A DNA stretch of 64,000 bases from Stigmatella aurantiaca. GTDB lineage: Bacteria; Myxococcota; Myxococcia; Myxococcales; Myxococcaceae. The DNA lies in NCBI RefSeq assembly GCF_900109545.1, contig NZ_FOAP01000002.1, positions 372,001 through 436,000 on the forward strand, in the 5' to 3' direction. The position numbers and the translations under genes are program-made. This document shows positions 1 through 64,000 of this stretch, one piece after another. Position 1 is the first letter of the stretch; each line of letters opens with the position of its first letter. Below the pieces are notes generated by a model. That model searched no databases and was not told where the DNA came from. It worked only from the letters and a program-made list of their open reading frames with translations.

Positions 1-1
1 C

Positions 2-1483
<1,482 letters not shown>

Positions 1484-1515
1484 GGCGCCTCACCCGCGGT
1501 GAAGCCGGGGAAGGG

Positions 1516-2139
1516 CTACTTGCCGCCCCGGCGCTTGGTGCCACCCGTGCTGCCGGCCTCCTCCTCGGGGGCCTTGGCGGCCGGGGAGACCTTCTTCTCC
1601 GCGTTGGCCACGCGGTTGAGCAACTGCTCCTTGTCATCCGGGGCGAGCGTCTCGATGGCCTGGCGGAGGGTGTCGAAGTCCAGGCGCGCGATGGTGACGG
1701 CGTTGCCACCCTTGATTTCCTGCACCGTGGGCACGTCCACCAGCTCGCGCATGTAGGTCTCGAACTCGACCTTCACGTCCTCGGTCTGCTGGATGCAGGT
1801 GTCCTTGGCGGCGACGATGGCGCCGGCCCCCTCGCGGTACTGGAGGTCGGGGTTGCGCAGCATCGCCTCCTCGAAGGTCTGCGTGCGCTTGCGCAGGGAG
1901 CTGAAGAGGGTGATGTAGTCCATGAGCCGGTCCGTCTCGGGCCGGTTCACGTTGCGTGCCTTGAGCAGGTCCTCGTCCGTGTTCTGGCAGGACACCTTCT
2001 CGAGGTCGCTCGCCTCGGGGGTGTCCTTCACCGCCAGATTGGCCGTCTCGCGGTCGAGCCGCTCATCCGAGGAAATCTCCCGCGTCAGACAGCCGGCAGA
2101 GAGAAGAAAGAGTGAGGCAGCGGCGGACAGGCGGCGCAT
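1516..2139 (-). CDS. Hypothetical lipoprotein between guaB and guaA
   Basis: This 207-residue protein has no family I recognise. The N-terminus is a typical lipoprotein signal (MRRLSAAASLFLLSAGC), so the mature protein should be lipidated and held in an envelope membrane. The rest is mostly helical and charged, and the tail is rich in Lys, Gly and Glu (ending TKRRGGK). I chose the ATG at 2139 because the open frame reaches further upstream, to 2280, but only this start places the signal peptide at the terminus. The gene runs opposite to guaB and guaA and is divergent from guaA. Confidence 0.75.
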   Translation of the reverse strand: MRRLSAAASLFLLSAGCLTREISSDERLDRETANLAVKDTPEASDLEKVSCQNTDEDLLKARNVNRPETDRLMDYITLFSSLRKRTQTFEEAMLRNPDLQYREGAGAIVAAKDTCIQQTEDVKVEFETYMRELVDVPTVQEIKGGNAVTIARLDFDTLRQAIETLAPDDKEQLLNRVANAEKKVSPAAKAPEEEAGSTGGTKRRGGK

Positions 2140-2187
2140 CCAGGACCTCGAATAAGAACAGGAACCGGCAGGTGAAGTGTTAAACGG

Positions 2188-2216
2188 TTGATCCGCGAAA
2201 GTTTGTAGCGGTATGG
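2188..2216 (+). promoter_or_regulatory. Candidate promoter of guaA
   Basis: TTGATC at 2188-2193 and GTATGG at 2211-2216 are separated by 17 bases, resembling a -35/-10 pair. Transcription would begin near 2223. That is downstream of an in-frame ATG at 2213 and upstream of the GTG at 2252, which supports the later start for guaA. The -10 match is weak. Confidence 0.3.
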
Positions 2217-2251
2217 GCCGCCCTCCGTCAACGACGCCCCGGGAGAACCTC

Positions 2252-3805
2252 GTGGACATCCACGCCGAGAAAATCCTCATTCTCGACTTTGGCAGTCAGT
2301 ACACCCAGCTCATCGCCCGGCGGGTCCGGGAATTGGGCGTCTACTGTGAGATTCACCGGCCGGACCTCCCCGCCGGGGAAATCCGCCGGTTTGCCCCCCG
2401 CGGCATCATCCTGTCCGGGGGCCCCGCCTCCGTGGAGACCGAGGGCTCGCCCCGGTGTGACCCGTTCGTCTTCGACGCGGGCGTGCCGGTGCTGGGCATC
2501 TGCTATGGCCTGCAACTGCTGGCCAAGCTGCTCGGGGGCAAGCTGGACCGCTCGGCGCACCGGGAATACGGCAACGCCGAGGTGGAGGTGCTGACGGCCC
2601 GGGGGCCCTTCGCGGCGTTCCACCCGGGCGAGCGGCTGAAGGTGTGGATGAGCCACGGGGACCGGGTGGACGCGCTCCCGCCAGGGTTCGAGGCCATTGG
2701 CCGCAGCGGCAACTCGCCCTTCGCGGCGGCCGCGCACACGAGCAAGCCCTTCTACGGGCTCCAGTTCCACCCCGAGGTGGTCCACACCGCGCAGGGCAAG
2801 GCCATGCTGCGGGCGTTCCTGTTCGCCGACTGCAAGGTGAGCGGCACCTGGACGATGAAGGGCTTCATCCAGGAGGCGGAAGAAGCCATCCGCCGGCAGG
2901 TGGGCGAGGAGGGGCGGGTCATTTGCGGCCTGTCCGGCGGGGTGGACAGCTCGGTGGCGGCGCTGCTCCTGCACCGGGCGATTGGCCCCCGGCTGCAGTG
3001 CATCTTCGTGGACAACGGGCTTCTGCGGCAGGACGAGCGGGCGCAGGTGGAGGCGCTCTTCGTGGACCGCTTCCACGTGCCGCTGAAGACGGTGGATGCG
3101 CGGGAGCGCTTCCTGGAGAAGCTCGCCGGGGTGACGGACCCGGAGAAGAAGCGCAAGACCATCGGCCGCGAGTTCATCGCGGTGTTCGAGGAGGCCGCGC
3201 GCGAGGTGCAGGACGCGGGCTTCCTGGCCCAGGGCACGCTCTACCCGGACGTCATCGAATCCGTCTCGTACAAGGGCCCCTCGGTCACCATCAAGAGCCA
3301 CCACAACGTGGGCGGGCTGCCCGAGCAGATGAAGCTCAAGCTGGTGGAGCCGCTGCGCGAGCTGTTCAAGGACGAGGTGCGGGTGCTGGGCCGGGAGCTG
3401 GGGCTGCCCGAGGAGATGGTGAACCGGCAGCCGTTCCCCGGGCCGGGCCTGGCCATCCGCGTGCTGGGCGAGGTGACGGAGACGCGGCTGGCGCTGGTGC
3501 GCCGCGCGGATGCCATCGTCCAGGAGGAGATCCGCACGGCGGGGCTCTACACGGAGCTGTGGCAGGCGTTCGCGGTGCTGCTGCCCGTGCAGAGCGTGGG
3601 GGTGATGGGGGACGAGCGCACCTACGAGTCCACCTGCGTGCTGCGCGCGGTGACGAGCGTGGACGGGATGACGGCGGACTGGGCGCGGCTGCCGTACCCG
3701 GTGCTGGAGCGCATCTCCACGCGCATCACCAACGAGGTGCGCGGCATCAACCGCGTCGTGCTCGACATCTCGTCGAAGCCGCCGGCCACCATCGAGTGGG
3801 AGTAG
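2252..3805 (+). CDS. guaA: GMP synthase (glutamine-hydrolysing)
   Basis: GuaA converts XMP, glutamine and ATP into GMP. The class I glutamine amidotransferase domain occupies roughly residues 1-200, with the nucleophile Cys84 in GICYGLQL and the His/Glu pair in FHPEVVH. The ATP-pyrophosphatase domain follows with the PP-loop SGGVDSS, then the dimerisation domain ending in [10 protein letters not shown] prefer the GTG at 2252, which gives 517 residues: it is preceded by GGGAG at a good spacing and begins [14 protein letters not shown], where GuaA homology begins. The longer ATG start at 2213 adds 13 unsupported residues. Confidence 0.96.
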
Positions 3806-3808
3806 CCC

Positions 3809-4894
3809 TCAGGGGCGGGCAGGGGAGGGAACGAACTCATCCTCTGCCCTGGGAGCGAAGCACGCCTCCACGTCCGCGTCGCGGACCTCGGCCAGGGTGG
3901 CGGGGTTCCAGCGCGGACGCTGGTCCTTGTCCACGAGCACGGCGCGGATGCCCTCCCGGAAGTCCGGCAACACGGTGAGCGTCTGGCTGAGCCGGTACTC
4001 GATGCGGACCACCTCGTCATAGGGCAGCGGGCGGCACCTCCGGAGCTGGCGCAGCGTCACCTTCAGGCTCGTGGGCGACATCCGGGCGAGGGTGGCCCGG
4101 GTGGCCTCGGCCCACTCGGTACCCTCGGCGGCGAGCGCGGAGAGGATGTCCTCCACCCGGTCCGCCGCGAAGCACCGGTCCACCCCCGCCTGGTGCGCGC
4201 GCAACGGCGCGGGCCCCGCGTCCGTGGCGAAGGAGGCCAGGAGCCGGGTGGTGACCTCGTGGGCCGTGCCCGTATTCCAGTCGGCGGAGACCAGGGCCTC
4301 CAGCAGCGCCTCGAGCCGGGAGTGCTCCACGTGGTGGGTGCCGTAGCCGAGCCACATCGCATCCGCGGCGTTGGCGCGGGTGCCGGTGAGCCCCAGGTAT
4401 GTGCCCATGGCGCCCGGAAAGCGCGGGAGGAACCAGCCGCCGCCCACGTCCGGGAAGAAGCCGATGGCCGTCTCGGGCATGGCGAACATGAGCCGCTCGG
4501 TGACGACGCGGTGAGAGCCGTGCATGGAGAGCCCGAGCCCACCGCCCATGCTGATGCCATCCACGAGCGCGATGAAGGGCTTCTCGAAGTGGTGGATGCG
4601 GTGGTTGAGCGCGTACTCGCCCCGGAAGTACTCGCGGGCCAGGGGGGACTGGCCCTCGGGAACGGGCGCATCAAGGGATGCGGCCACGGCGCGCACGTCA
4701 CCGCCCGCGCAGAAGGCCTTTCCACCCGCGCCGCGAATCACCACGGCCTTCACCGAGGGCTCGCGGGCCCAGGCCTCCAGCTGCGGGTGAATGGCCCGGA
4801 TCATCCCCAGATCGAGCGCGTTGAGCGCCCGGGGGCGCTCGAGCGTCACCAGTCCAATGGGGCCTCGCGTCTCCAGCACAACGTCATGGCTCAT
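3809..4894 (-). CDS. 3-hydroxyisobutyryl-CoA hydrolase-like protein (enoyl-CoA hydratase/isomerase family)
   Basis: This 361-residue crotonase-fold protein is longer than ordinary enoyl-CoA hydratases (about 260) and matches the hydrolase subgroup of valine catabolism, which cleaves 3-hydroxyisobutyryl-CoA to the free acid. The oxyanion-hole segments are GGKAFCAGGDVRAV (residues 57-70) and DGISMGGGLGLS. The hydrolase hallmark MPETAIGFFPDVGGGWFLPR supplies Glu141 and Asp149, the positions used by the human enzyme as I recall it. The gene is convergent with guaA, with only 3 bases between the stop codons. The family is secure; the exact CoA substrate is inferred. Confidence 0.88.
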   Translation of the reverse strand: MSHDVVLETRGPIGLVTLERPRALNALDLGMIRAIHPQLEAWAREPSVKAVVIRGAGGKAFCAGGDVRAVAASLDAPVPEGQSPLAREYFRGEYALNHRIHHFEKPFIALVDGISMGGGLGLSMHGSHRVVTERLMFAMPETAIGFFPDVGGGWFLPRFPGAMGTYLGLTGTRANAADAMWLGYGTHHVEHSRLEALLEALVSADWNTGTAHEVTTRLLASFATDAGPAPLRAHQAGVDRCFAADRVEDILSALAAEGTEWAEATRATLARMSPTSLKVTLRQLRRCRPLPYDEVVRIEYRLSQTLTVLPDFREGIRAVLVDKDQRPRWNPATLAEVRDADVEACFAPRAEDEFVPSPARP

Positions 4895-4907
4895 GGGGGC
4901 ATGTACC

Positions 4908-6017
4908 TCACTGAGAGGGGGCGTTCACATCGATGAGGATTCGGTGGCGGTAGAGCTCGAGCAGGATGTCCTCGTGGAGGTCCGCCTGCTTCTCGTCCCG
5001 GAGCCGCTGGCGCACGGTCTCCACGGGCTGCTTGCCGTTGAACTCCACGAGCAGGCTGTAGGCTTCGCCCGGCAGGGCGACGGCGTCGAACTCGCTGTAG
5101 GAGGCCAGGGCGATGCTCCCATCCGGGAGCCACTGCACGGTGGCGCCGGGGTTGAGCTTGAGCACCTGGGGGAGCTGGGGGGCCACGGCCGCCCCGTGGC
5201 GCTGCTTCAGGATGGACAGCTCGATGGTCCCATCGATGCCCAGGAGGTTCTCGAAGTCCTTCACGGAGAGGGCGCGGACACTCTCGTAGCAGGCCTTGTA
5301 GAACTCGGCTTCCCGTCCGGCCCAGCCGCCCCACAGCTCGGCATAGTCTTTTTCGGGCGGGGGCTGGTCATCCAGGTCCTCCACGGTGAGCGGCACCGTG
5401 GCGGCGTCGGCCTTGTCGCGGCCGGTGAGCACATAGTCCGGCAGGTGCTGGAGCAGCGCGTGGCGCGACAGCTGGATCTCCGCCAGGGTGAGCCACGTCT
5501 TGAGGGTCATCCAGAACTTCCGGCCGTCGGCGCCCGCCACGTACTTGCAGAAATACGTGGAGCACACCGCCTCGCGGTAGCGCCAGATGGTGCACAGGCC
5601 GCCCTGGCCCTCGTAGTACGGGCAGCGCAGGGACTGGGTCCGCCCGAAGGCTTGCCGGGCGTTGTTATAGAGGAGGGTGTAGCGGGGAGGGGCCTTGAGC
5701 CACTGGGGGTTCACGGCCACGCGCCGGGCCAGCTTCTCCTGGATGCGCCGGCGGCCCTCGGCCATGGCGGCGTCCTCGTCCGAGAGGATAGCGCCCACCA
5801 GATAATTGGGCAGCCGGGGGTGGTAGGTGCAGCACTTGGTGTCCGGCCGGAAGAACCGGGTCACCCCGTCCACGGACTCGATGGGGTTTGGGTTCGAGGC
5901 CTCGCACATGGCGCACGACGAGCACGTGGCCTTGGTCTCCTCGGGGACAGGCCCCTGGAAGAACGAGGGAAAGAGGGACCGGTAGAGCGCAGGCAGGCTG
6001 TCCAGCAACTGGGGCAT
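4908..6017 (-). CDS. Cys-rich YkgJ-like metal-binding protein
   Basis: The protein has 369 residues. Its N-terminal part holds two cysteine clusters: Cys32, 35 and 38 with the pair Cys62-63, and Cys132, 142, 152 and 157 in the pattern CPYY-GGLCTIW-REAVCSTYFC. This layout resembles the YkgJ/CxxCxxCC family, thought to chelate zinc or iron. The C-terminal half has no Cys cluster and no domain I can name. It lies 12 bases after a zinc-ribbon gene on the same strand, so the two are probably co-transcribed. Its role is unknown. Confidence 0.6.
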   Translation of the reverse strand: MPQLLDSLPALYRSLFPSFFQGPVPEETKATCSSCAMCEASNPNPIESVDGVTRFFRPDTKCCTYHPRLPNYLVGAILSDEDAAMAEGRRRIQEKLARRVAVNPQWLKAPPRYTLLYNNARQAFGRTQSLRCPYYEGQGGLCTIWRYREAVCSTYFCKYVAGADGRKFWMTLKTWLTLAEIQLSRHALLQHLPDYVLTGRDKADAATVPLTVEDLDDQPPPEKDYAELWGGWAGREAEFYKACYESVRALSVKDFENLLGIDGTIELSILKQRHGAAVAPQLPQVLKLNPGATVQWLPDGSIALASYSEFDAVALPGEAYSLLVEFNGKQPVETVRQRLRDEKQADLHEDILLELYRHRILIDVNAPSQ

Positions 6018-6029
6018 GCAGGAGGGTCC

Positions 6030-6836
6030 TTAGAAGAGATCGCCGATACCACCAAAGACGCTGAAGAAGGCGTCTATCCCCAGATCGATGAGGTCCACCC
6101 CATCGCTCACGGCCTCCACGATGTCCACACCATTGGATCCTTCGGAAGGGGTTGCTTGAGGGGGAGGGTTCCCCAGGGTCCGGGACACCTGCCGCGCCTG
6201 GCCATCGAGCGTCCGGAAGACCCCTTCCATCCCGAGCTGGTCCATGAGGAGCTGGGCGGCCACGGCGGGGGCCAGAACCGCGCCCGTGACGGCCGCGGCC
6301 TTCTTCGCGTCGTCGAGCGTGATGCCCACGGCCTTGGGGTCCAGGATACAGAGCGGCGCATGACACGCCGGGCAGGCGGTGTCCTTGGCCAGCGAAATAG
6401 ACCCGCCACAATCGGAGCATTGCAGGAGCTGCGCGTGCTTCTTCAGCTCCGTGAGCTGCCGGGCGGAGAGGTTGCGGACAATTCCCTTCTCCCTCAGGAA
6501 CTGGAAGAAGGTGATGAAGCGCCCATGGGCGGAGGGGCAGCGGAAATACTGGAAGCGGTTGTCCCGCACCATGTCGTGCGTGCGCGACAGCACCTCCCGG
6601 CAACGGGGGCACTTCATCGCGTGGAGGAGCTGCGTGCGCGCGCTCCGCTTGCCGTGCATCTCGCGGAACAGCTGGAGCACCCCCGCAGCGGACAGCTGGG
6701 GGCTCTCCTGAGCGTCGAACCACACACCGTGGCAGGCGTGGCAGACATCCAGGAGCACCTGTCCGCCATGGAGTTTGTCGAAGGCCTGCTCGGCCGCGGT
6801 GGATTGGCAACCAGGACAGTTCATGAAACCCGCCAT
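6030..6836 (-). CDS. Zinc-ribbon protein (TFIIB-type finger plus further Cys pairs)
   Basis: The protein has 268 residues. It starts with a TFIIB-type zinc finger (Cys7, Cys10, Cys32, Cys35 in CPGC and CHACHGVWFD). A CPRC pair and a single CPSAHGRF segment follow in the middle, and a third set of CSDCGG and CPACHAP lies near residue 135. The C-terminal half is low-complexity and helical, with no named domain. An ATG four codons in is an alternative start. It is the first gene of a probable two-gene unit with the Cys-rich gene downstream. The function is unknown; metal binding is inferred from the Cys spacing. Confidence 0.65.
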   Translation of the reverse strand: MAGFMNCPGCQSTAAEQAFDKLHGGQVLLDVCHACHGVWFDAQESPQLSAAGVLQLFREMHGKRSARTQLLHAMKCPRCREVLSRTHDMVRDNRFQYFRCPSAHGRFITFFQFLREKGIVRNLSARQLTELKKHAQLLQCSDCGGSISLAKDTACPACHAPLCILDPKAVGITLDDAKKAAAVTGAVLAPAVAAQLLMDQLGMEGVFRTLDGQARQVSRTLGNPPPQATPSEGSNGVDIVEAVSDGVDLIDLGIDAFFSVFGGIGDLF

Positions 6837-6847
6837 CCTACAAAGAG

Positions 6848-6879
6848 AAGGGCTGTCCAGGGGATCCCGGACAGCCCTT
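6848..6879 (-). terminator. Strong hairpin downstream of the S46 peptidase gene
   Basis: An 11-bp perfect stem (AAGGGCTGTCC at 6848-6858 with GGACAGCCCTT at 6869-6879) encloses a 10-base loop. On the minus strand it begins about 29 bases after the peptidase stop codon and is followed by a pyrimidine-rich TTCTCTTT run, so it likely ends that transcript. Confidence 0.7.
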
Positions 6880-6907
6880 GAACGTCATGGCCTCGAAAGG
6901 CCGGGAC

Positions 6908-8992
6908 TCACCCCGCCGGGGGGCTCTTCACGGTGGGGGCCTTGGTGGGACGCAGCTCCTCGAGCAGGCGCGTGGCGCCGTAGACCGTCTTCAGCGACTC
7001 GGAGATGGCCTCGCTGTGCACGGAGACGGCCCGGTTGACGCTCTCGTCGAAGCCGAACTCGCCGCCCAGGGACTGGATGTTGCCGTCGAAGACCAGGCCG
7101 ACGATCTCCGCGTCCTTGTTGATGACGGGCGAGCCGGAGTTACCGCCGATGATGTCGTTGGTGCTGGCGAAGTTCATGGGGGTGTTGGCCTTGATCTTGT
7201 TCTTCGCATCCAGCCAGGTCTTCGGCAGCGCGAAGGGGTCCTCGCCGGTGTGCCGGTCGAAGGTGCCGCCCATGACGGTGACGGGGGCGACCTTCTTGCC
7301 GTCCTCCGTGTAGCCCTTCACCGAGCCGTAGGACAGGCGGAGGCTGAAGGTGGCGTCCGGGTAGACGTTGGTGCCGTACACGTCGAACTTCGCCTTGGCC
7401 ACCAGCTCGCTGTTCTTGCGGATGACCGAGTCGATGTTCTCGTCGTAGTTCTTCCGGATGGCGCGGGCATCGGGCTCCACGAGCCGGGCCAGGGCGATCA
7501 TCGGATCCTTGGACTCGGTGATGGCCTTCTTGCCGCCCTCGAAGAGCTGCTGGCGGACCTTGACGTCACGCAGCTGGCTGCCGTTCACCACGCGGGTGGC
7601 CAGCGTCAGGGGCGACTCCTTGCCCAGCACCTTCTTCACGAACGGGTGGTCCGAGCCCAGCTCCTCGCGCAGCTTGGTGAGGCTGAACTCCAACCGGGCA
7701 ATCTCCAGCTCCGGGTAGATGGGCGCCGGGCTGAAGAGCTGGGCCTTGAGGGCCGGCAGGTTCGAATCCGCGAACTCGCGCAGCCGCTGGCCGTTCTCCT
7801 TGGGCAGTTCCTCGGCGCCGCGCACCAGCGCCATGGCCAGGGAGTACATCTGCGAGCTGAAGCCCGCGTTCTTCTCGATGAAGGTGTAGTCCTTGCGGAT
7901 GTTCTTGAGCTGCTCCTGCGCCTTGGCGATCTCATCCCACGCCGCGCCGTATTTCTGCTTCAGCTCCGGGGAGGCGTTGACCTTCTGGCGCAGCTCCTGC
8001 TCGGCGGCCACTTTCTGCGCAAAGAACGCCTTGTCCAGCAGGGCCTCGTGACGGCCTTTCTGCGCCTTGACGCCGTTCTCCACGCCAAAAAGCATGTTGT
8101 TGGAGATGCGCTTCTGCTCGGGGCCGCGCTTCTGGAACTCGGTGATCATTCCGCGCATCTCGGACATGAACATCAGGGTCTTCGGCAGCACCACGTCCCG
8201 GTGGTACTCCAGCTCCGCGATGGTCAGCCCGCGGGAGGTGCGGCCCGGGTGCCCGGAGATGAACGTCAGATCGCCTTCCTTCACACCCGACTTGGACCAC
8301 TTGAAGTAGTGGTTCTGGGGGGCCGACTTTCCGTCCTGGTAGACGCGCACGAAGCTGACGTCCAGGTCGTACCGGGGGAACTCGAAGTTGTCCGGATCGC
8401 CGCCAAAGAAGGCGATGGCGTGCTCCGGGGCGAACACCAGGCGCACGTCCTGGAAGCGGCGGTACTTGTAGAGGTTGTACTTGCCGCCCTGGTAGAGCGT
8501 CACCACGTCACAGCGGACCTGGTCGCTGGTGGCGCATTCCTTCTCGATCTTCGACATCTCGGCCTTGAGCGTGTCGCTGTACTCCTTGCCGGTGCGGCCC
8601 TGGGTGGCCGTGTTGAGCCGGTCCGTGACGTCGGTGATCTCCGCCAGCTGGTTGATCTCCATGGCGGGGCACTGGATTTCGTCCGCGAGCGTCTTCGCGT
8701 AGAAACCGTTGGCGATGTAGTCCTTCTGGGCGGTGGAGAGCTGCTCGATGCAGCCCCGGGTGCAGTGGTGATTGGTCATCACCAGGCCGTTGGCGGAGAC
8801 GAAGCTCGCCGAGCAGCCGCCGGCCAGGCGCGCCGAGGACAGGCGCACCTTGTCGAGCCACTGGGGCGTGGGCTCGAAGCCGTACTTGGACTTCACCGCG
8901 GCGGAGGGGAAATTGTTGTAGGTCCACATGCCCTCGTCGGCGAGCGCGGGGAGCGCTCCCACCAGGGCGGCTACGACGGCCAGATGCCTCAT
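6908..8992 (-). CDS. S46 family peptidase (DPP7/DPP11-like dipeptidyl-peptidase)
   Basis: This exported serine peptidase should remove dipeptides from the N-termini of peptides. The ATG at 8992 gives 694 residues, the usual S46 size, and a signal peptide MRHLAVVAALVGALPALA ending near residue 19. It is preceded by GGAAAGGA. A chymotrypsin-like double barrel is split by a long helical insertion (about residues 300-500). The catalytic His lies in TNHHCTRG (75-76) and the catalytic Ser is Ser619 in GGNSGSPV. The enzyme may serve periplasmic or extracellular peptide use in a predatory bacterium; that role is inferred. DPP7 versus DPP11 specificity cannot be decided here. Confidence 0.93.
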   Translation of the reverse strand: MRHLAVVAALVGALPALADEGMWTYNNFPSAAVKSKYGFEPTPQWLDKVRLSSARLAGGCSASFVSANGLVMTNHHCTRGCIEQLSTAQKDYIANGFYAKTLADEIQCPAMEINQLAEITDVTDRLNTATQGRTGKEYSDTLKAEMSKIEKECATSDQVRCDVVTLYQGGKYNLYKYRRFQDVRLVFAPEHAIAFFGGDPDNFEFPRYDLDVSFVRVYQDGKSAPQNHYFKWSKSGVKEGDLTFISGHPGRTSRGLTIAELEYHRDVVLPKTLMFMSEMRGMITEFQKRGPEQKRISNNMLFGVENGVKAQKGRHEALLDKAFFAQKVAAEQELRQKVNASPELKQKYGAAWDEIAKAQEQLKNIRKDYTFIEKNAGFSSQMYSLAMALVRGAEELPKENGQRLREFADSNLPALKAQLFSPAPIYPELEIARLEFSLTKLREELGSDHPFVKKVLGKESPLTLATRVVNGSQLRDVKVRQQLFEGGKKAITESKDPMIALARLVEPDARAIRKNYDENIDSVIRKNSELVAKAKFDVYGTNVYPDATFSLRLSYGSVKGYTEDGKKVAPVTVMGGTFDRHTGEDPFALPKTWLDAKNKIKANTPMNFASTNDIIGGNSGSPVINKDAEIVGLVFDGNIQSLGGEFGFDESVNRAVSVHSEAISESLKTVYGATRLLEELRPTKAPTVKSPPAG

Positions 8993-9280
8993 TGCGAAAG
9001 TCCTTTCCGGCAACGACGGGTGCCGGGCGTTCTGCGGGAACCCATCCAGCCGGTCAAGCGGGGAAAAATTCCCGGACCCGCTCAACGGCCCAACCGGCCA
9101 CCGATTGCCGGGGGCAGTGGGGGCCGCGAACAGGAACCCTGGGCCCCTCGGCGCCGCGAACGCTTAGTTTACATAACGCATCTTATCAGACTCCACCTAT
9201 GGGCCGTTTCCCGAGGGGAAATCCCCGGTCCTCCCTTAGGACTTCTCGGTTCCCGGCCTGGGACGTAGCTTGTCCGGCCT
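8993..9280. other. Divergent intergenic region
   Basis: This 288-base stretch separates the S46 peptidase and lipoprotein genes and must hold both promoters. The only AT-rich part is around 9169-9195. A short inverted repeat, TTTCCC-GAG-GGGAAA, lies at 9207-9221. I see no convincing -35/-10 pair and no small gene. Confidence 0.4.
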
Positions 9281-9817
9281 ATGCGCCTGGCCCGGATTGG
9301 TTCCCTCGTTCTCTGCACCTCGGTGCTTCTGACTGGCTGTCCGGACAAGCAGTCCGCGGGTCCGCAGGATTCCGGTATCGCCCCTGCCGCCGCCCCGGAT
9401 GCGAACCTGCCGCCCGAGGCCACCGCGTTCACGCTCCGGTATCAGCTCAACGACGCGGGCCTGGAGCCCATCGCGATGACCGTCGATGAGCGGCCCAGCA
9501 TCGAGTCCACCTCGGTACTGGAGCTGCGCAGCTCGCGGCCGCTCCGCAATTACCGCATCCGGCTGTTCGACGAGGCCGACCGCGCCATGATTTCCGATGA
9601 CTCCGTCGAGGAGTCCGCGGACGGCGTCGTTTATCGAATCACCCTGCCGAATCCGCTCAAGTCCGGCCACCGGTACACCCTGGTCGCCGATGCCCAGACC
9701 GGCGCGTCGTTCACGGATGACCTGGGCCGCGAGCTCGAGGATCTCCGCTTCGAATTCCAGGTGGCCGGCGAAAAGGAAAAACCGGCACCGCCGCCCGCGA
9801 AGAAAAAGCGCCGGTAA
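9281..9817 (+). CDS. Hypothetical lipoprotein, Ig-like fold suspected
   Basis: This 178-residue protein begins MRLARIGSLVLCTSVLLTGC, a clear lipoprotein signal with lipobox LTGC. A Pro/Ala/Asp-rich linker follows. The body alternates short polar and hydrophobic stretches (for example SGHRYTLVADAQTG) in a way that suggests a beta-sandwich like those of Ig-like or SbsA-type Big_5 domains. The C-terminus is Lys/Pro-rich (PPPAKKKRR). It is convergent with the next gene, only 6 bases apart. The function is unknown. Confidence 0.7.
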   Translation: MRLARIGSLVLCTSVLLTGCPDKQSAGPQDSGIAPAAAPDANLPPEATAFTLRYQLNDAGLEPIAMTVDERPSIESTSVLELRSSRPLRNYRIRLFDEADRAMISDDSVEESADGVVYRITLPNPLKSGHRYTLVADAQTGASFTDDLGRELEDLRFEFQVAGEKEKPAPPPAKKKRR

Positions 9818-9823
9818 TCCGGC

Positions 9824-10657
9824 TCAGTTCCCGCCCATGGGCAACTCCAGGGCGCCCTGGAGTTCCCGGAGCCGGTTCTGGACGAGCTGCATGTTCCTCG
9901 GCCCCATCCGCAGCAAATGCTTCTGGGCGCGGCTCAGTCCCTCCAACTGCGGATCCGCGTACACGTAAATGGCCCCCCGTTCGGTGACTTCCACGTCGTC
10001 CGGAGGCACTGGCACATCCAACAGGTGCTGAATCGCCTGGGCCAGGGTCTGCTCGAATGAACGTCCCGGCGGCGCGATCTCCACGTAGACCCGGTCCGCC
10101 AGCGGCTTGAGTTCCTTCCAGGCGGCCACCGAATTCTGCACGTCCAGCGAGCCAATCACCCGGGCCACCGGATCGTACCGCTCGTAGCTGCTCGGATTGA
10201 TGGTCGTCTTTCCCTCGTCCTCGACGACCTGGAAGCCCTCCGTGGGCCCCATGAAGGACAGCACCATGCGCGGGCTTTCGCCGTCCGAGATGTTGCTGAC
10301 CGCCGTCGTGAACCGCTGCAGCAGTCCCTCCACGCCCAGCCACTTCGCGAATTCGGGATCCGAGGACAGCGCCGTCATGTTCTGGCGGACCCGGGAATCA
10401 CCTTCCTGAACCGAGGGCGGCGGCGCCAAGGAAGCCGCCCCCGCGTCCGCCTGGCCGGATGCCGGCCCGGAAGCCGCGGGAACCTCCGGAGGCGCTGCCG
10501 GCGACTGCCGCAGCACGTGCCATGCACCAGCACCGATGCCCACCAAGGCCCCGAACGCCAGCAAGGCCCCCACGATGCGGGCCCGGGCGGAACCCGGCCG
10601 GGGGGACTCGCCACCGGAGGTCTCTGGTGGACCTCCGGAAAAGGACTGCTCGCTCAT
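9824..10657 (-). CDS. Hypothetical single-pass membrane protein
   Basis: The protein has 277 residues. The ATG at 10657 (MSEQSFSGGPPETSGG) is preceded by GGGAGGA six bases upstream, so I prefer it to the longer open frame reaching 11035. A low-complexity cytoplasmic N-terminus of about 25 residues leads to one membrane helix (ARIVGALLAFGALVGIGAGA), an Ala/Pro linker and a roughly 190-residue soluble domain with no motif I recognise. It is the last gene of the long minus-strand run but is separated from its neighbour by about 100 bases. Confidence 0.7.
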   Translation of the reverse strand: MSEQSFSGGPPETSGGESPRPGSARARIVGALLAFGALVGIGAGAWHVLRQSPAAPPEVPAASGPASGQADAGAASLAPPPSVQEGDSRVRQNMTALSSDPEFAKWLGVEGLLQRFTTAVSNISDGESPRMVLSFMGPTEGFQVVEDEGKTTINPSSYERYDPVARVIGSLDVQNSVAAWKELKPLADRVYVEIAPPGRSFEQTLAQAIQHLLDVPVPPDDVEVTERGAIYVYADPQLEGLSRAQKHLLRMGPRNMQLVQNRLRELQGALELPMGGN

Positions 10658-10758
10658 GGGTCCTCCCGCACTGCGTTTCCCGATGGTGAATCCTCGCTGA
10701 GTGCCGGAACTCCCGGCTCCTGGCGGGATTCCCAGGACCCGGAAGTGAACAGCCCCGG

Positions 10759-11649
10759 TCACCCGTCGCGCAAATCGCGGTCCTGGCGGCGCACCCGCTC
10801 GAGCGTCTGCAGGTCCCGCTCGGACGGCCCCAGCTCCAGGATGATCTTGCTGACGTCGTACAGCACGTCCCCCCGGTGGAACACCGGCAGCCGGGGCACG
10901 TCCTGGTTCAGGTCGTCCGCGCCCCGGTTGTAGGCCATGTCCATCAGCGTGCGGAGCTGGAACGCGTCGTAGAGGTTGTACTCCACGAGGTACCGCAGGG
11001 CCTCCACGTCCGCCCGGGCCTTGTACGCACGCCACAGCAGCACCGCGTCCCAGCCGTTCACGCCCTTGAGGTGCGGCGGCCGGCCGAAGCCCAGCTTGTC
11101 CTCGATGTCCTTCAGCCCGCCGCCCATCCCCAGGCGCCGCGTCACGAAGCGCAGATCGATGTGCGCCTCGGGGCTCGGGAAATGCTCGGCGCCGAAATAG
11201 TTCCGCAGCACGGGCGCATCAAAGACGGTGCCGTTGAACGTCACCCACAGCCGCCGCGCCGCGAGCGCCTCGGGCAGCGCGTCCATGTTCCGGCCCTGGA
11301 TGAAGACGTGCAGGCCCACGCTGTCGAACAGGCAGACCACCGTGGGCACCTGCGTCTGGCTGCCGTCCGTCTCGATGTCGAAGTAGACCGCGTCCCCGGC
11401 GAACTCCGGGTACAGCCGCCAGTGCTCCCGGGACGGGAGGAGCTGCGCCAGCGTCCGCAAGTCGCGCCGCTCCAGCGCCTCGCGGGCCCGGAGAAGGTAC
11501 TCGCGCGCCACCTCGTCCGTCTTCTTGCTGATGGCGACGCCGGTGCCCGCCGCCGGGAAGTCGTCCCAGGTCCGGATGCCGTCGGCCCACAGTTCCTTCT
11601 CGCGGAACGGCCCGACCCCCGGAATGAGCTGGAACGTCCGAGCGAGCAT
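10759..11649 (-). CDS. HhH and RNase H-fold (YprB-like) exonuclease-type protein
   Basis: The protein has 296 residues. An N-terminal helix-hairpin-helix-like segment (LIPGVGPFREKELWADGI) precedes a DEDD-type exonuclease domain. Acidic residues occur in the expected order: YFDIETDG (DxE), VTFNGTVFDAPVL, AHIDLRF, and EYNLYDAFQLRTL near the end. This matches the RNase_H_2/YprB family, assumed to act on nucleic acid 3' ends. The ATG at 11649 overlaps the TGA of the Nudix gene upstream, indicating translational coupling; a GTG one codon earlier is also possible. Family assignment is good, substrate unknown. Confidence 0.82.
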   Translation of the reverse strand: MLARTFQLIPGVGPFREKELWADGIRTWDDFPAAGTGVAISKKTDEVAREYLLRAREALERRDLRTLAQLLPSREHWRLYPEFAGDAVYFDIETDGSQTQVPTVVCLFDSVGLHVFIQGRNMDALPEALAARRLWVTFNGTVFDAPVLRNYFGAEHFPSPEAHIDLRFVTRRLGMGGGLKDIEDKLGFGRPPHLKGVNGWDAVLLWRAYKARADVEALRYLVEYNLYDAFQLRTLMDMAYNRGADDLNQDVPRLPVFHRGDVLYDVSKIILELGPSERDLQTLERVRRQDRDLRDG

Positions 11650-12065
11650 CACCCCAGGTTCCCCATCCTCCCGGCCACCAGGTCCTCCAGCAGCGGGATG
11701 TCCGCCTCGCAGAACGGCAGCGCCCCCATCTCCGCGGGCGTCAGGAACCGCAGCGCGTGGGCGCCCAGCGGCTTGGGCTCACCGGACACGAGCCGGGTGG
11801 CGTACAGCACCAGCTCCACCGTGAGATCCGGGTACGTGTGCCGGCCCTCCCACAGCCGCCGGCCCACCTCCAGCGCCACGTCCAGCTCCTCGCGGCACTC
11901 GCGGGCCAGGGCCGCCTCGTCCGTCTCCCCAGGCTCGACCTTGCCGCCGGGAAACTCCCAGAGCAGGGCCCGGCTGCCGCCCGGGAGCCGTTGCTGCACG
12001 AGGAACCGGGAGCCGTCCTCCGGGTGCGGCAGCAGCGCCGCCACCACCCGGACCGTGCGAGCCAC
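11649..12065 (-). CDS. (Deoxy)nucleoside triphosphate pyrophosphohydrolase, Nudix/MutT-like
   Basis: This 138-residue Nudix protein is the size of MutT. The Nudix box is seen as GGKVEPGETDEAALARECREEL (positions about 40-61, matching GX5EX7REUXEEXGU except for a Leu-Asp at the end). It probably hydrolyses oxidised nucleotides such as 8-oxo-dGTP, or a related NTP. The GTG at 12065 directly abuts a GGGGAGG sequence, an unusually short spacing. A GTG six codons further in is the alternative. The gene lies 8 bases after the BamB-like gene and overlaps the RNase H-fold gene. Confidence 0.88.
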   Translation of the reverse strand: MARTVRVVAALLPHPEDGSRFLVQQRLPGGSRALLWEFPGGKVEPGETDEAALARECREELDVALEVGRRLWEGRHTYPDLTVELVLYATRLVSGEPKPLGAHALRFLTPAEMGALPFCEADIPLLEDLVAGRMGNLG

Positions 12066-12073
12066 CCTCCCCG

Positions 12074-13231
12074 TCAACCGCCGCCCCCGCGCAGGTGCAG
12101 CGCATAGAGGTAGCCGTTGTTCGACAGGACGTAGGCGTTGGAGCCCATCACCCGGGGCGGCGCGCTGATGCCATCGCCCGGGTTCCACTCCATGCGGGAC
12201 TTGCCCGTGCGCGGATCCACGAACAGCAGCGCCCGCTGGTTGGCCAGGAGAATCATCCCGCGCGCCAGCACCGGCGAGCGGCCCGCCCGGTCGCCCAGGC
12301 TCATGGACCAGAGCAGCCGGCCGTTGTCGCTCAGGTAGGCATCCAGCCGGCCATCCCCGCTGGCGATGACCACCTCGCCGGCCGCCATCACCGACGTCAG
12401 GCCGCTCACCGCGTAGTTCCACTCCACGTCACCCGTCTCGGCGTCCAGCGCGTACAGCCCGCCCTGGTAGGACGTGACATAGAGCCGGCCCGCATCGTTG
12501 ATGACGGGCGTGGAGTCCACGTCCAGGAACTGGGTGGCGCCCGAGGACAGCGCCTTCTCCCACTTGCCGGTGCCTGCTTCCACGTCGAGCGCCACGAGGT
12601 ACCCGTCCGAGAAGCCCAGGTACACGGTGCCGTCCTTCACCAGCGGGGAGCCCGCGCCGTGAATGGTGAAGCCGGTGGGCGTGTCCCGCCGGTACTGCCA
12701 GGCCCAGGTGCCCGTGTCCGCCTTCACCGCGAACAGCGTGTCGCTCTCGGAGGCCACCAGCACCAGCGTCCCGGAGACCACCGGGGTCGTCGCGAGCGCC
12801 TCACCGGCCTCGTATTTCCACTTGAGCTTCCCGGTGCGCACATCCAGCGCGTACAGGAAGCCGTCCCCCGCGGGGACATAGGCGATGCCCTCGTGCACCG
12901 CCGCGCCCGCCGAGAAGCGGTTGCCCGTCTTGTAGCTCCACTCCAGCGTCCCGCCGGGGGCCACGCACCGGATGACGCCATCCCGGGTCAGGGTAATCAC
13001 GCGCCCGGAGTCCGGATCCACCGCCGGGCTGGCCAGCTCGCGCGGGCCATACTCCAGGGCGATCGGCTCGACGAGCGGGGTCCACCAGGCCACCTCGAAG
13101 AACTTCGAGGGCGCCTGGCGGGGACTGGACGTCACCGGGTTGCCATACAGCGGAACGGAGCTGCACGCGCCGAGCAAACCCACGGCCGCCGCGGCCCCGA
13201 TCCAACGCTTCCACGCACGCCGCTTCATCAT
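12074..13231 (-). CDS. bamB: BamB-like PQQ-repeat beta-propeller lipoprotein
   Basis: This is an outer-membrane lipoprotein with a PQQ-type propeller, expected to scaffold the BAM complex that inserts outer-membrane proteins. The signal and lipobox read IGAAAAVGLLGACSS. About seven repeats of the form ALDVRTGKLKWKYEAG / VYLGFSDGYLVALDVEAG follow. Homology and signal fit the ATG at 13231; an ATG at 13252 would add seven residues and overlap the upstream gene. A YfgM-like gene and der lie immediately upstream, as in enterobacteria, and this context strongly supports the BamB call over a quinoprotein dehydrogenase. Confidence 0.87.
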   Translation of the reverse strand: MMKRRAWKRWIGAAAAVGLLGACSSVPLYGNPVTSSPRQAPSKFFEVAWWTPLVEPIALEYGPRELASPAVDPDSGRVITLTRDGVIRCVAPGGTLEWSYKTGNRFSAGAAVHEGIAYVPAGDGFLYALDVRTGKLKWKYEAGEALATTPVVSGTLVLVASESDTLFAVKADTGTWAWQYRRDTPTGFTIHGAGSPLVKDGTVYLGFSDGYLVALDVEAGTGKWEKALSSGATQFLDVDSTPVINDAGRLYVTSYQGGLYALDAETGDVEWNYAVSGLTSVMAAGEVVIASGDGRLDAYLSDNGRLLWSMSLGDRAGRSPVLARGMILLANQRALLFVDPRTGKSRMEWNPGDGISAPPRVMGSNAYVLSNNGYLYALHLRGGGG

Positions 13232-13241
13232 TGCCGAGGGT

Positions 13242-14060
13242 CTATCCCGCATCCTGCGCGGAGTCAGCGGGCGCCGCCGGGGTGGGCACCTTGACGCCCT
13301 CGGCCGCCAGCAGGGCCAGCCGCTCGGTGGACAGCCGCGCCGCGGACGAGGCCGCGTGCTCGGTGGGAATCTTCGCCAGCACCGCCGCCGCCTCGTCCTT
13401 CTTGCCCTGGAGGATGAGGATGCGCGCCCGGTGGTACTGGCCCATGCCGGCCAGGAACCCGCCCGAGTTCAGCTTCGCCATCTCGTCGAACGCCGCGAGC
13501 GCCGGCTCATACTTCTGCTGCGCCTCGTAGGCGTAGCCCTGGCCCTCGAACGCCGAGGCGCGCAGCGGGTCGTTCTGCGCCGCGCTCTTGAGGAACTCGC
13601 CGAAGGCGGCGACCGCCCCGTCGTGGTTGCCCAGGCGGTACTCGGCCTTGCCCAGCGGCAGGGCCGCGGCGGCCGCGGCGCGGGTGCCCGAGTGCTCGGC
13701 GCGGAACGCCGTCAGGGCCTTCACCAGCGCGTCATCCTGCTCCTGGGCGGTCTTGAAGGGGGCAGGCTCTCCGGGAGCCACGGGCGGCTGCTCGCCCTCG
13801 GAGGCCGGGACCACCGGCCGGTCGAGCACCGCGAGCGCCGCGCCCAGCGCCTGGGCCGCCTTCGCCTCGCCGCGCGCGGAGGTGTAGCTGAACAGGGCCG
13901 CGCCCAGGCCGCCCACCAACAGCACGCCCACGGCGATGACGACGATCCGCTGACGCTGGACCAGCCAGTCCTCGGCTTCGGCCCCCACACGCTGGAAAGC
14001 GTCCGGCTGCTTGAGCTCCTGCTTGGGCTCCTCGGGAGGAATCTTCTCGGGCTTGGCCAC
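13242..14060 (-). CDS. YfgM-like membrane-anchored TPR protein
   Basis: The 272-residue protein has a short cytoplasmic N-terminus, one membrane helix (IVVIAVGVLLVGGLGAALFS, about residues 39-58) and a periplasmic helical domain with TPR-like repeats (for example FEGQGYAYEAQQKYEPALAAFDEM in the middle). Size and topology match YfgM, the periplasmic chaperone partner of SecYEG. The gene sits between der and bamB, the same neighbourhood as in E. coli, which is the best argument for the call. Its end overlaps the alternative start of the BamB-like gene. Confidence 0.78.
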   Translation of the reverse strand: MAKPEKIPPEEPKQELKQPDAFQRVGAEAEDWLVQRQRIVVIAVGVLLVGGLGAALFSYTSARGEAKAAQALGAALAVLDRPVVPASEGEQPPVAPGEPAPFKTAQEQDDALVKALTAFRAEHSGTRAAAAAALPLGKAEYRLGNHDGAVAAFGEFLKSAAQNDPLRASAFEGQGYAYEAQQKYEPALAAFDEMAKLNSGGFLAGMGQYHRARILILQGKKDEAAAVLAKIPTEHAASSAARLSTERLALLAAEGVKVPTPAAPADSAQDAG

Positions 14061-14138
14061 GTCGCTGAACCTCTTCTTCTCTGGGGCGAAAGGCGGCGCA
14101 ATCTACGGAGCGCCCGCCGGGGGTGTCAACGCGAACAC

Positions 14139-15527
14139 TCAGCTCTTCTTGCCCTTGCCCTTCAGGTGGGGCTTCTTGCGGGCCTCCCGCTTGGCCTGGC
14201 CCGGCCGCGCCCGGAAGAGCAGCCGCAGGGGCACCCGCAAGTCGAACGTCTTGCGAAGCTGGTTGGTGATGTACCGCTTGTACATGTCCGGCACGCGCTC
14301 GGGGTTGTTGCACGTGAGGGCAAAGGTGGGCGGCGCCGTGCCCACCTGGGCGATGTAGTACAGGCGCAGGGGCTTGCCGGCGACGATGGGGGCCGGGTTC
14401 GAGTCCACCATGTGCTCCAGCAGCCGGTTGAGCTGCGGGGTGGGCGCCCGGTACCGGAACTGCTCGGCCAGCTCCACGGCGATGTCCACCACCTTCTCCA
14501 CCTTGGAGCCCGTCAGCGCCGAGGTGAAGATGATGGGCGCGTAGCCCACGAACTTCAGCGAGTGCTTGAGCGCCTCGCGGTAGGCCTCCTGCCGGCGCTG
14601 GTCCGTGCCGATGAGATCCCACTTGTTCACCACGATGACGAGCGCCCGGCCCTTGTCCTCGGCCAGGCCCGCCAGCTTCGCGTCCTGGTCCACCGCGGGC
14701 TCGGTGGCGTCCATGATGAGCACCGCCACGTCGCTGCGGTCCATCACCTTGAGCGCCGACACCACGGAGAACTGCTCCACCCGGTGCGCGATGGAGCGCT
14801 TGCGCCGGATGCCCGCCGTGTCCGTGAGGATGAGCTTGTGGCCCTTGTAGGTGAGCGCCGAGTCGATGGGGTCTCTCGTGGTGCCCGGCACCTCGCTGGC
14901 CACCACCCGCTTCTCCTTGAGGATGGCGTTCACCATGGTGCTCTTGCCCACGTTGGGCCGGCCGATGATGGCCACCCGGAGGGTGCCGTCATCGGGGAGC
15001 ACCTCGGCGTCCTCGCCCTCCTGCTTCGGGGGGAGCCGGTCCAGCACCGCCTCCACGAGCTGAGGCACGCCCAGGGCGTGCTCGGCCGACAGGGGCATCA
15101 CCTCGCCCAGCCCCATCCGGAAGAACTCCGCCGAGAGCGCCTGCATGGCATCCGAGCCGCTGTCGAGCTTGTTGGCGGCCACCAGCACGGGCTTGCCGCT
15201 CTTGCGCAACAGCTCCGCCACCGCCTCGTCCGCGGCGGTGAGCCCCGCGCGCCCGTCGGTGACGAAGAGGATGACGTCACACTCCTCCACGGCCAGCTGC
15301 GCCTGCTCGCGCACCTGCTTGAGCAGCGAGTCCTTCTCGCCCGGGACGAAGCCGCCCGTGTCGATGAGGGTGAAGGTGCGGTCCCCCCACTGCGCGTCCG
15401 CGTAGTGGCGATCCCGCGTCACGCCGGGCTCGTCCTCGACGAGCGCGAGCCTCCGCCCGGCGAGCCGGTTGAACAGCGTGGACTTGCCCACGTTGGGGCG
15501 ACCGACGATGGCGACCAGCGGTTTCAT
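14139..15527 (-). CDS. der: Ribosome biogenesis GTPase Der (EngA)
   Basis: The 462-residue protein has two tandem GTPase domains, unique to Der, needed for 50S ribosome maturation. Domain 1 shows GRPNVGKSTLFN near the N-terminus, DTGGF and NKLD. Domain 2 shows GRPNVGKSTMVN near residue 190, DTAGI and NKWD. A KH-like domain and a basic tail ending GKGKKS complete it. Its ATG shares a base with the stop codon of era (TAATG), so the two are translationally coupled. Confidence 0.97.
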   Translation of the reverse strand: MKPLVAIVGRPNVGKSTLFNRLAGRRLALVEDEPGVTRDRHYADAQWGDRTFTLIDTGGFVPGEKDSLLKQVREQAQLAVEECDVILFVTDGRAGLTAADEAVAELLRKSGKPVLVAANKLDSGSDAMQALSAEFFRMGLGEVMPLSAEHALGVPQLVEAVLDRLPPKQEGEDAEVLPDDGTLRVAIIGRPNVGKSTMVNAILKEKRVVASEVPGTTRDPIDSALTYKGHKLILTDTAGIRRKRSIAHRVEQFSVVSALKVMDRSDVAVLIMDATEPAVDQDAKLAGLAEDKGRALVIVVNKWDLIGTDQRRQEAYREALKHSLKFVGYAPIIFTSALTGSKVEKVVDIAVELAEQFRYRAPTPQLNRLLEHMVDSNPAPIVAGKPLRLYYIAQVGTAPPTFALTCNNPERVPDMYKRYITNQLRKTFDLRVPLRLLFRARPGQAKREARKKPHLKGKGKKS

Positions 15528-16468
15528 TACTCGTAACCCAGCTTCTTGAGCCCTTCGGGGCGCTCGCTCCAGCGAGGCTCCACCCGGACCCGGAGCGAGA
15601 GATAGACGTGCGCACCCAGCAGCCGCTGGATGGCCTTGCGCGCATCGGTGCCGATGGTCTTCAGCATCTGGCCCTGCTTGCCGATGATGATGGCCTTCTG
15701 GCTGTCGCGCTCCACGTAGATGGAGGCGGCGATGCGGATGAGCCCCGCGAGCGGCCCGGGCGGCGAATCCGGCCGCGGCTCGCGCTCGGACTCGTCGAAC
15801 ACCTCCACCAGCACCGCGGTGGAGTACGGGATTTCCTGCCGGCAGTGCCGGAGCACCTGCTCGCGGATGTACTCGGAGACCAGCGTGCGCTCCTGCTGAT
15901 CGGTGAGCATGTCCTCGTCGAAGATGCGCTCGCCCTCGGGCAGGTGCTGCAGCACCACCTGGAAGAGCCGGTCCACCCCGTCCCCCTCCCGGGCGGAGAT
16001 GGGCACCACCTCCGCGAAGGGGAACTCCGTGCGGTACATGTCGATGAGCGGGAGGATGAGCGCCTTGGGCAGCGTGTCGATCTTGTTGATGACCAGGAAG
16101 GTCGGCTTGCCCATCTTCTGCAGCCGCTCGAGGATGGTCCGGTTGCCGGGGCCCACCTCCAGCTTCTCCCCGCCGGGGATTTCCACGACGAAGAGGACCA
16201 GGTCCACTTCCTCGGCCGCCTGGAGGGCGGTCTCCACCATGTAGCGGTTGAGCTCGCCCTTGGCCTGGTGGATGCCCGGCGTGTCGATGAAGGCCACCTG
16301 GCCCTCCGGGCGCGTCACCACGCCCAGGATGCGGTTGCGGGTGGTCTGGGGCTTGGGCGAGACGATGGCGATCTTCTCGCCCGTCAATTGGTTGATCAGC
16401 GTGCTCTTGCCCACGTTGGGGCGCCCAATGAGCGCGGCAAAGCCGCTGCGGTAGGTGTTCGAGGCCAT
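15527..16468 (-). CDS. era: GTPase Era
   Basis: Era binds the 3' end of 16S rRNA during small-subunit assembly. The protein has 313 residues. The GTPase motifs are GRPNVGKSTLINQLTG, DTPGIHQAKGEL and NKID. The C-terminal KH domain contains IIIGKQGQMLKTIGTDAR. The order cyclophilin, era, der on one strand, with rnc shortly upstream, is a sensible RNA/ribosome-maturation cluster. Confidence 0.97.
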   Translation of the reverse strand: MASNTYRSGFAALIGRPNVGKSTLINQLTGEKIAIVSPKPQTTRNRILGVVTRPEGQVAFIDTPGIHQAKGELNRYMVETALQAAEEVDLVLFVVEIPGGEKLEVGPGNRTILERLQKMGKPTFLVINKIDTLPKALILPLIDMYRTEFPFAEVVPISAREGDGVDRLFQVVLQHLPEGERIFDEDMLTDQQERTLVSEYIREQVLRHCRQEIPYSTAVLVEVFDESEREPRPDSPPGPLAGLIRIAASIYVERDSQKAIIIGKQGQMLKTIGTDARKAIQRLLGAHVYLSLRVRVEPRWSERPEGLKKLGYE

Positions 16469-16538
16469 CGGTCTGGAGATGATCTGGGGACCGCCCTCTC
16501 GGGAGGCCCCGTGGGACTGCGGCGACTGAGGCTCCCCT

Positions 16539-16557
16539 GCCCGCCTTCCCGGCGGGC
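16539..16557. other. Perfect hairpin in the era leader region
   Basis: GCCCGCC at 16539-16545 and GGCGGGC at 16551-16557 form a 7-bp stem with a TTCCC loop, between the cyclophilin gene and era. No T-run follows on the minus strand, so it is not a canonical intrinsic terminator. It could be an attenuating or stabilising structure. Confidence 0.35.
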
Positions 16558-16599
16558 GAGTGACTGCGGAGCCATGGAGATGGTCAGCTTGCGGATACG

Positions 16600-16683
16600 G
16601 ATGTCCTGAACGGGCACCTCAGAGCCCTTTACCACCTCGCCGAGGACAGTGCGCCGATTGTTGAGGTGGGGGGTGGACCCCAC
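16600..16683 (-). pseudogene. Remnant of a second cyclophilin-type peptidyl-prolyl isomerase
   Basis: Read on the minus strand this piece encodes TPHLNNRRTVLGEVVKGSEV and then VQDIRIRKLTI, which is the C-terminal strand region of a cyclophilin. It aligns with HLNNRHTIFGEVVKGYEV in the intact gene just upstream. Over 52 bases I count 42 identities. No start or N-terminal domain remains, so it looks like the decayed end of a tandem paralogue. Confidence 0.6.
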
Positions 16684-16702
16684 AGTCCTCCACGGCGTCT
16701 CC

Positions 16703-17389
<687 letters not shown>

Positions 17390-17432
17390 GGGTTCAGAAC
17401 CTACTCGCCCCCCTCCCCCCATCCAAGGGGTT

Positions 17433-18155
17433 TCACTTCGGGGTGTCGTCCTTGCGAAGCATGTCCAGGGTGGCCCGGGCGGCTGCCTGCTCGGCTTCCT
17501 TCTTGTTCCGGCCGGTGGCGCGCGCGTACAGCTCCGAGCCGATGGAGACCTCCACCTCGAAGGTCTTCTCGTGGTCCGGCCCCACCTCGGCCACCACCCG
17601 GTAGCGCGGGGGTACCTTCAGCCGCACCTGCGCGTCCTCCTGGAGCTTCGTCTTGTAGTCCAGGCCGCTGCGCCCCTGGGCCACCCCGTCCAGGGCCTCG
17701 GCGAAGTGCTGATCCACCAGCGTCATGACGGGCTCCATGCCCCCGCCCAGGAACACCGCGCCAATCACGGCCTCCAGGGCGTCGGCGAGCAGGGAGTTCT
17801 TCTCCCGCCCCCCGGTCATCTCCTCGCCCCGGCCCAGCAGGAGCATGGCCCCCAGCCCCAGCCGCTTGGCGATGCGCGCCAGCCCCTCCTCGTTGACGAT
17901 GAGGGCGCGCAGCTTGGACAGCTCCCCCTCGGCCGCCAGGGGGAAGCGCTCCATCAACCGGTGGCTGATGGCCAGGTCCACCACCGCGTCCCCCAGGAAC
18001 TCCAGCCGCTCGTTGTCCTGGAGCCCCGCGTCCCGGTGCTCGTTGAAGTAGCTCTTGTGGGTGAGCGCCGCGAGCCCCAGGTCCTTGCGGACAAACGGCA
18101 CCCCGAGCCGGAGCTCCAGCGACTGGACGCGCTCTTGGAGGTTCTGCTTGTCCAC
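17433..18155 (-). CDS. rnc: Ribonuclease III
   Basis: RNase III cuts double-stranded RNA, including rRNA precursors. The protein has 240 residues. The signature NERLEFLGDAVVDL supplies the metal-binding Glu and Asp, and DALEAVIGAVFL supplies the second acidic patch. A double-stranded RNA-binding domain occupies roughly residues 160-235. It starts 3 bases after the meaB stop and is upstream of the cyclophilin, era and der genes. Confidence 0.96.
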   Translation of the reverse strand: MDKQNLQERVQSLELRLGVPFVRKDLGLAALTHKSYFNEHRDAGLQDNERLEFLGDAVVDLAISHRLMERFPLAAEGELSKLRALIVNEEGLARIAKRLGLGAMLLLGRGEEMTGGREKNSLLADALEAVIGAVFLGGGMEPVMTLVDQHFAEALDGVAQGRSGLDYKTKLQEDAQVRLKVPPRYRVVAEVGPDHEKTFEVEVSIGSELYARATGRNKKEAEQAAARATLDMLRKDDTPK

Positions 18156-18158
18156 GCG

Positions 18159-19201
<1,043 letters not shown>

Positions 19202-19205
<4 letters not shown>

Positions 19206-20071
19206 TCCTGTGGCGTGTCCGGGCCGATGAGCTTCACGGCCTCGGGGGGGACCTTCAGGAGGTCCGCCACCAGTTGGACAATGCCGGGGAAGTCATCCAA
19301 TTCGAAACGCTCCGCCCACACCTTGCCCCGCGAGCCCGCCAGCAACCCCCGGAAGGTACGCCCCACCAGCCGCGCCGCAGCGAAGCGGTAGGACTCGCCG
19401 TTGACGGTCATCTGCACGAGCAGCTCCAGGTGGCTGCGGGGCGGCACGATGGCCTGGGCACCGAAGTGCTCCGCCAGCTCCGCGAAGCGCACCAGGCCCC
19501 GCGAGGCCAGGGGCGCCGGCGCGGCCCGGGCGGGCGGCTCGTCGAAGAGCGCCACCAGGTAGCCGGCCAGCACCTCGCGCTCGCGGAACTCGGACAGCTC
19601 GAAGCGGTGCACGGCGCTGTGCTCCAGCGGCGTGCCCTGGCGCAGCACCTGGCCCACCCGGAAGCCGCCCTGCCGGTCCGCCGCCAGGGTGAAGGTGAAG
19701 GCGCCGGACACCAGCTCGGCGGACAGCTCCAGCGTGTCCGGGTTCACCTGCGGGTGAAGCCCCAGGGCGTTGAGCTGCGCGGAGCGGCGCTCGACGTGGA
19801 ACAGGTGCTCCTCGAAGACCTCCCGCACGAGCAAGCCCAGCTCCCCGGCGCTGGCCACCGAGCGCCAGGGCAACGAGGGCAGGCCCGCCACGGCCGGCGG
19901 CGCAAGGGGCGTCAGCCGGTCCGGCCCCACCTGAAAGGTGACGTGGGAGAGGCGCTGGTGGGTGACCGGGTTCTCCGGAGCCACCTGAGGCTCCAGCGTG
20001 AGCGTCGCGCGGGCGCCGTCCTCGCTGGTCTCCACCGTCAGTCCGAGCTTCTCGAGCTGGGCTGTGTCCAT
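19202..20071 (-). CDS. Hypothetical protein coupled to meaB
   Basis: This 289-residue soluble protein starts MDTAQLEKLGLTVETSEDG. I recognise no domain, signal peptide or membrane segment. It has long beta-type stretches and an Arg/Ala-rich centre. It lies 6 bases after the acyl-CoA dehydrogenase gene and its stop overlaps the meaB start by 4 bases, so it is firmly inside that operon. A role in the same CoA pathway is only a guess from position. Confidence 0.7.
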
Positions 20072-20077
20072 CCTGGA

Positions 20078-21220
20078 TTAACCCTTGAAGATCTCGCGGG
20101 CGATAACGCTGCGCTGGACCTCACTGGTCCCTTCGCCAATCTCGCACAACTTCGCGTCGCGAAGGTAGCGCTCGACGGGGAACTCGCGGGTGTAGCCGTA
20201 GCCGCCGTGAATCTGCACGGCCTTGTTGCAGGCGCGCGTGGCCGCCTCGGAGGCGAACAGCTTGGCCATGGAGGCCGCCTGGGTGTACGGCTGGCCCTGG
20301 TCGGCCATGACGGCCGCGCGGTGGACGAGCAGCCGCGCCGCGTCCAGCTCCGTCTTCATGTCCGCGAACATCCAGCGCAGCCCCTGGAACTCGGCGATGG
20401 GCTGGCCAAAGGCGGTCCGCTCGCGGGCATAACGCAGGGACTCCTCCAGCGCGCCCCGGCCCAACCCCACCGCCAGCGCGCCGATGGTGATGCGGCCCTT
20501 GTCCAGAATCTTCAGCGTGTCGATGAAGCCCCGGTCCACCTCGCCCAGCCGGGCCGAGTCGGGCACCTCCACGCCCTCCAGGATGAGCTCCGCCGTGTCC
20601 GAGGAGCGCATGCCCATCTTGCCGTGGATGGGGCGCTGGCTGAAGCCCTTGAGCCCCTTCTCCAGGATGAAGGCGGTGATGCCCTTCTGGCGCTTCTCGG
20701 GGCTGGTGAGCGCCAGCACCACGAAGACATCGCCCACGGTGCCCTGGGTGATGAACATCTTGGCGCCGTTGAGCACCCACGTGTCCCCGTGGCGCACCGC
20801 AGTGGCCTTCAGGCCGGAGGCATCCGAGCCGGATCCAGGCTCGGTCAGGCCCCAGGCGCCCAGCCACTCGCCGGTGGCCAGCTTGGGCAGGTACTTGCGC
20901 TTCTGCGCCTCGTTGCCGAAGACGCGGATGTGGCTCGTCCCCAGGCCGTTGTGCGAGGCGACCGTGAGCGCCAGCGAGCCGTCATAGCGGGCGATCTCCT
21001 CGACGGCGACCGCCACGGCCAGGCTGTCCATCGCGGCCCCGCCGTACTCCTCGGAGACCAGCATGCCCAAGACGCCGAGCTGGCCCAGCTCCCGGACCAC
21101 CTCCATGGGGAACGTCTCGTTCTTGTCCCACTCGCGGGACGGAGCCTTCACCTGGCGCTCGCAGAAGTCCTTGAGGGAAGCCCGGAGGGCGCGGTGGCTT
21201 TCAGGAAGTTCGAAGTCCAT
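20078..21220 (-). CDS. Acyl-CoA dehydrogenase
   Basis: This FAD enzyme introduces a 2,3-double bond into acyl-CoA thioesters. The 380-residue length is that of the short/branched-chain class. Visible landmarks are the FAD-binding AWGLTEPGSGSDASG segment, the QIHGGYGYTREFPVERYLRD stretch and the catalytic Glu in EIGEGTSEVQR near the C-terminus, a position shared with short-chain and isobutyryl-type enzymes. With the neighbouring carboxylase and meaB it fits branched-chain amino acid or odd-chain acyl breakdown. Confidence 0.93.
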   Translation of the reverse strand: MDFELPESHRALRASLKDFCERQVKAPSREWDKNETFPMEVVRELGQLGVLGMLVSEEYGGAAMDSLAVAVAVEEIARYDGSLALTVASHNGLGTSHIRVFGNEAQKRKYLPKLATGEWLGAWGLTEPGSGSDASGLKATAVRHGDTWVLNGAKMFITQGTVGDVFVVLALTSPEKRQKGITAFILEKGLKGFSQRPIHGKMGMRSSDTAELILEGVEVPDSARLGEVDRGFIDTLKILDKGRITIGALAVGLGRGALEESLRYARERTAFGQPIAEFQGLRWMFADMKTELDAARLLVHRAAVMADQGQPYTQAASMAKLFASEAATRACNKAVQIHGGYGYTREFPVERYLRDAKLCEIGEGTSEVQRSVIAREIFKG

Positions 21221-21362
21221 GGTTTTGAGAGGGATCTCATAGCAGGAGAGCCCCCGGTGAGGGGGTTCCTAACGGGCCCCCTCCCTTTTTCACACCCCGG
21301 AGTGTTCGAGCCTTCCTGATGGCAGGAAGCAGAAGCGTCAACAGCCGGACGCTCGCCGGGCC

Positions 21363-22892
21363 TCAGACCGGGTGGACGCCGTGCTTCTTTTCCTGCCGCG
21401 GTGCGTTGCTCCGGGCGTACAGCTCGAAGCGCCGGTCCAGCTCCTGGCGCAGGCGCTCGCCCGGAACCACCTCGTCCACCACCAGCTCGCTGGCCAGCTT
21501 GGCGATGTCCACGTCCGCCCGGTACTCGTCCCGGAGCTGCTGCACGTAGGCGGCGCGCTCGGCCTCGGGCTTCTCCTGGATCTTGTTGAAGTAGACGGCG
21601 TTGACGGCCGCCTCCGGGCCCATGACGGCGATCATCGCCTGGGGCAGCGCCAGGGTGGCACTGGGGGCGAACCCCGGGCCGGACATGGCGTAGAGCCCCG
21701 CGCCGTACGCCTTGCGCACCACCACGCAGATGCGCGGCACGCTGGCCTCGGACACCGCGGAGATCATCTTCGCCCCCGAGCGGATGATGCCCGCGCGCTC
21801 CACCTTGGTGCCGATCATGAACCCCGGCACGTCCGCCAGGTAGAGCAGCGGGATGTTGAAGGCATCGCACAGCCAGATGAAGCGCGCGGCCTTGTCCGCC
21901 GAGTCCACGAAGAGCACCCCGCCCTTGTACTTGGGCTGGTTGGCGATGATGCCCACGGGCCGGCCGCCGATGCGCGCCAGGCCCGTAATCAGCTCCTGGG
22001 CGAAGAGCTTCTTCACCTCGAACCAGCTCCCCTCGTCGATGAGCTCCTGGATGAGGGCGTGCATGTCGAAGGGCTTGTTCTGGTCCGCGGGGATGATCTC
22101 CTCCATCCGCTTGCCGCTCGCCTTGGGGGCCTTGGGCGCCACCTGGGGCGGAAGCTGGCTGAAGTTCTCCGGGAAGAAGGAGAGGTACTGCTTGGCGGCC
22201 TCGATGGCCTCCGGCTCCGTCTTCACCAGCACGTCGCCGCACCCGGACACCGAGCAGTGCATCTTCGCCCCGCCCATCTCCTCCAGCGTCACCTTCTCGC
22301 CGATGACCATCTCCGCCATGCGCGGGCTGCCCAGGTACATGGAGGCGTTGCCGTCCACCATGATGACCAGGTCGCAGAAGGCGGGGATGTAGGCGCCACC
22401 GGCCGCCGAGGGGCCGAAGAGCAGGCACACCTGGGGCACGTACCCGGACAGGTGCACCTCATTATAGAAGATGCGCCCGGCGCCCCGGCGGCCCGGGAAC
22501 ATCTCGATCTGGTCGGTGATGCGCGCGCCGGCGGAGTCCACCAGGTAGAACAGCGGGCAGCGCATGGCGCGGGCCGTCTCCTGGATGCGGAGGATCTTCT
22601 CCACGGTGCGGGCGCCCCAGCTGCCCGCCTTCACGGTGGAGTCGTTGGCCATGATGGCCACGGGGCGGCCGGCCACCTTGCCCAGGCCGGTAACCACCCC
22701 GTCGGAGGGCAGCTCCGGGTCCTCGTTGTTGGCGAGCTTCGCATCCTCGACGAAGGAGTCCGCGTCCACGAGCAGCCGGATGCGCTCGCGCGCGAACAGC
22801 TTGCCCGTCTCGCGGTTCTTCGCGTGGTACTTCTCCGCGCCGCCCTTCTCTACTTCGGCGATCTTCTCGAGAAGCTTCTGGTCGTAGGACAT
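21363..22892 (-). CDS. Acyl-CoA carboxylase, carboxyltransferase (beta) subunit
   Basis: The 509-residue protein transfers CO2 from carboxybiotin to an acyl-CoA, most likely propionyl- or methylcrotonyl-CoA. The two crotonase-like halves are visible: ARERIRLLVDADSF, MANDSTVKAGSWGA and DSAGARITDQIEMFPGRRGA in the first; QPKYKGGVLFVDSADKAARF, DVPGFMIGTKVERAGIIRSG and GPEAAVNAVYFNKI in the second. The ATG at 22892 begins the family-typical N-terminus; an upstream in-frame start at 22943 adds residues without homology. No biotin carboxylase subunit is in the window. The precise substrate is uncertain. Confidence 0.9.
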   Translation of the reverse strand: MSYDQKLLEKIAEVEKGGAEKYHAKNRETGKLFARERIRLLVDADSFVEDAKLANNEDPELPSDGVVTGLGKVAGRPVAIMANDSTVKAGSWGARTVEKILRIQETARAMRCPLFYLVDSAGARITDQIEMFPGRRGAGRIFYNEVHLSGYVPQVCLLFGPSAAGGAYIPAFCDLVIMVDGNASMYLGSPRMAEMVIGEKVTLEEMGGAKMHCSVSGCGDVLVKTEPEAIEAAKQYLSFFPENFSQLPPQVAPKAPKASGKRMEEIIPADQNKPFDMHALIQELIDEGSWFEVKKLFAQELITGLARIGGRPVGIIANQPKYKGGVLFVDSADKAARFIWLCDAFNIPLLYLADVPGFMIGTKVERAGIIRSGAKMISAVSEASVPRICVVVRKAYGAGLYAMSGPGFAPSATLALPQAMIAVMGPEAAVNAVYFNKIQEKPEAERAAYVQQLRDEYRADVDIAKLASELVVDEVVPGERLRQELDRRFELYARSNAPRQEKKHGVHPV

Positions 22893-22964
22893 GGCTGGGG
22901 GCACATAGCAGAAAGGGGCTCGGCTGGCTGCCCCCTCTCCCAAATGTCAGCAGGAAGCCAACGG

Positions 22965-23004
22965 CCCAGGGCCCGTCTGCTTGTCTGGACAGAAAGACCC
23001 TGGG
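22965..23004. other. Long imperfect inverted repeat between divergent genes
   Basis: CCCAGGG at 22965-22971 pairs with CCCTGGG at 22998-23004. Within it GTCT pairs with AGAC and TGTC with GACA, giving a cruciform-like 40-base structure. It lies between the divergent carboxylase and YtxH genes, so it could be an operator or leader structure. There is no T-run. Confidence 0.4.
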
Positions 23005-23111
23005 AGGGGATGGCGCGCCCGGCCCCCCTCCCTATTTTCCAAAGACAACGGAGAGCATGACCGGCGGGGCTCGGTGCTCTCGGCATGTGTCAGGCCCTGG
23101 AGGGATTACCC

Positions 23112-23459
23112 ATGTTCACGACGAAGAAGGCCAAGATGCTGGCGAAGAGCGGGGTCTACCGCAAGTGGCTGGCGCAGAAGCTGATCAACGACGTGCCGCG
23201 TGTCGCCAAGAACAAGTGGGACGACTTCGATCCGGATGAGCTGCTGCACATGGTGGGGCTCACCACCTACAAGCCTGCCTCGACGGGCATCGGCGGCCTG
23301 GGCGCGTTCGTGATTGGCGCCGCGCTGGGCAGCGTGGTGGCGCTCCTGCTGGCCCCCAGCCCGGGCGTGGACCTGCGCACCACGGTCAAGGACAAGGCCA
23401 TGGGTTACCTGAACAAGCAGAACATCAACCTGGGCCAGGAGAAGACCGCCCACGCGTAG
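23112..23459 (+). CDS. YtxH domain-containing small membrane protein
   Basis: This 115-residue protein has one membrane helix with the YtxH pattern GIGGLGAFVIGAALGSVVAL followed by LLAPSPGVDLRTTVKDKA. YtxH proteins are general-stress-associated in Bacillus, but their molecular role is unclear. The ATG at 23112 is preceded by GGAGG at proper spacing. An earlier in-frame ATG at 23085 lacks a ribosome-binding site. The N-terminal 60 residues are basic and unique. Confidence 0.8.
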   Translation: MFTTKKAKMLAKSGVYRKWLAQKLINDVPRVAKNKWDDFDPDELLHMVGLTTYKPASTGIGGLGAFVIGAALGSVVALLLAPSPGVDLRTTVKDKAMGYLNKQNINLGQEKTAHA

Positions 23460-23545
23460 GCGGCTTCCCGACAGTCCAAGGCTGACGCGCGAGGGCGGGG
23501 GGAAACTCCCGCCCTTCGCCGTTCGAGGGCTGGCATCATGGCGGC

Positions 23546-24832
23546 ATGATGGCCCTTGCGGTGCCCGATGTGCGTCAGCGGCTGCGCTCCATCTTCGGCG
23601 GCTCGGTGGGCAACCTCATCGAGTGGTACGACTTCTACATCTACTCGGCCTTCTCGCTGTACTTCGCCAAGGCGTTCTTCCCCAGCGGCAACCCCATCGT
23701 CGAGCAGCTCAACACCGCGGGGGTGTTCGCCCTGGGCTTCCTGGTGCGCCCCCTGGGCGGGTGGGCCCTGGGGCTCTACGCGGACCTCCGGGGACGACGC
23801 GCCGCGTTGACGCTGTCCGTCACGTTGATGTGCCTGGGCTCGCTCGTCATCGCGCTCTGCCCCACCTATGCGCAGGTGGGCGTGGCGGCGCCGGGGGTGC
23901 TGGTGCTGGCGCGGCTGCTGCAGGGGCTCTCGCTGGGCGGGGAGTACGGCACCAGCGCGACGTACCTGAGCGAGGTGGCCACCTCACGCCACCGCGGCTT
24001 CTACAGCTCCTTCCAGTACGTCACGCTCATCATGGGCCAGTTGCTGGCCACGCTGACGTTGCTGCTGCTCCAGCGCCTGGTGCTCACCCACGAGCAGCTC
24101 GAGGCCTGGGGGTGGCGCATCCCGTTCGTGTGCGGGGCGGCCCTGGCAGTCTTCGGCTTCTACATGCGCAGGAACATGGTGGAGACGGAGGCGTTCCAGG
24201 CGGAGGCGGCGAAGCACCCGGTGCGCAACCCCATGCGGGAGCTGCTGGGCCACCCCCGGGAGATCGCCCTGGTGGTGGGGCTCACCCTGGGCGGCACCCT
24301 CGCCTTCTACACGTACACCGTCTACATGCAGAAGTTCCTGGTGAACTCGGTGGGGCTCACACGGGACCAGGCCACGCTCATCTCGGTGGCGTCGCTGTTC
24401 TTCTACATGCTGTTGCAGCCGGTGTTCGGCCTGCTGTCCGACCAGGTGGGCCGCAAGCCGGTGCTGCTGTGGTTCGGGGTGATGGGCACGCTGTGCACGG
24501 TGCCCCTGCTGACGGCGCTGACGCGCACGCGGGATGCGTTCACGGCGTTCCTGCTGGTGATGGGGGCGCTGGTCATCGTCTCGGGCTACACGTCCATCAA
24601 CGCCGTGGTGAAGGCGGAGCTGTTCCCGGCGAACATCCGCGCCCTGGGCGTGGGGCTGCCCTACGCGCTGACGGTCTCCCTGTTCGGAGGAACGGCCGAG
24701 TACCTGGGCACCTGGCTGAAGCTGGAGGGCCATGAGACGTGGTTCTTCTGGTACGTCACCGCCTGCATCCTGTGCTCGCTGCTCGTCTACCTGTTCATGC
24801 GGGACACGCAGCGGGAGCACCGGTTCGGCTGA
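23546..24832 (+). CDS. MFS transporter, metabolite:H+ symporter type (KgtP-like)
   Basis: The 428-residue inner-membrane transporter has about 12 hydrophobic segments. The opening GGSVGNLIEWYDFYIYSAFS and the loop YADLRGRRAAL are hallmarks of the metabolite:H+ symporter family (alpha-ketoglutarate, proline/betaine and shikimate permeases). The SLGGEYGTSATYLSE stretch also fits. It probably imports a small organic acid or osmolyte, with alpha-ketoglutarate the nearest analogy. Two adjacent ATGs (23546, 23549) are equally possible starts. Confidence 0.88.
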   Translation: MMALAVPDVRQRLRSIFGGSVGNLIEWYDFYIYSAFSLYFAKAFFPSGNPIVEQLNTAGVFALGFLVRPLGGWALGLYADLRGRRAALTLSVTLMCLGSLVIALCPTYAQVGVAAPGVLVLARLLQGLSLGGEYGTSATYLSEVATSRHRGFYSSFQYVTLIMGQLLATLTLLLLQRLVLTHEQLEAWGWRIPFVCGAALAVFGFYMRRNMVETEAFQAEAAKHPVRNPMRELLGHPREIALVVGLTLGGTLAFYTYTVYMQKFLVNSVGLTRDQATLISVASLFFYMLLQPVFGLLSDQVGRKPVLLWFGVMGTLCTVPLLTALTRTRDAFTAFLLVMGALVIVSGYTSINAVVKAELFPANIRALGVGLPYALTVSLFGGTAEYLGTWLKLEGHETWFFWYVTACILCSLLVYLFMRDTQREHRFG

Positions 24833-24842
24833 CGCCGCGGGC

Positions 24843-25274
24843 TCATTCGATGTCCACGAGCTTGTAGAAGATCTCCCGGTACTCCACCTGGCTGTTCGGG
24901 GAATCCTCCGCCCAGCGCTCCCCCTTCCTGCGCTTCGCGAGCCGGAACTCATCCACCAGGAGGATTCCCTCCGGGAACCCGTACCGGGTCCAGAGCTCGC
25001 GCCCGGCGAAGTTCCCGTAGCCCACGAACCACACCTCGCGCCGCGTCTGGAGCCGTTGAATATCCAGCGTCACCAGCGCCCCCGCGCTCACGGCCTCTTT
25101 CGGACCGAACTTCCGGGGCTGGAGCGCGTGATACTGGCGGCAGGCCCTCTCCACGTTCTTCACCATCCGCCGGTCCACCTCCGGATGCCGGTTCAGCTCC
25201 GCCAGCAGCTCGTCGTGCGCCAGCCGCAGGGCCTGAATCAACGGCTCCTTGCCACCCACCTTGAGGTTCACCAT
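24843..25274 (-). CDS. Hypothetical protein, divergent to the epoxide hydrolase
   Basis: This 143-residue soluble protein starts MVNLKVGGKEPLIQALRLAH. No domain is recognised; it contains a helical N-terminal half and an FVGYGNFAGRELWTRYGFPE segment. It is convergent with the transporter gene. Its apparent ATG at 25274 overlaps the ATG of the divergent hydrolase gene (25273), so one of the two starts may really be further inside its gene. Confidence 0.6.
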   Translation of the reverse strand: MVNLKVGGKEPLIQALRLAHDELLAELNRHPEVDRRMVKNVERACRQYHALQPRKFGPKEAVSAGALVTLDIQRLQTRREVWFVGYGNFAGRELWTRYGFPEGILLVDEFRLAKRRKGERWAEDSPNSQVEYREIFYKLVDIE

Positions 25275-26469
25275 GTCGAAGACGCTCACAGAGAAGGTTG
25301 GACAGGCCCTGGGCCTGGGCGATGCGCACCCTATCACCCCCTTCCAGGCCTCCATCCCCCAGAGCGCCCTGACGGATCTGAAGCAGCGCCTGGACCTGAC
25401 GCGCTGGCCCGACCCCGAGACCGTCGAGGACTGGTCCCAGGGCGTGCCCCTGAAGAAGCTCCAGGCGCTCGTCGAGTACTGGCGCACCGGCTACGACTGG
25501 CGCCGCGCCGAGGCCCGGCTCAACAGCTTCCCGAACTACCGCACCCCCATCGACGGGCTCGACATCCACTTCATCCACGTGCGCTCCCAGCACGAGAATG
25601 CCCTGCCCCTCCTCCTCACCCACGGCTGGCCCGGCTCGGTCTTCGAGTTCTTCAAGTCCATTCCCCTGCTCACGGACCCCACCGCCCATGGCGGCCAGGC
25701 GGAGGACGCCTTCCACCTCATCATCCCCTCCCTTCCGGGCTACGGCTTCTCGGGCAAGCCCACGAAGACGGGCTGGAACATGGCGCGCACCGCCAAGGCC
25801 TGGGCGGAGCTGATGCACCGGCTGGGCTACACGCACTGGGTTGCCCAGGGCGGCGACTGGGGCGCGGGCGTCAGCACGGCGCTCGCCCACCTCAAGCCCA
25901 AGGGGCTGGCCGGCATCCACCTGAACATGCCGTTCGCCGTGCCGGAGAAGCTCCCCCCCGAGAACCCCACCGCCGAGGAGAAGCGCGCCATGGCGCAGCT
26001 CCACGCCTTCGACACCGATGGCTCCGGCTACTTCCGCCAGCAGACCACGCGGCCCCAGACGGTGGGCTACGGCCTGGCCGACTCTCCCGCCGGCCAGGCG
26101 GCGTGGATCTACGAGAAGTTCCAGATGTGGACCGACAACTCCGGCGAGCCCGAGTCCGTCCTCAGCCAGGACGAGATGCTCGACACCATCACGCTCTACT
26201 GGCTCACGGACACGGCGGCCTCCTCCGCGCGCATGTACTGGGAGAACGCCGGCGCCACCTTCTCGGGCGGCAAGCTCGACCTCCCCGTGGGCGCCAGCAT
26301 CTTCCCGAAGGAGATCTTCCGCCTGCCCAAGCGCTGGGCCGAGCAGAGCTACTCGAAGCTCATCTACTGGAATGAAGCCGAGAAGGGCGGCCACTTCGCC
26401 GCGTTCGAGCAGCCCGAGATCTTCGTCCGCGAGCTCCGCGCCTGCTTCCGCCAGCTCCGCGCGCCCTGA
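25273..26469 (+). CDS. Epoxide hydrolase family alpha/beta-hydrolase
   Basis: The 398-residue protein has an N-terminal epoxide-hydrolase (EHN) segment (ITPFQASIPQSALTDLKQRL and TRWPDPETVEDW) and an alpha/beta-hydrolase core. The oxyanion loop is HGWPGSVFEF, the nucleophile is Asp195 in QGGDWGAG and the base is His374 in GGHFAAFEQPE. It should open epoxides to diols in the cytoplasm; the natural substrate is unknown. The ATG at 25273 is favoured because an earlier start at 25249 would run into the divergent gene. Confidence 0.9.
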   Translation: MSKTLTEKVGQALGLGDAHPITPFQASIPQSALTDLKQRLDLTRWPDPETVEDWSQGVPLKKLQALVEYWRTGYDWRRAEARLNSFPNYRTPIDGLDIHFIHVRSQHENALPLLLTHGWPGSVFEFFKSIPLLTDPTAHGGQAEDAFHLIIPSLPGYGFSGKPTKTGWNMARTAKAWAELMHRLGYTHWVAQGGDWGAGVSTALAHLKPKGLAGIHLNMPFAVPEKLPPENPTAEEKRAMAQLHAFDTDGSGYFRQQTTRPQTVGYGLADSPAGQAAWIYEKFQMWTDNSGEPESVLSQDEMLDTITLYWLTDTAASSARMYWENAGATFSGGKLDLPVGASIFPKEIFRLPKRWAEQSYSKLIYWNEAEKGGHFAAFEQPEIFVRELRACFRQLRAP

Positions 26470-26485
26470 CGGGCCCCTGGGCTTG

Positions 26486-26518
26486 AAAAAGCCTGGCGCC
26501 CCGGGAGGGACGCCAGGC
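26486..26518 (-). terminator. Intrinsic terminator of hsp20
   Basis: GCCTGGCG at 26491-26498 and CGCCAGGC at 26511-26518 form a perfect 8-bp stem with a 12-base loop. On the minus strand the stem is followed directly by TTTTT (complement of 26486-26490), a textbook rho-independent terminator about 26 bases after the hsp20 stop. It lies 17 bases past the epoxide hydrolase stop and may help end that transcript too. Confidence 0.85.
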
Positions 26519-26543
26519 CTCTGCGGCTCAGCCGCCGGCGGGA

Positions 26544-27056
26544 TTAGGACTTGATGCTGTCCTTCGGCTCCACCGCGCTGCTGGCCACCTGGATGCGCTT
26601 GGGCTGCACCTCGGGGCGCTTGGGCAGGGTGAGCGTCAGGACCCCATTCTTCAGCTGGGCCTGGACGTTGTCCCCGTTCACGCCCTCGGGGAGCGTGAAG
26701 GCGCGGCTGAACGCTCCGAAGCTGCGCTCATAGGCGTAGAACCGCTCGCCCTCCTCGCGCTTCTCGCTCTCGCGCTTGCCACTCACCGAGAGCCGGTCTC
26801 CCGTGAGCGTCACCTCGATGTCCTTCTCGTCCACGCCCGGAAGGTCCGCCTTGAAGACGTAGGCGTCCTTGGTCTCCTTCACCTCGAACGCCGGGACGAA
26901 GGGCGCCTGGCCCTGGCGGCCGGCAAACCAGGGGTGGCTCGCCAGTTGCTCGAACGGATCCCAATTCATCAGCTCTTGCATCTGCTGAAAGGGATCCCAC
27001 TCACGGGTGCGCTGCACGTTGCTTCCTTCTCCACGACGAACAGACAGATTGGCCAT
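26544..27056 (-). CDS. hspA: Small heat-shock protein, Hsp20/alpha-crystallin family (SP21/HspA-like)
   Basis: This ATP-independent chaperone holds unfolding proteins. The 170-residue protein has the alpha-crystallin domain at about residues 50-150: FEVKETKDAYVFKADLPGVD, GDRLSVSGKRE, and the closing GVLTLTLPKRPEVQPKRIQV. The N-terminus (VRRGEGSNVQRTREWDPFQQ) is, from memory, very close to Stigmatella aurantiaca HspA/SP21, which is induced by heat and fruiting-body development. The ATG at 27056 is preceded by GAGGAGA. Two inverted repeats lie upstream. Confidence 0.93.
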   Translation of the reverse strand: MANLSVRRGEGSNVQRTREWDPFQQMQELMNWDPFEQLASHPWFAGRQGQAPFVPAFEVKETKDAYVFKADLPGVDEKDIEVTLTGDRLSVSGKRESEKREEGERFYAYERSFGAFSRAFTLPEGVNGDNVQAQLKNGVLTLTLPKRPEVQPKRIQVASSAVEPKDSIKS

Positions 27057-27359
27057 GACGGTTTCTCCTCTCTTGCTCACGGCGGCGAAGGTCCCTGCCG
27101 TGCCGCCGCCATCCAGACCGTAAAGCAGGTTCGAGACGGTGCAAGCCGCCACAGCGCACCTTGAGGCCCTGGAGCCTGGCCTGCTGCCCTCCAACCAGGG
27201 GAGCACCCCTGGCAAGGGCCTGGACGGCCGGATATATCTTCCGGAGTGCACCGGTGGCGGATTTGACACCACACGGAACTGAACAGCGGTTAAGAGGGCC
27301 GTGCCGCCAAGCGCTCCGCTGTCTCAGGGAGCAGCCTCACCTGAGTTCCTGACCGCTCC
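27057..27359. other. Divergent regulatory region hsp20 / receiver-KaiC-kinase operon
   Basis: This 303-base region contains no gene I can support. It holds a perfect inverted repeat CCAGGGG-AGCA-CCCCTGG (27195-27212) and a second one around an AT-rich core at 27228-27244. A TTGACA at 27263-27268 faces the receiver gene, but no good -10 lies 16-18 bases after it; GGTTAAG follows at about 20. Confidence 0.45.
27228..27244. promoter_or_regulatory. Inverted repeat with AT-rich core upstream of hsp20
   Basis: CCGGA-TATATCT-TCCGG is a 5-bp inverted repeat around a TATATC core that could serve as a -10 element or an operator for hsp20, about 170 bases before its ATG. It is the only AT-rich spot in the intergenic region. 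Confidence 0.35.
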
Positions 27360-27776
27360 ATGGCCGATCCGATTCCAACCACTTCCCGTGGGAAGATGCT
27401 GATTCTCGTGGTGGAGAAGGATCCCCACGTGCGCGAGTTGGAGGCGCACTTCCTCGCGCAGGCCGGTTACTCCGTTGAATTCGTCATGGATGGCCTGTCC
27501 GCGATGGATCAGGCCCAGCGCCTGCTGCCTGACATCATCATCACCGAGATTCTCGTCCCCAAGCTGGATGGGCTGGCGCTCTGCCGTCAGCTGAAAGCCA
27601 CCGCCCAGACCCGCCACATCTCCATCCTCATCTTCAGCATCCTGGCGGCCAGTGGCCGCGCCAAGGAGGCCGGCGCGGATGCCTTCCTCATGAAGCCCCT
27701 CGCCGAAAACCGGTTGATCACGACCGTGAGGAGCTTGCTGGAGCACCGTTCCCGTTCTCTCGCCGAGACTCCATGA
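27360..27776 (+). CDS. Receiver-domain protein with Glu at the phosphoacceptor position
   Basis: This 138-residue single-domain response regulator has no output domain. The receiver landmarks are VVEKDPHVRE at the acidic pocket, PDIIITEILVPKLDG at the phosphorylation loop, ILIFS for the switch Ser/Thr and FLMKPL for the conserved Lys. At the phosphoacceptor the usual Asp is replaced by Glu63, and the first acidic-pocket residue is also Glu. Such a change often mimics or abolishes phosphorylation. The stop overlaps the start of the KaiC-like gene by 4 bases, so both act in one signalling unit. Confidence 0.85.
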   Translation: MADPIPTTSRGKMLILVVEKDPHVRELEAHFLAQAGYSVEFVMDGLSAMDQAQRLLPDIIITEILVPKLDGLALCRQLKATAQTRHISILIFSILAASGRAKEAGADAFLMKPLAENRLITTVRSLLEHRSRSLAETP

Positions 27777-29197
27777 CAGCGACGTACAAGCCAGATGCCA
27801 AGCTCCCCCCCCCTTCCCGGGAAGGGCTGCCGCGCATCCCCACGGGAACCCCTCAACTGGACGCCATTCTGGGCGGAGGCTTTCCCACCCACTCCATCAA
27901 CATCCTCCTGGGGGAGCCGGGCAGCGGGAAGACCATCCTCGCCGAGCGGCTCATCTTCGCCAACGCCCAGTCCCCCCAGCGCCCCGTCCTCTACCTCACC
28001 ACCCTCTCCGAGCCCCTGGAGAAGGTGGTGCGCTACCTCCAGCAGTTCGAGTTCTACGACGAGGAGAAGCTCACCTCGGGCAGCATCATCTACGACTCCA
28101 TCTCCCAGGAGCTGGAGGCGCAGGGCATCGCGGCCGTGGTGCCCAAGCTGAAGGAGATCATCAAGACCCTGTCGCCCAGCATCATCGTCATCGACTCCTT
28201 CAAGGCCATCCATGATCTCAGCGCCTCGGTGCCGGAGATGCGGCGGATGCTGTACGAAGTCTCGGGCCTGCTCACGGCCTACGACACGACGGCGTTCCTC
28301 GTGGGGGAGTACAACGAGGCGCAGCTCTCCACCTACCCGGAGTTCGCGGTGGCCGACGGCATGGTGGAGCTGGCCCGCAGGAAGCACGGCACCCGGGATG
28401 AGCGGTACCTGCGCGTCCTCAAGCTCCGGGGCAGCAACTACCTGGAGGGGTTGCACGCCTTCCGCATCAACGCGAACGGGCTGGAGGTCTTCCCCCGGCT
28501 GACGAGTCCCGAGGTCCCCCTCTCCTACTCCCTCCAGGACGAGCGCCTGTCCACGGGGGTGGTGAGCCTGGACACGATGATGCAGGGGGGCATCCGGGCG
28601 GGCAGCTCGACCCTGATTCAGGGCCGGACGGGCTCGGGCAAGACGACGCTGGCGCTCCAGTTCATCCTGGAGGGCCTCCGGCAAGGAGAGCCCAGCCTCT
28701 ACATCAACTTCCAGGAGAACCCCACCCAGCTGGCGCGGGTCATCCAAGGCTTCGGGTGGGATGTGGCCGAGGCCCAGCGCAAGGGGCTGCACCTGCTCTA
28801 TCACTCCCCGGTCGAGCTGCAGATCGACAGCATCCTCGTGACGCTGTTCCGCACCATCGCGGAGCAGAACATCAAGCGCGTCGCCGTGGACTCCATTGGA
28901 GACCTCATCAGCGCGGCGAGCGACATTCCGCGCCTCTTCGGATACCTCTACGCCCTGGTCCAGCACTTCTCGGTGATGCGGGTGGCGAGCGTCCTGACGA
29001 TGGAGACCACCGGCATGGCGCCCCACCCCCTGGAGGGGCAGATCAGCGCGCTGTCCGACGCCATCCTGCACTTGCAGGTGGAGCGGCTCGGCAACCGCTC
29101 CATGAGGACCCTGCAGGTGCTCAAGGCGCGCGGCACGGACCATGACCTGAACGTGCGGGAGTTGCGCATCACGTCCAAGGGCGTCGAGGTGGTGTGA
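27773..29197 (+). CDS. KaiC-like double RecA-domain ATPase
   Basis: The 474-residue protein has two KaiC-type ATPase domains. Domain 1 contains the Walker A GEPGSGKTILAER and Walker B IIVIDSFKAI. Domain 2 contains Walker A GRTGSGKTTLALQ and RVAVDSIGDL. The segments that carry the paired catalytic Glu in KaiC read LTTLSEP and NFQENP here, so the pair is lost or altered in both domains. KaiC-like proteins outside cyanobacteria often act with histidine kinases in signalling rather than in a clock. The gene overlaps the receiver gene and abuts the kinase gene (1 base apart). Confidence 0.87.
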   Translation: MTATYKPDAKLPPPSREGLPRIPTGTPQLDAILGGGFPTHSINILLGEPGSGKTILAERLIFANAQSPQRPVLYLTTLSEPLEKVVRYLQQFEFYDEEKLTSGSIIYDSISQELEAQGIAAVVPKLKEIIKTLSPSIIVIDSFKAIHDLSASVPEMRRMLYEVSGLLTAYDTTAFLVGEYNEAQLSTYPEFAVADGMVELARRKHGTRDERYLRVLKLRGSNYLEGLHAFRINANGLEVFPRLTSPEVPLSYSLQDERLSTGVVSLDTMMQGGIRAGSSTLIQGRTGSGKTTLALQFILEGLRQGEPSLYINFQENPTQLARVIQGFGWDVAEAQRKGLHLLYHSPVELQIDSILVTLFRTIAEQNIKRVAVDSIGDLISAASDIPRLFGYLYALVQHFSVMRVASVLTMETTGMAPHPLEGQISALSDAILHLQVERLGNRSMRTLQVLKARGTDHDLNVRELRITSKGVEVV

Positions 29198-29198
29198 C

Positions 29199-30350
29199 AT
29201 GCCCAGCCCGCTCCAGCCCGCGGAGAAGCGCCTCCAGCAGTTCCGCAAGCTCACGGAGGTCAGCCGCGCGCTCACCTATGCCGTCTCACTGGACGAGGTG
29301 CTCCGGATCACCGTGGAGCGCGCCGCGGAGTTGCTGGAGACGGACAAGGCGGTCCTCATGCTCACCAACGAGCAAGGGCTCCTGTCCGTGCGCGCCTCCT
29401 TCGGACTGGCCAAGGCGGCGGCGGAGCGCTTCCGGGAGCCGCTCGATGAGACCCTCATTCACCGGCTCCAGGGGCTCCTGGAGGCCTCCCCGCAGTGCTT
29501 CCTCGGCGTCCCCTTGGTGGTCGGCGGCCAGGTCACGGGCATCCTGGCCGTCTCGCTCCCCCAGCCTGTGGCCGACAACGATGAGCAGGAGTGGCTCCTG
29601 TCCGCCCTGGCGGACCAGGCGGCCGTGGCCCTGGAGAAGACCCGGCTGGACGAGACGGCGGAGTTCCGCGAGCGCCTCATCGGAATCGTCAGCCACGACT
29701 TGCGTGGCCCCATCGCCGCCATCCTGCTCGGGGCCACGTCCGTGCTGCGGCGGGAGGAGATCAACGAGCGGGATGCCAAGACGATCATGCGCATCCAATC
29801 CGCCGCGGAGCGCGCGAGCCGGATGATCCGGGACCTGCTCGACTACACCCAAGCCCGGCTGGGAGGCCGCATTCGCGTGGAGCGCCGGCCCATGGACCTG
29901 CACGCCGTGGTGCGCCAGGTGGCCGAGGAGATGGCGATGGCCCATCCCGGGCGGAGCATCGAGGTGAAACAGGAAGGGGATCTCCACGGAGACTGGGATG
30001 TGGATCGCCTAGCGCAGGTGGTGGGCAACCTCATCTCGAATGCCCTCCACTACAGCCCGGAGGGCACCCCCGTGCGCGTGGAGACCGTGGGGACCGCCCA
30101 GGAGGCGACGCTCAGCATCCACAACCTGGGGCCGCCCATCCCTGCCCAGCAGCAGTCGAAGATCTTCGAGCCGATGCACCGCGCTTCTGCGGAGATGAAC
30201 CCGCAGAACCGCAGCGTGGGGCTGGGCCTCTACATCGTGAAGCACCTGGTGAAGGCCCACAGCGGAACCATCGAAGTGAAGTCCCTGGAGAACGAGGGCA
30301 CCACCTTCACGGTCCGCTTGCCCCGCCAGGCGCCTCCGCCGGGCCCCTGA
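29199..30350 (+). CDS. GAF-domain sensor histidine kinase
   Basis: The 383-residue soluble kinase has an N-terminal coiled segment, a GAF domain (about residues 25-150) and a HisKA/HATPase module. The phospho-acceptor is His166 in IVSHDLRGPI. The N-box is VVGNLISNALHYSPEG and the G-box is GLGLYIVKHLVKAHSG. No membrane helix is visible, so it senses a cytoplasmic signal or a partner. It is the last gene of the receiver, KaiC-like and kinase operon; the KaiC-like protein may regulate it. Confidence 0.92.
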   Translation: MPSPLQPAEKRLQQFRKLTEVSRALTYAVSLDEVLRITVERAAELLETDKAVLMLTNEQGLLSVRASFGLAKAAAERFREPLDETLIHRLQGLLEASPQCFLGVPLVVGGQVTGILAVSLPQPVADNDEQEWLLSALADQAAVALEKTRLDETAEFRERLIGIVSHDLRGPIAAILLGATSVLRREEINERDAKTIMRIQSAAERASRMIRDLLDYTQARLGGRIRVERRPMDLHAVVRQVAEEMAMAHPGRSIEVKQEGDLHGDWDVDRLAQVVGNLISNALHYSPEGTPVRVETVGTAQEATLSIHNLGPPIPAQQQSKIFEPMHRASAEMNPQNRSVGLGLYIVKHLVKAHSGTIEVKSLENEGTTFTVRLPRQAPPPGP

Positions 30351-30372
30351 CGCTGGAGCCCGGCGGCCTTTC

Positions 30373-32499
30373 CTAAAAGGTGTAGCCGACGTTGAGCGCG
30401 GCCCGGCGCTGGTCGCCGTAGAAGCAGGCCGCCTCGGAGCTGCACGACGACACGTACTCGTCGTCGAGGAGGTTGGAGACGGTGATGGCCGCCCGCCAGT
30501 GGCTCCGCTGGTAGTGCAGCCCCAGGTCCACGAGGGTGAAGCCTGGAACCTCCAGCGTGTTGGTCCGGTCCGCGAACGAGCGGCCCGTGGCGCGCACGCC
30601 TGCCCCGGCCCCGAAGCCCGCCAGCGTCCCCTCCTGGAAGGTGTAATCGAGCCAGAGCGAGGCCATGAACTCCGCGGAGCCCACCGGCGTCTTGCCCGTC
30701 TCGAAGTCCGCCCCGTCGGTGATCTCCAAGTCGTAGAGCGACACGGCGCCCAGGACGTCGAGCCCCGGCAGCAGGCTGGTGATGAGCTCGAGCTCCACGC
30801 CGCGGGAGCGCACCTCACCGATCTGAAGCGAGTTGAAGGCGCCGTCCGTCGTCACGAAGTTCTGCCGCCGCAGCTCGAACACCGAGAGCCCCAGGGTGCT
30901 CGCCAGCCCCTCCGGCTGGAACTTCAGGCCCGCCTCCACCTGCTGGCCCGTCTCCGGCTCGAACAGCTCGCCGTCAGCGGTGGTGCCCGCCACCGGGTTG
31001 AAGGAGCGCGCGTAGCTCACGTAGGGCGCGACGCCGCTGTCGAAGGTGTAGAGCAGGCCCGCCCGTCCGCTGAACGACTTGACGCTGCCGTCATAGCTGG
31101 ACGCCGGGGTGAGCTGATTCTCCAGGTCCGTGCCCACCCAGTCGTGGCGCCCGCTCAGCACCAGGTTGAACCGCTTGGCGAACTGGATCTGATCCTGCAG
31201 GTAGACGCCGAGCTGATTCTGGGCCGTCTCGTTGAGCGTGTAGCGGGACTCCGGGGGCGCATAGGAGCCGTAGACCGGCTCCAGCAGGTCGAGCGGCGTA
31301 CCCGCCTCGTAGCCCTGCTCGTCCGCGATGCGGTAGTGCTTGTAATCGACGCCCAGGAGCAGCCGGTGGCGCAGGGGGCCGGTCTCCAGCCGCGCCTGCA
31401 CCTGGGTATCGACCGTGAACAGGTCCACCTTGGGCACCGTGATGAAGTTGCCCCGGGCGAGCTGCGCCTCGGCCGGATCCCCCGCGTAGCCGACGCCGTA
31501 GTAGTTCTGGAAGTCGATCTCCAGGTGGCCGTAGCGCAGGTTCTGCCGCACCGCCCAGTCATCGTTGAAGCGGTGCTCGAACGCGTAACCGGCCAGGAGC
31601 TGGTCACGCTTGAAGTGGTCCAGGTCCGGCTCGCTCGTGAACAGGTCCGTGGGGATGCGGCCATACGGCGCGTCCACGACGGTGCCCACGTAGGGCAGGA
31701 AGTTCTGGCCCTTGGTGCGGTCCAGCAGGACGCTGCCGTGCAGGGTCAGCGAGGTGCGCTCGCCCGGCTTCCACGTGATGCTGGGCGCGAGGAAGAGGCG
31801 GTCGTTGTTCGTGTGCTCGACCTGGGTGCCGCCCCCGCGCCCCAGCGCGGACACGCGGTAGAGAAAGTGCTCGCCCGAGTCGATGGCGCCCCCGGCATCC
31901 ACCGCCCCGTACCCGTTGCCGAACTCGTTGATGCCCGCCTCCACGTGCAGGAGCGTCTCGGCCGAGGGGCGCTTGCTCACGAGGTTGAGCAGGCCGCCCG
32001 GATTGGTGCCGCCGTAGAGCACCGACGAGGGGCCGCGCACCGACTCGATGCGCTCCAGCCCGAACGGCTCGAACCGCCACGTGGCGAAGGAGCTGGCGAA
32101 GAGCTGCAACCCGTCCAGGTAGTAGCCCGACTCCTGCGCGGAGAAGCCGCGCACCAGGAACCAGTCGTTGCGCGCGTCCGCGCCGAACGTCCCCGCCCGC
32201 ACGCCGGGCGTGTAGCGCGTGGCCTCGGCCACGGACTGCACCTGCTGGGCGTCCATCTGCTCACGGCCAACGACCGAGACCGCCTGGGGCGTTTCAATCA
32301 ACGCCGTGTCCGTCTTGGTGCCCGCCGCGCTGCGCTCGGCGGTGTAGCCCTCGATGGGGCCCGTGGCGCTCTCCTTCTTCCCCTCCACCCGGAACGTCTC
32401 CAGGGTGATGGCGTTCCCCTCCTGCTGCTGTGCTTCCTGCGCTCCCGCTGCCGTGGCCAAGGCCAGCACCGAGACACCCGCGATGCGCCGAGAAAACAT
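30373..32499 (-). CDS. TonB-dependent siderophore receptor
   Basis: This outer-membrane ferric-siderophore receptor has 708 residues. A signal peptide (about residues 1-20, IAGVSVLALATAAGA) is followed by a plug domain (IETPQAVSVVGREQMDAQQV, RYTPGVRAGTFGADARNDWF, then VRGF) and a 22-strand type barrel ending in the terminal Phe of RAALNVGYTF. A Cys pair near the end (SSCSSEAACFYG) is common in ferrichrome-type receptors. It is divergent from three membrane genes of the same iron-uptake theme, with a 72-base promoter region between. The ligand is unknown. Confidence 0.93.
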   Translation of the reverse strand: MFSRRIAGVSVLALATAAGAQEAQQQEGNAITLETFRVEGKKESATGPIEGYTAERSAAGTKTDTALIETPQAVSVVGREQMDAQQVQSVAEATRYTPGVRAGTFGADARNDWFLVRGFSAQESGYYLDGLQLFASSFATWRFEPFGLERIESVRGPSSVLYGGTNPGGLLNLVSKRPSAETLLHVEAGINEFGNGYGAVDAGGAIDSGEHFLYRVSALGRGGGTQVEHTNNDRLFLAPSITWKPGERTSLTLHGSVLLDRTKGQNFLPYVGTVVDAPYGRIPTDLFTSEPDLDHFKRDQLLAGYAFEHRFNDDWAVRQNLRYGHLEIDFQNYYGVGYAGDPAEAQLARGNFITVPKVDLFTVDTQVQARLETGPLRHRLLLGVDYKHYRIADEQGYEAGTPLDLLEPVYGSYAPPESRYTLNETAQNQLGVYLQDQIQFAKRFNLVLSGRHDWVGTDLENQLTPASSYDGSVKSFSGRAGLLYTFDSGVAPYVSYARSFNPVAGTTADGELFEPETGQQVEAGLKFQPEGLASTLGLSVFELRRQNFVTTDGAFNSLQIGEVRSRGVELELITSLLPGLDVLGAVSLYDLEITDGADFETGKTPVGSAEFMASLWLDYTFQEGTLAGFGAGAGVRATGRSFADRTNTLEVPGFTLVDLGLHYQRSHWRAAITVSNLLDDEYVSSCSSEAACFYGDQRRAALNVGYTF

Positions 32500-32571
32500 G
32501 CCTGCTCCTGTTTTTGATTCTTAAAATCGGATTCGGCGCCCTAGCATGGGCATGTTAAGGGTGACAAGCGA
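32500..32571. promoter_or_regulatory. Divergent promoter region with Fur-like AT-rich inverted repeat
   Basis: The centre of this 72-base region, TTTTTGATTCTTAAAATCGG (32511-32530), contains GATT-N5-AATC (32516-32528). It is the only AT-rich stretch and lies between two iron-uptake transcripts, where a Fur operator is expected. The match to the GATAAT-based Fur box is loose, so this is a candidate only. Confidence 0.4.
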
Positions 32572-32874
32572 ATGATCTCCGTGAACAGGTCCGTGGGCGC
32601 CGCGATGGAGGTAGCCCTGCGCGTCGTGGCGGCGGCGCTGGGCGGCTTCGCCCTGGCGTACACCGCCACCGCCTTCCTCAGCGTCTGGCTGCCGCTGGCC
32701 CGCACCGACCGGGTGATGTTCGCCAGCCTCGCCTCGTTCGCCGTCTATACCGGGGCCATCCTCTATGCCTTCGCCGCCCGCACGGCCTGGCGGGCCTGCT
32801 GGGTCCTGTTCGGGCTGAGCGGCCTGCTGGCGCTGGGGGCCTTCCTGCCCGGCGGCCTGGGAGCCCGGCCATGA
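32572..32874 (+). CDS. DUF3649-type small membrane protein of iron uptake
   Basis: This 100-residue protein has three hydrophobic helices (RVVAAALGGFALAYTATAFL, MFASLASFAVYTGAILYAFA and the C-terminal VLFGLSGLLALGAF). Proteins of this size and pattern precede PepSY membrane proteins in many siderophore loci. The stop overlaps the next start by 4 bases (ATGA). Its biochemical role is unknown; presumably it is part of an inner-membrane complex for iron release or reduction. Confidence 0.75.
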   Translation: MISVNRSVGAAMEVALRVVAAALGGFALAYTATAFLSVWLPLARTDRVMFASLASFAVYTGAILYAFAARTAWRACWVLFGLSGLLALGAFLPGGLGARP

Positions 32875-34391
32875 GCCTGCGCCAAGCCATGGCGGGGCTG
32901 CACACCTGGGCGGGGCTGCTGGTGAGCTGGCTGCTGTTCACCATCCTCTTCGCCGGCAGCCTGGCCTGCTTCGACAAGGAGCTGACGCGGTGGATGCAGC
33001 CCGCCCTGCACCTGTCCACCGGGCCCCGCGCCACGACCGACCAGGTCCGGGACTGGATGCACCGCCAGGCACCGGACGCCCACGCCTGGTGGATGCGCCC
33101 CCCGGGCCCCCGGGAGCCCTGGTGGCGCGTGGGGTATGAGCCCGATGGCGGCCTGTTCCAGGGCTTCGAGCTGGACGCGGTGAGCGGCCAGCCCCTGCCC
33201 AAGACCGCCGGGGGGGACTTCTTCTTCACCCTTCACTACGATCTGCACGCGGGCCTGAACGGCATGTACGTGGTGGGAGGGGCTGGCATCCTCATGCTGG
33301 TGTCGCTGCTCAGCGGGCTCGTCATCCACCGGCGCATCTTCCAGGACTTCTTCACCCTGCGGCCCCAGGCCACGCGCCAGCGCGCCTGGCTCGATGCCCA
33401 CAACGTGCTGGGCGTCCTGGGCCTGCCCTTCCACCTGCTCATCGCCTACACGGGCCTGGCCATCTTCGTCTTCACCTATATGGATGCGGGCCTCAAGGTT
33501 GCCTACGCGGGCGACGCTGAGCGCTTCCAGACGGAAGTGCAGCGCTCCTGGGAGCGGGAGGACATCGGCCAGCCTGCGCCCCCTCCGGTCTCCCTGGATG
33601 GGCTGATCGCCGAGGCCCAGCGCACCTGGGGCGATGGGGGGAACGCCGGGTGGATCAGCGTCCACCACCCGGCCGATGCCGCCGCCGTCGTGTCCATCCG
33701 CCGGCGCGACGACTCGCGCATCACCGATGATCAGCGCACCGTGTCCTTCGACGCGGGCACCGGGGCGCTGCTGCACGTGCAGCCTCCGTATGATCCGGGC
33801 TACCGGCTGTATGCCTGGATGACCGGGCTGCACATGGCGCAGTACGGCGGCCAGCTGGTGCGCGGGCTCTACCTGCTGCTCGGCCTCGCGGGTTGCCTGA
33901 TGCTCGTGTCGGGGGTGCAGCTCTGGCTGGCCAAGCGCGAGGCCCGGGGCGTCCCCGGCATGGCGCTGGTGCGCGTCCTGAATGGCGCCGTGATGGGCGG
34001 CCTGCCGCTGGCGAGCCTCGCCCTGCTCTGGGCCAACCGCCTGGTCCCCCCGGAGCTGCCGGGGCGTGAGGTCTGGGAGGTCCGCGCCTTCCTGGCCACC
34101 TGGACGGTGGCCATCGCCTGGGCGGTGCTGCGCAGCCGGGGCGGACGGCTCACCCGGGATCAGCTCGTCGTGGGCGCCGTGCTGGCCCTGGGCTTGCCCC
34201 TGGTGAGCATCGTGCGCGCCCCCCAGGGCCACCTGGGCGCGAGCCTGACCCGCGGAGACTGGGGGCTGGCGGCGGTGGACCTCTCCCTGCTCGGCACGGG
34301 CATTCTATGCGGATGGCTGAGCTGGCGGCTGAGCCGGCCGAAGGCCTCCGTCTCCGAGCCCTCGTCCCGCCTGGCCGAGGAGGGCGCGTAA
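32871..34391 (+). CDS. PepSY-associated TM-helix protein (PiuB-like)
   Basis: The 506-residue inner-membrane protein starts with the PepSY_TM pattern LHTWAGLLVSWLLFTILFAG. It has a periplasmic PepSY-containing loop, further helix groups near residues 140-215 and 300-350, and a C-terminal five-helix block. Conserved His residues in the helices (LHTWAG, LHYDLHAG, HNVLG, LHMAQYG) fit haem or metal coordination. PiuB-like proteins are iron-regulated and are proposed to reduce ferric siderophores. It is translationally coupled to both neighbours. Confidence 0.88.
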   Translation: MSLRQAMAGLHTWAGLLVSWLLFTILFAGSLACFDKELTRWMQPALHLSTGPRATTDQVRDWMHRQAPDAHAWWMRPPGPREPWWRVGYEPDGGLFQGFELDAVSGQPLPKTAGGDFFFTLHYDLHAGLNGMYVVGGAGILMLVSLLSGLVIHRRIFQDFFTLRPQATRQRAWLDAHNVLGVLGLPFHLLIAYTGLAIFVFTYMDAGLKVAYAGDAERFQTEVQRSWEREDIGQPAPPPVSLDGLIAEAQRTWGDGGNAGWISVHHPADAAAVVSIRRRDDSRITDDQRTVSFDAGTGALLHVQPPYDPGYRLYAWMTGLHMAQYGGQLVRGLYLLLGLAGCLMLVSGVQLWLAKREARGVPGMALVRVLNGAVMGGLPLASLALLWANRLVPPELPGREVWEVRAFLATWTVAIAWAVLRSRGGRLTRDQLVVGAVLALGLPLVSIVRAPQGHLGASLTRGDWGLAAVDLSLLGTGILCGWLSWRLSRPKASVSEPSSRLAEEGA

Positions 34392-34720
34392 TGCTGCTGG
34401 CGTTCGGCCTCAACTACCTGGCGCTGCTCACCTGCTGCCTGGCGATGGCCCGGCACCACCGGGCCTTGCTGGGCCCGGCCCCCTCCCCCGGGCGCGCCGC
34501 CCTGCTCCGGGGCGTGGCCCTGACGGGGACAGCCCTGGCGCTGGGCGTCTGCATCCACCAGCAGGGCGGCGAGGTGGGCACGGTGCTCTGGCTCTGCCTG
34601 TTGATGGTCTCGGGCCTGGTGCTGGTGGCACTGCTCGCCTGGCGCCCCCGGTGGGCCCTGCCCCTGGCGGCGGGGGTTCCCCTGGCCGGAGGCGCCATCG
34701 CCCTGCTGGGCGCGCGCTGA
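34391..34720 (+). CDS. DUF3325-type small membrane protein
   Basis: This 109-residue protein has four hydrophobic helices. It follows the PepSY gene with a TAATG overlap, the usual last member of the DUF3649-PepSY-DUF3325 cassette beside TonB receptors. An upstream in-frame start at 34307 lies inside the PepSY gene and is not favoured. Its molecular function is unknown. Confidence 0.75.
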   Translation: MLLAFGLNYLALLTCCLAMARHHRALLGPAPSPGRAALLRGVALTGTALALGVCIHQQGGEVGTVLWLCLLMVSGLVLVALLAWRPRWALPLAAGVPLAGGAIALLGAR

Positions 34721-34723
34721 GCG

Positions 34724-36376
34724 CTACTCGCGGACCTGCTTGATGGACGTGAGGCTCGGGGGGACCGCCGGGAGCCAGTAGTTGGCCGGCGGAGAACCGG
34801 GGGTGAGCCAGACCTCGTAGACCGCGCTCGAGGCGGTGCTCGTCCCGTTCTGCGGCGCGTTGGCCTGGATGCCCCCGTAGAACCAGCCGGCGAGCGTCTT
34901 CTGGGTGAGCGGGTTGAGGGCGATGATGCCGCCGCTCGTGCGCGCCACGGTGGGGTTCGGAATGAAGAGCGCATTCGAGCCGAGGTACCCCGCCATGGGG
35001 GCCGACCGGACGAACTCCGTATGGGAGCCATCCGCGTTGCGCGTGAGCACCGACAGGGTGTTGATGAACGGAAGCCCGCTGTCGAGGCTCAGCTTCTTCG
35101 TCTGGGGGTTAAGGTAGTACAGGCTGATGCCGCCGAAGAAGGCGGTCGTCATCGCCTTCGCGTTCGCGTCGAACATCCGCAGGGTTGCGCACTCGTACTG
35201 GCTCATCATCTGCGCGTAGGGATCCAGGACCGGCGTGGCGGTCATCGGGTTGGCCCCGCCCTTCAGGTAGATGGGCTGCTGATAGCCGGTGTTCTCCCCC
35301 GGCACGAAGACGCCCCCATACGCGGCCACGAGCGGTGTCGTGCCGTCGGAGTCCAGGACGGACAGGACGTTCAGATCCCGGCGGTGAAATTGATTGCTGT
35401 TCGGATCACTCGGGATGACGTTGAGGACCGCCGCGGTCAACTTGTTCTGGAGCATGCCGAACCACATGGCGGTGAAGCGCTCGGTGTAGACCTGCGACAC
35501 CGGCCACTTGCCGTAGTCGCCCTCATTGACCGAGTAGAGCCCCTCGAAGTCCTGCCCGAACACGAGCCAGAAGACGTTGCCCACCTTCTGCATGCCGCCG
35601 CCGGCCACCTTCGCGTAGTAGCCCGTGTCCGTCGGGAGGCCCTTCACCGCGCCCTTCTGCACGGCCTGGCCGCAGGCCGCCGTCGCCTTCTTCTGGACCT
35701 CCAGGCAGTCCGTCTGCGCTTGCTGCTGGCACGCGGCCCAGCCCGGTCCCGGCTTGCACTTGCTCGAGGCGGTATTGAAGCACGGCGTGTAGGCCGCCAT
35801 GCCCGCCGCCGGGCAGTCGTAATAGGTCGAGGTCTGCTGGAGGTACTGTGTGAACGGCTGGCCGGCCACGATGGCGTTGATCGTCTGATCGACCTGGATC
35901 GACGTCAGGGCCGGAAAGGTCGTCATCTGCTGCGTGGTGCTGTTCAGCCCATAGCCCCCGATGACGTACAGCGTGTTGCCGTCTTGGACCGCCGAGGCAT
36001 TGGTCGTCCCGAGCGCATCGGCGATCGCGGGGGTGGACGGCAGGGGCGCTTGCCAGGCCTGCTTCGTCACCGGATCCACCACCCAGAGCGTGCGGTTCGC
36101 CTGGGACGGCGGGAACGCGTTCTTGGGAGGCACCGTCCCGCCATCGCTCGAGTGGGTGAACTCATGCAGCCCGTTCGTGCGCCCGCCGATCAGCAGCCAC
36201 CGGCTGGAGACCGCCGGGGAGCCCTGAGCATGGACGAACGAGTGAAGGCCCGGCAGGGATGGGACGGTGATGCTGTTCAGATCGATCGTGTACTGCGGCG
36301 GGGTCTGGGCGAACGACACCGGGGCGAAGGCCAGCGCAGCCGCGGCCGCGAACCACTTCCAAGGCATGTTCATCAT
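34724..36376 (-). CDS. Secreted Kelch-like hypothetical protein
   Basis: The 550-residue protein has a signal peptide cut after WFAAAAALAFAPVSFAQ. The body has Kelch-like units (SSRWLLIGGRTNG, GNTLYVIGGYGLN, TPLVAAYGGVFVPG, TTAFFGGISLYYLNPQT), suggesting a propeller. A Cys-rich insertion of about 50 residues (near residues 187-240) holds seven Cys, enough for three disulfides. The gene starts 12 bases after the VioB-N-like gene, so the two are co-transcribed and probably work together. The function is unknown. Codon and residue use (many Asn, Gln, Thr) is less GC-driven than that of the flanking genes. Confidence 0.7.
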   Translation of the reverse strand: MMNMPWKWFAAAAALAFAPVSFAQTPPQYTIDLNSITVPSLPGLHSFVHAQGSPAVSSRWLLIGGRTNGLHEFTHSSDGGTVPPKNAFPPSQANRTLWVVDPVTKQAWQAPLPSTPAIADALGTTNASAVQDGNTLYVIGGYGLNSTTQQMTTFPALTSIQVDQTINAIVAGQPFTQYLQQTSTYYDCPAAGMAAYTPCFNTASSKCKPGPGWAACQQQAQTDCLEVQKKATAACGQAVQKGAVKGLPTDTGYYAKVAGGGMQKVGNVFWLVFGQDFEGLYSVNEGDYGKWPVSQVYTERFTAMWFGMLQNKLTAAVLNVIPSDPNSNQFHRRDLNVLSVLDSDGTTPLVAAYGGVFVPGENTGYQQPIYLKGGANPMTATPVLDPYAQMMSQYECATLRMFDANAKAMTTAFFGGISLYYLNPQTKKLSLDSGLPFINTLSVLTRNADGSHTEFVRSAPMAGYLGSNALFIPNPTVARTSGGIIALNPLTQKTLAGWFYGGIQANAPQNGTSTASSAVYEVWLTPGSPPANYWLPAVPPSLTSIKQVRE

Positions 36377-36388
36377 CGGGTGTCTCTT

Positions 36389-38257
36389 TCAGCTCAGTGG
36401 GTTCGCGAACCAGCGAAGGACCATGTCCAGTTCCAGGGGGGAGAGATCCCGCGTCACGGGCATGAACCCCGGGTGCGCCATTGGCAGGGTCATCACGGAG
36501 CGGATACGGGCGGCGTTGTTCTTCACGGTCTCGTAGTCGCTGAGATCAATCAGGCTCCGCATCGCGGGATAGAGGCGTGCGTACTGCGTGAAGATGCTGG
36601 AGATGTTCGCGGACCACGTGGGGGACGCGACATAGGGCGAGTTCTCGAACACGAGCAGCGTCAGGGGCTGGCCCCCGTTGGGCCCCAGCGTGTCCATCGA
36701 GCCATCGTGCACGAACAGGTAGAGCTGGCAGTTGAGCGCGCTGCGACGCTCCTCGTTCTGCTGGGGGCTCAGGTCGTTCGCGGTGAAGTTCAGCGTGGCG
36801 CGGCCGTTCGAGTCTGTCTGCACCTGCGAGGGAAAGGTGATCGCCGACATGGGCGTGTTGTTGATGTCGTAGAACTTACCTTCCTCGTTCTTGAACTGGT
36901 ACTGATTGATGGCCGTCCGGATGCCAATCGTCTGCTGGACGGCGGGTTTGCCGAACACCGTGGCCACCAGCGGCACCTGGGCGGTCGAGGTCACCTCCGT
37001 GCCACTAATCGAGGAAGAGGACCACGCCGGTGCACCCTTCTGCATCCGGAGCGCATTGAAATCCAGCGAGGCGAAGAGGCCGTTGTTGTTCTCCGCAAGC
37101 GCGATCGTCGCTCCGGACGCCTTGAGGGGCTTGTCGTTGGGAACCGCGAGGCCCTCCTTGAGCGAGCGGGCGTCCAGCCCGGTCACCGCGCCCTGCAACG
37201 CTGCGGGCGGGTTGATCTGCAACGCCACCGGCGCGTTGGCGAGCGCCTGGAGCTGCTGCGGGGTGAGCGCGATGTCGAGGATGCCGGCCGTCGTGGTGTA
37301 GACCTGTGCGAACTGTCCGGGGCTGCTGAAAACGGCGCCGATCGTGAGGTTCGCCCCGTCCGGATCGATGACGGCGTTGACCGTGCCGAGGTCGACGAAA
37401 GGGCCCCCATAGGGCGCCGAGGTTGGAATCGAGTTGCCCAGGTCCAGGCTGAGATAACCGTTGTTGATTTGAAAGGGCGCGGGGTTGAGCGGCGGATTGT
37501 TGGAGCCGTAGGACTGCTGCACCAGCGCGGCCCCTCCCCACATGCGGCGCTTCGCGAGCACGTGGGCGGGCTCACCGGGGAAATACGGCCCGATCGTGCC
37601 CACCATGCGGCCCGTCGCGAAGTCCGGTGAAGTGAGCGTCCCCTGATAGCCGTCCAGGACGATCTTGATCGACAGCGCGCTGGGGCTCAGGGCGTAGAGC
37701 TTCTGCAAGACCGGAGACTTCGTGCCCGCGATTCCCTGCCACTGCACCTCATCGAGGACCGACTGGTACATGGCGCCGGCCGAGGTGATTCCTCCCGCGC
37801 CGCCCCCGGAGACGCGCACCCACAGATCGATGATGGTCATCGGCCGGATGACGCCGGTGAGTGACGCGCCATCGCTGGTGGTGAGGGACACCGCCAGGCC
37901 GACGATCATCGAGCGGGCTTGCTGATCCGGATCGAGATCCACGAGCCGCCCGTACTGGGGCGTCGGCGGCCCTCCGGTGACGACGCTGAGGATCTGCGCG
38001 CCGATGAGGCTGTCCTGCGCGCTCGAGGTGACGATCGTCCCGAGCTGGGTGCAGGCCGCGGTGACGCTCGTGTTCTGAACCTTGAAGAAGGCCTGCCCTT
38101 TCTCGTTCCACCAGACCGAGTTGGGGTTCGTGTCGATGGGAGGGTTGTTGTTGTACTGGGCCTCCAGGCTGTAGTTCTCGGTGGAGTTGTTGATGGTCGA
38201 GGGATCGGTCCGGAACTGGCCGCTGAAGTGGAACCTCGGGGGATCCATGTAGCTCAT
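36389..38257 (-). CDS. Stand-alone VioB/RebD N-terminal-domain-like protein
   Basis: The 622-residue protein begins MSYMDPPRFHFSGQFRTD, resembling the PRIHFRGWARVNAPTANRD opening of violacein enzyme VioB. Further matching blocks are MVGTIGPYFPGEPAHVLAKR (VioB: MVGVVGLWRRGELASYPAGR) and, near the end, ARLYPAMRSLIDLSDYETV followed by FMPVTRDLSP (VioB: YELVYPFMSDKVFSLADR, then YYMPSTRELS). The protein stops where the catalytic ferritin-like domain of VioB/RebD would begin. The comparison is from memory and not computed. There is no signal peptide. The ATG at 38257 follows AGGAG. Its operon partner is a secreted Kelch-like protein. The function is unknown. Confidence 0.7.
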   Translation of the reverse strand: MSYMDPPRFHFSGQFRTDPSTINNSTENYSLEAQYNNNPPIDTNPNSVWWNEKGQAFFKVQNTSVTAACTQLGTIVTSSAQDSLIGAQILSVVTGGPPTPQYGRLVDLDPDQQARSMIVGLAVSLTTSDGASLTGVIRPMTIIDLWVRVSGGGAGGITSAGAMYQSVLDEVQWQGIAGTKSPVLQKLYALSPSALSIKIVLDGYQGTLTSPDFATGRMVGTIGPYFPGEPAHVLAKRRMWGGAALVQQSYGSNNPPLNPAPFQINNGYLSLDLGNSIPTSAPYGGPFVDLGTVNAVIDPDGANLTIGAVFSSPGQFAQVYTTTAGILDIALTPQQLQALANAPVALQINPPAALQGAVTGLDARSLKEGLAVPNDKPLKASGATIALAENNNGLFASLDFNALRMQKGAPAWSSSSISGTEVTSTAQVPLVATVFGKPAVQQTIGIRTAINQYQFKNEEGKFYDINNTPMSAITFPSQVQTDSNGRATLNFTANDLSPQQNEERRSALNCQLYLFVHDGSMDTLGPNGGQPLTLLVFENSPYVASPTWSANISSIFTQYARLYPAMRSLIDLSDYETVKNNAARIRSVMTLPMAHPGFMPVTRDLSPLELDMVLRWFANPLS

Positions 38258-38287
38258 GAGCAACTCCTGGAATGAGGAAGGACTGTC

Positions 38288-38953
38288 TCAACTGTGCTTC
38301 GTGCCGCGCCGCACCGCCCAGAGCGCGAGCCCGGGGAGCAGGACGATCCCGGCGAACAGCACCAGGAATGAGCCGAACCGCACGGCGGAGGCCCCCACGG
38401 CCGCGTAGGTGGCGCAGATGCCCAGGTTGGCCAGGGCGGTGGTCCCGAAGAAGCGCCGCAGCGGCATGCGGCTGACGCCCGCGAAGACGACGGAGGACTC
38501 CGCCAGCACGGGCACGCCCCGCAGGACGAGCAGGAACCAGTGCCCATGGCGTCCGGACAGCCCGGCCAGCCGCCGCACCTCGGCCTCGCCCGCCATGCGC
38601 CGCAGGGCGGCCTCTCCCGCCCTGGCGCCCAGCAGGTAGCCCAGCCCGCAGCCCACCATCATCCCGGCCCAGCAGGCCAGCATGCCGCGCCAGAAGCCCA
38701 GCAGCGCCCCCGCCGCGGTGCCGAGGAGGCTGGAGGGCACGGGCAGCACGAGATCCGCCGCCAGCAGCCCCCCCAGCACGAGCGCCACCTGCCCATCGGG
38801 CGGCCGCGCGTCCAGGAAGGCGCGGGTGGCCGCCTCCAGCCGCTCGCCGAAGAGGAAGAAGGGAACGAGAATGGCCGCCAGGAGCAAGCCGCAGAAGAGC
38901 GTCCAGCCCACCGCCGCGCGCTTGGCGTCCAGCCTCTCCGGGAAGGGCCTCAA
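38288..38953 (-). CDS. VTT (SNARE-associated/DedA-like) membrane protein
   Basis: The 221-residue protein has five or six hydrophobic segments. The VTT-type core reads LPVPSSLLGTAAGALLGFWR and, later, FLLVLRGVPVLAESSVVFAG, including the Pro/Arg/Gly pattern of the re-entrant loops. DedA-family proteins flip or scramble lipids such as undecaprenyl phosphate; the specific role here is open. It begins 4 bases after the GAF gene, so the two are likely co-transcribed. Confidence 0.82.
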   Translation of the reverse strand: MRPFPERLDAKRAAVGWTLFCGLLLAAILVPFFLFGERLEAATRAFLDARPPDGQVALVLGGLLAADLVLPVPSSLLGTAAGALLGFWRGMLACWAGMMVGCGLGYLLGARAGEAALRRMAGEAEVRRLAGLSGRHGHWFLLVLRGVPVLAESSVVFAGVSRMPLRRFFGTTALANLGICATYAAVGASAVRFGSFLVLFAGIVLLPGLALWAVRRGTKHS

Positions 38954-38957
38954 GGGC

Positions 38958-39383
38958 TCAGACGGCCCGGGAAGGCAGCTTCGCGGCGGACACCATCAGG
39001 GCCTGCTCGCGCTCGGCGGGAATCTCCCCCTCCTCCTGGAAGGCGAGGCCCACCACGGCGAGCACCTCGCCCGCCGCGTCGAACACCGGCAAGGCCACGG
39101 CGGCCCGGCCGGCCACGGCCTTGGCCCCGGGCTTGATCCGGCCCGTGTCATCCTCCTGGAGGTTGCAGGTCTGCACGGGCGCCTTGCGCACCTGCGCCAA
39201 CCCCGCCATGCCCTTGCCCCGGGGCACATGGCGCACGGCGGCCACCACCGGGGGCGGGAGGTTGAGGGAGGCCACCAGCTCCAGGTCCTCGCCGCGCTGC
39301 ACGTGCACCGAGCCCGCCATGGCGCCGTGCGCCGCGGCGAAGGACTCCAGCCAGGACTGATAGGACGTGTTTGCTGAATCCAT
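38958..39383 (-). CDS. Single GAF-domain protein
   Basis: This 141-residue protein consists of one GAF domain (pattern HVPRGKGMAGLAQVRKAPVQ, then AALPVFDAAGEVLAVVGLAF), a small-molecule or redox sensing fold. There is one Cys (in VQTCNLQ) in the pocket region, so ligand or redox sensing by Cys is possible but unproven. It precedes the VTT gene by 4 bases and follows an outer-membrane-type gene by 15 bases. Confidence 0.8.
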   Translation of the reverse strand: MDSANTSYQSWLESFAAAHGAMAGSVHVQRGEDLELVASLNLPPPVVAAVRHVPRGKGMAGLAQVRKAPVQTCNLQEDDTGRIKPGAKAVAGRAAVALPVFDAAGEVLAVVGLAFQEEGEIPAEREQALMVSAAKLPSRAV

Positions 39384-39398
39384 GGTGTGGTCTCCGTC

Positions 39399-39989
39399 TC
39401 AGAATCCGACGCCGAGGGTGAACGAGGCGCTGGGCTGGAACCGGTTCTGGGGTTTGATCAACGAGGGCGCGGCGCGGAAGTACGCGGCGCTCACGCCCAG
39501 CTCCCCCACCAGCTCCAGGCGGGACGAGAGCGGAAACAGGGCCCGGACGGAGGCGCCCAGCTCGGGCCCCGCGGTCTCCACGCCCGTGGGCCCCGTGTCC
39601 GAGAAGTCGAAGCCCGCGCCGTCCTCGCCCACCTGGAGCTCGGCGAAGCCCGCGCTCAAGCGCGGCTGGAGCCACCCCAGGCGCGTCTTCCAGGAGGTCA
39701 GCGTCAGGTTGGCGCGGAAGTGGGTGAGGGTTGGCTCCGGGTCATGGTGGAGAAACCCCGAGCCGGTGCCGCACGCCTCCAGCCCCAGCCGGGCCAGGGG
39801 GGACAGCTCCAGGCAGATGCTGGGGCGGCGGCCGGAGGTGGACGCCCCCGCGCGCAGGTTGCCGTAGTTGCGGGGAGGCTCCTCCCTCGCACCCTCGACG
39901 GTGCCCGCGGGCTCCTCCGCCGCCGCGAGCCCTCCCCCGAGCACGGCCATGAGCCGCAGGCACCGGAACGGAAGCTGGATTCGTCGCAT
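39399..39989 (-). CDS. Hypothetical exported beta-rich protein
   Basis: The 196-residue protein has a signal peptide (to about residue 24, LMAVLGGGLAAAEE). Alternating amphipathic strands such as HFRANLTLTSWKTRLGWLQP and RLELVGELGVSAAYF, with a C-terminal aromatic residue (FTLGVGF), suggest a small outer-membrane barrel. The family is not recognised. It leads the probable three-gene unit with the GAF and VTT genes. Confidence 0.65.
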   Translation of the reverse strand: MRRIQLPFRCLRLMAVLGGGLAAAEEPAGTVEGAREEPPRNYGNLRAGASTSGRRPSICLELSPLARLGLEACGTGSGFLHHDPEPTLTHFRANLTLTSWKTRLGWLQPRLSAGFAELQVGEDGAGFDFSDTGPTGVETAGPELGASVRALFPLSSRLELVGELGVSAAYFRAAPSLIKPQNRFQPSASFTLGVGF

Positions 39990-40137
39990 GGGAAGACCCT
40001 GGATGCGAAAGCGAGGGGTTGCTCCCCGCCTTGTAGCCCAGAGACTCCCCGTCCAGCCAGGGCATACGCTCCGTTGAGCGCATCCCCAGGCTCCAGGCGG
40101 GCGCTGGATGGATTGATTTCTTCCAGAGAGGGCTCAG

Positions 40138-41553
40138 GTGAAGAAGTATCGGTCCATGAGCACGCGGCATTTCGACATCGTGGTGATTGGGTCGGGCCCT
40201 GGAGGCGAGGGCGCGGCCATGAAGGCGGCCAAGGAGGGCAAGCGCGTCTGCATGGTGGACAACCGCCAACTGGTGGGCGGCGCCTGCACCCATACCGCCA
40301 CCATCCCCTCCAAGGCCCTGCGCCATGCCATCCAGCGGCTGGTGGACGTGCAGAACGACCACCCCGAGCTGCGCGTGGAGCTGGCCAAGGTCTCCAAGTT
40401 CAAGGACATGATGCGCAAGGCCTCCACCGTGGTGGCCCGCCAGGTCCAGCTGCGCACCACCTTCTACGAGCGCAACCGCGTGGATCTGTCCATCGGCCAT
40501 GGGCGCTTCCTGGATGCGCACACGCTGGAGGTGACGGATCCCCGCGGCGCCAGCGAGCTGCTGTCCGCCAAGTCCTTCGTCATCGCCACGGGCTCGCGTC
40601 CCTACCGCCCGCCCAACCTGGACTTCACCCACCCGCGCATCTACGACTCGGACACCATCCTGACGATGAACGAGACGCCGATGACGATGCTCATCTACGG
40701 CGCCGGCGTCATCGGCTGCGAGTACGCCTCCATGTTCCGCATGCTCGGCGTGAAGGTGGACCTGGTGAACACGCGCGACCGGCTCCTGTCCTTCCTGGAC
40801 GACGAGATTTCCGACGCGCTCTCCTACCACCTGCGCGAGCAGGGCGTGCTCATCCGCCACCAGGAGCAGATGGAGCGCGTGGAGCCCACCGACGACGGCG
40901 TGGTGCTGCACCTCAAGAGCGGCAAGCGGCTCAAGACGGAGATCTTCCTCTGGGCCAACGGGCGCACCGGCAACACCTACGACATGGGGCTCGACAAGCT
41001 GGGCATCCAGACCGACTCGCGCGGCAACGTGCAGGTGAACGACGCGTACCAGACCATCGTGCCCCACATCTACGCGGTGGGCGACGTGGTGGGCATCCCC
41101 TCCCTGGCCAGCGCCTCGTATGACCAGGGCCGCTTCGCCGCCACCCACATCGTCGAGGGCCGGCTGGAGCACAAGCTGGTGAAGGACATCCCCAGCGGCA
41201 TCTACACCAGCCCGGAGATCAGCAGCCTGGGGCGCACCGAGCAGGAGCTGACCAAGCTGGGCGTGCCCTACGAAGTCGGCCACGCCTTCTTCAAGAGCCT
41301 GGCCCGCGCGCAGATCACCGGCCGCACCGTGGGCATGCTCAAGCTGCTGTTCCACCGCGACACGCGGGAGATCCTCGGCATCCACTGCCTGGGCGACAAC
41401 GCCTCGGAGATCATCCACATCGGCCAGGCCATCATGTCCCAGGACGGGCCCGGCAACTCCATCGACTACTTCGTCAATACCACCTTCAACTACCCCACCA
41501 TGGCCGAGGCGTACCGCGTGGCCGCCCTCAACGGCCTCAACCGCCTGTTCTGA
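40138..41553 (+). CDS. sthA: Soluble pyridine nucleotide transhydrogenase (Si-specific)
   Basis: SthA is a cytoplasmic FAD enzyme that balances NADPH and NADH. The 471-residue protein shows the FAD-binding [19 protein letters not shown], the modified redox segment [13 protein letters not shown] (only the first of the two disulfide Cys of related reductases, as in SthA), the NAD-binding [15 protein letters not shown] and the C-terminal [18 protein letters not shown] dimer region. The GTG at 40138 has AGAGAGGG upstream; the ATG at 40156 is the alternative. Confidence 0.92.
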
Positions 41554-41574
41554 GGCTGGGGGGAGGACTCCACA

Positions 41575-41603
41575 CCGGGATGGGGACAATGCCCCCCACC
41601 CGG
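41575..41603 (+). terminator. Strong stem-loop after sthA
   Basis: CCGGG (41575-41579) pairs with CCCGG (41599-41603) and TGGGG (41581-41585) with CCCCA (41594-41598), with one bulged A and an 8-base loop. It starts 22 bases after the sthA stop. No T-run follows, so termination is likely but would be atypical. Confidence 0.45.
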
Positions 41604-41649
41604 CCGGAGCGCTGTGGGCTAACCCACTGAAATCCTGAAAAGCATGTTC

Positions 41650-41665
41650 TGGCGCGGACCTTGCG
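41650..41665 (+). promoter_or_regulatory. Candidate sigma-54 (-24/-12) promoter
   Basis: TGGCGC-GGACC-TTGCG matches the TGGCAC-N5-TTGCA consensus with the exact 10-base distance between the GG and GC pairs. It lies 42 bases upstream of the GTG of the DUF1592 gene and after the sthA stem-loop, a sensible position. Sigma-54 control is widespread in myxobacterial development. Confidence 0.6.
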
Positions 41666-41707
41666 AAGGGAGGAGCCACCCCCTTCCCCGACACGAGGTC
41701 GCCCCGC

Positions 41708-43384
41708 GTGAGTTCTCCCCACCGCATGCTCGGACTGGCCCGGCTGGTCTCGGCGGCCCTCTTCCTGGGGGGCTGTTTCGGCCAGGCCGAGCTGGATGTC
41801 AGCGGCCCCCTCCCCGGTGAGGAGTCCACGAACCCGGGCGGCCCGGAGGCCTCGGACTGCCCCGCGAGCGGCATCGAGCCGGGCCCCTCGCCCCTGCGGC
41901 GGCTCACGCGCTTCGAGTACAACAACACCGTGAGGGACTTGCTGGGCACCTCGCTCCAGCCCGCCGAGACGTTCGCCAAGGAAGAGGAGTCGCTGGGCTT
42001 CAACAACAACGCCTACGCGCTGAACGTCACCCTGCTCCATGTGGAGCAGTGGATGGAGGCCTCGGAGACGCTGTCCGGCTCGGCGAACCTGGACGCGCTC
42101 CTGCCGTGCCAGCCCACCTCCAGCACCGAGGCCGCCTGCGCCCGGCAGTTCATCGAGTCCTTCGGCAAGCGCGCCTGGCGCCGCCCCCTGGAGGCCGGCG
42201 AAGTCACCCGCCTGCTCGCCGTGTACCAGGCGGGCCGGGACCGGAAGGACTTCCTCACCGGCATCCGGATGACGCTCCAGGCCCTGCTCCAGTCCCCCTT
42301 CTTCCTCTACCGCGTCGAGACGGGGACGCCCTCGGCCCAGGGCGTCTCCACGGTGCAGGTCACCTCCTACGAGATGGCCTCCCGGCTCTCGTACTTCCTC
42401 TGGGGCACGATGCCCGACACGGCGCTGTTCCAGGCCGCCGATGCCGGGGAGCTCGTCACCCCCGCCCAGGTGGAGGCCCAGGCGCGGCGGATGATCGCCG
42501 ACCCCAAGGCGCGCAAGATGGTGGCCGAGTTCCACCGCCAGTGGCTGAAGCTGGATGAGTTCTCGCACACCACCAAGGACACCACCGTCTACCCCGCCTT
42601 CGAGCCCCTGAAGGCGGCCATGCGCACCGAGACGGAGAAGTTCCTCGACTACGTCTTCTTCGACAGCGAGGGCAGCGCCTCGCTGCTGTTCGACGCGCCC
42701 TTCACCTTCGCCAACAAGCCGCTGGCGGACTTCTACGGCGTCACCGGCCCGGCGGGCAGCGCCTTCGAGAAGGTGACGGTGGACCCCTCCAAGCGAGCGG
42801 GCCTGCTCACCCAGGCCAGCTTCCTGGCCAGCCACGCCAAGCCCAACCAGAGCTCGCCCATTCACCGCGGCGTCTTCGCGCGCCAGCAGTTCCTCTGCCA
42901 GCAGCTGCCCACCCCGCCGGACAACGTGGGCGCGCCGCCGGATCCCTCGCCGGACGCCACCACGCGCGAGCGCTTCGCCGAGCACACCCGCAGCCCCGCC
43001 TGCTCGGGCTGCCACGCGCTCATCGATCCCATCGGCTTCGGCTTCGAGAACTACGACGGCGCGGGCGCCTTCCGGACCCACGAGGGCACCCTGCCGGTGG
43101 ACGCCAGCGGCAGCGTCACCCAGGCCGGGGACGCGGAGGGCCACTATGTGGGCGCGGTGGAGCTGTCGCGCAAGTTCGCCCGGAGCACCTACGTGATGGA
43201 GTGCGTGGCCACCCAGTGGTTCCGCTACGCCAACGGCCGCGGAGAAACCTCCCAGGAGCAGTGCGAGGTGCAGAACCTGAAGAAGCAGTTCGCCCGGAGC
43301 GGCTTCAACCTCCGGGAGCTGCTGGTGCAGCTCACCCTGTCCGACGCCTTCCGCTACCGCCAGCCGGCCCCCGCCGCGCAGTGA
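41708..43384 (+). CDS. DUF1592-family lipoprotein (DUF1587-1595-1592-1588-1585 architecture)
   Basis: The 558-residue exported protein has a lipoprotein signal (LVSAALFLGGC). Its blocks follow the Planctomycete/myxobacterial order: RRLTRFEYNNTVRDLLGTSL, a central helical region with SRLSYFLWGTMPD, FHRQWLKLD, HRGVFARQQFLCQQLP, and CSGCHALIDPIGFGFENYDG, a CxxCH motif that could bind haem c. The biochemical role of this family is unsettled; polymer breakdown or redox work at the envelope has been suggested by context. The start (GTG) has no clear ribosome site; the ATG at 41726 is possible. The DUF1552 gene follows 8 bases later. Confidence 0.85.
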   Translation: MSSPHRMLGLARLVSAALFLGGCFGQAELDVSGPLPGEESTNPGGPEASDCPASGIEPGPSPLRRLTRFEYNNTVRDLLGTSLQPAETFAKEEESLGFNNNAYALNVTLLHVEQWMEASETLSGSANLDALLPCQPTSSTEAACARQFIESFGKRAWRRPLEAGEVTRLLAVYQAGRDRKDFLTGIRMTLQALLQSPFFLYRVETGTPSAQGVSTVQVTSYEMASRLSYFLWGTMPDTALFQAADAGELVTPAQVEAQARRMIADPKARKMVAEFHRQWLKLDEFSHTTKDTTVYPAFEPLKAAMRTETEKFLDYVFFDSEGSASLLFDAPFTFANKPLADFYGVTGPAGSAFEKVTVDPSKRAGLLTQASFLASHAKPNQSSPIHRGVFARQQFLCQQLPTPPDNVGAPPDPSPDATTRERFAEHTRSPACSGCHALIDPIGFGFENYDGAGAFRTHEGTLPVDASGSVTQAGDAEGHYVGAVELSRKFARSTYVMECVATQWFRYANGRGETSQEQCEVQNLKKQFARSGFNLRELLVQLTLSDAFRYRQPAPAAQ

Positions 43385-43392
43385 GGAGAGCC

Positions 43393-44727
43393 ATGATCCG
43401 CCAACCCTTGAGCCGCCGTACCCTCCTGCGAGGCCTGAGCGGGGTGGCCATCGCGCTGCCCTTCCTCGAGGCCATGGAGGCCCACGCCGCCGCCCCCGCC
43501 ACGCCCAAGCGCTTCGTGTTCGTCTTCAGCGCCAACGGCACCATCCCCCCCGCCTGGACTCCGTCCGGGAGCGAGACGTCCTTCCAGCTCGGCCGAATCC
43601 TCGCGCCGCTGGAGCCCCACAAGTCCAAGTTGCTCCTGCTGGACAACCTGGACATGGAATCGGCCCACCACGGCCCAGGTGACGGCCACCAGAAGGGCAT
43701 GGGACATCTCCTCACCGGCACGGAGCTCCAGAACGGGGACATCTTCACCGGGGGTGACTCGGAGAAGGTCGGCTGGGGCGGCGGCATCTCCATCGATCAG
43801 GAGATCGCCAAGCGCGTGGGCCAGAACGACCGGTTCCCCTCGCTGCTGTTCGGCGTGCAGACGGGCGGCGCGAACATCTGGTCGCGCATGTCCTACTCGG
43901 GCCCGGGCTCGCCGATGCCGGCCGAGGACAACCCGCGCAACGCCTTCAACCGCATCTTCGCCAACTTCAACGCGGACCCCGCGGGGCTGGCCGAGCTGCG
44001 CTACCGCCGCCACTCCGTGCTCGACAGCACCCAGGAGGACTTCAAGAAGCTCCGGGCCCAGCTCGGCAGCACGGACCTGCAGAAGGTGGATGCGCACCTC
44101 ACGGCCATCCGGGAGATTGAACGGCGGTTGGACCTGGAGGACCACGCGGTGGGTGCCTCGTGCGTGAAGCCCGCCCAGCCCGCCACGCTGGACCACACGA
44201 AGAACGAGAACTTCCCCGCCGTGGGCAAGCTCCAGATGGACCTGCTCGTCATGGCGCTCACGTGCAACCTCACCAAGGTGGCCACGCTCCAGTGGAGCCG
44301 CAGCGTGAGCCAGGTCGCCTTCCCGTGGGTGGGCGTCACCGACCGGCACCACGACCTGTCCCACTTCGGCGACAGCGACGCCGCGGTCCAAGAGAAGATC
44401 ACGAAGATCAACGTCTGGTACGCGCAGCAGTTCGCCTACCTGCTCACGCAGATGTCGAAGGTCCAGGAGGGAGACCGGACGCTGCTCGACAACACCGCGG
44501 TGCTCTGGGGCAACGAGCTGGGCAAGGGCAACAGCCACAGCCGCCGGGACGTGCCGTTCGTGATGGCCGGCAGCTGCGGCGGCTACTTCCGGACCGGGCG
44601 CTACCTCAAGTACACCAACGGCTGGCACAACGAGCTGTACGTCTCCCTCCTCAACGCCATGGGCGTGCAGACGAACACGTTCGGCAACCCCGCCTACTGC
44701 AAGGGCGCCCTGCCCAACCTCACCTGA
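43393..44727 (+). CDS. DUF1552-family Tat-exported protein
   Basis: The 444-residue protein starts with a twin-arginine signal (LSRRTLLRGLSGVAIALPFL). The DUF1552 body has characteristic stretches: FVFVFSANGTIPPAWTPSG, MESAHHGPGDGHQKGMGHLL, DRHHDLSHFGDSD and NTAVLWGNELGKGNSHSRRD, similar in style to the alkaline-phosphatase-like sulfatase fold (DUF1501). The ATG at 43393 follows GAGGAGAG. It always pairs with DUF1592 proteins, as here, and Tat export implies cofactor loading or folding before export. Confidence 0.87.
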   Translation: MIRQPLSRRTLLRGLSGVAIALPFLEAMEAHAAAPATPKRFVFVFSANGTIPPAWTPSGSETSFQLGRILAPLEPHKSKLLLLDNLDMESAHHGPGDGHQKGMGHLLTGTELQNGDIFTGGDSEKVGWGGGISIDQEIAKRVGQNDRFPSLLFGVQTGGANIWSRMSYSGPGSPMPAEDNPRNAFNRIFANFNADPAGLAELRYRRHSVLDSTQEDFKKLRAQLGSTDLQKVDAHLTAIREIERRLDLEDHAVGASCVKPAQPATLDHTKNENFPAVGKLQMDLLVMALTCNLTKVATLQWSRSVSQVAFPWVGVTDRHHDLSHFGDSDAAVQEKITKINVWYAQQFAYLLTQMSKVQEGDRTLLDNTAVLWGNELGKGNSHSRRDVPFVMAGSCGGYFRTGRYLKYTNGWHNELYVSLLNAMGVQTNTFGNPAYCKGALPNLT

Positions 44728-44745
44728 GCCTGGCGCCTGAGCCTG

Positions 44746-45522
44746 TTAGCGGCCCTTGTAGACCGGGGGCCGCTTCTCGGCGAAGGAGCGCAGCCCCTCC
44801 AGCCGGTCCTCCGTCTGGAGGACTTCCTCGTACTTGCGCAGCTCCAGCGCGAGCGCGTCCTCCAGCTCCAGCCCTGTCCCCTCGTCGATGGCGTGCTTGG
44901 CCGTGGACACGGCGATGGGCGCGTTGGCCACGATGGCCTCCGCCAGCGAGAAGGCCGTCTCCACCAGGTGCCCCTCGGGGGCCAGCCGGTTCACCAGGCC
45001 GATGCTGAAGGCCTCCGCCGCGTTCATCCGCCGCCCGGTGAGGATGAGATCCTTCGCGCGGCCCGGCCCCACCAGCCGGGAGAGCCGCTGCGTGCCGCCG
45101 CCGCCGGGGATGATGCCCAGCCGCACCTCGGTGAGCCCCAGCTCCGTGCCGGGCACCGCCACGCGCAGATCGCACGCGAGCGACAGCTCCGTGCCGCCCC
45201 CGAGCGCCGCCCCGTTGATGGCGGCGATGAAGACGCAGTCGCTCGTCTCGATGGCCCGGAACGTCTTCCGAAGGCTGTCCAGGAAGGCGCGCACCTCCGC
45301 CTCGCTCATGCCCGCGCGCTCCTTCAGGTCCGCGCCCGCGCAGAAGGCCTTGTCCCCGGCGCCGGTGATGATGACCACGCGCACGTCCCGGCCGGTGGAG
45401 ACGCGGGCCACCATCCCGCTCAGCTCCTGGAGCATCGCCCGGCTGATCGCGTTGCGGCGGTCCGCCCCGTCGATGGTCCAGATCTCGATGGCTCCCCGTG
45501 CGTCAACCTTGAATTCCGGCAT
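44746..45522 (-). CDS. Enoyl-CoA hydratase/isomerase (methylglutaconyl-CoA hydratase-like)
   Basis: The 258-residue crotonase has the normal hydratase length. The oxyanion-hole segments are [14 protein letters not shown] and [19 protein letters not shown], and the acid/base Glu lies in [18 protein letters not shown]. Its best general match is the leucine-pathway methylglutaconyl-CoA hydratase group (AUH-like), but a generic beta-oxidation role cannot be excluded. It is convergent with the DUF1552 gene. Confidence 0.88.
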
Positions 45523-45622
45523 GTGCGCTCCCCTTCCACGCCCCCCGAGGGGGCTCCCTGAACCCCGGCAGCCTGCGGCGTCGGGGCGGACCTGGCAAGG
45601 CAGAAGCGGTTAGAGTGAGGGG

Positions 45623-47536
45623 ATGCGCGCGCTCTTCCAACACTCTGTCCGCCTGCCCTCCTGGCTGCTGGTCCTGGGGGGCCTCACCACCCTGGTCCCC
45701 CTGGAAGCGCTGGCCCGGGGTGGCGGGGGCGAGCACTACACCCGGGACTCGCCGAGCTACGGGAATGGCGATGGGGACGCGGGGCTCATCTACCTGTTCT
45801 TCCGCCTCATCACCTTCGCCTTCCGGTACCCGAAGGTCGGCATCCCACTGCTCATCCTCGCGGTGGTCATCTACTACTTCTACAAGCGGAACCTGCACCC
45901 CACCGGCGCCACGCAGCGGGCCTTCGAGCGGCGGGAGGCGGAGCAGCGCACCCAGGTGTCGGACCAGTCCGTCCTGGGCTGGGTCCAGTCCCTCAAGCGC
46001 AAGGATCCACAGTTCGAGGCGCAGGGCGTGCTCGACAAGGTGCGGCAGCTCTTCCCGGCGCTCCAGGAGGCCTGGTTCCAGCGGGAGCTCACCCCGGTGC
46101 GCCCGTTCCTCTCGGACGCCACGTACCAGCGCTTCAACGTGCAGCTCCAGCTCATGGCCGCCCAGGGCGTGCGCGATGCCATCAGCGACATCCGGCTGCT
46201 GGACGCGCGCATCATCGGCCTGGAGCAGAGCGAGTGGTTCGACAGCCTCCAGGTCCGCGTCCAGGCGCAGATGCGCGACACGGACGTGCCCGCCTCGGCC
46301 TCGGATGCGCAGGCCCTGGAGGCCGCCCGGCGGGCCCCGCTCGAGTCCTTCACCGAGGTGTGGACCTTCGTGCGCAAGCCCGGGGCGGTGACGCGCATCG
46401 GCCAGGACGTCTACCAGGGCAAGTGCCCCCAGTGCGGCGCGCCCTATAAAGGAGGGGCGAGCAACGTCTGCGAGTACTGCCAGGCCATCGTCAACTCGGG
46501 CAACTACGACTGGACGCTCTCGGAGATTACCCAGGGCATCGAGCACAACCGCCATGCCGCCCCCGTGGACGGCCTGGGTGAGGCGCGCAGGGCGGACCCC
46601 GCGCTCAACCTGGAGGTGCTGGAGGATCGCGCCTCGCTGCTGTTCTGGAAGTGGATCGACGCGCAGAGCCAGGGGGACGAGAAGCGCCTGGCGCAGGTGG
46701 CCAACACGGAGCTCGTCTCCCAGCTCGGCACGGAGCTCTCCACGATGCGCCAGCAGGGCCAGCGCCGCGTCATCCTGGAGTGCGCCGTGGGCGCGGTGGT
46801 GACGCGAACCCTGGAGGTCCACCCGGAGGGCGATGACCGGGCCCACGTGGAGATTCGCTGGAGTGCCCGGCTGGGCATGGCGGCGGCGAACGAGCGGCCC
46901 CGGGAGCTGCCCACCGTGCCCCAGCGCTGGGTGTTCACGCTGACGCGTCGGCACGGGGTGAAGACGAACACCTCCAACGGGATGGCCACGGACCGCTGCC
47001 CGGAGTGCAACGCGCCCCTGACGAGCAGCGGCGCCAGCGCCTGCGCGTACTGCGGCACGCAGCTCGGCACGAGCGCCCGGGACTGGGTGCTCGCCACCAC
47101 CCTGCCCTACGAGACCTGGGAGGCCCAGACGCGCTACCGCCGCGTCCCCGGCGCCCAGGCCCCAGTAGCCAGCCCCGCGCGGGCCACGGACACCGTGGTG
47201 GACGTGCAGGAGCGCGAGCGGCTCCTCTACATGATGGCCTCCATCGCCGCCGCGGACGGCACCGTGGACGCCACGGAGCGTAAGCTCCTCAAGGTGTGCG
47301 CCACGCGCTGGAGCATCCCCTGGCAGAACGTGGAGATGGCCCTCAACGCGGGCCAGCCGCTCTTCCAGAAGCTGATGCCCACCAAGGGCAGCCCCGAGGC
47401 CTCCGTCTTCATGGACCACCTGGTCCAGATGGCGCTGGTGGACGGGCGCGTGGACATGAAGGAGCGGCGCATGCTGGTCTCCACCGCCATGCACCTGGGG
47501 GTGCTGCCCCAATTGGAGTCCATGCTCCGCAAGTGA
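45623..47536 (+). CDS. TIM44-like / zinc-ribbon / TerB-like membrane protein
   Basis: The 637-residue protein has a signal-like N-terminus, a membrane helix (VGIPLLILAVVIYYFYKR, about residues 72-89) and a multi-domain soluble part. A first TIM44-like domain (SVLGWVQSLKRKDPQF onward, about 113-255) ends at a zinc ribbon CPQCGAPY-CEYC (near 271-292). A second TIM44-like domain (about 330-435) ends at CPECNAPL-CAYC. A C-terminal TerB-like helical domain (RLLYMMASIAAADGTVDATE) follows. The alternation of lipid/protein-binding TIM44 folds with zinc ribbons suggests an envelope-stress or trafficking role; this is inference. A degraded copy of its 46.56-46.62 kb segment lies at 60.98 kb. Confidence 0.75.
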   Translation: MRALFQHSVRLPSWLLVLGGLTTLVPLEALARGGGGEHYTRDSPSYGNGDGDAGLIYLFFRLITFAFRYPKVGIPLLILAVVIYYFYKRNLHPTGATQRAFERREAEQRTQVSDQSVLGWVQSLKRKDPQFEAQGVLDKVRQLFPALQEAWFQRELTPVRPFLSDATYQRFNVQLQLMAAQGVRDAISDIRLLDARIIGLEQSEWFDSLQVRVQAQMRDTDVPASASDAQALEAARRAPLESFTEVWTFVRKPGAVTRIGQDVYQGKCPQCGAPYKGGASNVCEYCQAIVNSGNYDWTLSEITQGIEHNRHAAPVDGLGEARRADPALNLEVLEDRASLLFWKWIDAQSQGDEKRLAQVANTELVSQLGTELSTMRQQGQRRVILECAVGAVVTRTLEVHPEGDDRAHVEIRWSARLGMAAANERPRELPTVPQRWVFTLTRRHGVKTNTSNGMATDRCPECNAPLTSSGASACAYCGTQLGTSARDWVLATTLPYETWEAQTRYRRVPGAQAPVASPARATDTVVDVQERERLLYMMASIAAADGTVDATERKLLKVCATRWSIPWQNVEMALNAGQPLFQKLMPTKGSPEASVFMDHLVQMALVDGRVDMKERRMLVSTAMHLGVLPQLESMLRK

Positions 47537-47577
47537 CAGCCCGGTGCGCGTACCGCCGAGGAGGAGCGCCTCAGTCG

Positions 47578-47671
47578 AAACGGCCTGAACCTGACACTGC
47601 TCGCAATAGCTTTATTTCTCATACTAAAGAGAAATAACCGCTTTTCAAGCGTCAGGGCCCAGGGGTTTCGA
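47578..47671 (+). repeat. Duplicated leader of RCC1 gene 1
   Basis: AAACGGCCTGAACCTGACAC (47578-47597) and CGCTTTTCAAGCGTCAG (from 47639) recur about 2370 bases downstream ahead of RCC1 gene 2. The region between differs in sequence. The conserved CGCTT-TTC-AAGCG mini-hairpin ends about 20 bases before the ATG. Confidence 0.8.
47612..47637. promoter_or_regulatory. AT-rich perfect inverted repeat upstream of RCC1 gene 1
   Basis: TTATTTCTC-ATACTAAA-GAGAAATAA has two perfect 9-base arms. It lies about 35 bases before the start codon, where a promoter or operator would be, and is absent from the otherwise similar leader of RCC1 gene 2. Confidence 0.5.
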
Positions 47672-49909
47672 ATGCAGCGCCGTCAGGGATGGCTGAAGCA
47701 GGTGTTGAGCGTAGGGATTGGACTTTGGCTGGCCGTGGGCTGTGGGCAGGCCCCGGTGGAGACGGAAGAACAGGCGTCGCGCAGCTCGCCGCTCTGGGGC
47801 TCTCAGGCGAGGGCCCGTCTCTCCGCGGGAGGGGAACATTCCCTGGCGGTGCGTCCAGATGGCACCGTGTGGGCCGCGGGGGGTAACACCTACGGCCAGT
47901 TGGGCGATGGCACCACGAGCAGCCGCTCGGTGCCTGGGGCAGTGCAAGGCTTGAGCGGGGTGGTGGCCGTGGCGACGGGCCAATACCACTCGGTGGCGTT
48001 GCGCTCGGACGGCACCGTGTGGACCTGGGGGTACAACTACCACGGCCAATTGGGCGATGGCTCCACGACCCACCGCAAGGTGCCCGTGGCGGTGCCCGGG
48101 TTGAGCGGCGTGGTGGCCGTGGCTGCGGGCTACTCCCACTCGCTGGCATTGCTCACGGACGGCACGGTGTGGGCCTGGGGCTACAACGGCGCCGGCCAGC
48201 TCGGAGATGGCACCACGACCCACCGCAAGGTGCCTGGGGCGGTACCAGGCTTGAGCGGGGTGGTGACCGTGGCGGCGGGCCAATACCACTCGTTGGCGGT
48301 GCGCTCGGACGGCACCGCGTGGACCTGGGGAGACAACGCAAACGGCCAGTTGGGCGATGGCACCACGAGCACCCGCAAGGTGCCTGGGGCGGTGCCCGGG
48401 TTGAGCGGCGTGGCGGCCGTGGCGGCGGGCTACGCCTACTCACTGGCGTTGCGCTCGGACGGCACGGTGTGGGCCTGGGGCTACAACAATTCCGGCCAGC
48501 TCGGGGATGGCACCTGGACCGAGCGCAGGACGCCCGTGGTGGTGCCAGGGTTGAGCGGCGTGGTGGCCGTGGCGGCGGGCTTCGGCCACGCGCTGGCGTT
48601 GCTCCCGAACGGCACGGTGTGGACCTGGGGGGCCAACGCCTCCGGCCAGTTGGGCGATGGCACCACGAGCAACCGCAGGGTGCCTCTGGAAGTGCCCGGG
48701 TTGAGCGGGGTGATGGCCCTGGCCGCGGGCCAAGACTCCTCGCAGGTGGTGCGCGCGGACGGCAAGGTGTGGGGCTGGGGGGACAACTCCGCCGGCCAGT
48801 TGGGCACTGGCACCACGAGCAACCGCACGGCGCCCGTGGCGGTGCCAGGGTTGAGTGAGGTGACGGCGGTGGCGGCGGGCTACGCCCACTCGGTGGCGGT
48901 GCGCTCGGACGGCACGGTGTGGGCCTGGGGGGCCAACGCCTCCGGCCAACTGGGGGATGGCACCACGAACCACCGCACGGGGCCTGGGGCGGTACCCGGG
49001 TTGACGGGGGTGGTGGCCGTGGCGGCGGGCTACGCCCACTCGCTGGCCTTGCGCTCGGACGGCACGGTGTGGGCCTGGGGGGATAACACAAACGCCCAAC
49101 TGGGCGATGGCTCCACCCTCCCCCGCACGGCGCCTGGGGCGGTGCCCGGGTTGAGCGGGGTGGTGGCCGTGGCGGCGGGCCAATACCACTCGTTGGCGGT
49201 GCGCTCGGACGGCACCGTGTGGGCCTGGGGCTCCAACACCTCCGGCCAGTTGGGCAATGGCACCTACAGCAGCCGCACGACGCCTCGGGCGGTGCCCAGC
49301 TTGAGCGGGGTGGTGGCCGTGGCGGCGGGCAACAACCACTCGCTGGCGGTGCGCTCGAACGGCACCGTGTGGGCCTGGGGGGCCAACGCCTCCGGCCAGT
49401 TGGGCGATAGCACCACGACCGGCCGCCCGGTACCTGGGGCGGTGCCCGGGTTGAGTGGGGGGGTGGCCGTGGCGGCGGGCTACGCCCACTCGGTGGCGGT
49501 GCGCTCGGACGGCACCGTGTGGACCTGGGGGCTCAATACCTCCGGCCAGCTAGGGGATGGCACCACGAGCAACCGCACGGCGCCTGTGGCGGTGCCTGGG
49601 TTGACCGGGGTGGCCGCCGTGGAGGCGGGCTACGCCTACTCGGTGGCGGTGAGCTCGGACAGCACGGTGTGGGGCTGGGGGGCCAACGCCTCCGGCCAGC
49701 TGGGCGATGGCACCACGAGCAACCGCACGCTGCCTGGGGCGGTGCAAGGGTTGACCGGGGGGGGCATTGTGGCGGCGGGCGACGCTCACGCGCTGGCGGT
49801 GCGCTCGGACGGAACGGTGTGGGCCTGGGGGTCCAACGGCAGAGGCCAGATCAGCGACGGGGGACCTACCTACTCCGAGTACGCGCCCACGCTCTCCTTG
49901 CTGTATTGA
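47672..49909 (+). CDS. RCC1-repeat lipoprotein 1 (14 repeats)
   Basis: The 745-residue protein has a lipoprotein signal (VLSVGIGLWLAVGCG). From about residue 55 it consists of 14 RCC1 units of exactly 50 residues, each reading like HSLAVRSDGTVWAWGxNxxG, QLGDGTTxxRxxP and VxGLSGVxAVAAG. RCC1 folds normally have seven blades, so two successive seven-bladed propellers are likely. Unit 7 is odd (SSQVVRADGKVWGWGDNSAG, then QLGTG). It should be displayed on the cell surface or in the periplasm; the binding partner is unknown. The next gene is a tandem paralogue of identical length. Confidence 0.9.
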   Translation: MQRRQGWLKQVLSVGIGLWLAVGCGQAPVETEEQASRSSPLWGSQARARLSAGGEHSLAVRPDGTVWAAGGNTYGQLGDGTTSSRSVPGAVQGLSGVVAVATGQYHSVALRSDGTVWTWGYNYHGQLGDGSTTHRKVPVAVPGLSGVVAVAAGYSHSLALLTDGTVWAWGYNGAGQLGDGTTTHRKVPGAVPGLSGVVTVAAGQYHSLAVRSDGTAWTWGDNANGQLGDGTTSTRKVPGAVPGLSGVAAVAAGYAYSLALRSDGTVWAWGYNNSGQLGDGTWTERRTPVVVPGLSGVVAVAAGFGHALALLPNGTVWTWGANASGQLGDGTTSNRRVPLEVPGLSGVMALAAGQDSSQVVRADGKVWGWGDNSAGQLGTGTTSNRTAPVAVPGLSEVTAVAAGYAHSVAVRSDGTVWAWGANASGQLGDGTTNHRTGPGAVPGLTGVVAVAAGYAHSLALRSDGTVWAWGDNTNAQLGDGSTLPRTAPGAVPGLSGVVAVAAGQYHSLAVRSDGTVWAWGSNTSGQLGNGTYSSRTTPRAVPSLSGVVAVAAGNNHSLAVRSNGTVWAWGANASGQLGDSTTTGRPVPGAVPGLSGGVAVAAGYAHSVAVRSDGTVWTWGLNTSGQLGDGTTSNRTAPVAVPGLTGVAAVEAGYAYSVAVSSDSTVWGWGANASGQLGDGTTSNRTLPGAVQGLTGGGIVAAGDAHALAVRSDGTVWAWGSNGRGQISDGGPTYSEYAPTLSLLY
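47821..49909 (+). repeat. 150-bp coding tandem array (14 units)
   Basis: The RCC1-coding DNA keeps a strict 150-base period with no insertion or deletion across 14 units. Phrases such as GTGCGCTCGGACGGCAC recur every 150 bases. The array codes for the propeller repeats of the first RCC1 lipoprotein. Confidence 0.9.
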
Positions 49910-49947
49910 AGGAAGACCCGTGGCGAGCTGCCCTCAGCAGCCATTCC

Positions 49948-50040
49948 AAACGGCCTGAACCTGACACGGCTAGTCAGAGCGGTATTTTTCGGATTAACTG
50001 GATTCGCCGCTTTTCAAGCGTCAGAACCCAGGGGTTTCGA
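49948..50040 (+). repeat. Duplicated leader of RCC1 gene 2
   Basis: This is the second copy of the AAACGGCCTGAACCTGACAC block (49948-49967) and of the CGCTTTTCAAGCGTCAG block before the ATG at 50041. Together with the first copy it defines a tandem duplication unit of about 2370 bases that includes the promoter. Confidence 0.8.
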
Positions 50041-52278
50041 ATGCAGCGCAGTCCGGGATGGCTGAAGAGGATATTGACGGTAGGGCTTGGGCTTTGGCTG
50101 GCCGTGGGCTGTGGGCAGGCCCCGGCCGAGACGGAAGAACAGGCGGCGCACAGCGCTGCGCTCTGGGGCTCTCAGGCGAGGGCCCGCCTCTCCGCGGGGC
50201 TGGACCATTCCCTGGCGGTGCGTCCCAACGGGACCGTGTGGGCCGCAGGGGATAACACCTACGGCCAGCTGGGCGATGGCACCACGATCAGCCGCTCGGT
50301 GCCTGGGGCGGTGCCAGGCTTGAGCGGGGTGGTGGCCGTGGCCACGGGCCAACACCACTCGTTGGCGGTGCGCTCGAACGGGACGGTGTGGATCTGGGGG
50401 TCCAACTCCTACGGCCAGTTGGGCGATGGCACCTCGCTCAACCGCTCGGTGCCCGTCGCGGTGCCCGGGTTGAGCGGGGTGGTGGCCGTGGCGGCAGGCC
50501 ATTCCCACTCGCTGGCGTTGCTCTCGGACGGCACGGTGCGGACCTGGGGATACAACGACTCCGGCCAGTTGGGGGATGGCACCACGACCCTCCGCAGGGC
50601 GCCCGTGGCGGTGCCAGGCTTGAGCGGGGTGGTGGCCGTGGCGGCGGGCCAATATTACTCGCTGGCGGTGCGCATGGACGGCTCAGTGTGGACCTGGGGG
50701 AACAACGCCTACGGCCAGCTGGGCGATGGCACCACGACCCTCCGCAAGGTGCCTGTGGCGGTGCCAGGCTTGAGCGGAGTGACGGCCGTGGAGGCGGGCC
50801 ATGGCCACTCGCTGGCGGTGCGCTCGGACGGCACGGTGTGGGCCTGGGGGCACAACCTCTACGGCCAGCTGGGCGATGGCACCACCGTCAACCGCACGGT
50901 GCCCGTGGCGGTGCCAGGCTTGAGCGAGGTGGCGGCCGTGGCAGCGGGCCATTCCCACTCGCTGGCGTTGCTCCCGGACGGCACCGTATGGACCTGGGGG
51001 TACAACACCTCCGGCCAGCTCGGGGATGGCACCACCCTCAACCGCAAGGTGCCTGCGGAGGTGCCAGGGTTGAGTGGGGTGATGGCCCTGGCGGCGGGCC
51101 AGTACTCCTCGCAGGTGGTACGCGCGGACGGCAAAGTGTGGGGCTGGGGGGACAACTCCGCCGGCCAGTTGGGCACTGGCACCACGAGCAACCGCACGGC
51201 GCCCGTGGCGGTGCAAGGGTTGAGCGCGGGGGTGGCCGTGGCGGCGGGCGCCGCCCACTCGGTGGCGGTGCGCTCGGACGGCACGGTGTGGGCCTGGGGG
51301 GACAACTCCGCCGGCCAGCTGGGCGATGGCACCACGGGCAACCGCACGGTACCTGGAGCGGTGCCAGGGTTGAGCGCGGTGACAGCCGTGGCGGCGGGCG
51401 TTAGCCATGCGTTGGCGTTGCGCTCGGACGGCACGGTGTGGACCTGGGGGTACAACCTCTACGGCCAGTTGGGGGATGGCACCACCCTCACCCGCACGGT
51501 GCCTGGGGCGGTGCCTGGATTGAGCGGGGTGGTGGCCGTGGCGGCGGGCGCCCACCACTCGCTGGCGCTGCGCTCGGACGGCACCGTGTGGGCCTGGGGG
51601 TACAACGCCTCCGGCCAGTTGGGGAATGGCTTCTACAGCAACCGCACGGTGCCTGGGGCGGTGCCAGGGTTGAGCGGGGTGGTGGCCATGGAGGCAGGCG
51701 ACAGCCACTCGCTGGCGCTGCGCTCGGACGGCACCGTATGGGCCTGGGGGTACAACTCCTCCGGCCAGTTGGGGGATGGCACCACGACTGGCCGCACGGT
51801 GCCTGCGGCGGTGCCCGGGTTGAGCGCGGTGACAGCCGTGGCGGCGGGCGCCCACCACTCGCTGGCGCTGCGCTCGGACGGCACCGTGTGGGCCTGGGGG
51901 CTCAACGCCTACGGCCAATTGGGGGATGGCACCACACTCACCCGCAGGGTGCCTGGGGCGGTGCCCGGGTTGAGCGGGGGGGTGGCCGTGGCGGCGGGCT
52001 ACGGCCACTCGCTGGCGGTACGCTCGGACAACACGGTGTGGGGCTGGGGGGCCAACGGAAGCGGCCAGCTCGGGGAGGGAACCAACAGCAGCCGCACGGC
52101 GCCTGTGGCGGTGCCAGGGTTGAGTGGGGTGGCGGCCATGGCGGCGGGCGACTCTCACTCGCTGGCGGTGCGCTCGGATGGCACGGTGTGGGGCTGGGGG
52201 TCCAACGGAAACGGCCAGATCAGCGATGGGGGACCTACCGACTCCGAATACACTCCCGTTCTCTCCTTGCTGTACTGA
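50041..52278 (+). CDS. RCC1-repeat lipoprotein 2 (14 repeats)
   Basis: The 745-residue paralogue of the preceding gene has the same lipoprotein signal style (ILTVGLGLWLAVGCG) and 14 units of 50 residues. Unit 7 carries the same deviant sequence as in the first copy (VVRADGKVWGWGDNSAG), while many variable loop residues elsewhere differ. Each protein ends with the same distinctive cap, GQISDGGPTxSEY, followed by LSLLY. I chose the ATG at 50041 because the signal peptide is there; the open frame extends upstream to 49519 inside the first gene. The function is unknown. Confidence 0.9.
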   Translation: MQRSPGWLKRILTVGLGLWLAVGCGQAPAETEEQAAHSAALWGSQARARLSAGLDHSLAVRPNGTVWAAGDNTYGQLGDGTTISRSVPGAVPGLSGVVAVATGQHHSLAVRSNGTVWIWGSNSYGQLGDGTSLNRSVPVAVPGLSGVVAVAAGHSHSLALLSDGTVRTWGYNDSGQLGDGTTTLRRAPVAVPGLSGVVAVAAGQYYSLAVRMDGSVWTWGNNAYGQLGDGTTTLRKVPVAVPGLSGVTAVEAGHGHSLAVRSDGTVWAWGHNLYGQLGDGTTVNRTVPVAVPGLSEVAAVAAGHSHSLALLPDGTVWTWGYNTSGQLGDGTTLNRKVPAEVPGLSGVMALAAGQYSSQVVRADGKVWGWGDNSAGQLGTGTTSNRTAPVAVQGLSAGVAVAAGAAHSVAVRSDGTVWAWGDNSAGQLGDGTTGNRTVPGAVPGLSAVTAVAAGVSHALALRSDGTVWTWGYNLYGQLGDGTTLTRTVPGAVPGLSGVVAVAAGAHHSLALRSDGTVWAWGYNASGQLGNGFYSNRTVPGAVPGLSGVVAMEAGDSHSLALRSDGTVWAWGYNSSGQLGDGTTTGRTVPAAVPGLSAVTAVAAGAHHSLALRSDGTVWAWGLNAYGQLGDGTTLTRRVPGAVPGLSGGVAVAAGYGHSLAVRSDNTVWGWGANGSGQLGEGTNSSRTAPVAVPGLSGVAAMAAGDSHSLAVRSDGTVWGWGSNGNGQISDGGPTDSEYTPVLSLLY
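50194..52278 (+). repeat. 150-bp coding tandem array (second copy, 14 units)
   Basis: The same 150-base period and the same number of units as in the upstream array, encoding the propellers of RCC1 lipoprotein 2. Confidence 0.9.
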
Positions 52279-52345
52279 GACAGGCCAAGGCCACCCACCT
52301 GGGAGGTTGGACGCCGGGAAGCCTATCGGTTAGGTTTCCCGGTTG

Positions 52346-53284
52346 ATGCGTCCTTCCGCCTCCGCGTCTGCCCTGCTTCTCCTCCTCGTGGCTCCCTCGG
52401 CCTGGGCCAGGCTGCCGGACGATCGGATCGTGCTCCGGACGCTCAAGCTGTCGGAGCATCCGAGTACCGCCACGCACAACATCCACGTCTCCGGACAGGT
52501 GGTGACGGTCCTCCGGTTTGACCAGGAGGTAGACCCCGCCAAGACGAAGCTCCTGGGGTGGGAAGGCCGGTTCGAGCCGTTGCTCGTTGGGAGCAAGAAG
52601 GTGGTCATCGAGCCGCTTCGCAATCTCGGCCGTGACGAAGGGGTGCCTCTGCTCGTGACGCTCGTGGACGGGACGGAGATCCCGTTCCTGGTGCGGCCGC
52701 CCTGGGACAAGCAGGACCTAGGCTGGACACCCTTCACCGACCATCAGGTCAACGTGTTCAAGGACCCGGATAGCTACAACGCGGTGCTCTCGTCCCTCAA
52801 CGATGCCCTCCAGCGCGAGAGCGAACTCCGCGACGAGAACGAGCGGCTCAAGCGGGAGGAAAAGTCCATCGACCACGCTTACGCGACGCTCCTCTTCAAG
52901 GGGGACGTGAAGAAAACGCCGTTTCGGCGTCAAGCTGTTTACCGTCCGAAGAACGACGACATGGCCATGGTTGTCGAAATCTTTTCGGGTCCCAGGAAGG
53001 CAGCGGTTCTGGTTCACCTGACAAACACCGGCGACGCAGCCCCCTGGACGTTTGATGGTGCCTACGTGACCCGGGACTTCACCAGCCACACGGAAAAACC
53101 CTTCGCTCTTCGTATGGATCGGACCGAACTTGCTCCGGGTCAGTCCGGGAAGATCGCGGTCGTGGTGGACGAAAGCGCCTTCGACCACGAGGGGAAACTC
53201 GTCGACCTCTCCCTCCTGATTTTCCGTGGAGATGGGCTCCTTCAGGTGGCCGTCACAATGGATCACACGCTGATTCGGCAGTAG
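52346..53284 (+). CDS. DUF2381 family exported protein
   Basis: The 312-residue protein starts with a signal peptide (SASALLLLLVAPSAWA). The pattern HNIHVSGQVVTVLRFDQEVD, then LLGWEGRFEPLLVGSKKVVI and, near the end, DLSLLIFRGDGLLQVAVTMD is that of DUF2381, a family largely confined to myxobacteria and often found near serine/threonine kinases. A coiled segment lies at about residues 148-175 (LNDALQRESELRDENERLKR). The ATG at 52346 is preferred over a TTG one codon earlier. A small lipoprotein gene follows two bases after the stop. The role is unknown. Confidence 0.82.
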   Translation: MRPSASASALLLLLVAPSAWARLPDDRIVLRTLKLSEHPSTATHNIHVSGQVVTVLRFDQEVDPAKTKLLGWEGRFEPLLVGSKKVVIEPLRNLGRDEGVPLLVTLVDGTEIPFLVRPPWDKQDLGWTPFTDHQVNVFKDPDSYNAVLSSLNDALQRESELRDENERLKREEKSIDHAYATLLFKGDVKKTPFRRQAVYRPKNDDMAMVVEIFSGPRKAAVLVHLTNTGDAAPWTFDGAYVTRDFTSHTEKPFALRMDRTELAPGQSGKIAVVVDESAFDHEGKLVDLSLLIFRGDGLLQVAVTMDHTLIRQ

Positions 53285-53286
53285 AA

Positions 53287-53787
53287 ATGCCGGTGATGCG
53301 CACCCAGAAACCCCTTCTTCTCGGCACGTCCATTCTCCTTGCGGCATCGCTCGGCTGTTCCACGGCGGGTGGCGTGGCGTTGCGTCGGGATGGCACTCCA
53401 GGCCCTCAAAAATGTTCCGAAGAAGCCCAAAAAATAATGGAGGCGCTGAAGCTCCACGTCGGGGATGCCTCTTTGGTGGAACTTGACGCGAACCAATTGA
53501 GGAGCAAACGCATCACGCTCTACGACGGCCCCATTGAGAGCGTCCTGAAGGAAGAGTTTGGCACGCTTGAGGCGACGACGCGCCTGTACGGACAGGTCTG
53601 GACGAGCGGTCCGCAGGTCGTCATTCGCTACTATGAAGCCCACCCTCCGGATAGCGTGAAACTTCCTATCTGCGCGGTGGCCCGGCTCAGTTACGACCAG
53701 ATGAAGAAACGGCCCGAGTCTCAACCAGGAACCGCCATTCTTGATGGCTCGATCGCGGCGGCCTACGTCGTCGATGCCTTCAGGTAA
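53287..53787 (+). CDS. Small lipoprotein A, DUF2381 partner
   Basis: The 166-residue protein has a lipoprotein-type signal (LLLGTSILLAASLGC) followed by STAGGVALRRDGTPGPQKC. No family is recognised. It is strongly similar along its whole length to the protein encoded at 53950-54435 (shared RLYGQVWTSGPQVVIRYYEA and KPGTAILDGSIAAA-type blocks). The start codon directly follows the DUF2381 stop, so the two are translated as a unit. The ATG at 53296 is an alternative start. Confidence 0.75.
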   Translation: MPVMRTQKPLLLGTSILLAASLGCSTAGGVALRRDGTPGPQKCSEEAQKIMEALKLHVGDASLVELDANQLRSKRITLYDGPIESVLKEEFGTLEATTRLYGQVWTSGPQVVIRYYEAHPPDSVKLPICAVARLSYDQMKKRPESQPGTAILDGSIAAAYVVDAFR

Positions 53788-53789
53788 TG

Positions 53790-53938
53790 CGCTCTACCAC
53801 TCCGGAGCGGTGGTCGCGGACCAGAGTGCTTTTGAAACAGAGACGGGAGAACTCGTGGATCTCGCCCTCCAGATCTTCGGTGAGGATGGGCTCCTCCAGG
53901 TGATGGTGACGATGGAACGCACCCTCATTCAGAAGTAG
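53790..53938 (+). pseudogene. C-terminal remnant of a second DUF2381 gene
   Basis: Immediately after the stop of lipoprotein A an open frame encodes SGAVVADQSAFETETGELVD, then LALQIFGEDGLLQVMVTMER and TLIQK. It matches the last 45 or so residues of the intact DUF2381 protein (VVVDESAFDHEGKLVDLSLL, then FRGDGLLQVAVTMDHTLIRQ). No start or N-terminal part exists, so the rest of a duplicated gene has been deleted. Confidence 0.8.
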
Positions 53939-53949
53939 AAGTGCCGCTC

Positions 53950-54435
53950 ATGCCCGCCCCCAAAGCACTCCTGAGCGCCCTCCTTCTGTTTGCGACATCC
54001 GCCTGCACCACGGCCGGTGGCGTGGCGCTGCGCCCGGACGGCACTCCGGGCGCTCAGGAGTGCCCGGAAGAAGCACTGAAGGCGATGCGCTACATGAGGC
54101 TGCGCGTCGGCGACAGCGCGTTGGTGGAGCTGGATGCGAACCAGATCCGGAGCCGACGCATCACGCTCTACGACGGACCGCTCGAGAGCGTCCTGAAGGA
54201 AGACTTTGGCACGCTGGAGGGGCCTACCCGCTTGTATGGGCAGGTGTGGACGAGCGGGCCTCAGGTCGTCATCCGGTATTACGAGGCGCACCCTCCGGAC
54301 GGCGAGAAGATTCCTCTCTGCGCCGTAGCCCGGCTGGGGGAGGACCAGATGCGGAAGCGGCCCGAGTCGAAGCCAGGAACCGCTATCCTCGACGGCTCGA
54401 TCGCGGCTGCCTTCGCCGTTGATGCATTCCGGTAA
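53950..54435 (+). CDS. Small lipoprotein B, paralogue of A
   Basis: This protein of about 161 residues (164 if the GTG at 53941 is used) has a lipoprotein signal (LLSALLLFATSAC). It is a close paralogue of lipoprotein A, with the same segments VELDANQIRSRRITLYDGPL and YGQVWTSGPQVVIRYYEAHP. It stands just after the DUF2381 remnant at the same relative spacing that lipoprotein A has to the full DUF2381 gene, so it came from tandem duplication of a two-gene unit. Confidence 0.75.
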   Translation: MPAPKALLSALLLFATSACTTAGGVALRPDGTPGAQECPEEALKAMRYMRLRVGDSALVELDANQIRSRRITLYDGPLESVLKEDFGTLEGPTRLYGQVWTSGPQVVIRYYEAHPPDGEKIPLCAVARLGEDQMRKRPESKPGTAILDGSIAAAFAVDAFR

Positions 54436-54512
54436 AGAGTTCGACCGCTCAGGGCCAGCGAGCATTCGAAGCTCGCTGCTCTCCTGACAGCCCGCGAGGA
54501 CTCGCGAGTCAT

Positions 54513-54541
54513 TTGACGCGGCGCGGAATCTTGCACATTTA
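54513..54541 (+). promoter_or_regulatory. Candidate promoter of the Kelch/Ig gene
   Basis: TTGACG at 54513-54518 and CATTTA at 54536-54541 are 17 bases apart, ending about 57 bases before the ATG at 54599. The -35 match is good, the -10 match moderate. Confidence 0.35.
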
Positions 54542-54598
54542 CATGGACAGTGCTGAACCCCGCGTGCTGTCTGTCGATCCGGCTTCACAGGGGGACAT

Positions 54599-57500
54599 AT
54601 GCTTCGACTCGATGGGACAGGTTCGCCGCCACACTCCTCGTCCAACCACCGTCAGCAGGGGAGTGGCGCAGCGCTCCTGAGGCCTCTGGCGGCAGCGCTC
54701 GTCCTCGTCATCGGCTCGTGCAGCCCGCCGGCCCCGGAGGCCTCGCTCGAACCGGTTGTGCAACGCCCCGCCGAGCTCGCTGCCGCTCCCGGCTGGATTC
54801 CCGCGGGCTCGATGACCCAGCCTCGCTTCAATCACACGGCCACGCTGCTCCCTGATGGCAAGGTGCTCGTCGCCGGCGGCAGCGCCTCCAGCGGCACCGC
54901 CCTCGTCAACGCTGAACTCTACGATCCGGCCACCGGGACCTGGACTGCCACGGGCTCTCTGGCCGAGGGGCGCTCCCTGCACACGGCCACCCTGCTGCCC
55001 AATGGCAAGGTGCTCGTCACCGGGGGCGTCGGCAACGTCCACGTCTACCATGCCAGCGCCGAGCTGTATGACCCGGCCACCGGGACCTGGACTGCCACGG
55101 GCTCCCTCTCCCGGACTCGCTACGGGCACACGGCCACGCTGCTCCCTGATGGCAAGGTGCTCGTCGCCGGCGGCAGCGCCTCCAGCGGCACCGCCCTCGT
55201 CAACGCTGAACTCTACGATCCGGCCACCGGGACCTGGACTGCCACGGGCTCCCTCTCCCAGGCGCGTAACGGGCACACGGCCACACGGCTCTCCAATGGC
55301 AAGGTGCTCGTCGCCGGCGGCCTCAACATCTCCTCCAACGCCGTCGTCAGCGCCGAGCTCTACGATCCGGCCGCCGGAACCTGGACCGCCACGGGGGCAC
55401 TGGCCCAGGCTCGCTCCCACCACACGGCCACGGTGCTGACCGATGGCAAGGTGCTCGTCGCGGGCGGTTCCAATCCCTTCTCCAGCGTCCCCACTCACGG
55501 CGAGGTGTATGACCCGGCCACCGGCACCTGGACGCTCACACGCCCGCTGAATCAGGCTCGCTCCGGGCACGCGGCCACGCCGCTGCCCGACGGCAGGGTG
55601 CTCATCGCTGGCGGCTCGACCAGCGTCGAGGTCTACGAGCCGGCCACTGGCTCCTGGACTCCCCTGCGCCCGCTCCTCTGGCCTCGCTCCGGCATCACGG
55701 CCACGCTGCTGCCCAATGGCAAGGTGCTCGTCGCGGGCCGGAGCAACGACGAGTTCATCCGCCCCGACGCCGAGCTGTACGACGCCACCACCGGTGAGTG
55801 GGCTGATACCAACGCACTGGCTCAGGCGCGCGTGGACCCTACGGCCACCCTGCTGCCCCGGGGCAAGGTGCTCGTGGCCGGCGGTGACTTCAACGGCACT
55901 ACCGTGGCCCAGGCCGAGATCTACGAGCCGGCCAGCGGCACCTGGATCGGCACGGCACCTCTGGGCCAGGCCCGCTCCCGTCACACGGCCCTGTTGCTGC
56001 CGCAGGGCAAGGTGCTCGTGGCTGGTGGCCACTCGGGCACCCACTCCCTCACCAGCGCCGAGTTGTACGAGCCCGCCACCGGCGCCTGGGCTCCCACGGG
56101 TCCCCTGGCCCAGGCGCGTGAGCGTCACACGGCCACGCTGCTGCCCGACGGCAAGGTGCTCGTCTCGGGTGGACTCGATGGCACCCACTCCCTCACCAGC
56201 GCTGAACTCTATGATCCGGCCACTGGAACCTGGGCTCCCACGGGCCCCATGACCCAGGCTCGCTCCAGCCACACCGCCACGCTGCTGCCGGACGGCAATG
56301 TGCTCGTGGCCGGAGGCCTCGATGGCACGAACTTCCTTGCCACCGCCGAGGTGTACAACCCCGTCACCGGCACCTGGACCGCCACAGGCTCCCTGGTCCA
56401 GGCGGGTGCTCACCACACGGCCACGCTGCTGCCCGAGGGCAAGGTGCTCGTCGCGGGCGGCGACTTCAACAGCGCGCCCCTCCCCCGCGCCGAGCTCTAC
56501 GATCCGGCCGCTGGAACCTGGAGCTCCACGGGCTCCCTGGCCCAGGCCCGTGAACACCACACGGCCACGCTGCTGCACGATGGCAGGGTGCTCGTCACGG
56601 GCGGCGGTGGCGGCGCCAACACCTCCCTGGCCAGCGCCGAGGTGTACACGCCAGGCACCGGCGCCTGGGCCCCCGCGCGCGCGCCCGCCCAAGCTCGCTC
56701 TCACCACACGGCCACCCTTCTGCCCGATGGCAAGGTGCTCATCGGCAGCGGCCAGTTCAACAACGCGCCCCTCTCCGGGGCCGAGCTCTACGATCCGGTC
56801 ATTGGCACCTGGTATCTCACCGGCCGCATGGGCCAGGCTCGCGCCTCCTACGCGGCCACGCTGCTGACCGATGGCAGGGTGCTCGTCACGGGCGGCTCCT
56901 CCAGCGGTACCTCCCTCCGCAGCGCCGAGCTCTACAATCCAGCCACCAGTACCTGGACCACCACGGGCCCGATGGCCCAGGCCCGCTCCCAGCACACGGC
57001 GACGCTGCTGCCCGATGGCAGGGTGCTCGTCGTCGGCGGCGATGGCACCTACAACAGTCCGTCCACCGCCGAGGTGTACAACCCGATTACCGGCACCTGG
57101 GCCCCTGCGGGCTCCCTGGCCTTGTCTCGCTACAATCACACGACCACGGTGCTGGACAATGGCAGGGTGCTCGTCGTCGGGGGATTCAGCTACCTCGCCA
57201 GCGCCGAGGTGTACGACCCGGTTACCGGCCTCTGGGCTCCCACGGGAGCACCGGCACAGGAGCGTGAGGGTCACACGGCCACCCTTCTGCCCGATGGCAA
57301 GGTGCTCGTCATCGGGGGAGGGAGCTACGTTATCGGCGCCGAGGTGTACAACCCGGTTACCGGCACCTGGACTCCCACCGTCCCCATGGCGCAGCCTCGC
57401 TCCGACCACACGGCCACGCTACTGACCAATGGCAAGGTGCTCGTCGCCGGGGGAGGGAGCAATGGCGGCCCCGTTGGCGTCGAGGTGTACGACCCGGCCA

Positions 57501-60340
57501 CCGGCACCTGGGCCTCCACGGGTGCAATGACCGAGGCTCGCATTAGACACACGGCCACGCTGCTGGCTGACGGCAAGGTGCTCGTCGCTGGCCGCGGAAA
57601 CCTCCACTACGGCGTCATCCCCAGCACCGAGGTGTACGATCCAGCCACCGGCACCTGGGCCCGCATGGTTCCCATGACCCAGGCTCGCGAGGACTACAGA
57701 CTCATCCTGCTACTCGACGGCAGGGTGCTCGCTGCCGGCGGTGCCGACACTGTGGCTACCGCTGAGGTGTACCAGCAGCAGGGGGCCAACCCTGCCTGGC
57801 GGCCCGTCATTGCGGGCATCTTCCCCAGCAGCCCGCTGGAGGCCAGGAGTGTCTTTACCGTGCACGGCTCACGCTTGCGCGGGCTGTCAGAGGCGAGCAG
57901 CGGCACCACCTCGTCCTCGTCGAGCGACGCCCCCCTGCTGACCCTGAGCGATCTCTCGCGAGGCCGGGTGCTGGCCTTGCCCTTCCAGGACTTTTCACGC
58001 ACGCACATCACCGCCCAGCTCCCCCCGCTGCCCGCCGGTAAGTACCTGCTGTCCGTCAGCGTCAACGGGCTAGCCGCCACCACGGTGCTCGACATCGCCG
58101 CAGAGCCGGACACCACGCTGCCCACGGTGACACTCACCGAGCCGGCCGAGGGCGCGACGCTGACTGGGACCGTGACTGTCTCGGCCACAGCCCTGGACGA
58201 CAGCGCTGTCACCCGCGTCGAGTTCTACGACGGCAACACGCTGCTGGGGGCAGACACAGTCCCCCCCTTCAGCCTCTCCTGGAACACGAGGACGGCGGCC
58301 AATGGCCCCCACCTGCTCACGGCGAAGGCCTTTGACACCGTGGGGCAGCCGGTAACCTCGACCGGAGTGAATGTGACGCTGAACAACGATCTGACCCCGC
58401 CCACCGTGGCCATCTCCGCCCCCGCGGCGGGCGCCACCGTGACGGGCACCGTGACCGCCACCGCGACAGCCACGGACAACCGGTACGTCGACTACGTCGA
58501 CTTCCATGACGGTGCCAGGCGGCTGTGCCGCGCCTACTGGACCCCGTACACCTGCGACTGGAACACGCGCTCAGGGCCCAACGGTTCTCGCACGCTCATC
58601 GTGAAGGCGTATGACTACGCAGGCAATGAGGGCGTCGCCACGGTGACGGTGACGGCCACCAACGAGCTCACGCTCACGGTGGCGCTCACCGCTCCAGCCA
58701 AGGGCGCGACGCTGGCCGGCATCGTCTCCCTCACGGCCACGGCCAGCAACGCTCTGGGGGGCATCTCCCGGGTGGAGTTCTTCGTGGGCAGCACGCAGGT
58801 GGGCTCCGACACCACGGTCCCGTACTCCATCAGCTACGACACCCGGAATCTGCCCAACGGCGGCCAGACGCTCACGGCCCGGGTGTATGACACCCTGGGC
58901 AATGTGGCGGACTCCGCCCCCGTGAACGTGACCTTCAACAATGACTTCCTCCCGCCCACGGTGACACTCACCGCGCCAGCGGCGGGCGCGACGCTCTTGG
59001 GGACCGTGGCCCTCTCGGCCACAGCCTCCGACAACTTCGCGGTCACCCGGGTCGAGTTCTACGACGGAGCGATGCTGCTACAGACGGTCACCGCCGCTCC
59101 CTATGGCATCTCCTGGGACACGAGGACCGCGCCCAATGGTGCCCACGTGCTCACCGCGAAGGCTTATGACGCCGTGGGACACTCCACCACCTCGGCCGGA
59201 GTGAGCGTGACGCTGAACAACGATCGGGTCGCACCTACCGTGGCCTTCTCCGCCCCCGCGGCAGGAGCCACGGTGAGTGGCACCCTCACCCTGAGGGCAA
59301 CCGCCACGGACAACGTGGCCGTCACCCGCGTCGAGTTCCATGACGGCAGCACCCTGTTGAGCACCGACACCTCCGCGCCCTACACCTATAGCTGGAACAC
59401 GCTCACGAGCCCCAACGGGGAGCACCTGCTCATGGCGAAGGCGTATGACGCCACGGGGAACATCGGCATCGCCGAGGTGGCGGTGACGGTGAACAACGAC
59501 TTCACCCCGCCCACCGTGACACTCACCGCGCCGGCCGAAGGCGCCACGGTGAGCGGCACCCTCTCTCTTGCGGCGACGGCCAGTGACGACCGGGCCCTGA
59601 CCAAGGTGGCCTTCTTCGTCGGTAACACCCAGGTGGGCGTGGACACCGCGCCGTCCTACACCTTCAGCTACAACACCCGGAACCTGCCCAACGGAGCCCA
59701 TGTCCTCACCGCCAAGGCCTATGACGCCGCGGGCAACGTGGGCACCTCCGCTCCGGTGAACGTCACCTTCGAGAATGACTTCACCCCGCCCACGGTGACA
59801 CTCACCGCGCCGGCCGAGGGCGACACGCTCACCGGCACCGTCGTCCTCTCGGCCACCGCCAGTGCCGACCGAGCCCTGAGCAGGGTGGCCTTCTTCGTGG
59901 GCACCACCCAGGTGGGGAGCGACAGCACAGCGCCCTACTCCTACAGCTACAACACCCGGGGCCTGTCCAATGGAGCCAAGGTCCTCACCGCCAAGGCCTA
60001 TGACAGCCTGGGCAATGTGGGCACCTCCGCTCCGGTGAACGTCACGTTCTCCAATGACCTTACCGTGCCGACGACGTCCCTCACTTCGCCGGCCAGTGGC
60101 TCCACGGTCTCTGGCGTGGTGCAGATCGAAGCGATCGCGAGTGACGGCCAGAGCACCATCGCCAAGGTGGACTTCTACCAGGGCGCCCTGCTGCTGGGCA
60201 CCGACACCACAGCGCCATACTCCTGGTCCTGGGACACCACCAAGGCCTCCACTGGCAACCAGACGCTGAAGTCACGGGCGTGGGATGCGGCCGGCAACTC
60301 GGCCTACAGCTCTAATGTCACGGTGACAGTGACTCGCTAG
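54599..60340 (+). CDS. Giant Kelch-repeat plus Ig-like surface lipoprotein
   Basis: The 1913-residue protein has a lipoprotein-like signal ([12 protein letters not shown] at about residues 31-42). I count 21 Kelch units of about 49 residues ([16 protein letters not shown] ... [15 protein letters not shown]) over residues 65-1058. An E-set/TIG-like linker domain (about 1065-1165) follows, then eight Ig-like units of about 92 residues ([20 protein letters not shown] ... VTRVEFYDG) to the end. The start has GGGGGAC at proper spacing. This architecture suits adhesion or carbohydrate binding at the cell surface; no ligand is known. The long open frame on the opposite strand is an artefact of the repeat and GC content. 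Confidence 0.9.
54833..55251 (+). repeat. 125-bp perfect duplication between Kelch units 1 and 3
   Basis: Bases 54833-54957 are identical to 55127-55251 (offset 294, i.e. two Kelch units). The intervening unit is divergent. Such perfect identity among otherwise variable units indicates recent duplication or gene conversion. Confidence 0.85.
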
Positions 60341-60359
60341 CCCGCCGCTCCGGTGAACA

Positions 60360-60380
60360 GGGCTGGCTCCAGTCCAGCCC
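60360..60380 (+). terminator. Hairpin after the Kelch/Ig gene
   Basis: GGGCTGG (60360-60366) and CCAGCCC (60374-60380) form a perfect 7-bp stem with a 7-base loop, starting 20 bases after the stop codon. No T-run follows, so its role as terminator is only probable. Confidence 0.4.
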
Positions 60381-60425
60381 ATGTCGCGAAGGAGGCCGAG
60401 TGGAGCCAGCGTGAGTGGACGATGA

Positions 60426-60551
60426 CAACCAACGCAGAGACGGCAAAGAGTACGAGCATGGCAGGAGGAAGGAGGCCCGCAGAGCACCTTCGCGGAGTTC
60501 TTGGAGCAAGTCCTGCGCACTCGGAGAGGCCTCTACTGGCTGGGGGAATAG
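60426..60551 (+). pseudogene. Degenerate reading-frame tail upstream of the MazF-like gene
   Basis: In the frame that stops at 60549-60551 the sequence reads STFAEFLEQVLRTRRGLYWL and ends in GE, with GC-rich third positions like a real gene. It has no start and an in-frame stop at 60423. It may be the end of a decayed gene, possibly a lost antitoxin or other neighbour. A different frame encodes a 47-residue ORF (60422-60565) whose TGA overlaps the toxin ATG, but its third positions do not look coding. Confidence 0.3.
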
Positions 60552-60561
60552 CGAGCACCCA

Positions 60562-60957
60562 ATGAAGACGGATACAGGAGAGCATCCAGGCACACCTCCC
60601 GTGAGAATCCACCGCGGAGATATCTTCTGGCTCGGGCCCGATGACTCAAGGGGCCCTGTCCCGGCTTATTCCCATCCCCACGTGGTGGTTCAGGACGACG
60701 TCTTCAACCACTCGCGCATCACCACCGTGGTCGTATGCGCACTGACGTCGAACCTGCACCGGGCCACCGAGCCAGGAAACGTTCTGCTGGAGGTGGGCGA
60801 AGGAAACCTTCCCAAGCAGAGCGTGGTGGTCGTCTCGCAGATCTCATCGGTCGACAAGGCCCGCCTGGGTGAACGCATCGGGTCCCTGTCCAGCACGCGA
60901 GTGGACCAGATTCTGGCTGGTCTGCGCTTCCAGCAGGTGTCGTTCTTCAACCGGTAG
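60562..60957 (+). CDS. MazF/PemK-family endoribonuclease toxin
   Basis: The 131-residue protein has the PemK/MazF fold signature: RIHRGDIFWLGPDDSRGPVP, SHPHVVVQDDVFNHSRITTV, ALTSNLHRATEPGNVLLEVG, and the C-terminal VSQISSVDKARLGERIGSLS. MazF enzymes cut mRNA at short sequences and stop growth. A GTG at 60601 (VRIHRG) is an alternative, shorter start. No recognisable MazE-type antitoxin precedes it; Myxococcus also has a solitary MazF controlled by an unrelated regulator. The last 50 or so bases of the gene are duplicated at 61.82 kb. Confidence 0.87.
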   Translation: MKTDTGEHPGTPPVRIHRGDIFWLGPDDSRGPVPAYSHPHVVVQDDVFNHSRITTVVVCALTSNLHRATEPGNVLLEVGEGNLPKQSVVVVSQISSVDKARLGERIGSLSSTRVDQILAGLRFQQVSFFNR

Positions 60958-60960
60958 CTA

Positions 60961-61037
60961 ACCCGATACGCCGCCGTGGACGGCCCGGGCGTGGCGCGCG
61001 AGGCGGATCCGGCGCTCAACCTGGAGGTTCTGGGTCG
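60961..61037 (+). pseudogene. Fragment of a TIM44/zinc-ribbon paralogue
   Basis: Starting just after the toxin stop, one frame reads RYAAVDGPGVAREADPALNL followed by EVLGR. It corresponds to RHAAPVDGLGEARRADPALN in the protein encoded at 45.6-47.5 kb. Over 58 bases (60976-61033 against 46565-46622) I count 50 identities. It overlaps the last codons of the opposite-strand DUSAM gene. Confidence 0.6.
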
Positions 61038-61804
61038 TCCAAGTACGCGAGTTGCTCCTCGGCGGCACGGCGGAATCTCGGGACAACTTCCACTGCCAGC
61101 CAGTCGCGAATTTGCTGGCGTGCCCCTTCGAGATCGCCAGCGTCCTGCAATTCCGCCATCCGGTCCATGGCGCTCTCAAGCCGGTCTGAGGCCTCATGGA
61201 GGCGCCCCATGATCTGCCCGAGAAGCGCCCCTGCGCGCTCAGGGCTTGCCAGAGCCTCTTCCGTCTCGGCCTCGCTCATGCCCACGTCAGCGGCGGACCG
61301 TCGCAGGAAAGTGCGCATTCCCTCGTTGAGTTCCAGTGGGTGCCCTTGCTGAACACGATGCAGAAAGATCGGGACTAGAGCCCGATCGGAGAGCTTCAGA
61401 TCGACCTGTCCGCTCGCGGCAACCGACTTGAGCCGGGTCATCTCGCGGAGCATGGCTTCGGCGCGCTCCCGGTACAGCGGTACAACCTCAACGGAGAGCA
61501 CCTCTTCCATCTGCCTGCACGCACCGTCCAGGTCCCCATCATCCCGGAGGTCATACGCCCGGATTGTGGCCGCGCCGAGTTGGGCTGAGCCCTCACGGAT
61601 GCGACGCCTGATCTCCCCCAGCAGCGAGGTGGCCGTGGGAACACTGCGTAGAGCGTTCTCTGCGTCCTCTGGAGAGAGCGCTACCTCTTCTGCTGACCGC
61701 TGTAAGAGAGCGCGCACCTCGTCCGAAAGTTCGAGCGGTTCACCGCGCTCGATCACGCGCTGTCCCAGGGCGCGAATGGGTTCCCAATCGATCTCACCGG
61801 TCAT
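61016..61804 (-). CDS. Tandem DUSAM-domain protein
   Basis: The 262-residue protein is built of two similar halves. The first runs from IDWEPIRALGQRVIERGEPL and EVRALLQRSAEEVALSPEDA to MEEVLSVEVVPLYRERAEAM. The second runs from LVPIFLHRVQQGHPLELNEG and RRSAADVGMSEAETEEALAS to IRDWLAVEVVPRFRRAAEEQ. This is the DUSAM domain (DUF2379 type) known from Stigmatella and Myxococcus. It is helical and probably mediates protein contacts; the function is unknown. The gene lies between the toxin gene and a copy of the toxin 3' end, on the opposite strand. Confidence 0.82.
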   Translation of the reverse strand: MTGEIDWEPIRALGQRVIERGEPLELSDEVRALLQRSAEEVALSPEDAENALRSVPTATSLLGEIRRRIREGSAQLGAATIRAYDLRDDGDLDGACRQMEEVLSVEVVPLYRERAEAMLREMTRLKSVAASGQVDLKLSDRALVPIFLHRVQQGHPLELNEGMRTFLRRSAADVGMSEAETEEALASPERAGALLGQIMGRLHEASDRLESAMDRMAELQDAGDLEGARQQIRDWLAVEVVPRFRRAAEEQLAYLDDPEPPG

Positions 61805-61817
61805 GGTGGCCTTCTGC

Positions 61818-61870
61818 CCAGATTCTGGCCGGTCTGCGATTCCAGCAGGTGTCGTTCTTCAACCGGTAGC
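61818..61870 (+). pseudogene. Duplicated 3' end of the MazF-like gene
   Basis: These 53 bases match 60906-60958 with two mismatches and encode QILAGLRFQQVSFFNR plus the stop codon. The copy lies just upstream of the DUSAM start codon, in the same orientation as the intact toxin gene, so the two copies flank the DUSAM gene as direct repeats 912 bases apart. Confidence 0.9.
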
Positions 61871-61922
61871 CCCCGTTCCACGTGCGGCACGGCCACGGGA
61901 ACGGGAGCCTGAAACGGCGGTT

Positions 61923-63056
61923 CTAGTTCAGCGCCGTCACCGCGACCTTGGCGGTCGTGCCGTTCTTCTCGGAATCCTGCGAGTAGGCGCCGAGCTTGAA
62001 GTACAGGTCCACGGCACTCCACGACGCGGTGTTGTAGGTGAACGACTTCGACGTGCCGTTGACCGTCACCGTCACCGTGGAGCCCACCAGCTTGATGACG
62101 TAGTCGATGTTCTGCCCCAGCGCGATGCCGCTCTTGATGAGGATCCGCTGCTCGCTGTCCCCGAAGTTCTTCTTCACCCCCATCAAGATGTCGCCGTTCG
62201 TCCAGCGCAGCTTCAGCAGCTCCGAGCCGCCCGTCTGCTCACCATGGATCTGGCCGATGATGATCTGTCCCGTGGCCGGTTGCTGAAGCACCTTCATCGA
62301 CACGGAGAGCGTGCGCGTCACGCCCATGTTCCAGGTGGCCTTCCCTCGCAGCTCCGAGCGGGGATAGTGGGAGTTGGCGGTCGAGCCCGCCCCCGACGGC
62401 ACCGAGAACGTCATCGCCCCGGTCGAGCCGTCCGTGAAGAAGTACTTGTCCGTGTAGGCGTTGATGGGGTCGACCTGCTTGACCTGGAGTGACCCGTCCA
62501 ACGTCTGGAGCCGGTAGCCGGACAGATCGAAGTTCTGTCCCGGCGCCTTGCCCGGATCGAGCGCGGGCGCGGAGCAGTTGCCCGCCCCGTTCGTCCAGAT
62601 CTCCAGCTCCGACAGGCTGACCCAGGTGTTGACGTCGCTACCGGTGCTCAGCACCCGCACGTACCGGGCTGCCCGGCCGCCGAAGCTGTAGGGCTTCAGC
62701 GCCGCCGTCGTGCCGCTGTTCGTGCCGGTGAACACCGTGCTCCAGGTGGTGCCGTCCGCTGACGCCTGGAGCCTGAGGTTGTACTTGCGCGAATCGCCGT
62801 TGTACCAGGCGAGGTTGGCGTAGGCGACCTGGTGGCAACTGCCCAGGTCGTACTGGAGCCATTGCTCGCCTTCGCTGGCGTTCGCCGACCAACGCGTGTT
62901 CAGCCACCCATCGTTCGCGTTGACCGGCAGGTTGGTGTCACTGCCGCTGGCGCTGATGTTCTCATCCGGAATGCCCAGCTTCGTTTGCGCGAGCGCGGGC
63001 ACCGACACCAGCGTGGCCGCCGCGGCGATCAGGAGGGACTGCTTGAGCGTTGGCAT
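61923..63056 (-). CDS. Secreted PL7 alginate-lyase-like enzyme with CBM32/F5-8C module
   Basis: The 377-residue protein has a signal peptide (SLLIAAAATLVSVPALA). A discoidin/CBM32-type module follows (about residues 30-155; NDGWLNTRWSANASEGEQWL, RYVRVLSTGSDVNTWVSLSE). The C-terminal jelly-roll domain (about 175-377) carries the three family-7 polysaccharide lyase motifs: RSELR, QIH and YFKLGAYSQ. It should cleave alginate or a related uronate polymer by beta-elimination outside the cell. It starts 12 bases before the end of nothing else but lies 12 bases after the chitinase stop, so the two secreted glycan-degrading enzymes are likely co-transcribed. Confidence 0.88.
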   Translation of the reverse strand: MPTLKQSLLIAAAATLVSVPALAQTKLGIPDENISASGSDTNLPVNANDGWLNTRWSANASEGEQWLQYDLGSCHQVAYANLAWYNGDSRKYNLRLQASADGTTWSTVFTGTNSGTTAALKPYSFGGRAARYVRVLSTGSDVNTWVSLSELEIWTNGAGNCSAPALDPGKAPGQNFDLSGYRLQTLDGSLQVKQVDPINAYTDKYFFTDGSTGAMTFSVPSGAGSTANSHYPRSELRGKATWNMGVTRTLSVSMKVLQQPATGQIIIGQIHGEQTGGSELLKLRWTNGDILMGVKKNFGDSEQRILIKSGIALGQNIDYVIKLVGSTVTVTVNGTSKSFTYNTASWSAVDLYFKLGAYSQDSEKNGTTAKVAVTALN

Positions 63057-63068
63057 GGCTTCACCCTC

Positions 63069-64000
63069 TCAGCGGATCGAGGAGTCGATGGCGCGCAGCA
63101 GGGACTGCTCGCTGGAGCTGCTCACGTCTCCGGCCAGCTCCCAGATCATGATGCCGCCGTACTGCTTGGCCAGCGTGGCCTTGGCGCGCATCGTCGCCAG
63201 CCCGTTGTACGAGTACTGGGCCCCGTTCACGTTGAGCCAGTCGGTGCTCGGCGCGTTCGAGTAGCTCGCCAGGATGTCCTTGTAGAGCACGTACTTGCTG
63301 CTCGACCCGCCGCAGTTGCCCCAGCAGTACCCATAGAACGGCACGCCGAGGACGATCTTGTCGTTCGCCACGCCCTTGTTCGAATAGAAGTTCAGCGCCG
63401 TCTGCGCCTGCGCGTAGCTGGAGTGCTCGCCCGCGCCCGTCCAGGTGCCCGTGTTGTCGTAGGACATGACGGTGATGAAGTCGAAGGAGCGCAGCGTCGT
63501 GTCCGACATGCCGTGCTGCATCCACTGCGACACGGCCGCCGTCACCGGCAGGCCGCGCGGCCGGGCCTTGGCGATCAGCTTCGCGATGAACGTGTCATAC
63601 ACCGCGCCCATGCGGTCCGGCGCCTCCACGTCCACGTCGATGCCGTCCATGTTGTTGGAGACCACGTAGTTGATGATGTGGTCCACGAAGGCATCCACCC
63701 GGGCAGGCTGGTAGAAAGGCGCGATCCGGTCATCGCCGCCACCGCCGCACAGCGAGGGGAACACCTTCACGCCCTTGGCGTGCGCGGCGTTCACGAACGT
63801 CGCCAGGTCGCTCGCCGGCGCCAGTTGGAGCTGCCCGTTCGCATCGCCCAGGGCGAACGCCAGGTTCACGTGCGTGAGCTTGTCGAAGTCCACCTTGCCC
63901 ACCCAGCTCGCGTAGGAGCCGTACCAGTTCGGCAGGTAGCCCACGACGCGCTTCCGCCCGGTGGGAGGCGGCGTGGTGCCCCCGGACAGGCCGGAGATGG
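63069..64000 (-). CDS. GH18 chitinase, N-terminus beyond the window
   Basis: This glycoside hydrolase family 18 catalytic domain should hydrolyse chitin or related N-acetylglucosamine polymers. The domain starts VVGYLPNWYGSYASWVGKVD. The catalytic DxxDxDxE motif is complete (MDGIDVDVEAP), and the substrate-cleft segments ITVMSYDNTGTW and GGIMIWELAGDVS are present. The frame stays open to the window edge through a Gly/Thr/Pro linker (SGGTTPPPTGRKR), so the gene continues and probably has an N-terminal binding module. The stop is 12 bases before the alginate-lyase-like gene. Confidence 0.93.
   Translation of the reverse strand, partial: ISGLSGGTTPPPTGRKRVVGYLPNWYGSYASWVGKVDFDKLTHVNLAFALGDANGQLQLAPASDLATFVNAAHAKGVKVFPSLCGGGGDDRIAPFYQPARVDAFVDHIINYVVSNNMDGIDVDVEAPDRMGAVYDTFIAKLIAKARPRGLPVTAAVSQWMQHGMSDTTLRSFDFITVMSYDNTGTWTGAGEHSSYAQAQTALNFYSNKGVANDKIVLGVPFYGYCWGNCGGSSSKYVLYKDILASYSNAPSTDWLNVNGAQYSYNGLATMRAKATLAKQYGGIMIWELAGDVSSSSEQSLLRAIDSSIR

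Follow-up and report, generated by a model that had tools for sequence, protein, structure and literature searches.

What does a run of 21 Kelch units in one bacterial lipoprotein fold into, and what sets its number? We consider it probable (about 75%) that these units form three consecutive closed seven-bladed propellers with hand-over of the W strand from ring to ring, that complete rings are selected, and that blades are renewed by number-preserving copying.

The gene and its neighborhood

The gene is a single ORF of 1913 aa at 54599..60340 of the window, the whole 64,000-nucleotide stretch of DNA analysed here; it and the features located within it below lie on the + strand. Its signal peptide and lipobox (54599..54721) were found by motif pattern; the lipobox-like pattern covers aa 31-41 and ends at Cys41, and we take it to be a lipobox by the usual motif rule. 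The product is thus predicted, most likely, to be a lipid-anchored envelope protein. Kelch_1 scores 400 bits in Pfam over the whole protein (cut-off 20.1). Units 1-7 begin at aa 76, 125, 174, 223, 272, 321 and 363, units 8-14 at aa 411, 459, 507, 555, 603, 651 and 700, and units 15-21 at aa 748, 796, 844, 889, 934, 981 and 1030; unit 21 is degenerate, without the normal final (W) strand. A TIG (E-set) domain follows at 57803..58075 (PF01833, 27.4 bits when scanned alone against a cut-off of 20.9, and 20.3 bits in the whole protein), and then eight Big_7 Ig-like units at 58121..60340 (459 bits, above cut-off; 8 Pfam stretches and 8 unit starts). Pfam, unit map and motif thus bear out the earlier note, which had read 21 Kelch units and eight Ig-like units in one lipoprotein. 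Foreign origin was considered and rejected on composition, the Kelch part having 70.4% GC and the TIG-Ig part 67.4%, against 68.5% for the window. A search for RNA families in 52000-64000 gave none above threshold.

Upstream lie two RCC1 proteins of 14 units each, at 47672..49909 and 50041..52278 (both + strand; Pfam and frame), as had been proposed; the start of the second is most likely 50041 rather than 49519. At the syntenic site of G001, the nearest genome compared, both RCC1 genes are retained and the whole Kelch gene is absent: blastn blocks and junctions show that the segment 54438..60552 (no strand assigned) is missing, with about 121 other bases instead. The variation seen is in gene presence, rather than in unit number. 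The edges of this 6.1-kb segment share no direct 10-mer and one inverted 10-mer, and the G001 replacement bases have no match elsewhere in seven genomes of the genus.

A search for related loci found four in genomes and one on a viral contig. One relative, L052 of genome G002 (a 1690-aa frame at another genomic site), has the same order of signal, Kelch, TIG and Ig and is 64% identical over the 847 positions of TIG-Ig, yet by HMM it has 14 Kelch and 9 Ig units, against 21 and 8 here. Among the matches listed, Big_7-type Ig occurs in the ORFs of only 7 of 173 Kelch arrays, with 1, 1, 2, 2, 4, 8 and 9 units, which is too few for setting Ig counts against Kelch counts.

Unit numbers in related arrays

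Kelch arrays were counted in two sets, both drawn from the matches listed: a first set picked by likeness to the 1913-aa protein, and a fresh set of 80 regions, taken in order from the top of a list of about 92 distinct ORFs picked by eye. Groups touching sequence ends were excluded (3 of 97 in the first set, 3 of 89 in the fresh set). The stricter, raw counting gave multiples of seven in 49 of the 70 fresh-set chains longer than seven units. Under a gap rule devised after these raw counts were known, which fills each gap of 36-80 aa with one unit and also counts a partial match beyond the final unit as one, multiples of seven make up 40 of 42 first-set and 68 of 73 fresh-set arrays longer than seven units, or 108 of 115 among the matches listed; multiples of six account for 3 of these 115 and multiples of eight for 2. 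When similar arrays are grouped, 61 of 65 groups are multiples of seven, within the same matches. Further loci including L054-L057, which partly overlap the first set, had 7 units in 18 cases and 14 in three, the remaining counts being 2, 2, 4, 5 and 6, with 8 dropped at ends. Because the related arrays listed mostly have 7, 14, 21 or 28 units, unit number seems to be tied to whole rings and not to drift freely.

Several exceptions carry marks of their own. In the fresh set L187 has 11 units, an in-frame stop splitting its array into 3 + 11, and in the first set L107 also has 11, with a stop noted where its own array is interrupted; L147 (18 units) is on a 3.4-kb contig, and L179 (24 units) has a frameshift, with 4 more units in another frame. 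L230 and L204 have 12 and 13 units, and L174 has 7 + 6. The first-set array L026 scored 8 and by eye is 7 plus an insertion. Two of the three odd-numbered exceptions rank 1 and 6 of 180 for internal identity among the matches listed, as though amplification came first and the count were imposed on its products later.

The earlier note had expected unit number to vary between strains. This was not borne out: with one genome per species, 9 of the 11 multi-member groups of similar arrays in the matches listed are constant in number, a tenth deviates only through the array on the 3.4-kb contig, and one is mixed (21, 14, 13 and the frameshifted 24 units).

Proposed ring borders and structure

Ring 1 (54788..55792) would comprise a lone W strand, from aa 64 onward, and units 1-7 as far as the last loop, as placed by unit map, in-register ring alignment and AF2. 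The chain would thus open with a strand that closes the seventh blade of ring 1; the W strand of unit 7 would close ring 2 (55790..56803, continuing with units 8-14), and that of unit 14 would close ring 3 (56801..57784, continuing with units 15-21), so that unit 21 would need none. Rings 2 and 3 are placed by sequence alignment to ring 1, with which they are in register; the border of ring 2 is drawn from family signals. Since the W strands would be handed over from upstream, the border between rings would fall at the pre-W loop of units 7 and 14. Columns of related arrays place the proposed hinges at 55781..55801 (DATTGEW, consensus DPATGTW) and 56792..56812 (DPVIGTW).

These signals recur in the family. 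In the two sets of matches listed, a lone W strand stands ahead of unit 1 in 77 of 87 arrays and in 64 of 79, against 3 and 8 in the control. In 32 arrays the pre-W loop of units 7k is degenerate in columns 34-37 (p 1e-4 to 3e-8). The pattern repeats in 49 arrays of the fresh set (0 of 5000 permutations), and there columns 30 and 42 differ at units 7k as well. Units resemble one another more inside a ring than between rings, and the effect is strongest at the true phase in the first and the fresh set alike; by period this test gives 0.0188 for seven, 0.017 for eight and 0.013 for nine, and the phases in which periods eight and nine peak likewise place a cut between units 7 and 8. In 21-unit arrays alone the border signal is noisy, positions 13 and 18-20 being as low as 7 and 14, and neighbor likeness at units 7-8 is not low.

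The AF2 model of ring 1 is closed, with 28 strands (pLDDT 93.0, pTM 0.91). The segment modelled as ring 1 was chosen according to the proposed phase, so that a closed model is no proof of where the borders lie. A single-sequence model of aa 58-1159 reached only pLDDT 45.9 and pTM 0.31 and was not used, so that the structure prediction called for earlier succeeded for one ring and not for the 21-unit chain. Census, border signatures and the ring-1 model together support well the proposal of three seven-bladed propellers; the hand-over of W strands in the real chain presumably follows the same plan.

The best structural alignments of ring 1 are to galactose oxidase and related copper radical oxidases (9g43, 4unm, 1gof), with Z 33.0-36.0 over 319-331 of its 335 residues; for 9g43_A, Z is 36.0 and rmsd 2.3 over 320 residues. 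Galactose oxidase, whose propeller carries a Cys-Tyr cofactor, also has an E-set-like domain after the propeller, here the TIG domain. It differs from the 1913-aa protein, which has three successive rings, eight Ig units, a lipobox and no Cys in the rings. An enzyme of this kind, which the alignment and the TIG domain would favor, is scarcely credible: Cys occurs only at 41, 1310 and 1319, so the rings offer no Cys for the cofactor, and NCBIfam GlxA scores 223.7 bits against an equivalog cut-off of 800.

Nearest among solved structures by sequence-based ranking and by Foldseek E-value are the KLHL family, KEAP1 and SAKe designs, whose Kelch domains have six blades. These relatives, and the arrays with 12 and with 7 + 6 units, would suit another partition, for example into rings of six or eight blades, or an array left partly open. 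We find this improbable, as sixes and eights are so few beside sevens among the matches listed, the border signals fall at units 7k, and the six-bladed domains align to just ~255-277 of the 335 ring-1 residues.

Copying of blades and the origin of sevens

Units 1 and 3 share an exact repeat of 125 bp (54833..54957 and 55127..55251, by exact repeat search and permutation test). The next longest exact repeat within the gene is 40 bp. DNA identity is 93.9% between units 1 and 3, where all unit pairs average 68.0% (SD 5.6), and in 2000 column permutations not one pair had an identity run as long as theirs (p = 0.0005). Outside the gene, the closest match to the tract is ~74-75% identical. The shared 125 bp and the divergence of the other units had been noted earlier and are confirmed. 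Repeats are an assembly hazard, and this genome is in 61 contigs, but an artefact is very improbable, for the sequences flanking the two copies differ, and between units 1 and 3, which carry them, stands a diverged unit 2. Of the recent conversion or slippage then proposed, recent copying stands; slippage fits less well than conversion, because the copies sit at a spacing of two units in an array that has kept its count of 21. The tract thus looks like number-preserving copying, for which we infer conversion as the mechanism. Blades would be renewed in this way with their number unchanged, mostly within one ring. Likeness between units one apart is raised (+0.017, p = 6e-12, 81 arrays). Whole-ring duplication was rejected as the origin of sevens, offset-7 likeness being near background (mean residual -0.0006 vs -0.0049 at offsets 4-6 and 8-10, p = 0.04, 81 arrays), although an old duplication of this kind may underlie them.

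Since only complete rings would fold well, we propose that other unit numbers are mostly purged, selection being the presumed cause of sevens. Descent could mimic this if a few ancestral genes of 7, 14 and 21 units had spread with their numbers retained and no constraint acting today, and most groups of similar arrays do share one number. We think this unlikely: the 61 groups with multiples of seven, among the matches listed, are more than a few, neighboring units are homogenised, and the rings of L052 are 47-56% identical to those of the 1913-aa protein, which are 53-58% identical to each other. As the L052 rings are thus no closer than the protein's own, blades have turned over while their number stayed a multiple of seven. 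It is likewise doubtful that the protein is a putative polymorphic adhesin or kin-recognition factor of strain-variable unit number, as might be read from the sequence; the lipobox, the recent exact repeat and the sporadic presence of the gene, absent in G001, would suit such a role, but unit number is constant in nine of eleven groups. The least certain part of our main reading, at even odds, is that the rings serve as binding surfaces within the cell envelope while the Ig chain extends outwards.

Published work describes 14 WRAP blades forming two seven-bladed rings (PMC6805158), and repetitive WD40 propellers whose blade numbers peak at 7 and 14 with a continuum between the peaks (PMC9218822). 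The present protein resembles WRAP in having multiple rings per chain; unlike WRAP and the repetitive propellers it is of Kelch lineage, with a mean unit identity of 57.1% by a column method, which differs from the median-based method of the >60% class in PMC9218822. The WD40 peaks are thus already known; new are the near-strict sevens in Kelch arrays, the border signatures and up to four rings, these arrays keeping almost exclusively to multiples of seven, the largest being 28, unlike the continuum reported for the repetitive propellers. Literature searches on Kelch in myxobacteria or Myxococcota and on multiples of seven gave, judged by title and abstract, no paper on this subject.

Propellers are thought to be amplified one blade at a time without a counting system (PMC9218822). 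We suggest tentatively, at somewhat below even odds, that bacterial envelope Kelch arrays are counted: built almost always of whole seven-bladed rings, up to four per uninterrupted chain, renewed by number-preserving copying largely within a ring, and changing in number by sevens alone. A large multi-ring family at 7, 14, 21 and 28 makes the fixation of blade number testable by gain or loss of single units, and the border signals provide a sequence-only way of deciding, ahead of structure prediction, where long propeller arrays divide into rings.

Unit numbers of Kelch arrays

The ORF at 54599..60340 (+) encodes 1913 aa and bears out the description in the earlier note of 21 Kelch and 8 Ig units in one lipoprotein: a lipobox-like signal ends at Cys41, the Kelch units span aa 76-1073, and a TIG domain, which scores 27.4 bits against a cut-off of 20.9 in a scan of its own, is followed C-terminally by eight Ig units matching Big_7. 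A unit HMM was built from these 21 units and refined on 621 units of relatives. In a first set of 92 distinct ORFs, 94 groups clear of sequence ends were counted: 47 of 7 units, 33 of 14, 7 of 21, and 7 others (2, 3, 6, 6, 6, 8 and 11 units). The unchanged HMM, applied to a fresh set of 80 regions from genomes absent from the first, gave 86 groups: 11 of 7 units, 48 of 14, 19 of 21, one of 28, and 7 others (4, 6, 11, 12, 13, 18 and 24 units). Among arrays longer than seven units, multiples of seven make up 40/42 in the first set and 68/73 in the fresh set (108/115 in total); the fresh count is 49/70 with single missing units unfilled, and the filling rule was written after seeing that raw count. 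Grouping at 65% identity leaves multiples of seven at 61/65 representatives, and 9 of the 11 multi-member groups keep one unit number throughout, which speaks against the variable unit number proposed earlier.

On reading, two off-seven arrays, of 12 (L230) and 13 units (L204), look genuine from their sequences; another locus, L174, has 7 + 6 units. Ranked by internal identity among 180 arrays, L204 is first, the six-unit array of L174 sixth and L230 65th. Four genomes of Spartobacteria, Solibacter, Verrucomicrobia and Chloroflexota hold complete arrays of 7 (18) and 14 units (3), and five shorter. A 2734-aa frame (L082, genome G003) has ~35 Kelch units, by eye in apparent blocks of 14 + 7 + 14.

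The sole relative with the full architecture in the sets examined is L052 of genome G002, with 14 Kelch units. It matches the lipoprotein at 64% identity in the TIG-Ig part, but its rings are 47-56% identical to the lipoprotein's rings, which are no lower among themselves (53-58%). In G001, the nearest genome compared, flanks 94-95% identical enclose ~121 unrelated bases in place of 54438-60552, and both upstream RCC1 genes belong to a block that the two genomes share; the best match there to the lipoprotein (53%) covers part of the Ig region.

One study of repetitive propellers describes blade numbers as a continuum with a bias toward the median of the lineage, reports peaks at 7 and 14 for WD40, and assumes no counting system for blades (PMC9218822); another describes WRAP, with two seven-bladed rings from 14 blades (PMC6805158). 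The principle is therefore known. What appears new, having not turned up in searches of open-access papers, is the near-strict rule for Kelch arrays of up to four rings, together with the border loop signature and in-ring likeness described below.

Proposed ring borders and predicted fold

A lone W strand opens the arrays: a W sits 7-13 residues ahead of unit 1 in 77/87 and 64/79 multiple-of-seven arrays of the two sets (upstream control, 3 and 8), and the last unit ends ahead of its own W strand. If an upstream W strand closes each ring, the pre-W loop in units 7 and 14 must connect one ring with the next. A comparison of 36 units at positions 7, 14 and so on with 408 others, taken from 32 arrays of 14 or 21 units, shows the loop consensus lost at these border units in columns 34-37 (p 1e-4 to 3e-8) with the W retained, and columns 13, 19, 30 and 39 differ more weakly. 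With columns 34-37 preset, 49 fresh arrays showed the loss again, with 2.10/4 matches at border units (n=67) and 2.66-3.04 at each of the remaining six positions, a signal reached in 0/5000 within-array permutations; singly, columns 36-39 are strong, 34 weak and 35 without signal, while 30 and 42 differ too. As an independent signal, units at equal spacing are more alike within than across rings (mean difference 0.015, p = 8e-19, 81 arrays), and in each of the two sets the difference is largest in the true phase (0.0209, 0.0175). Loop signal and in-ring likeness are both noisy in 21-unit arrays taken alone. Units 1 and 7 of one ring (spacing 6) have a likeness of 0.0135, against -0.0015 at spacing 4 and 0.0024 at spacing 5, in arrays of 14-28 units; ring closure making them neighbors could account for this, as could shared border features.

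Three seven-bladed propellers had been suggested, and structure prediction agrees for ring 1 (units 1-7): modelled from an alignment with seven further rings (rings 2 and 3 of the lipoprotein, a pair from L054 and one each from the related loci L055, L056 and L058), it has 28 strands, pLDDT 93.0 and pTM 0.91, from an input cut that presupposed the proposed phase. The whole 21-unit stretch modelled alone was unusable (pLDDT 45.9). Galactose oxidase and related copper oxidases head the VIA-align ranking for ring 1 (Z 33.0-36.0, 319-331/335 residues), followed by a glyoxal oxidase (Z 30.2); six-bladed Kelch domains among the matched PDB entries reach Z 28.5-29.0 over 255-277 residues and stand on top in Foldseek E-value order.

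Exact repeats and probable blade copying

The 125-bp perfect repeat noted between units 1 and 3 is real, with exact copies at 54833-54957 and 55127-55251; the next longest is 40 bp. The two units are 93.9% identical in DNA (mean over all unit pairs, 68.0%), and their run of identity was never matched by any pair when columns were permuted 2000 times. Across 173 arrays the median longest exact repeat is 30 bp, and 125 bp ranks second to 686 bp, the latter in a 21-unit array (L169, genome G169) at a spacing of ~six units. Conversion or slippage had been proposed. Among the 40 longest repeats listed, copies lie ~one unit apart in 23 and ~two in 9, with none at seven-unit spacing, yet array numbers are multiples of seven; blade copying without number change thus fits better than unequal exchange. 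Copies of whole rings were not evident when unit likeness was compared within arrays. Judged from sequence, the donor of the 125-bp tract most likely lay inside the gene itself, since the best match to tract and flanks elsewhere in the genus is only ~75% identical.

Neighboring genes and the lipoprotein

Two RCC1 propeller genes do lie upstream (47672-49909 and 50041-52278). RCC1 arrays, of an unrelated propeller type, likewise have 14 or 7 units in 11/11 distinct ORFs of the loci compared (also L049, L057, L073, L078, L212 and L222), three of them only when a terminal partial unit counts, and L078 beginning at a sequence end. At 53287-54435, downstream of a DUF2381 gene, are two similar small genes with a DUF2381 remnant in between (match ~53723-53932); G001 lacks most of the bases separating them. 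The Kelch-containing segment ends directly upstream of the likely start of a PemK/MazF-like toxin gene (60559-60957), which has no obvious adjoining antitoxin gene and has relatives of 79-92% identity in several related genomes. A DUSAM (DUF2379) gene of 262 aa (61016-61804) is represented in G001 by shorter split frames, with ~70 bases missing. A 956-aa open frame runs antisense across the Kelch units (54539-57409, minus strand); it is likely a by-product of GC-rich repeats, since similar antisense frames cover repeat genes of L052 and G001.

By eye, Kelch matches occur at 13 distinct places in the genome and RCC1 matches at 20 (among 150 matches listed), so that this gene is one among many propeller genes. 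Fold and predicted signal suggest that its product is most likely a binding scaffold with three rings and an Ig chain, anchored by a lipid.
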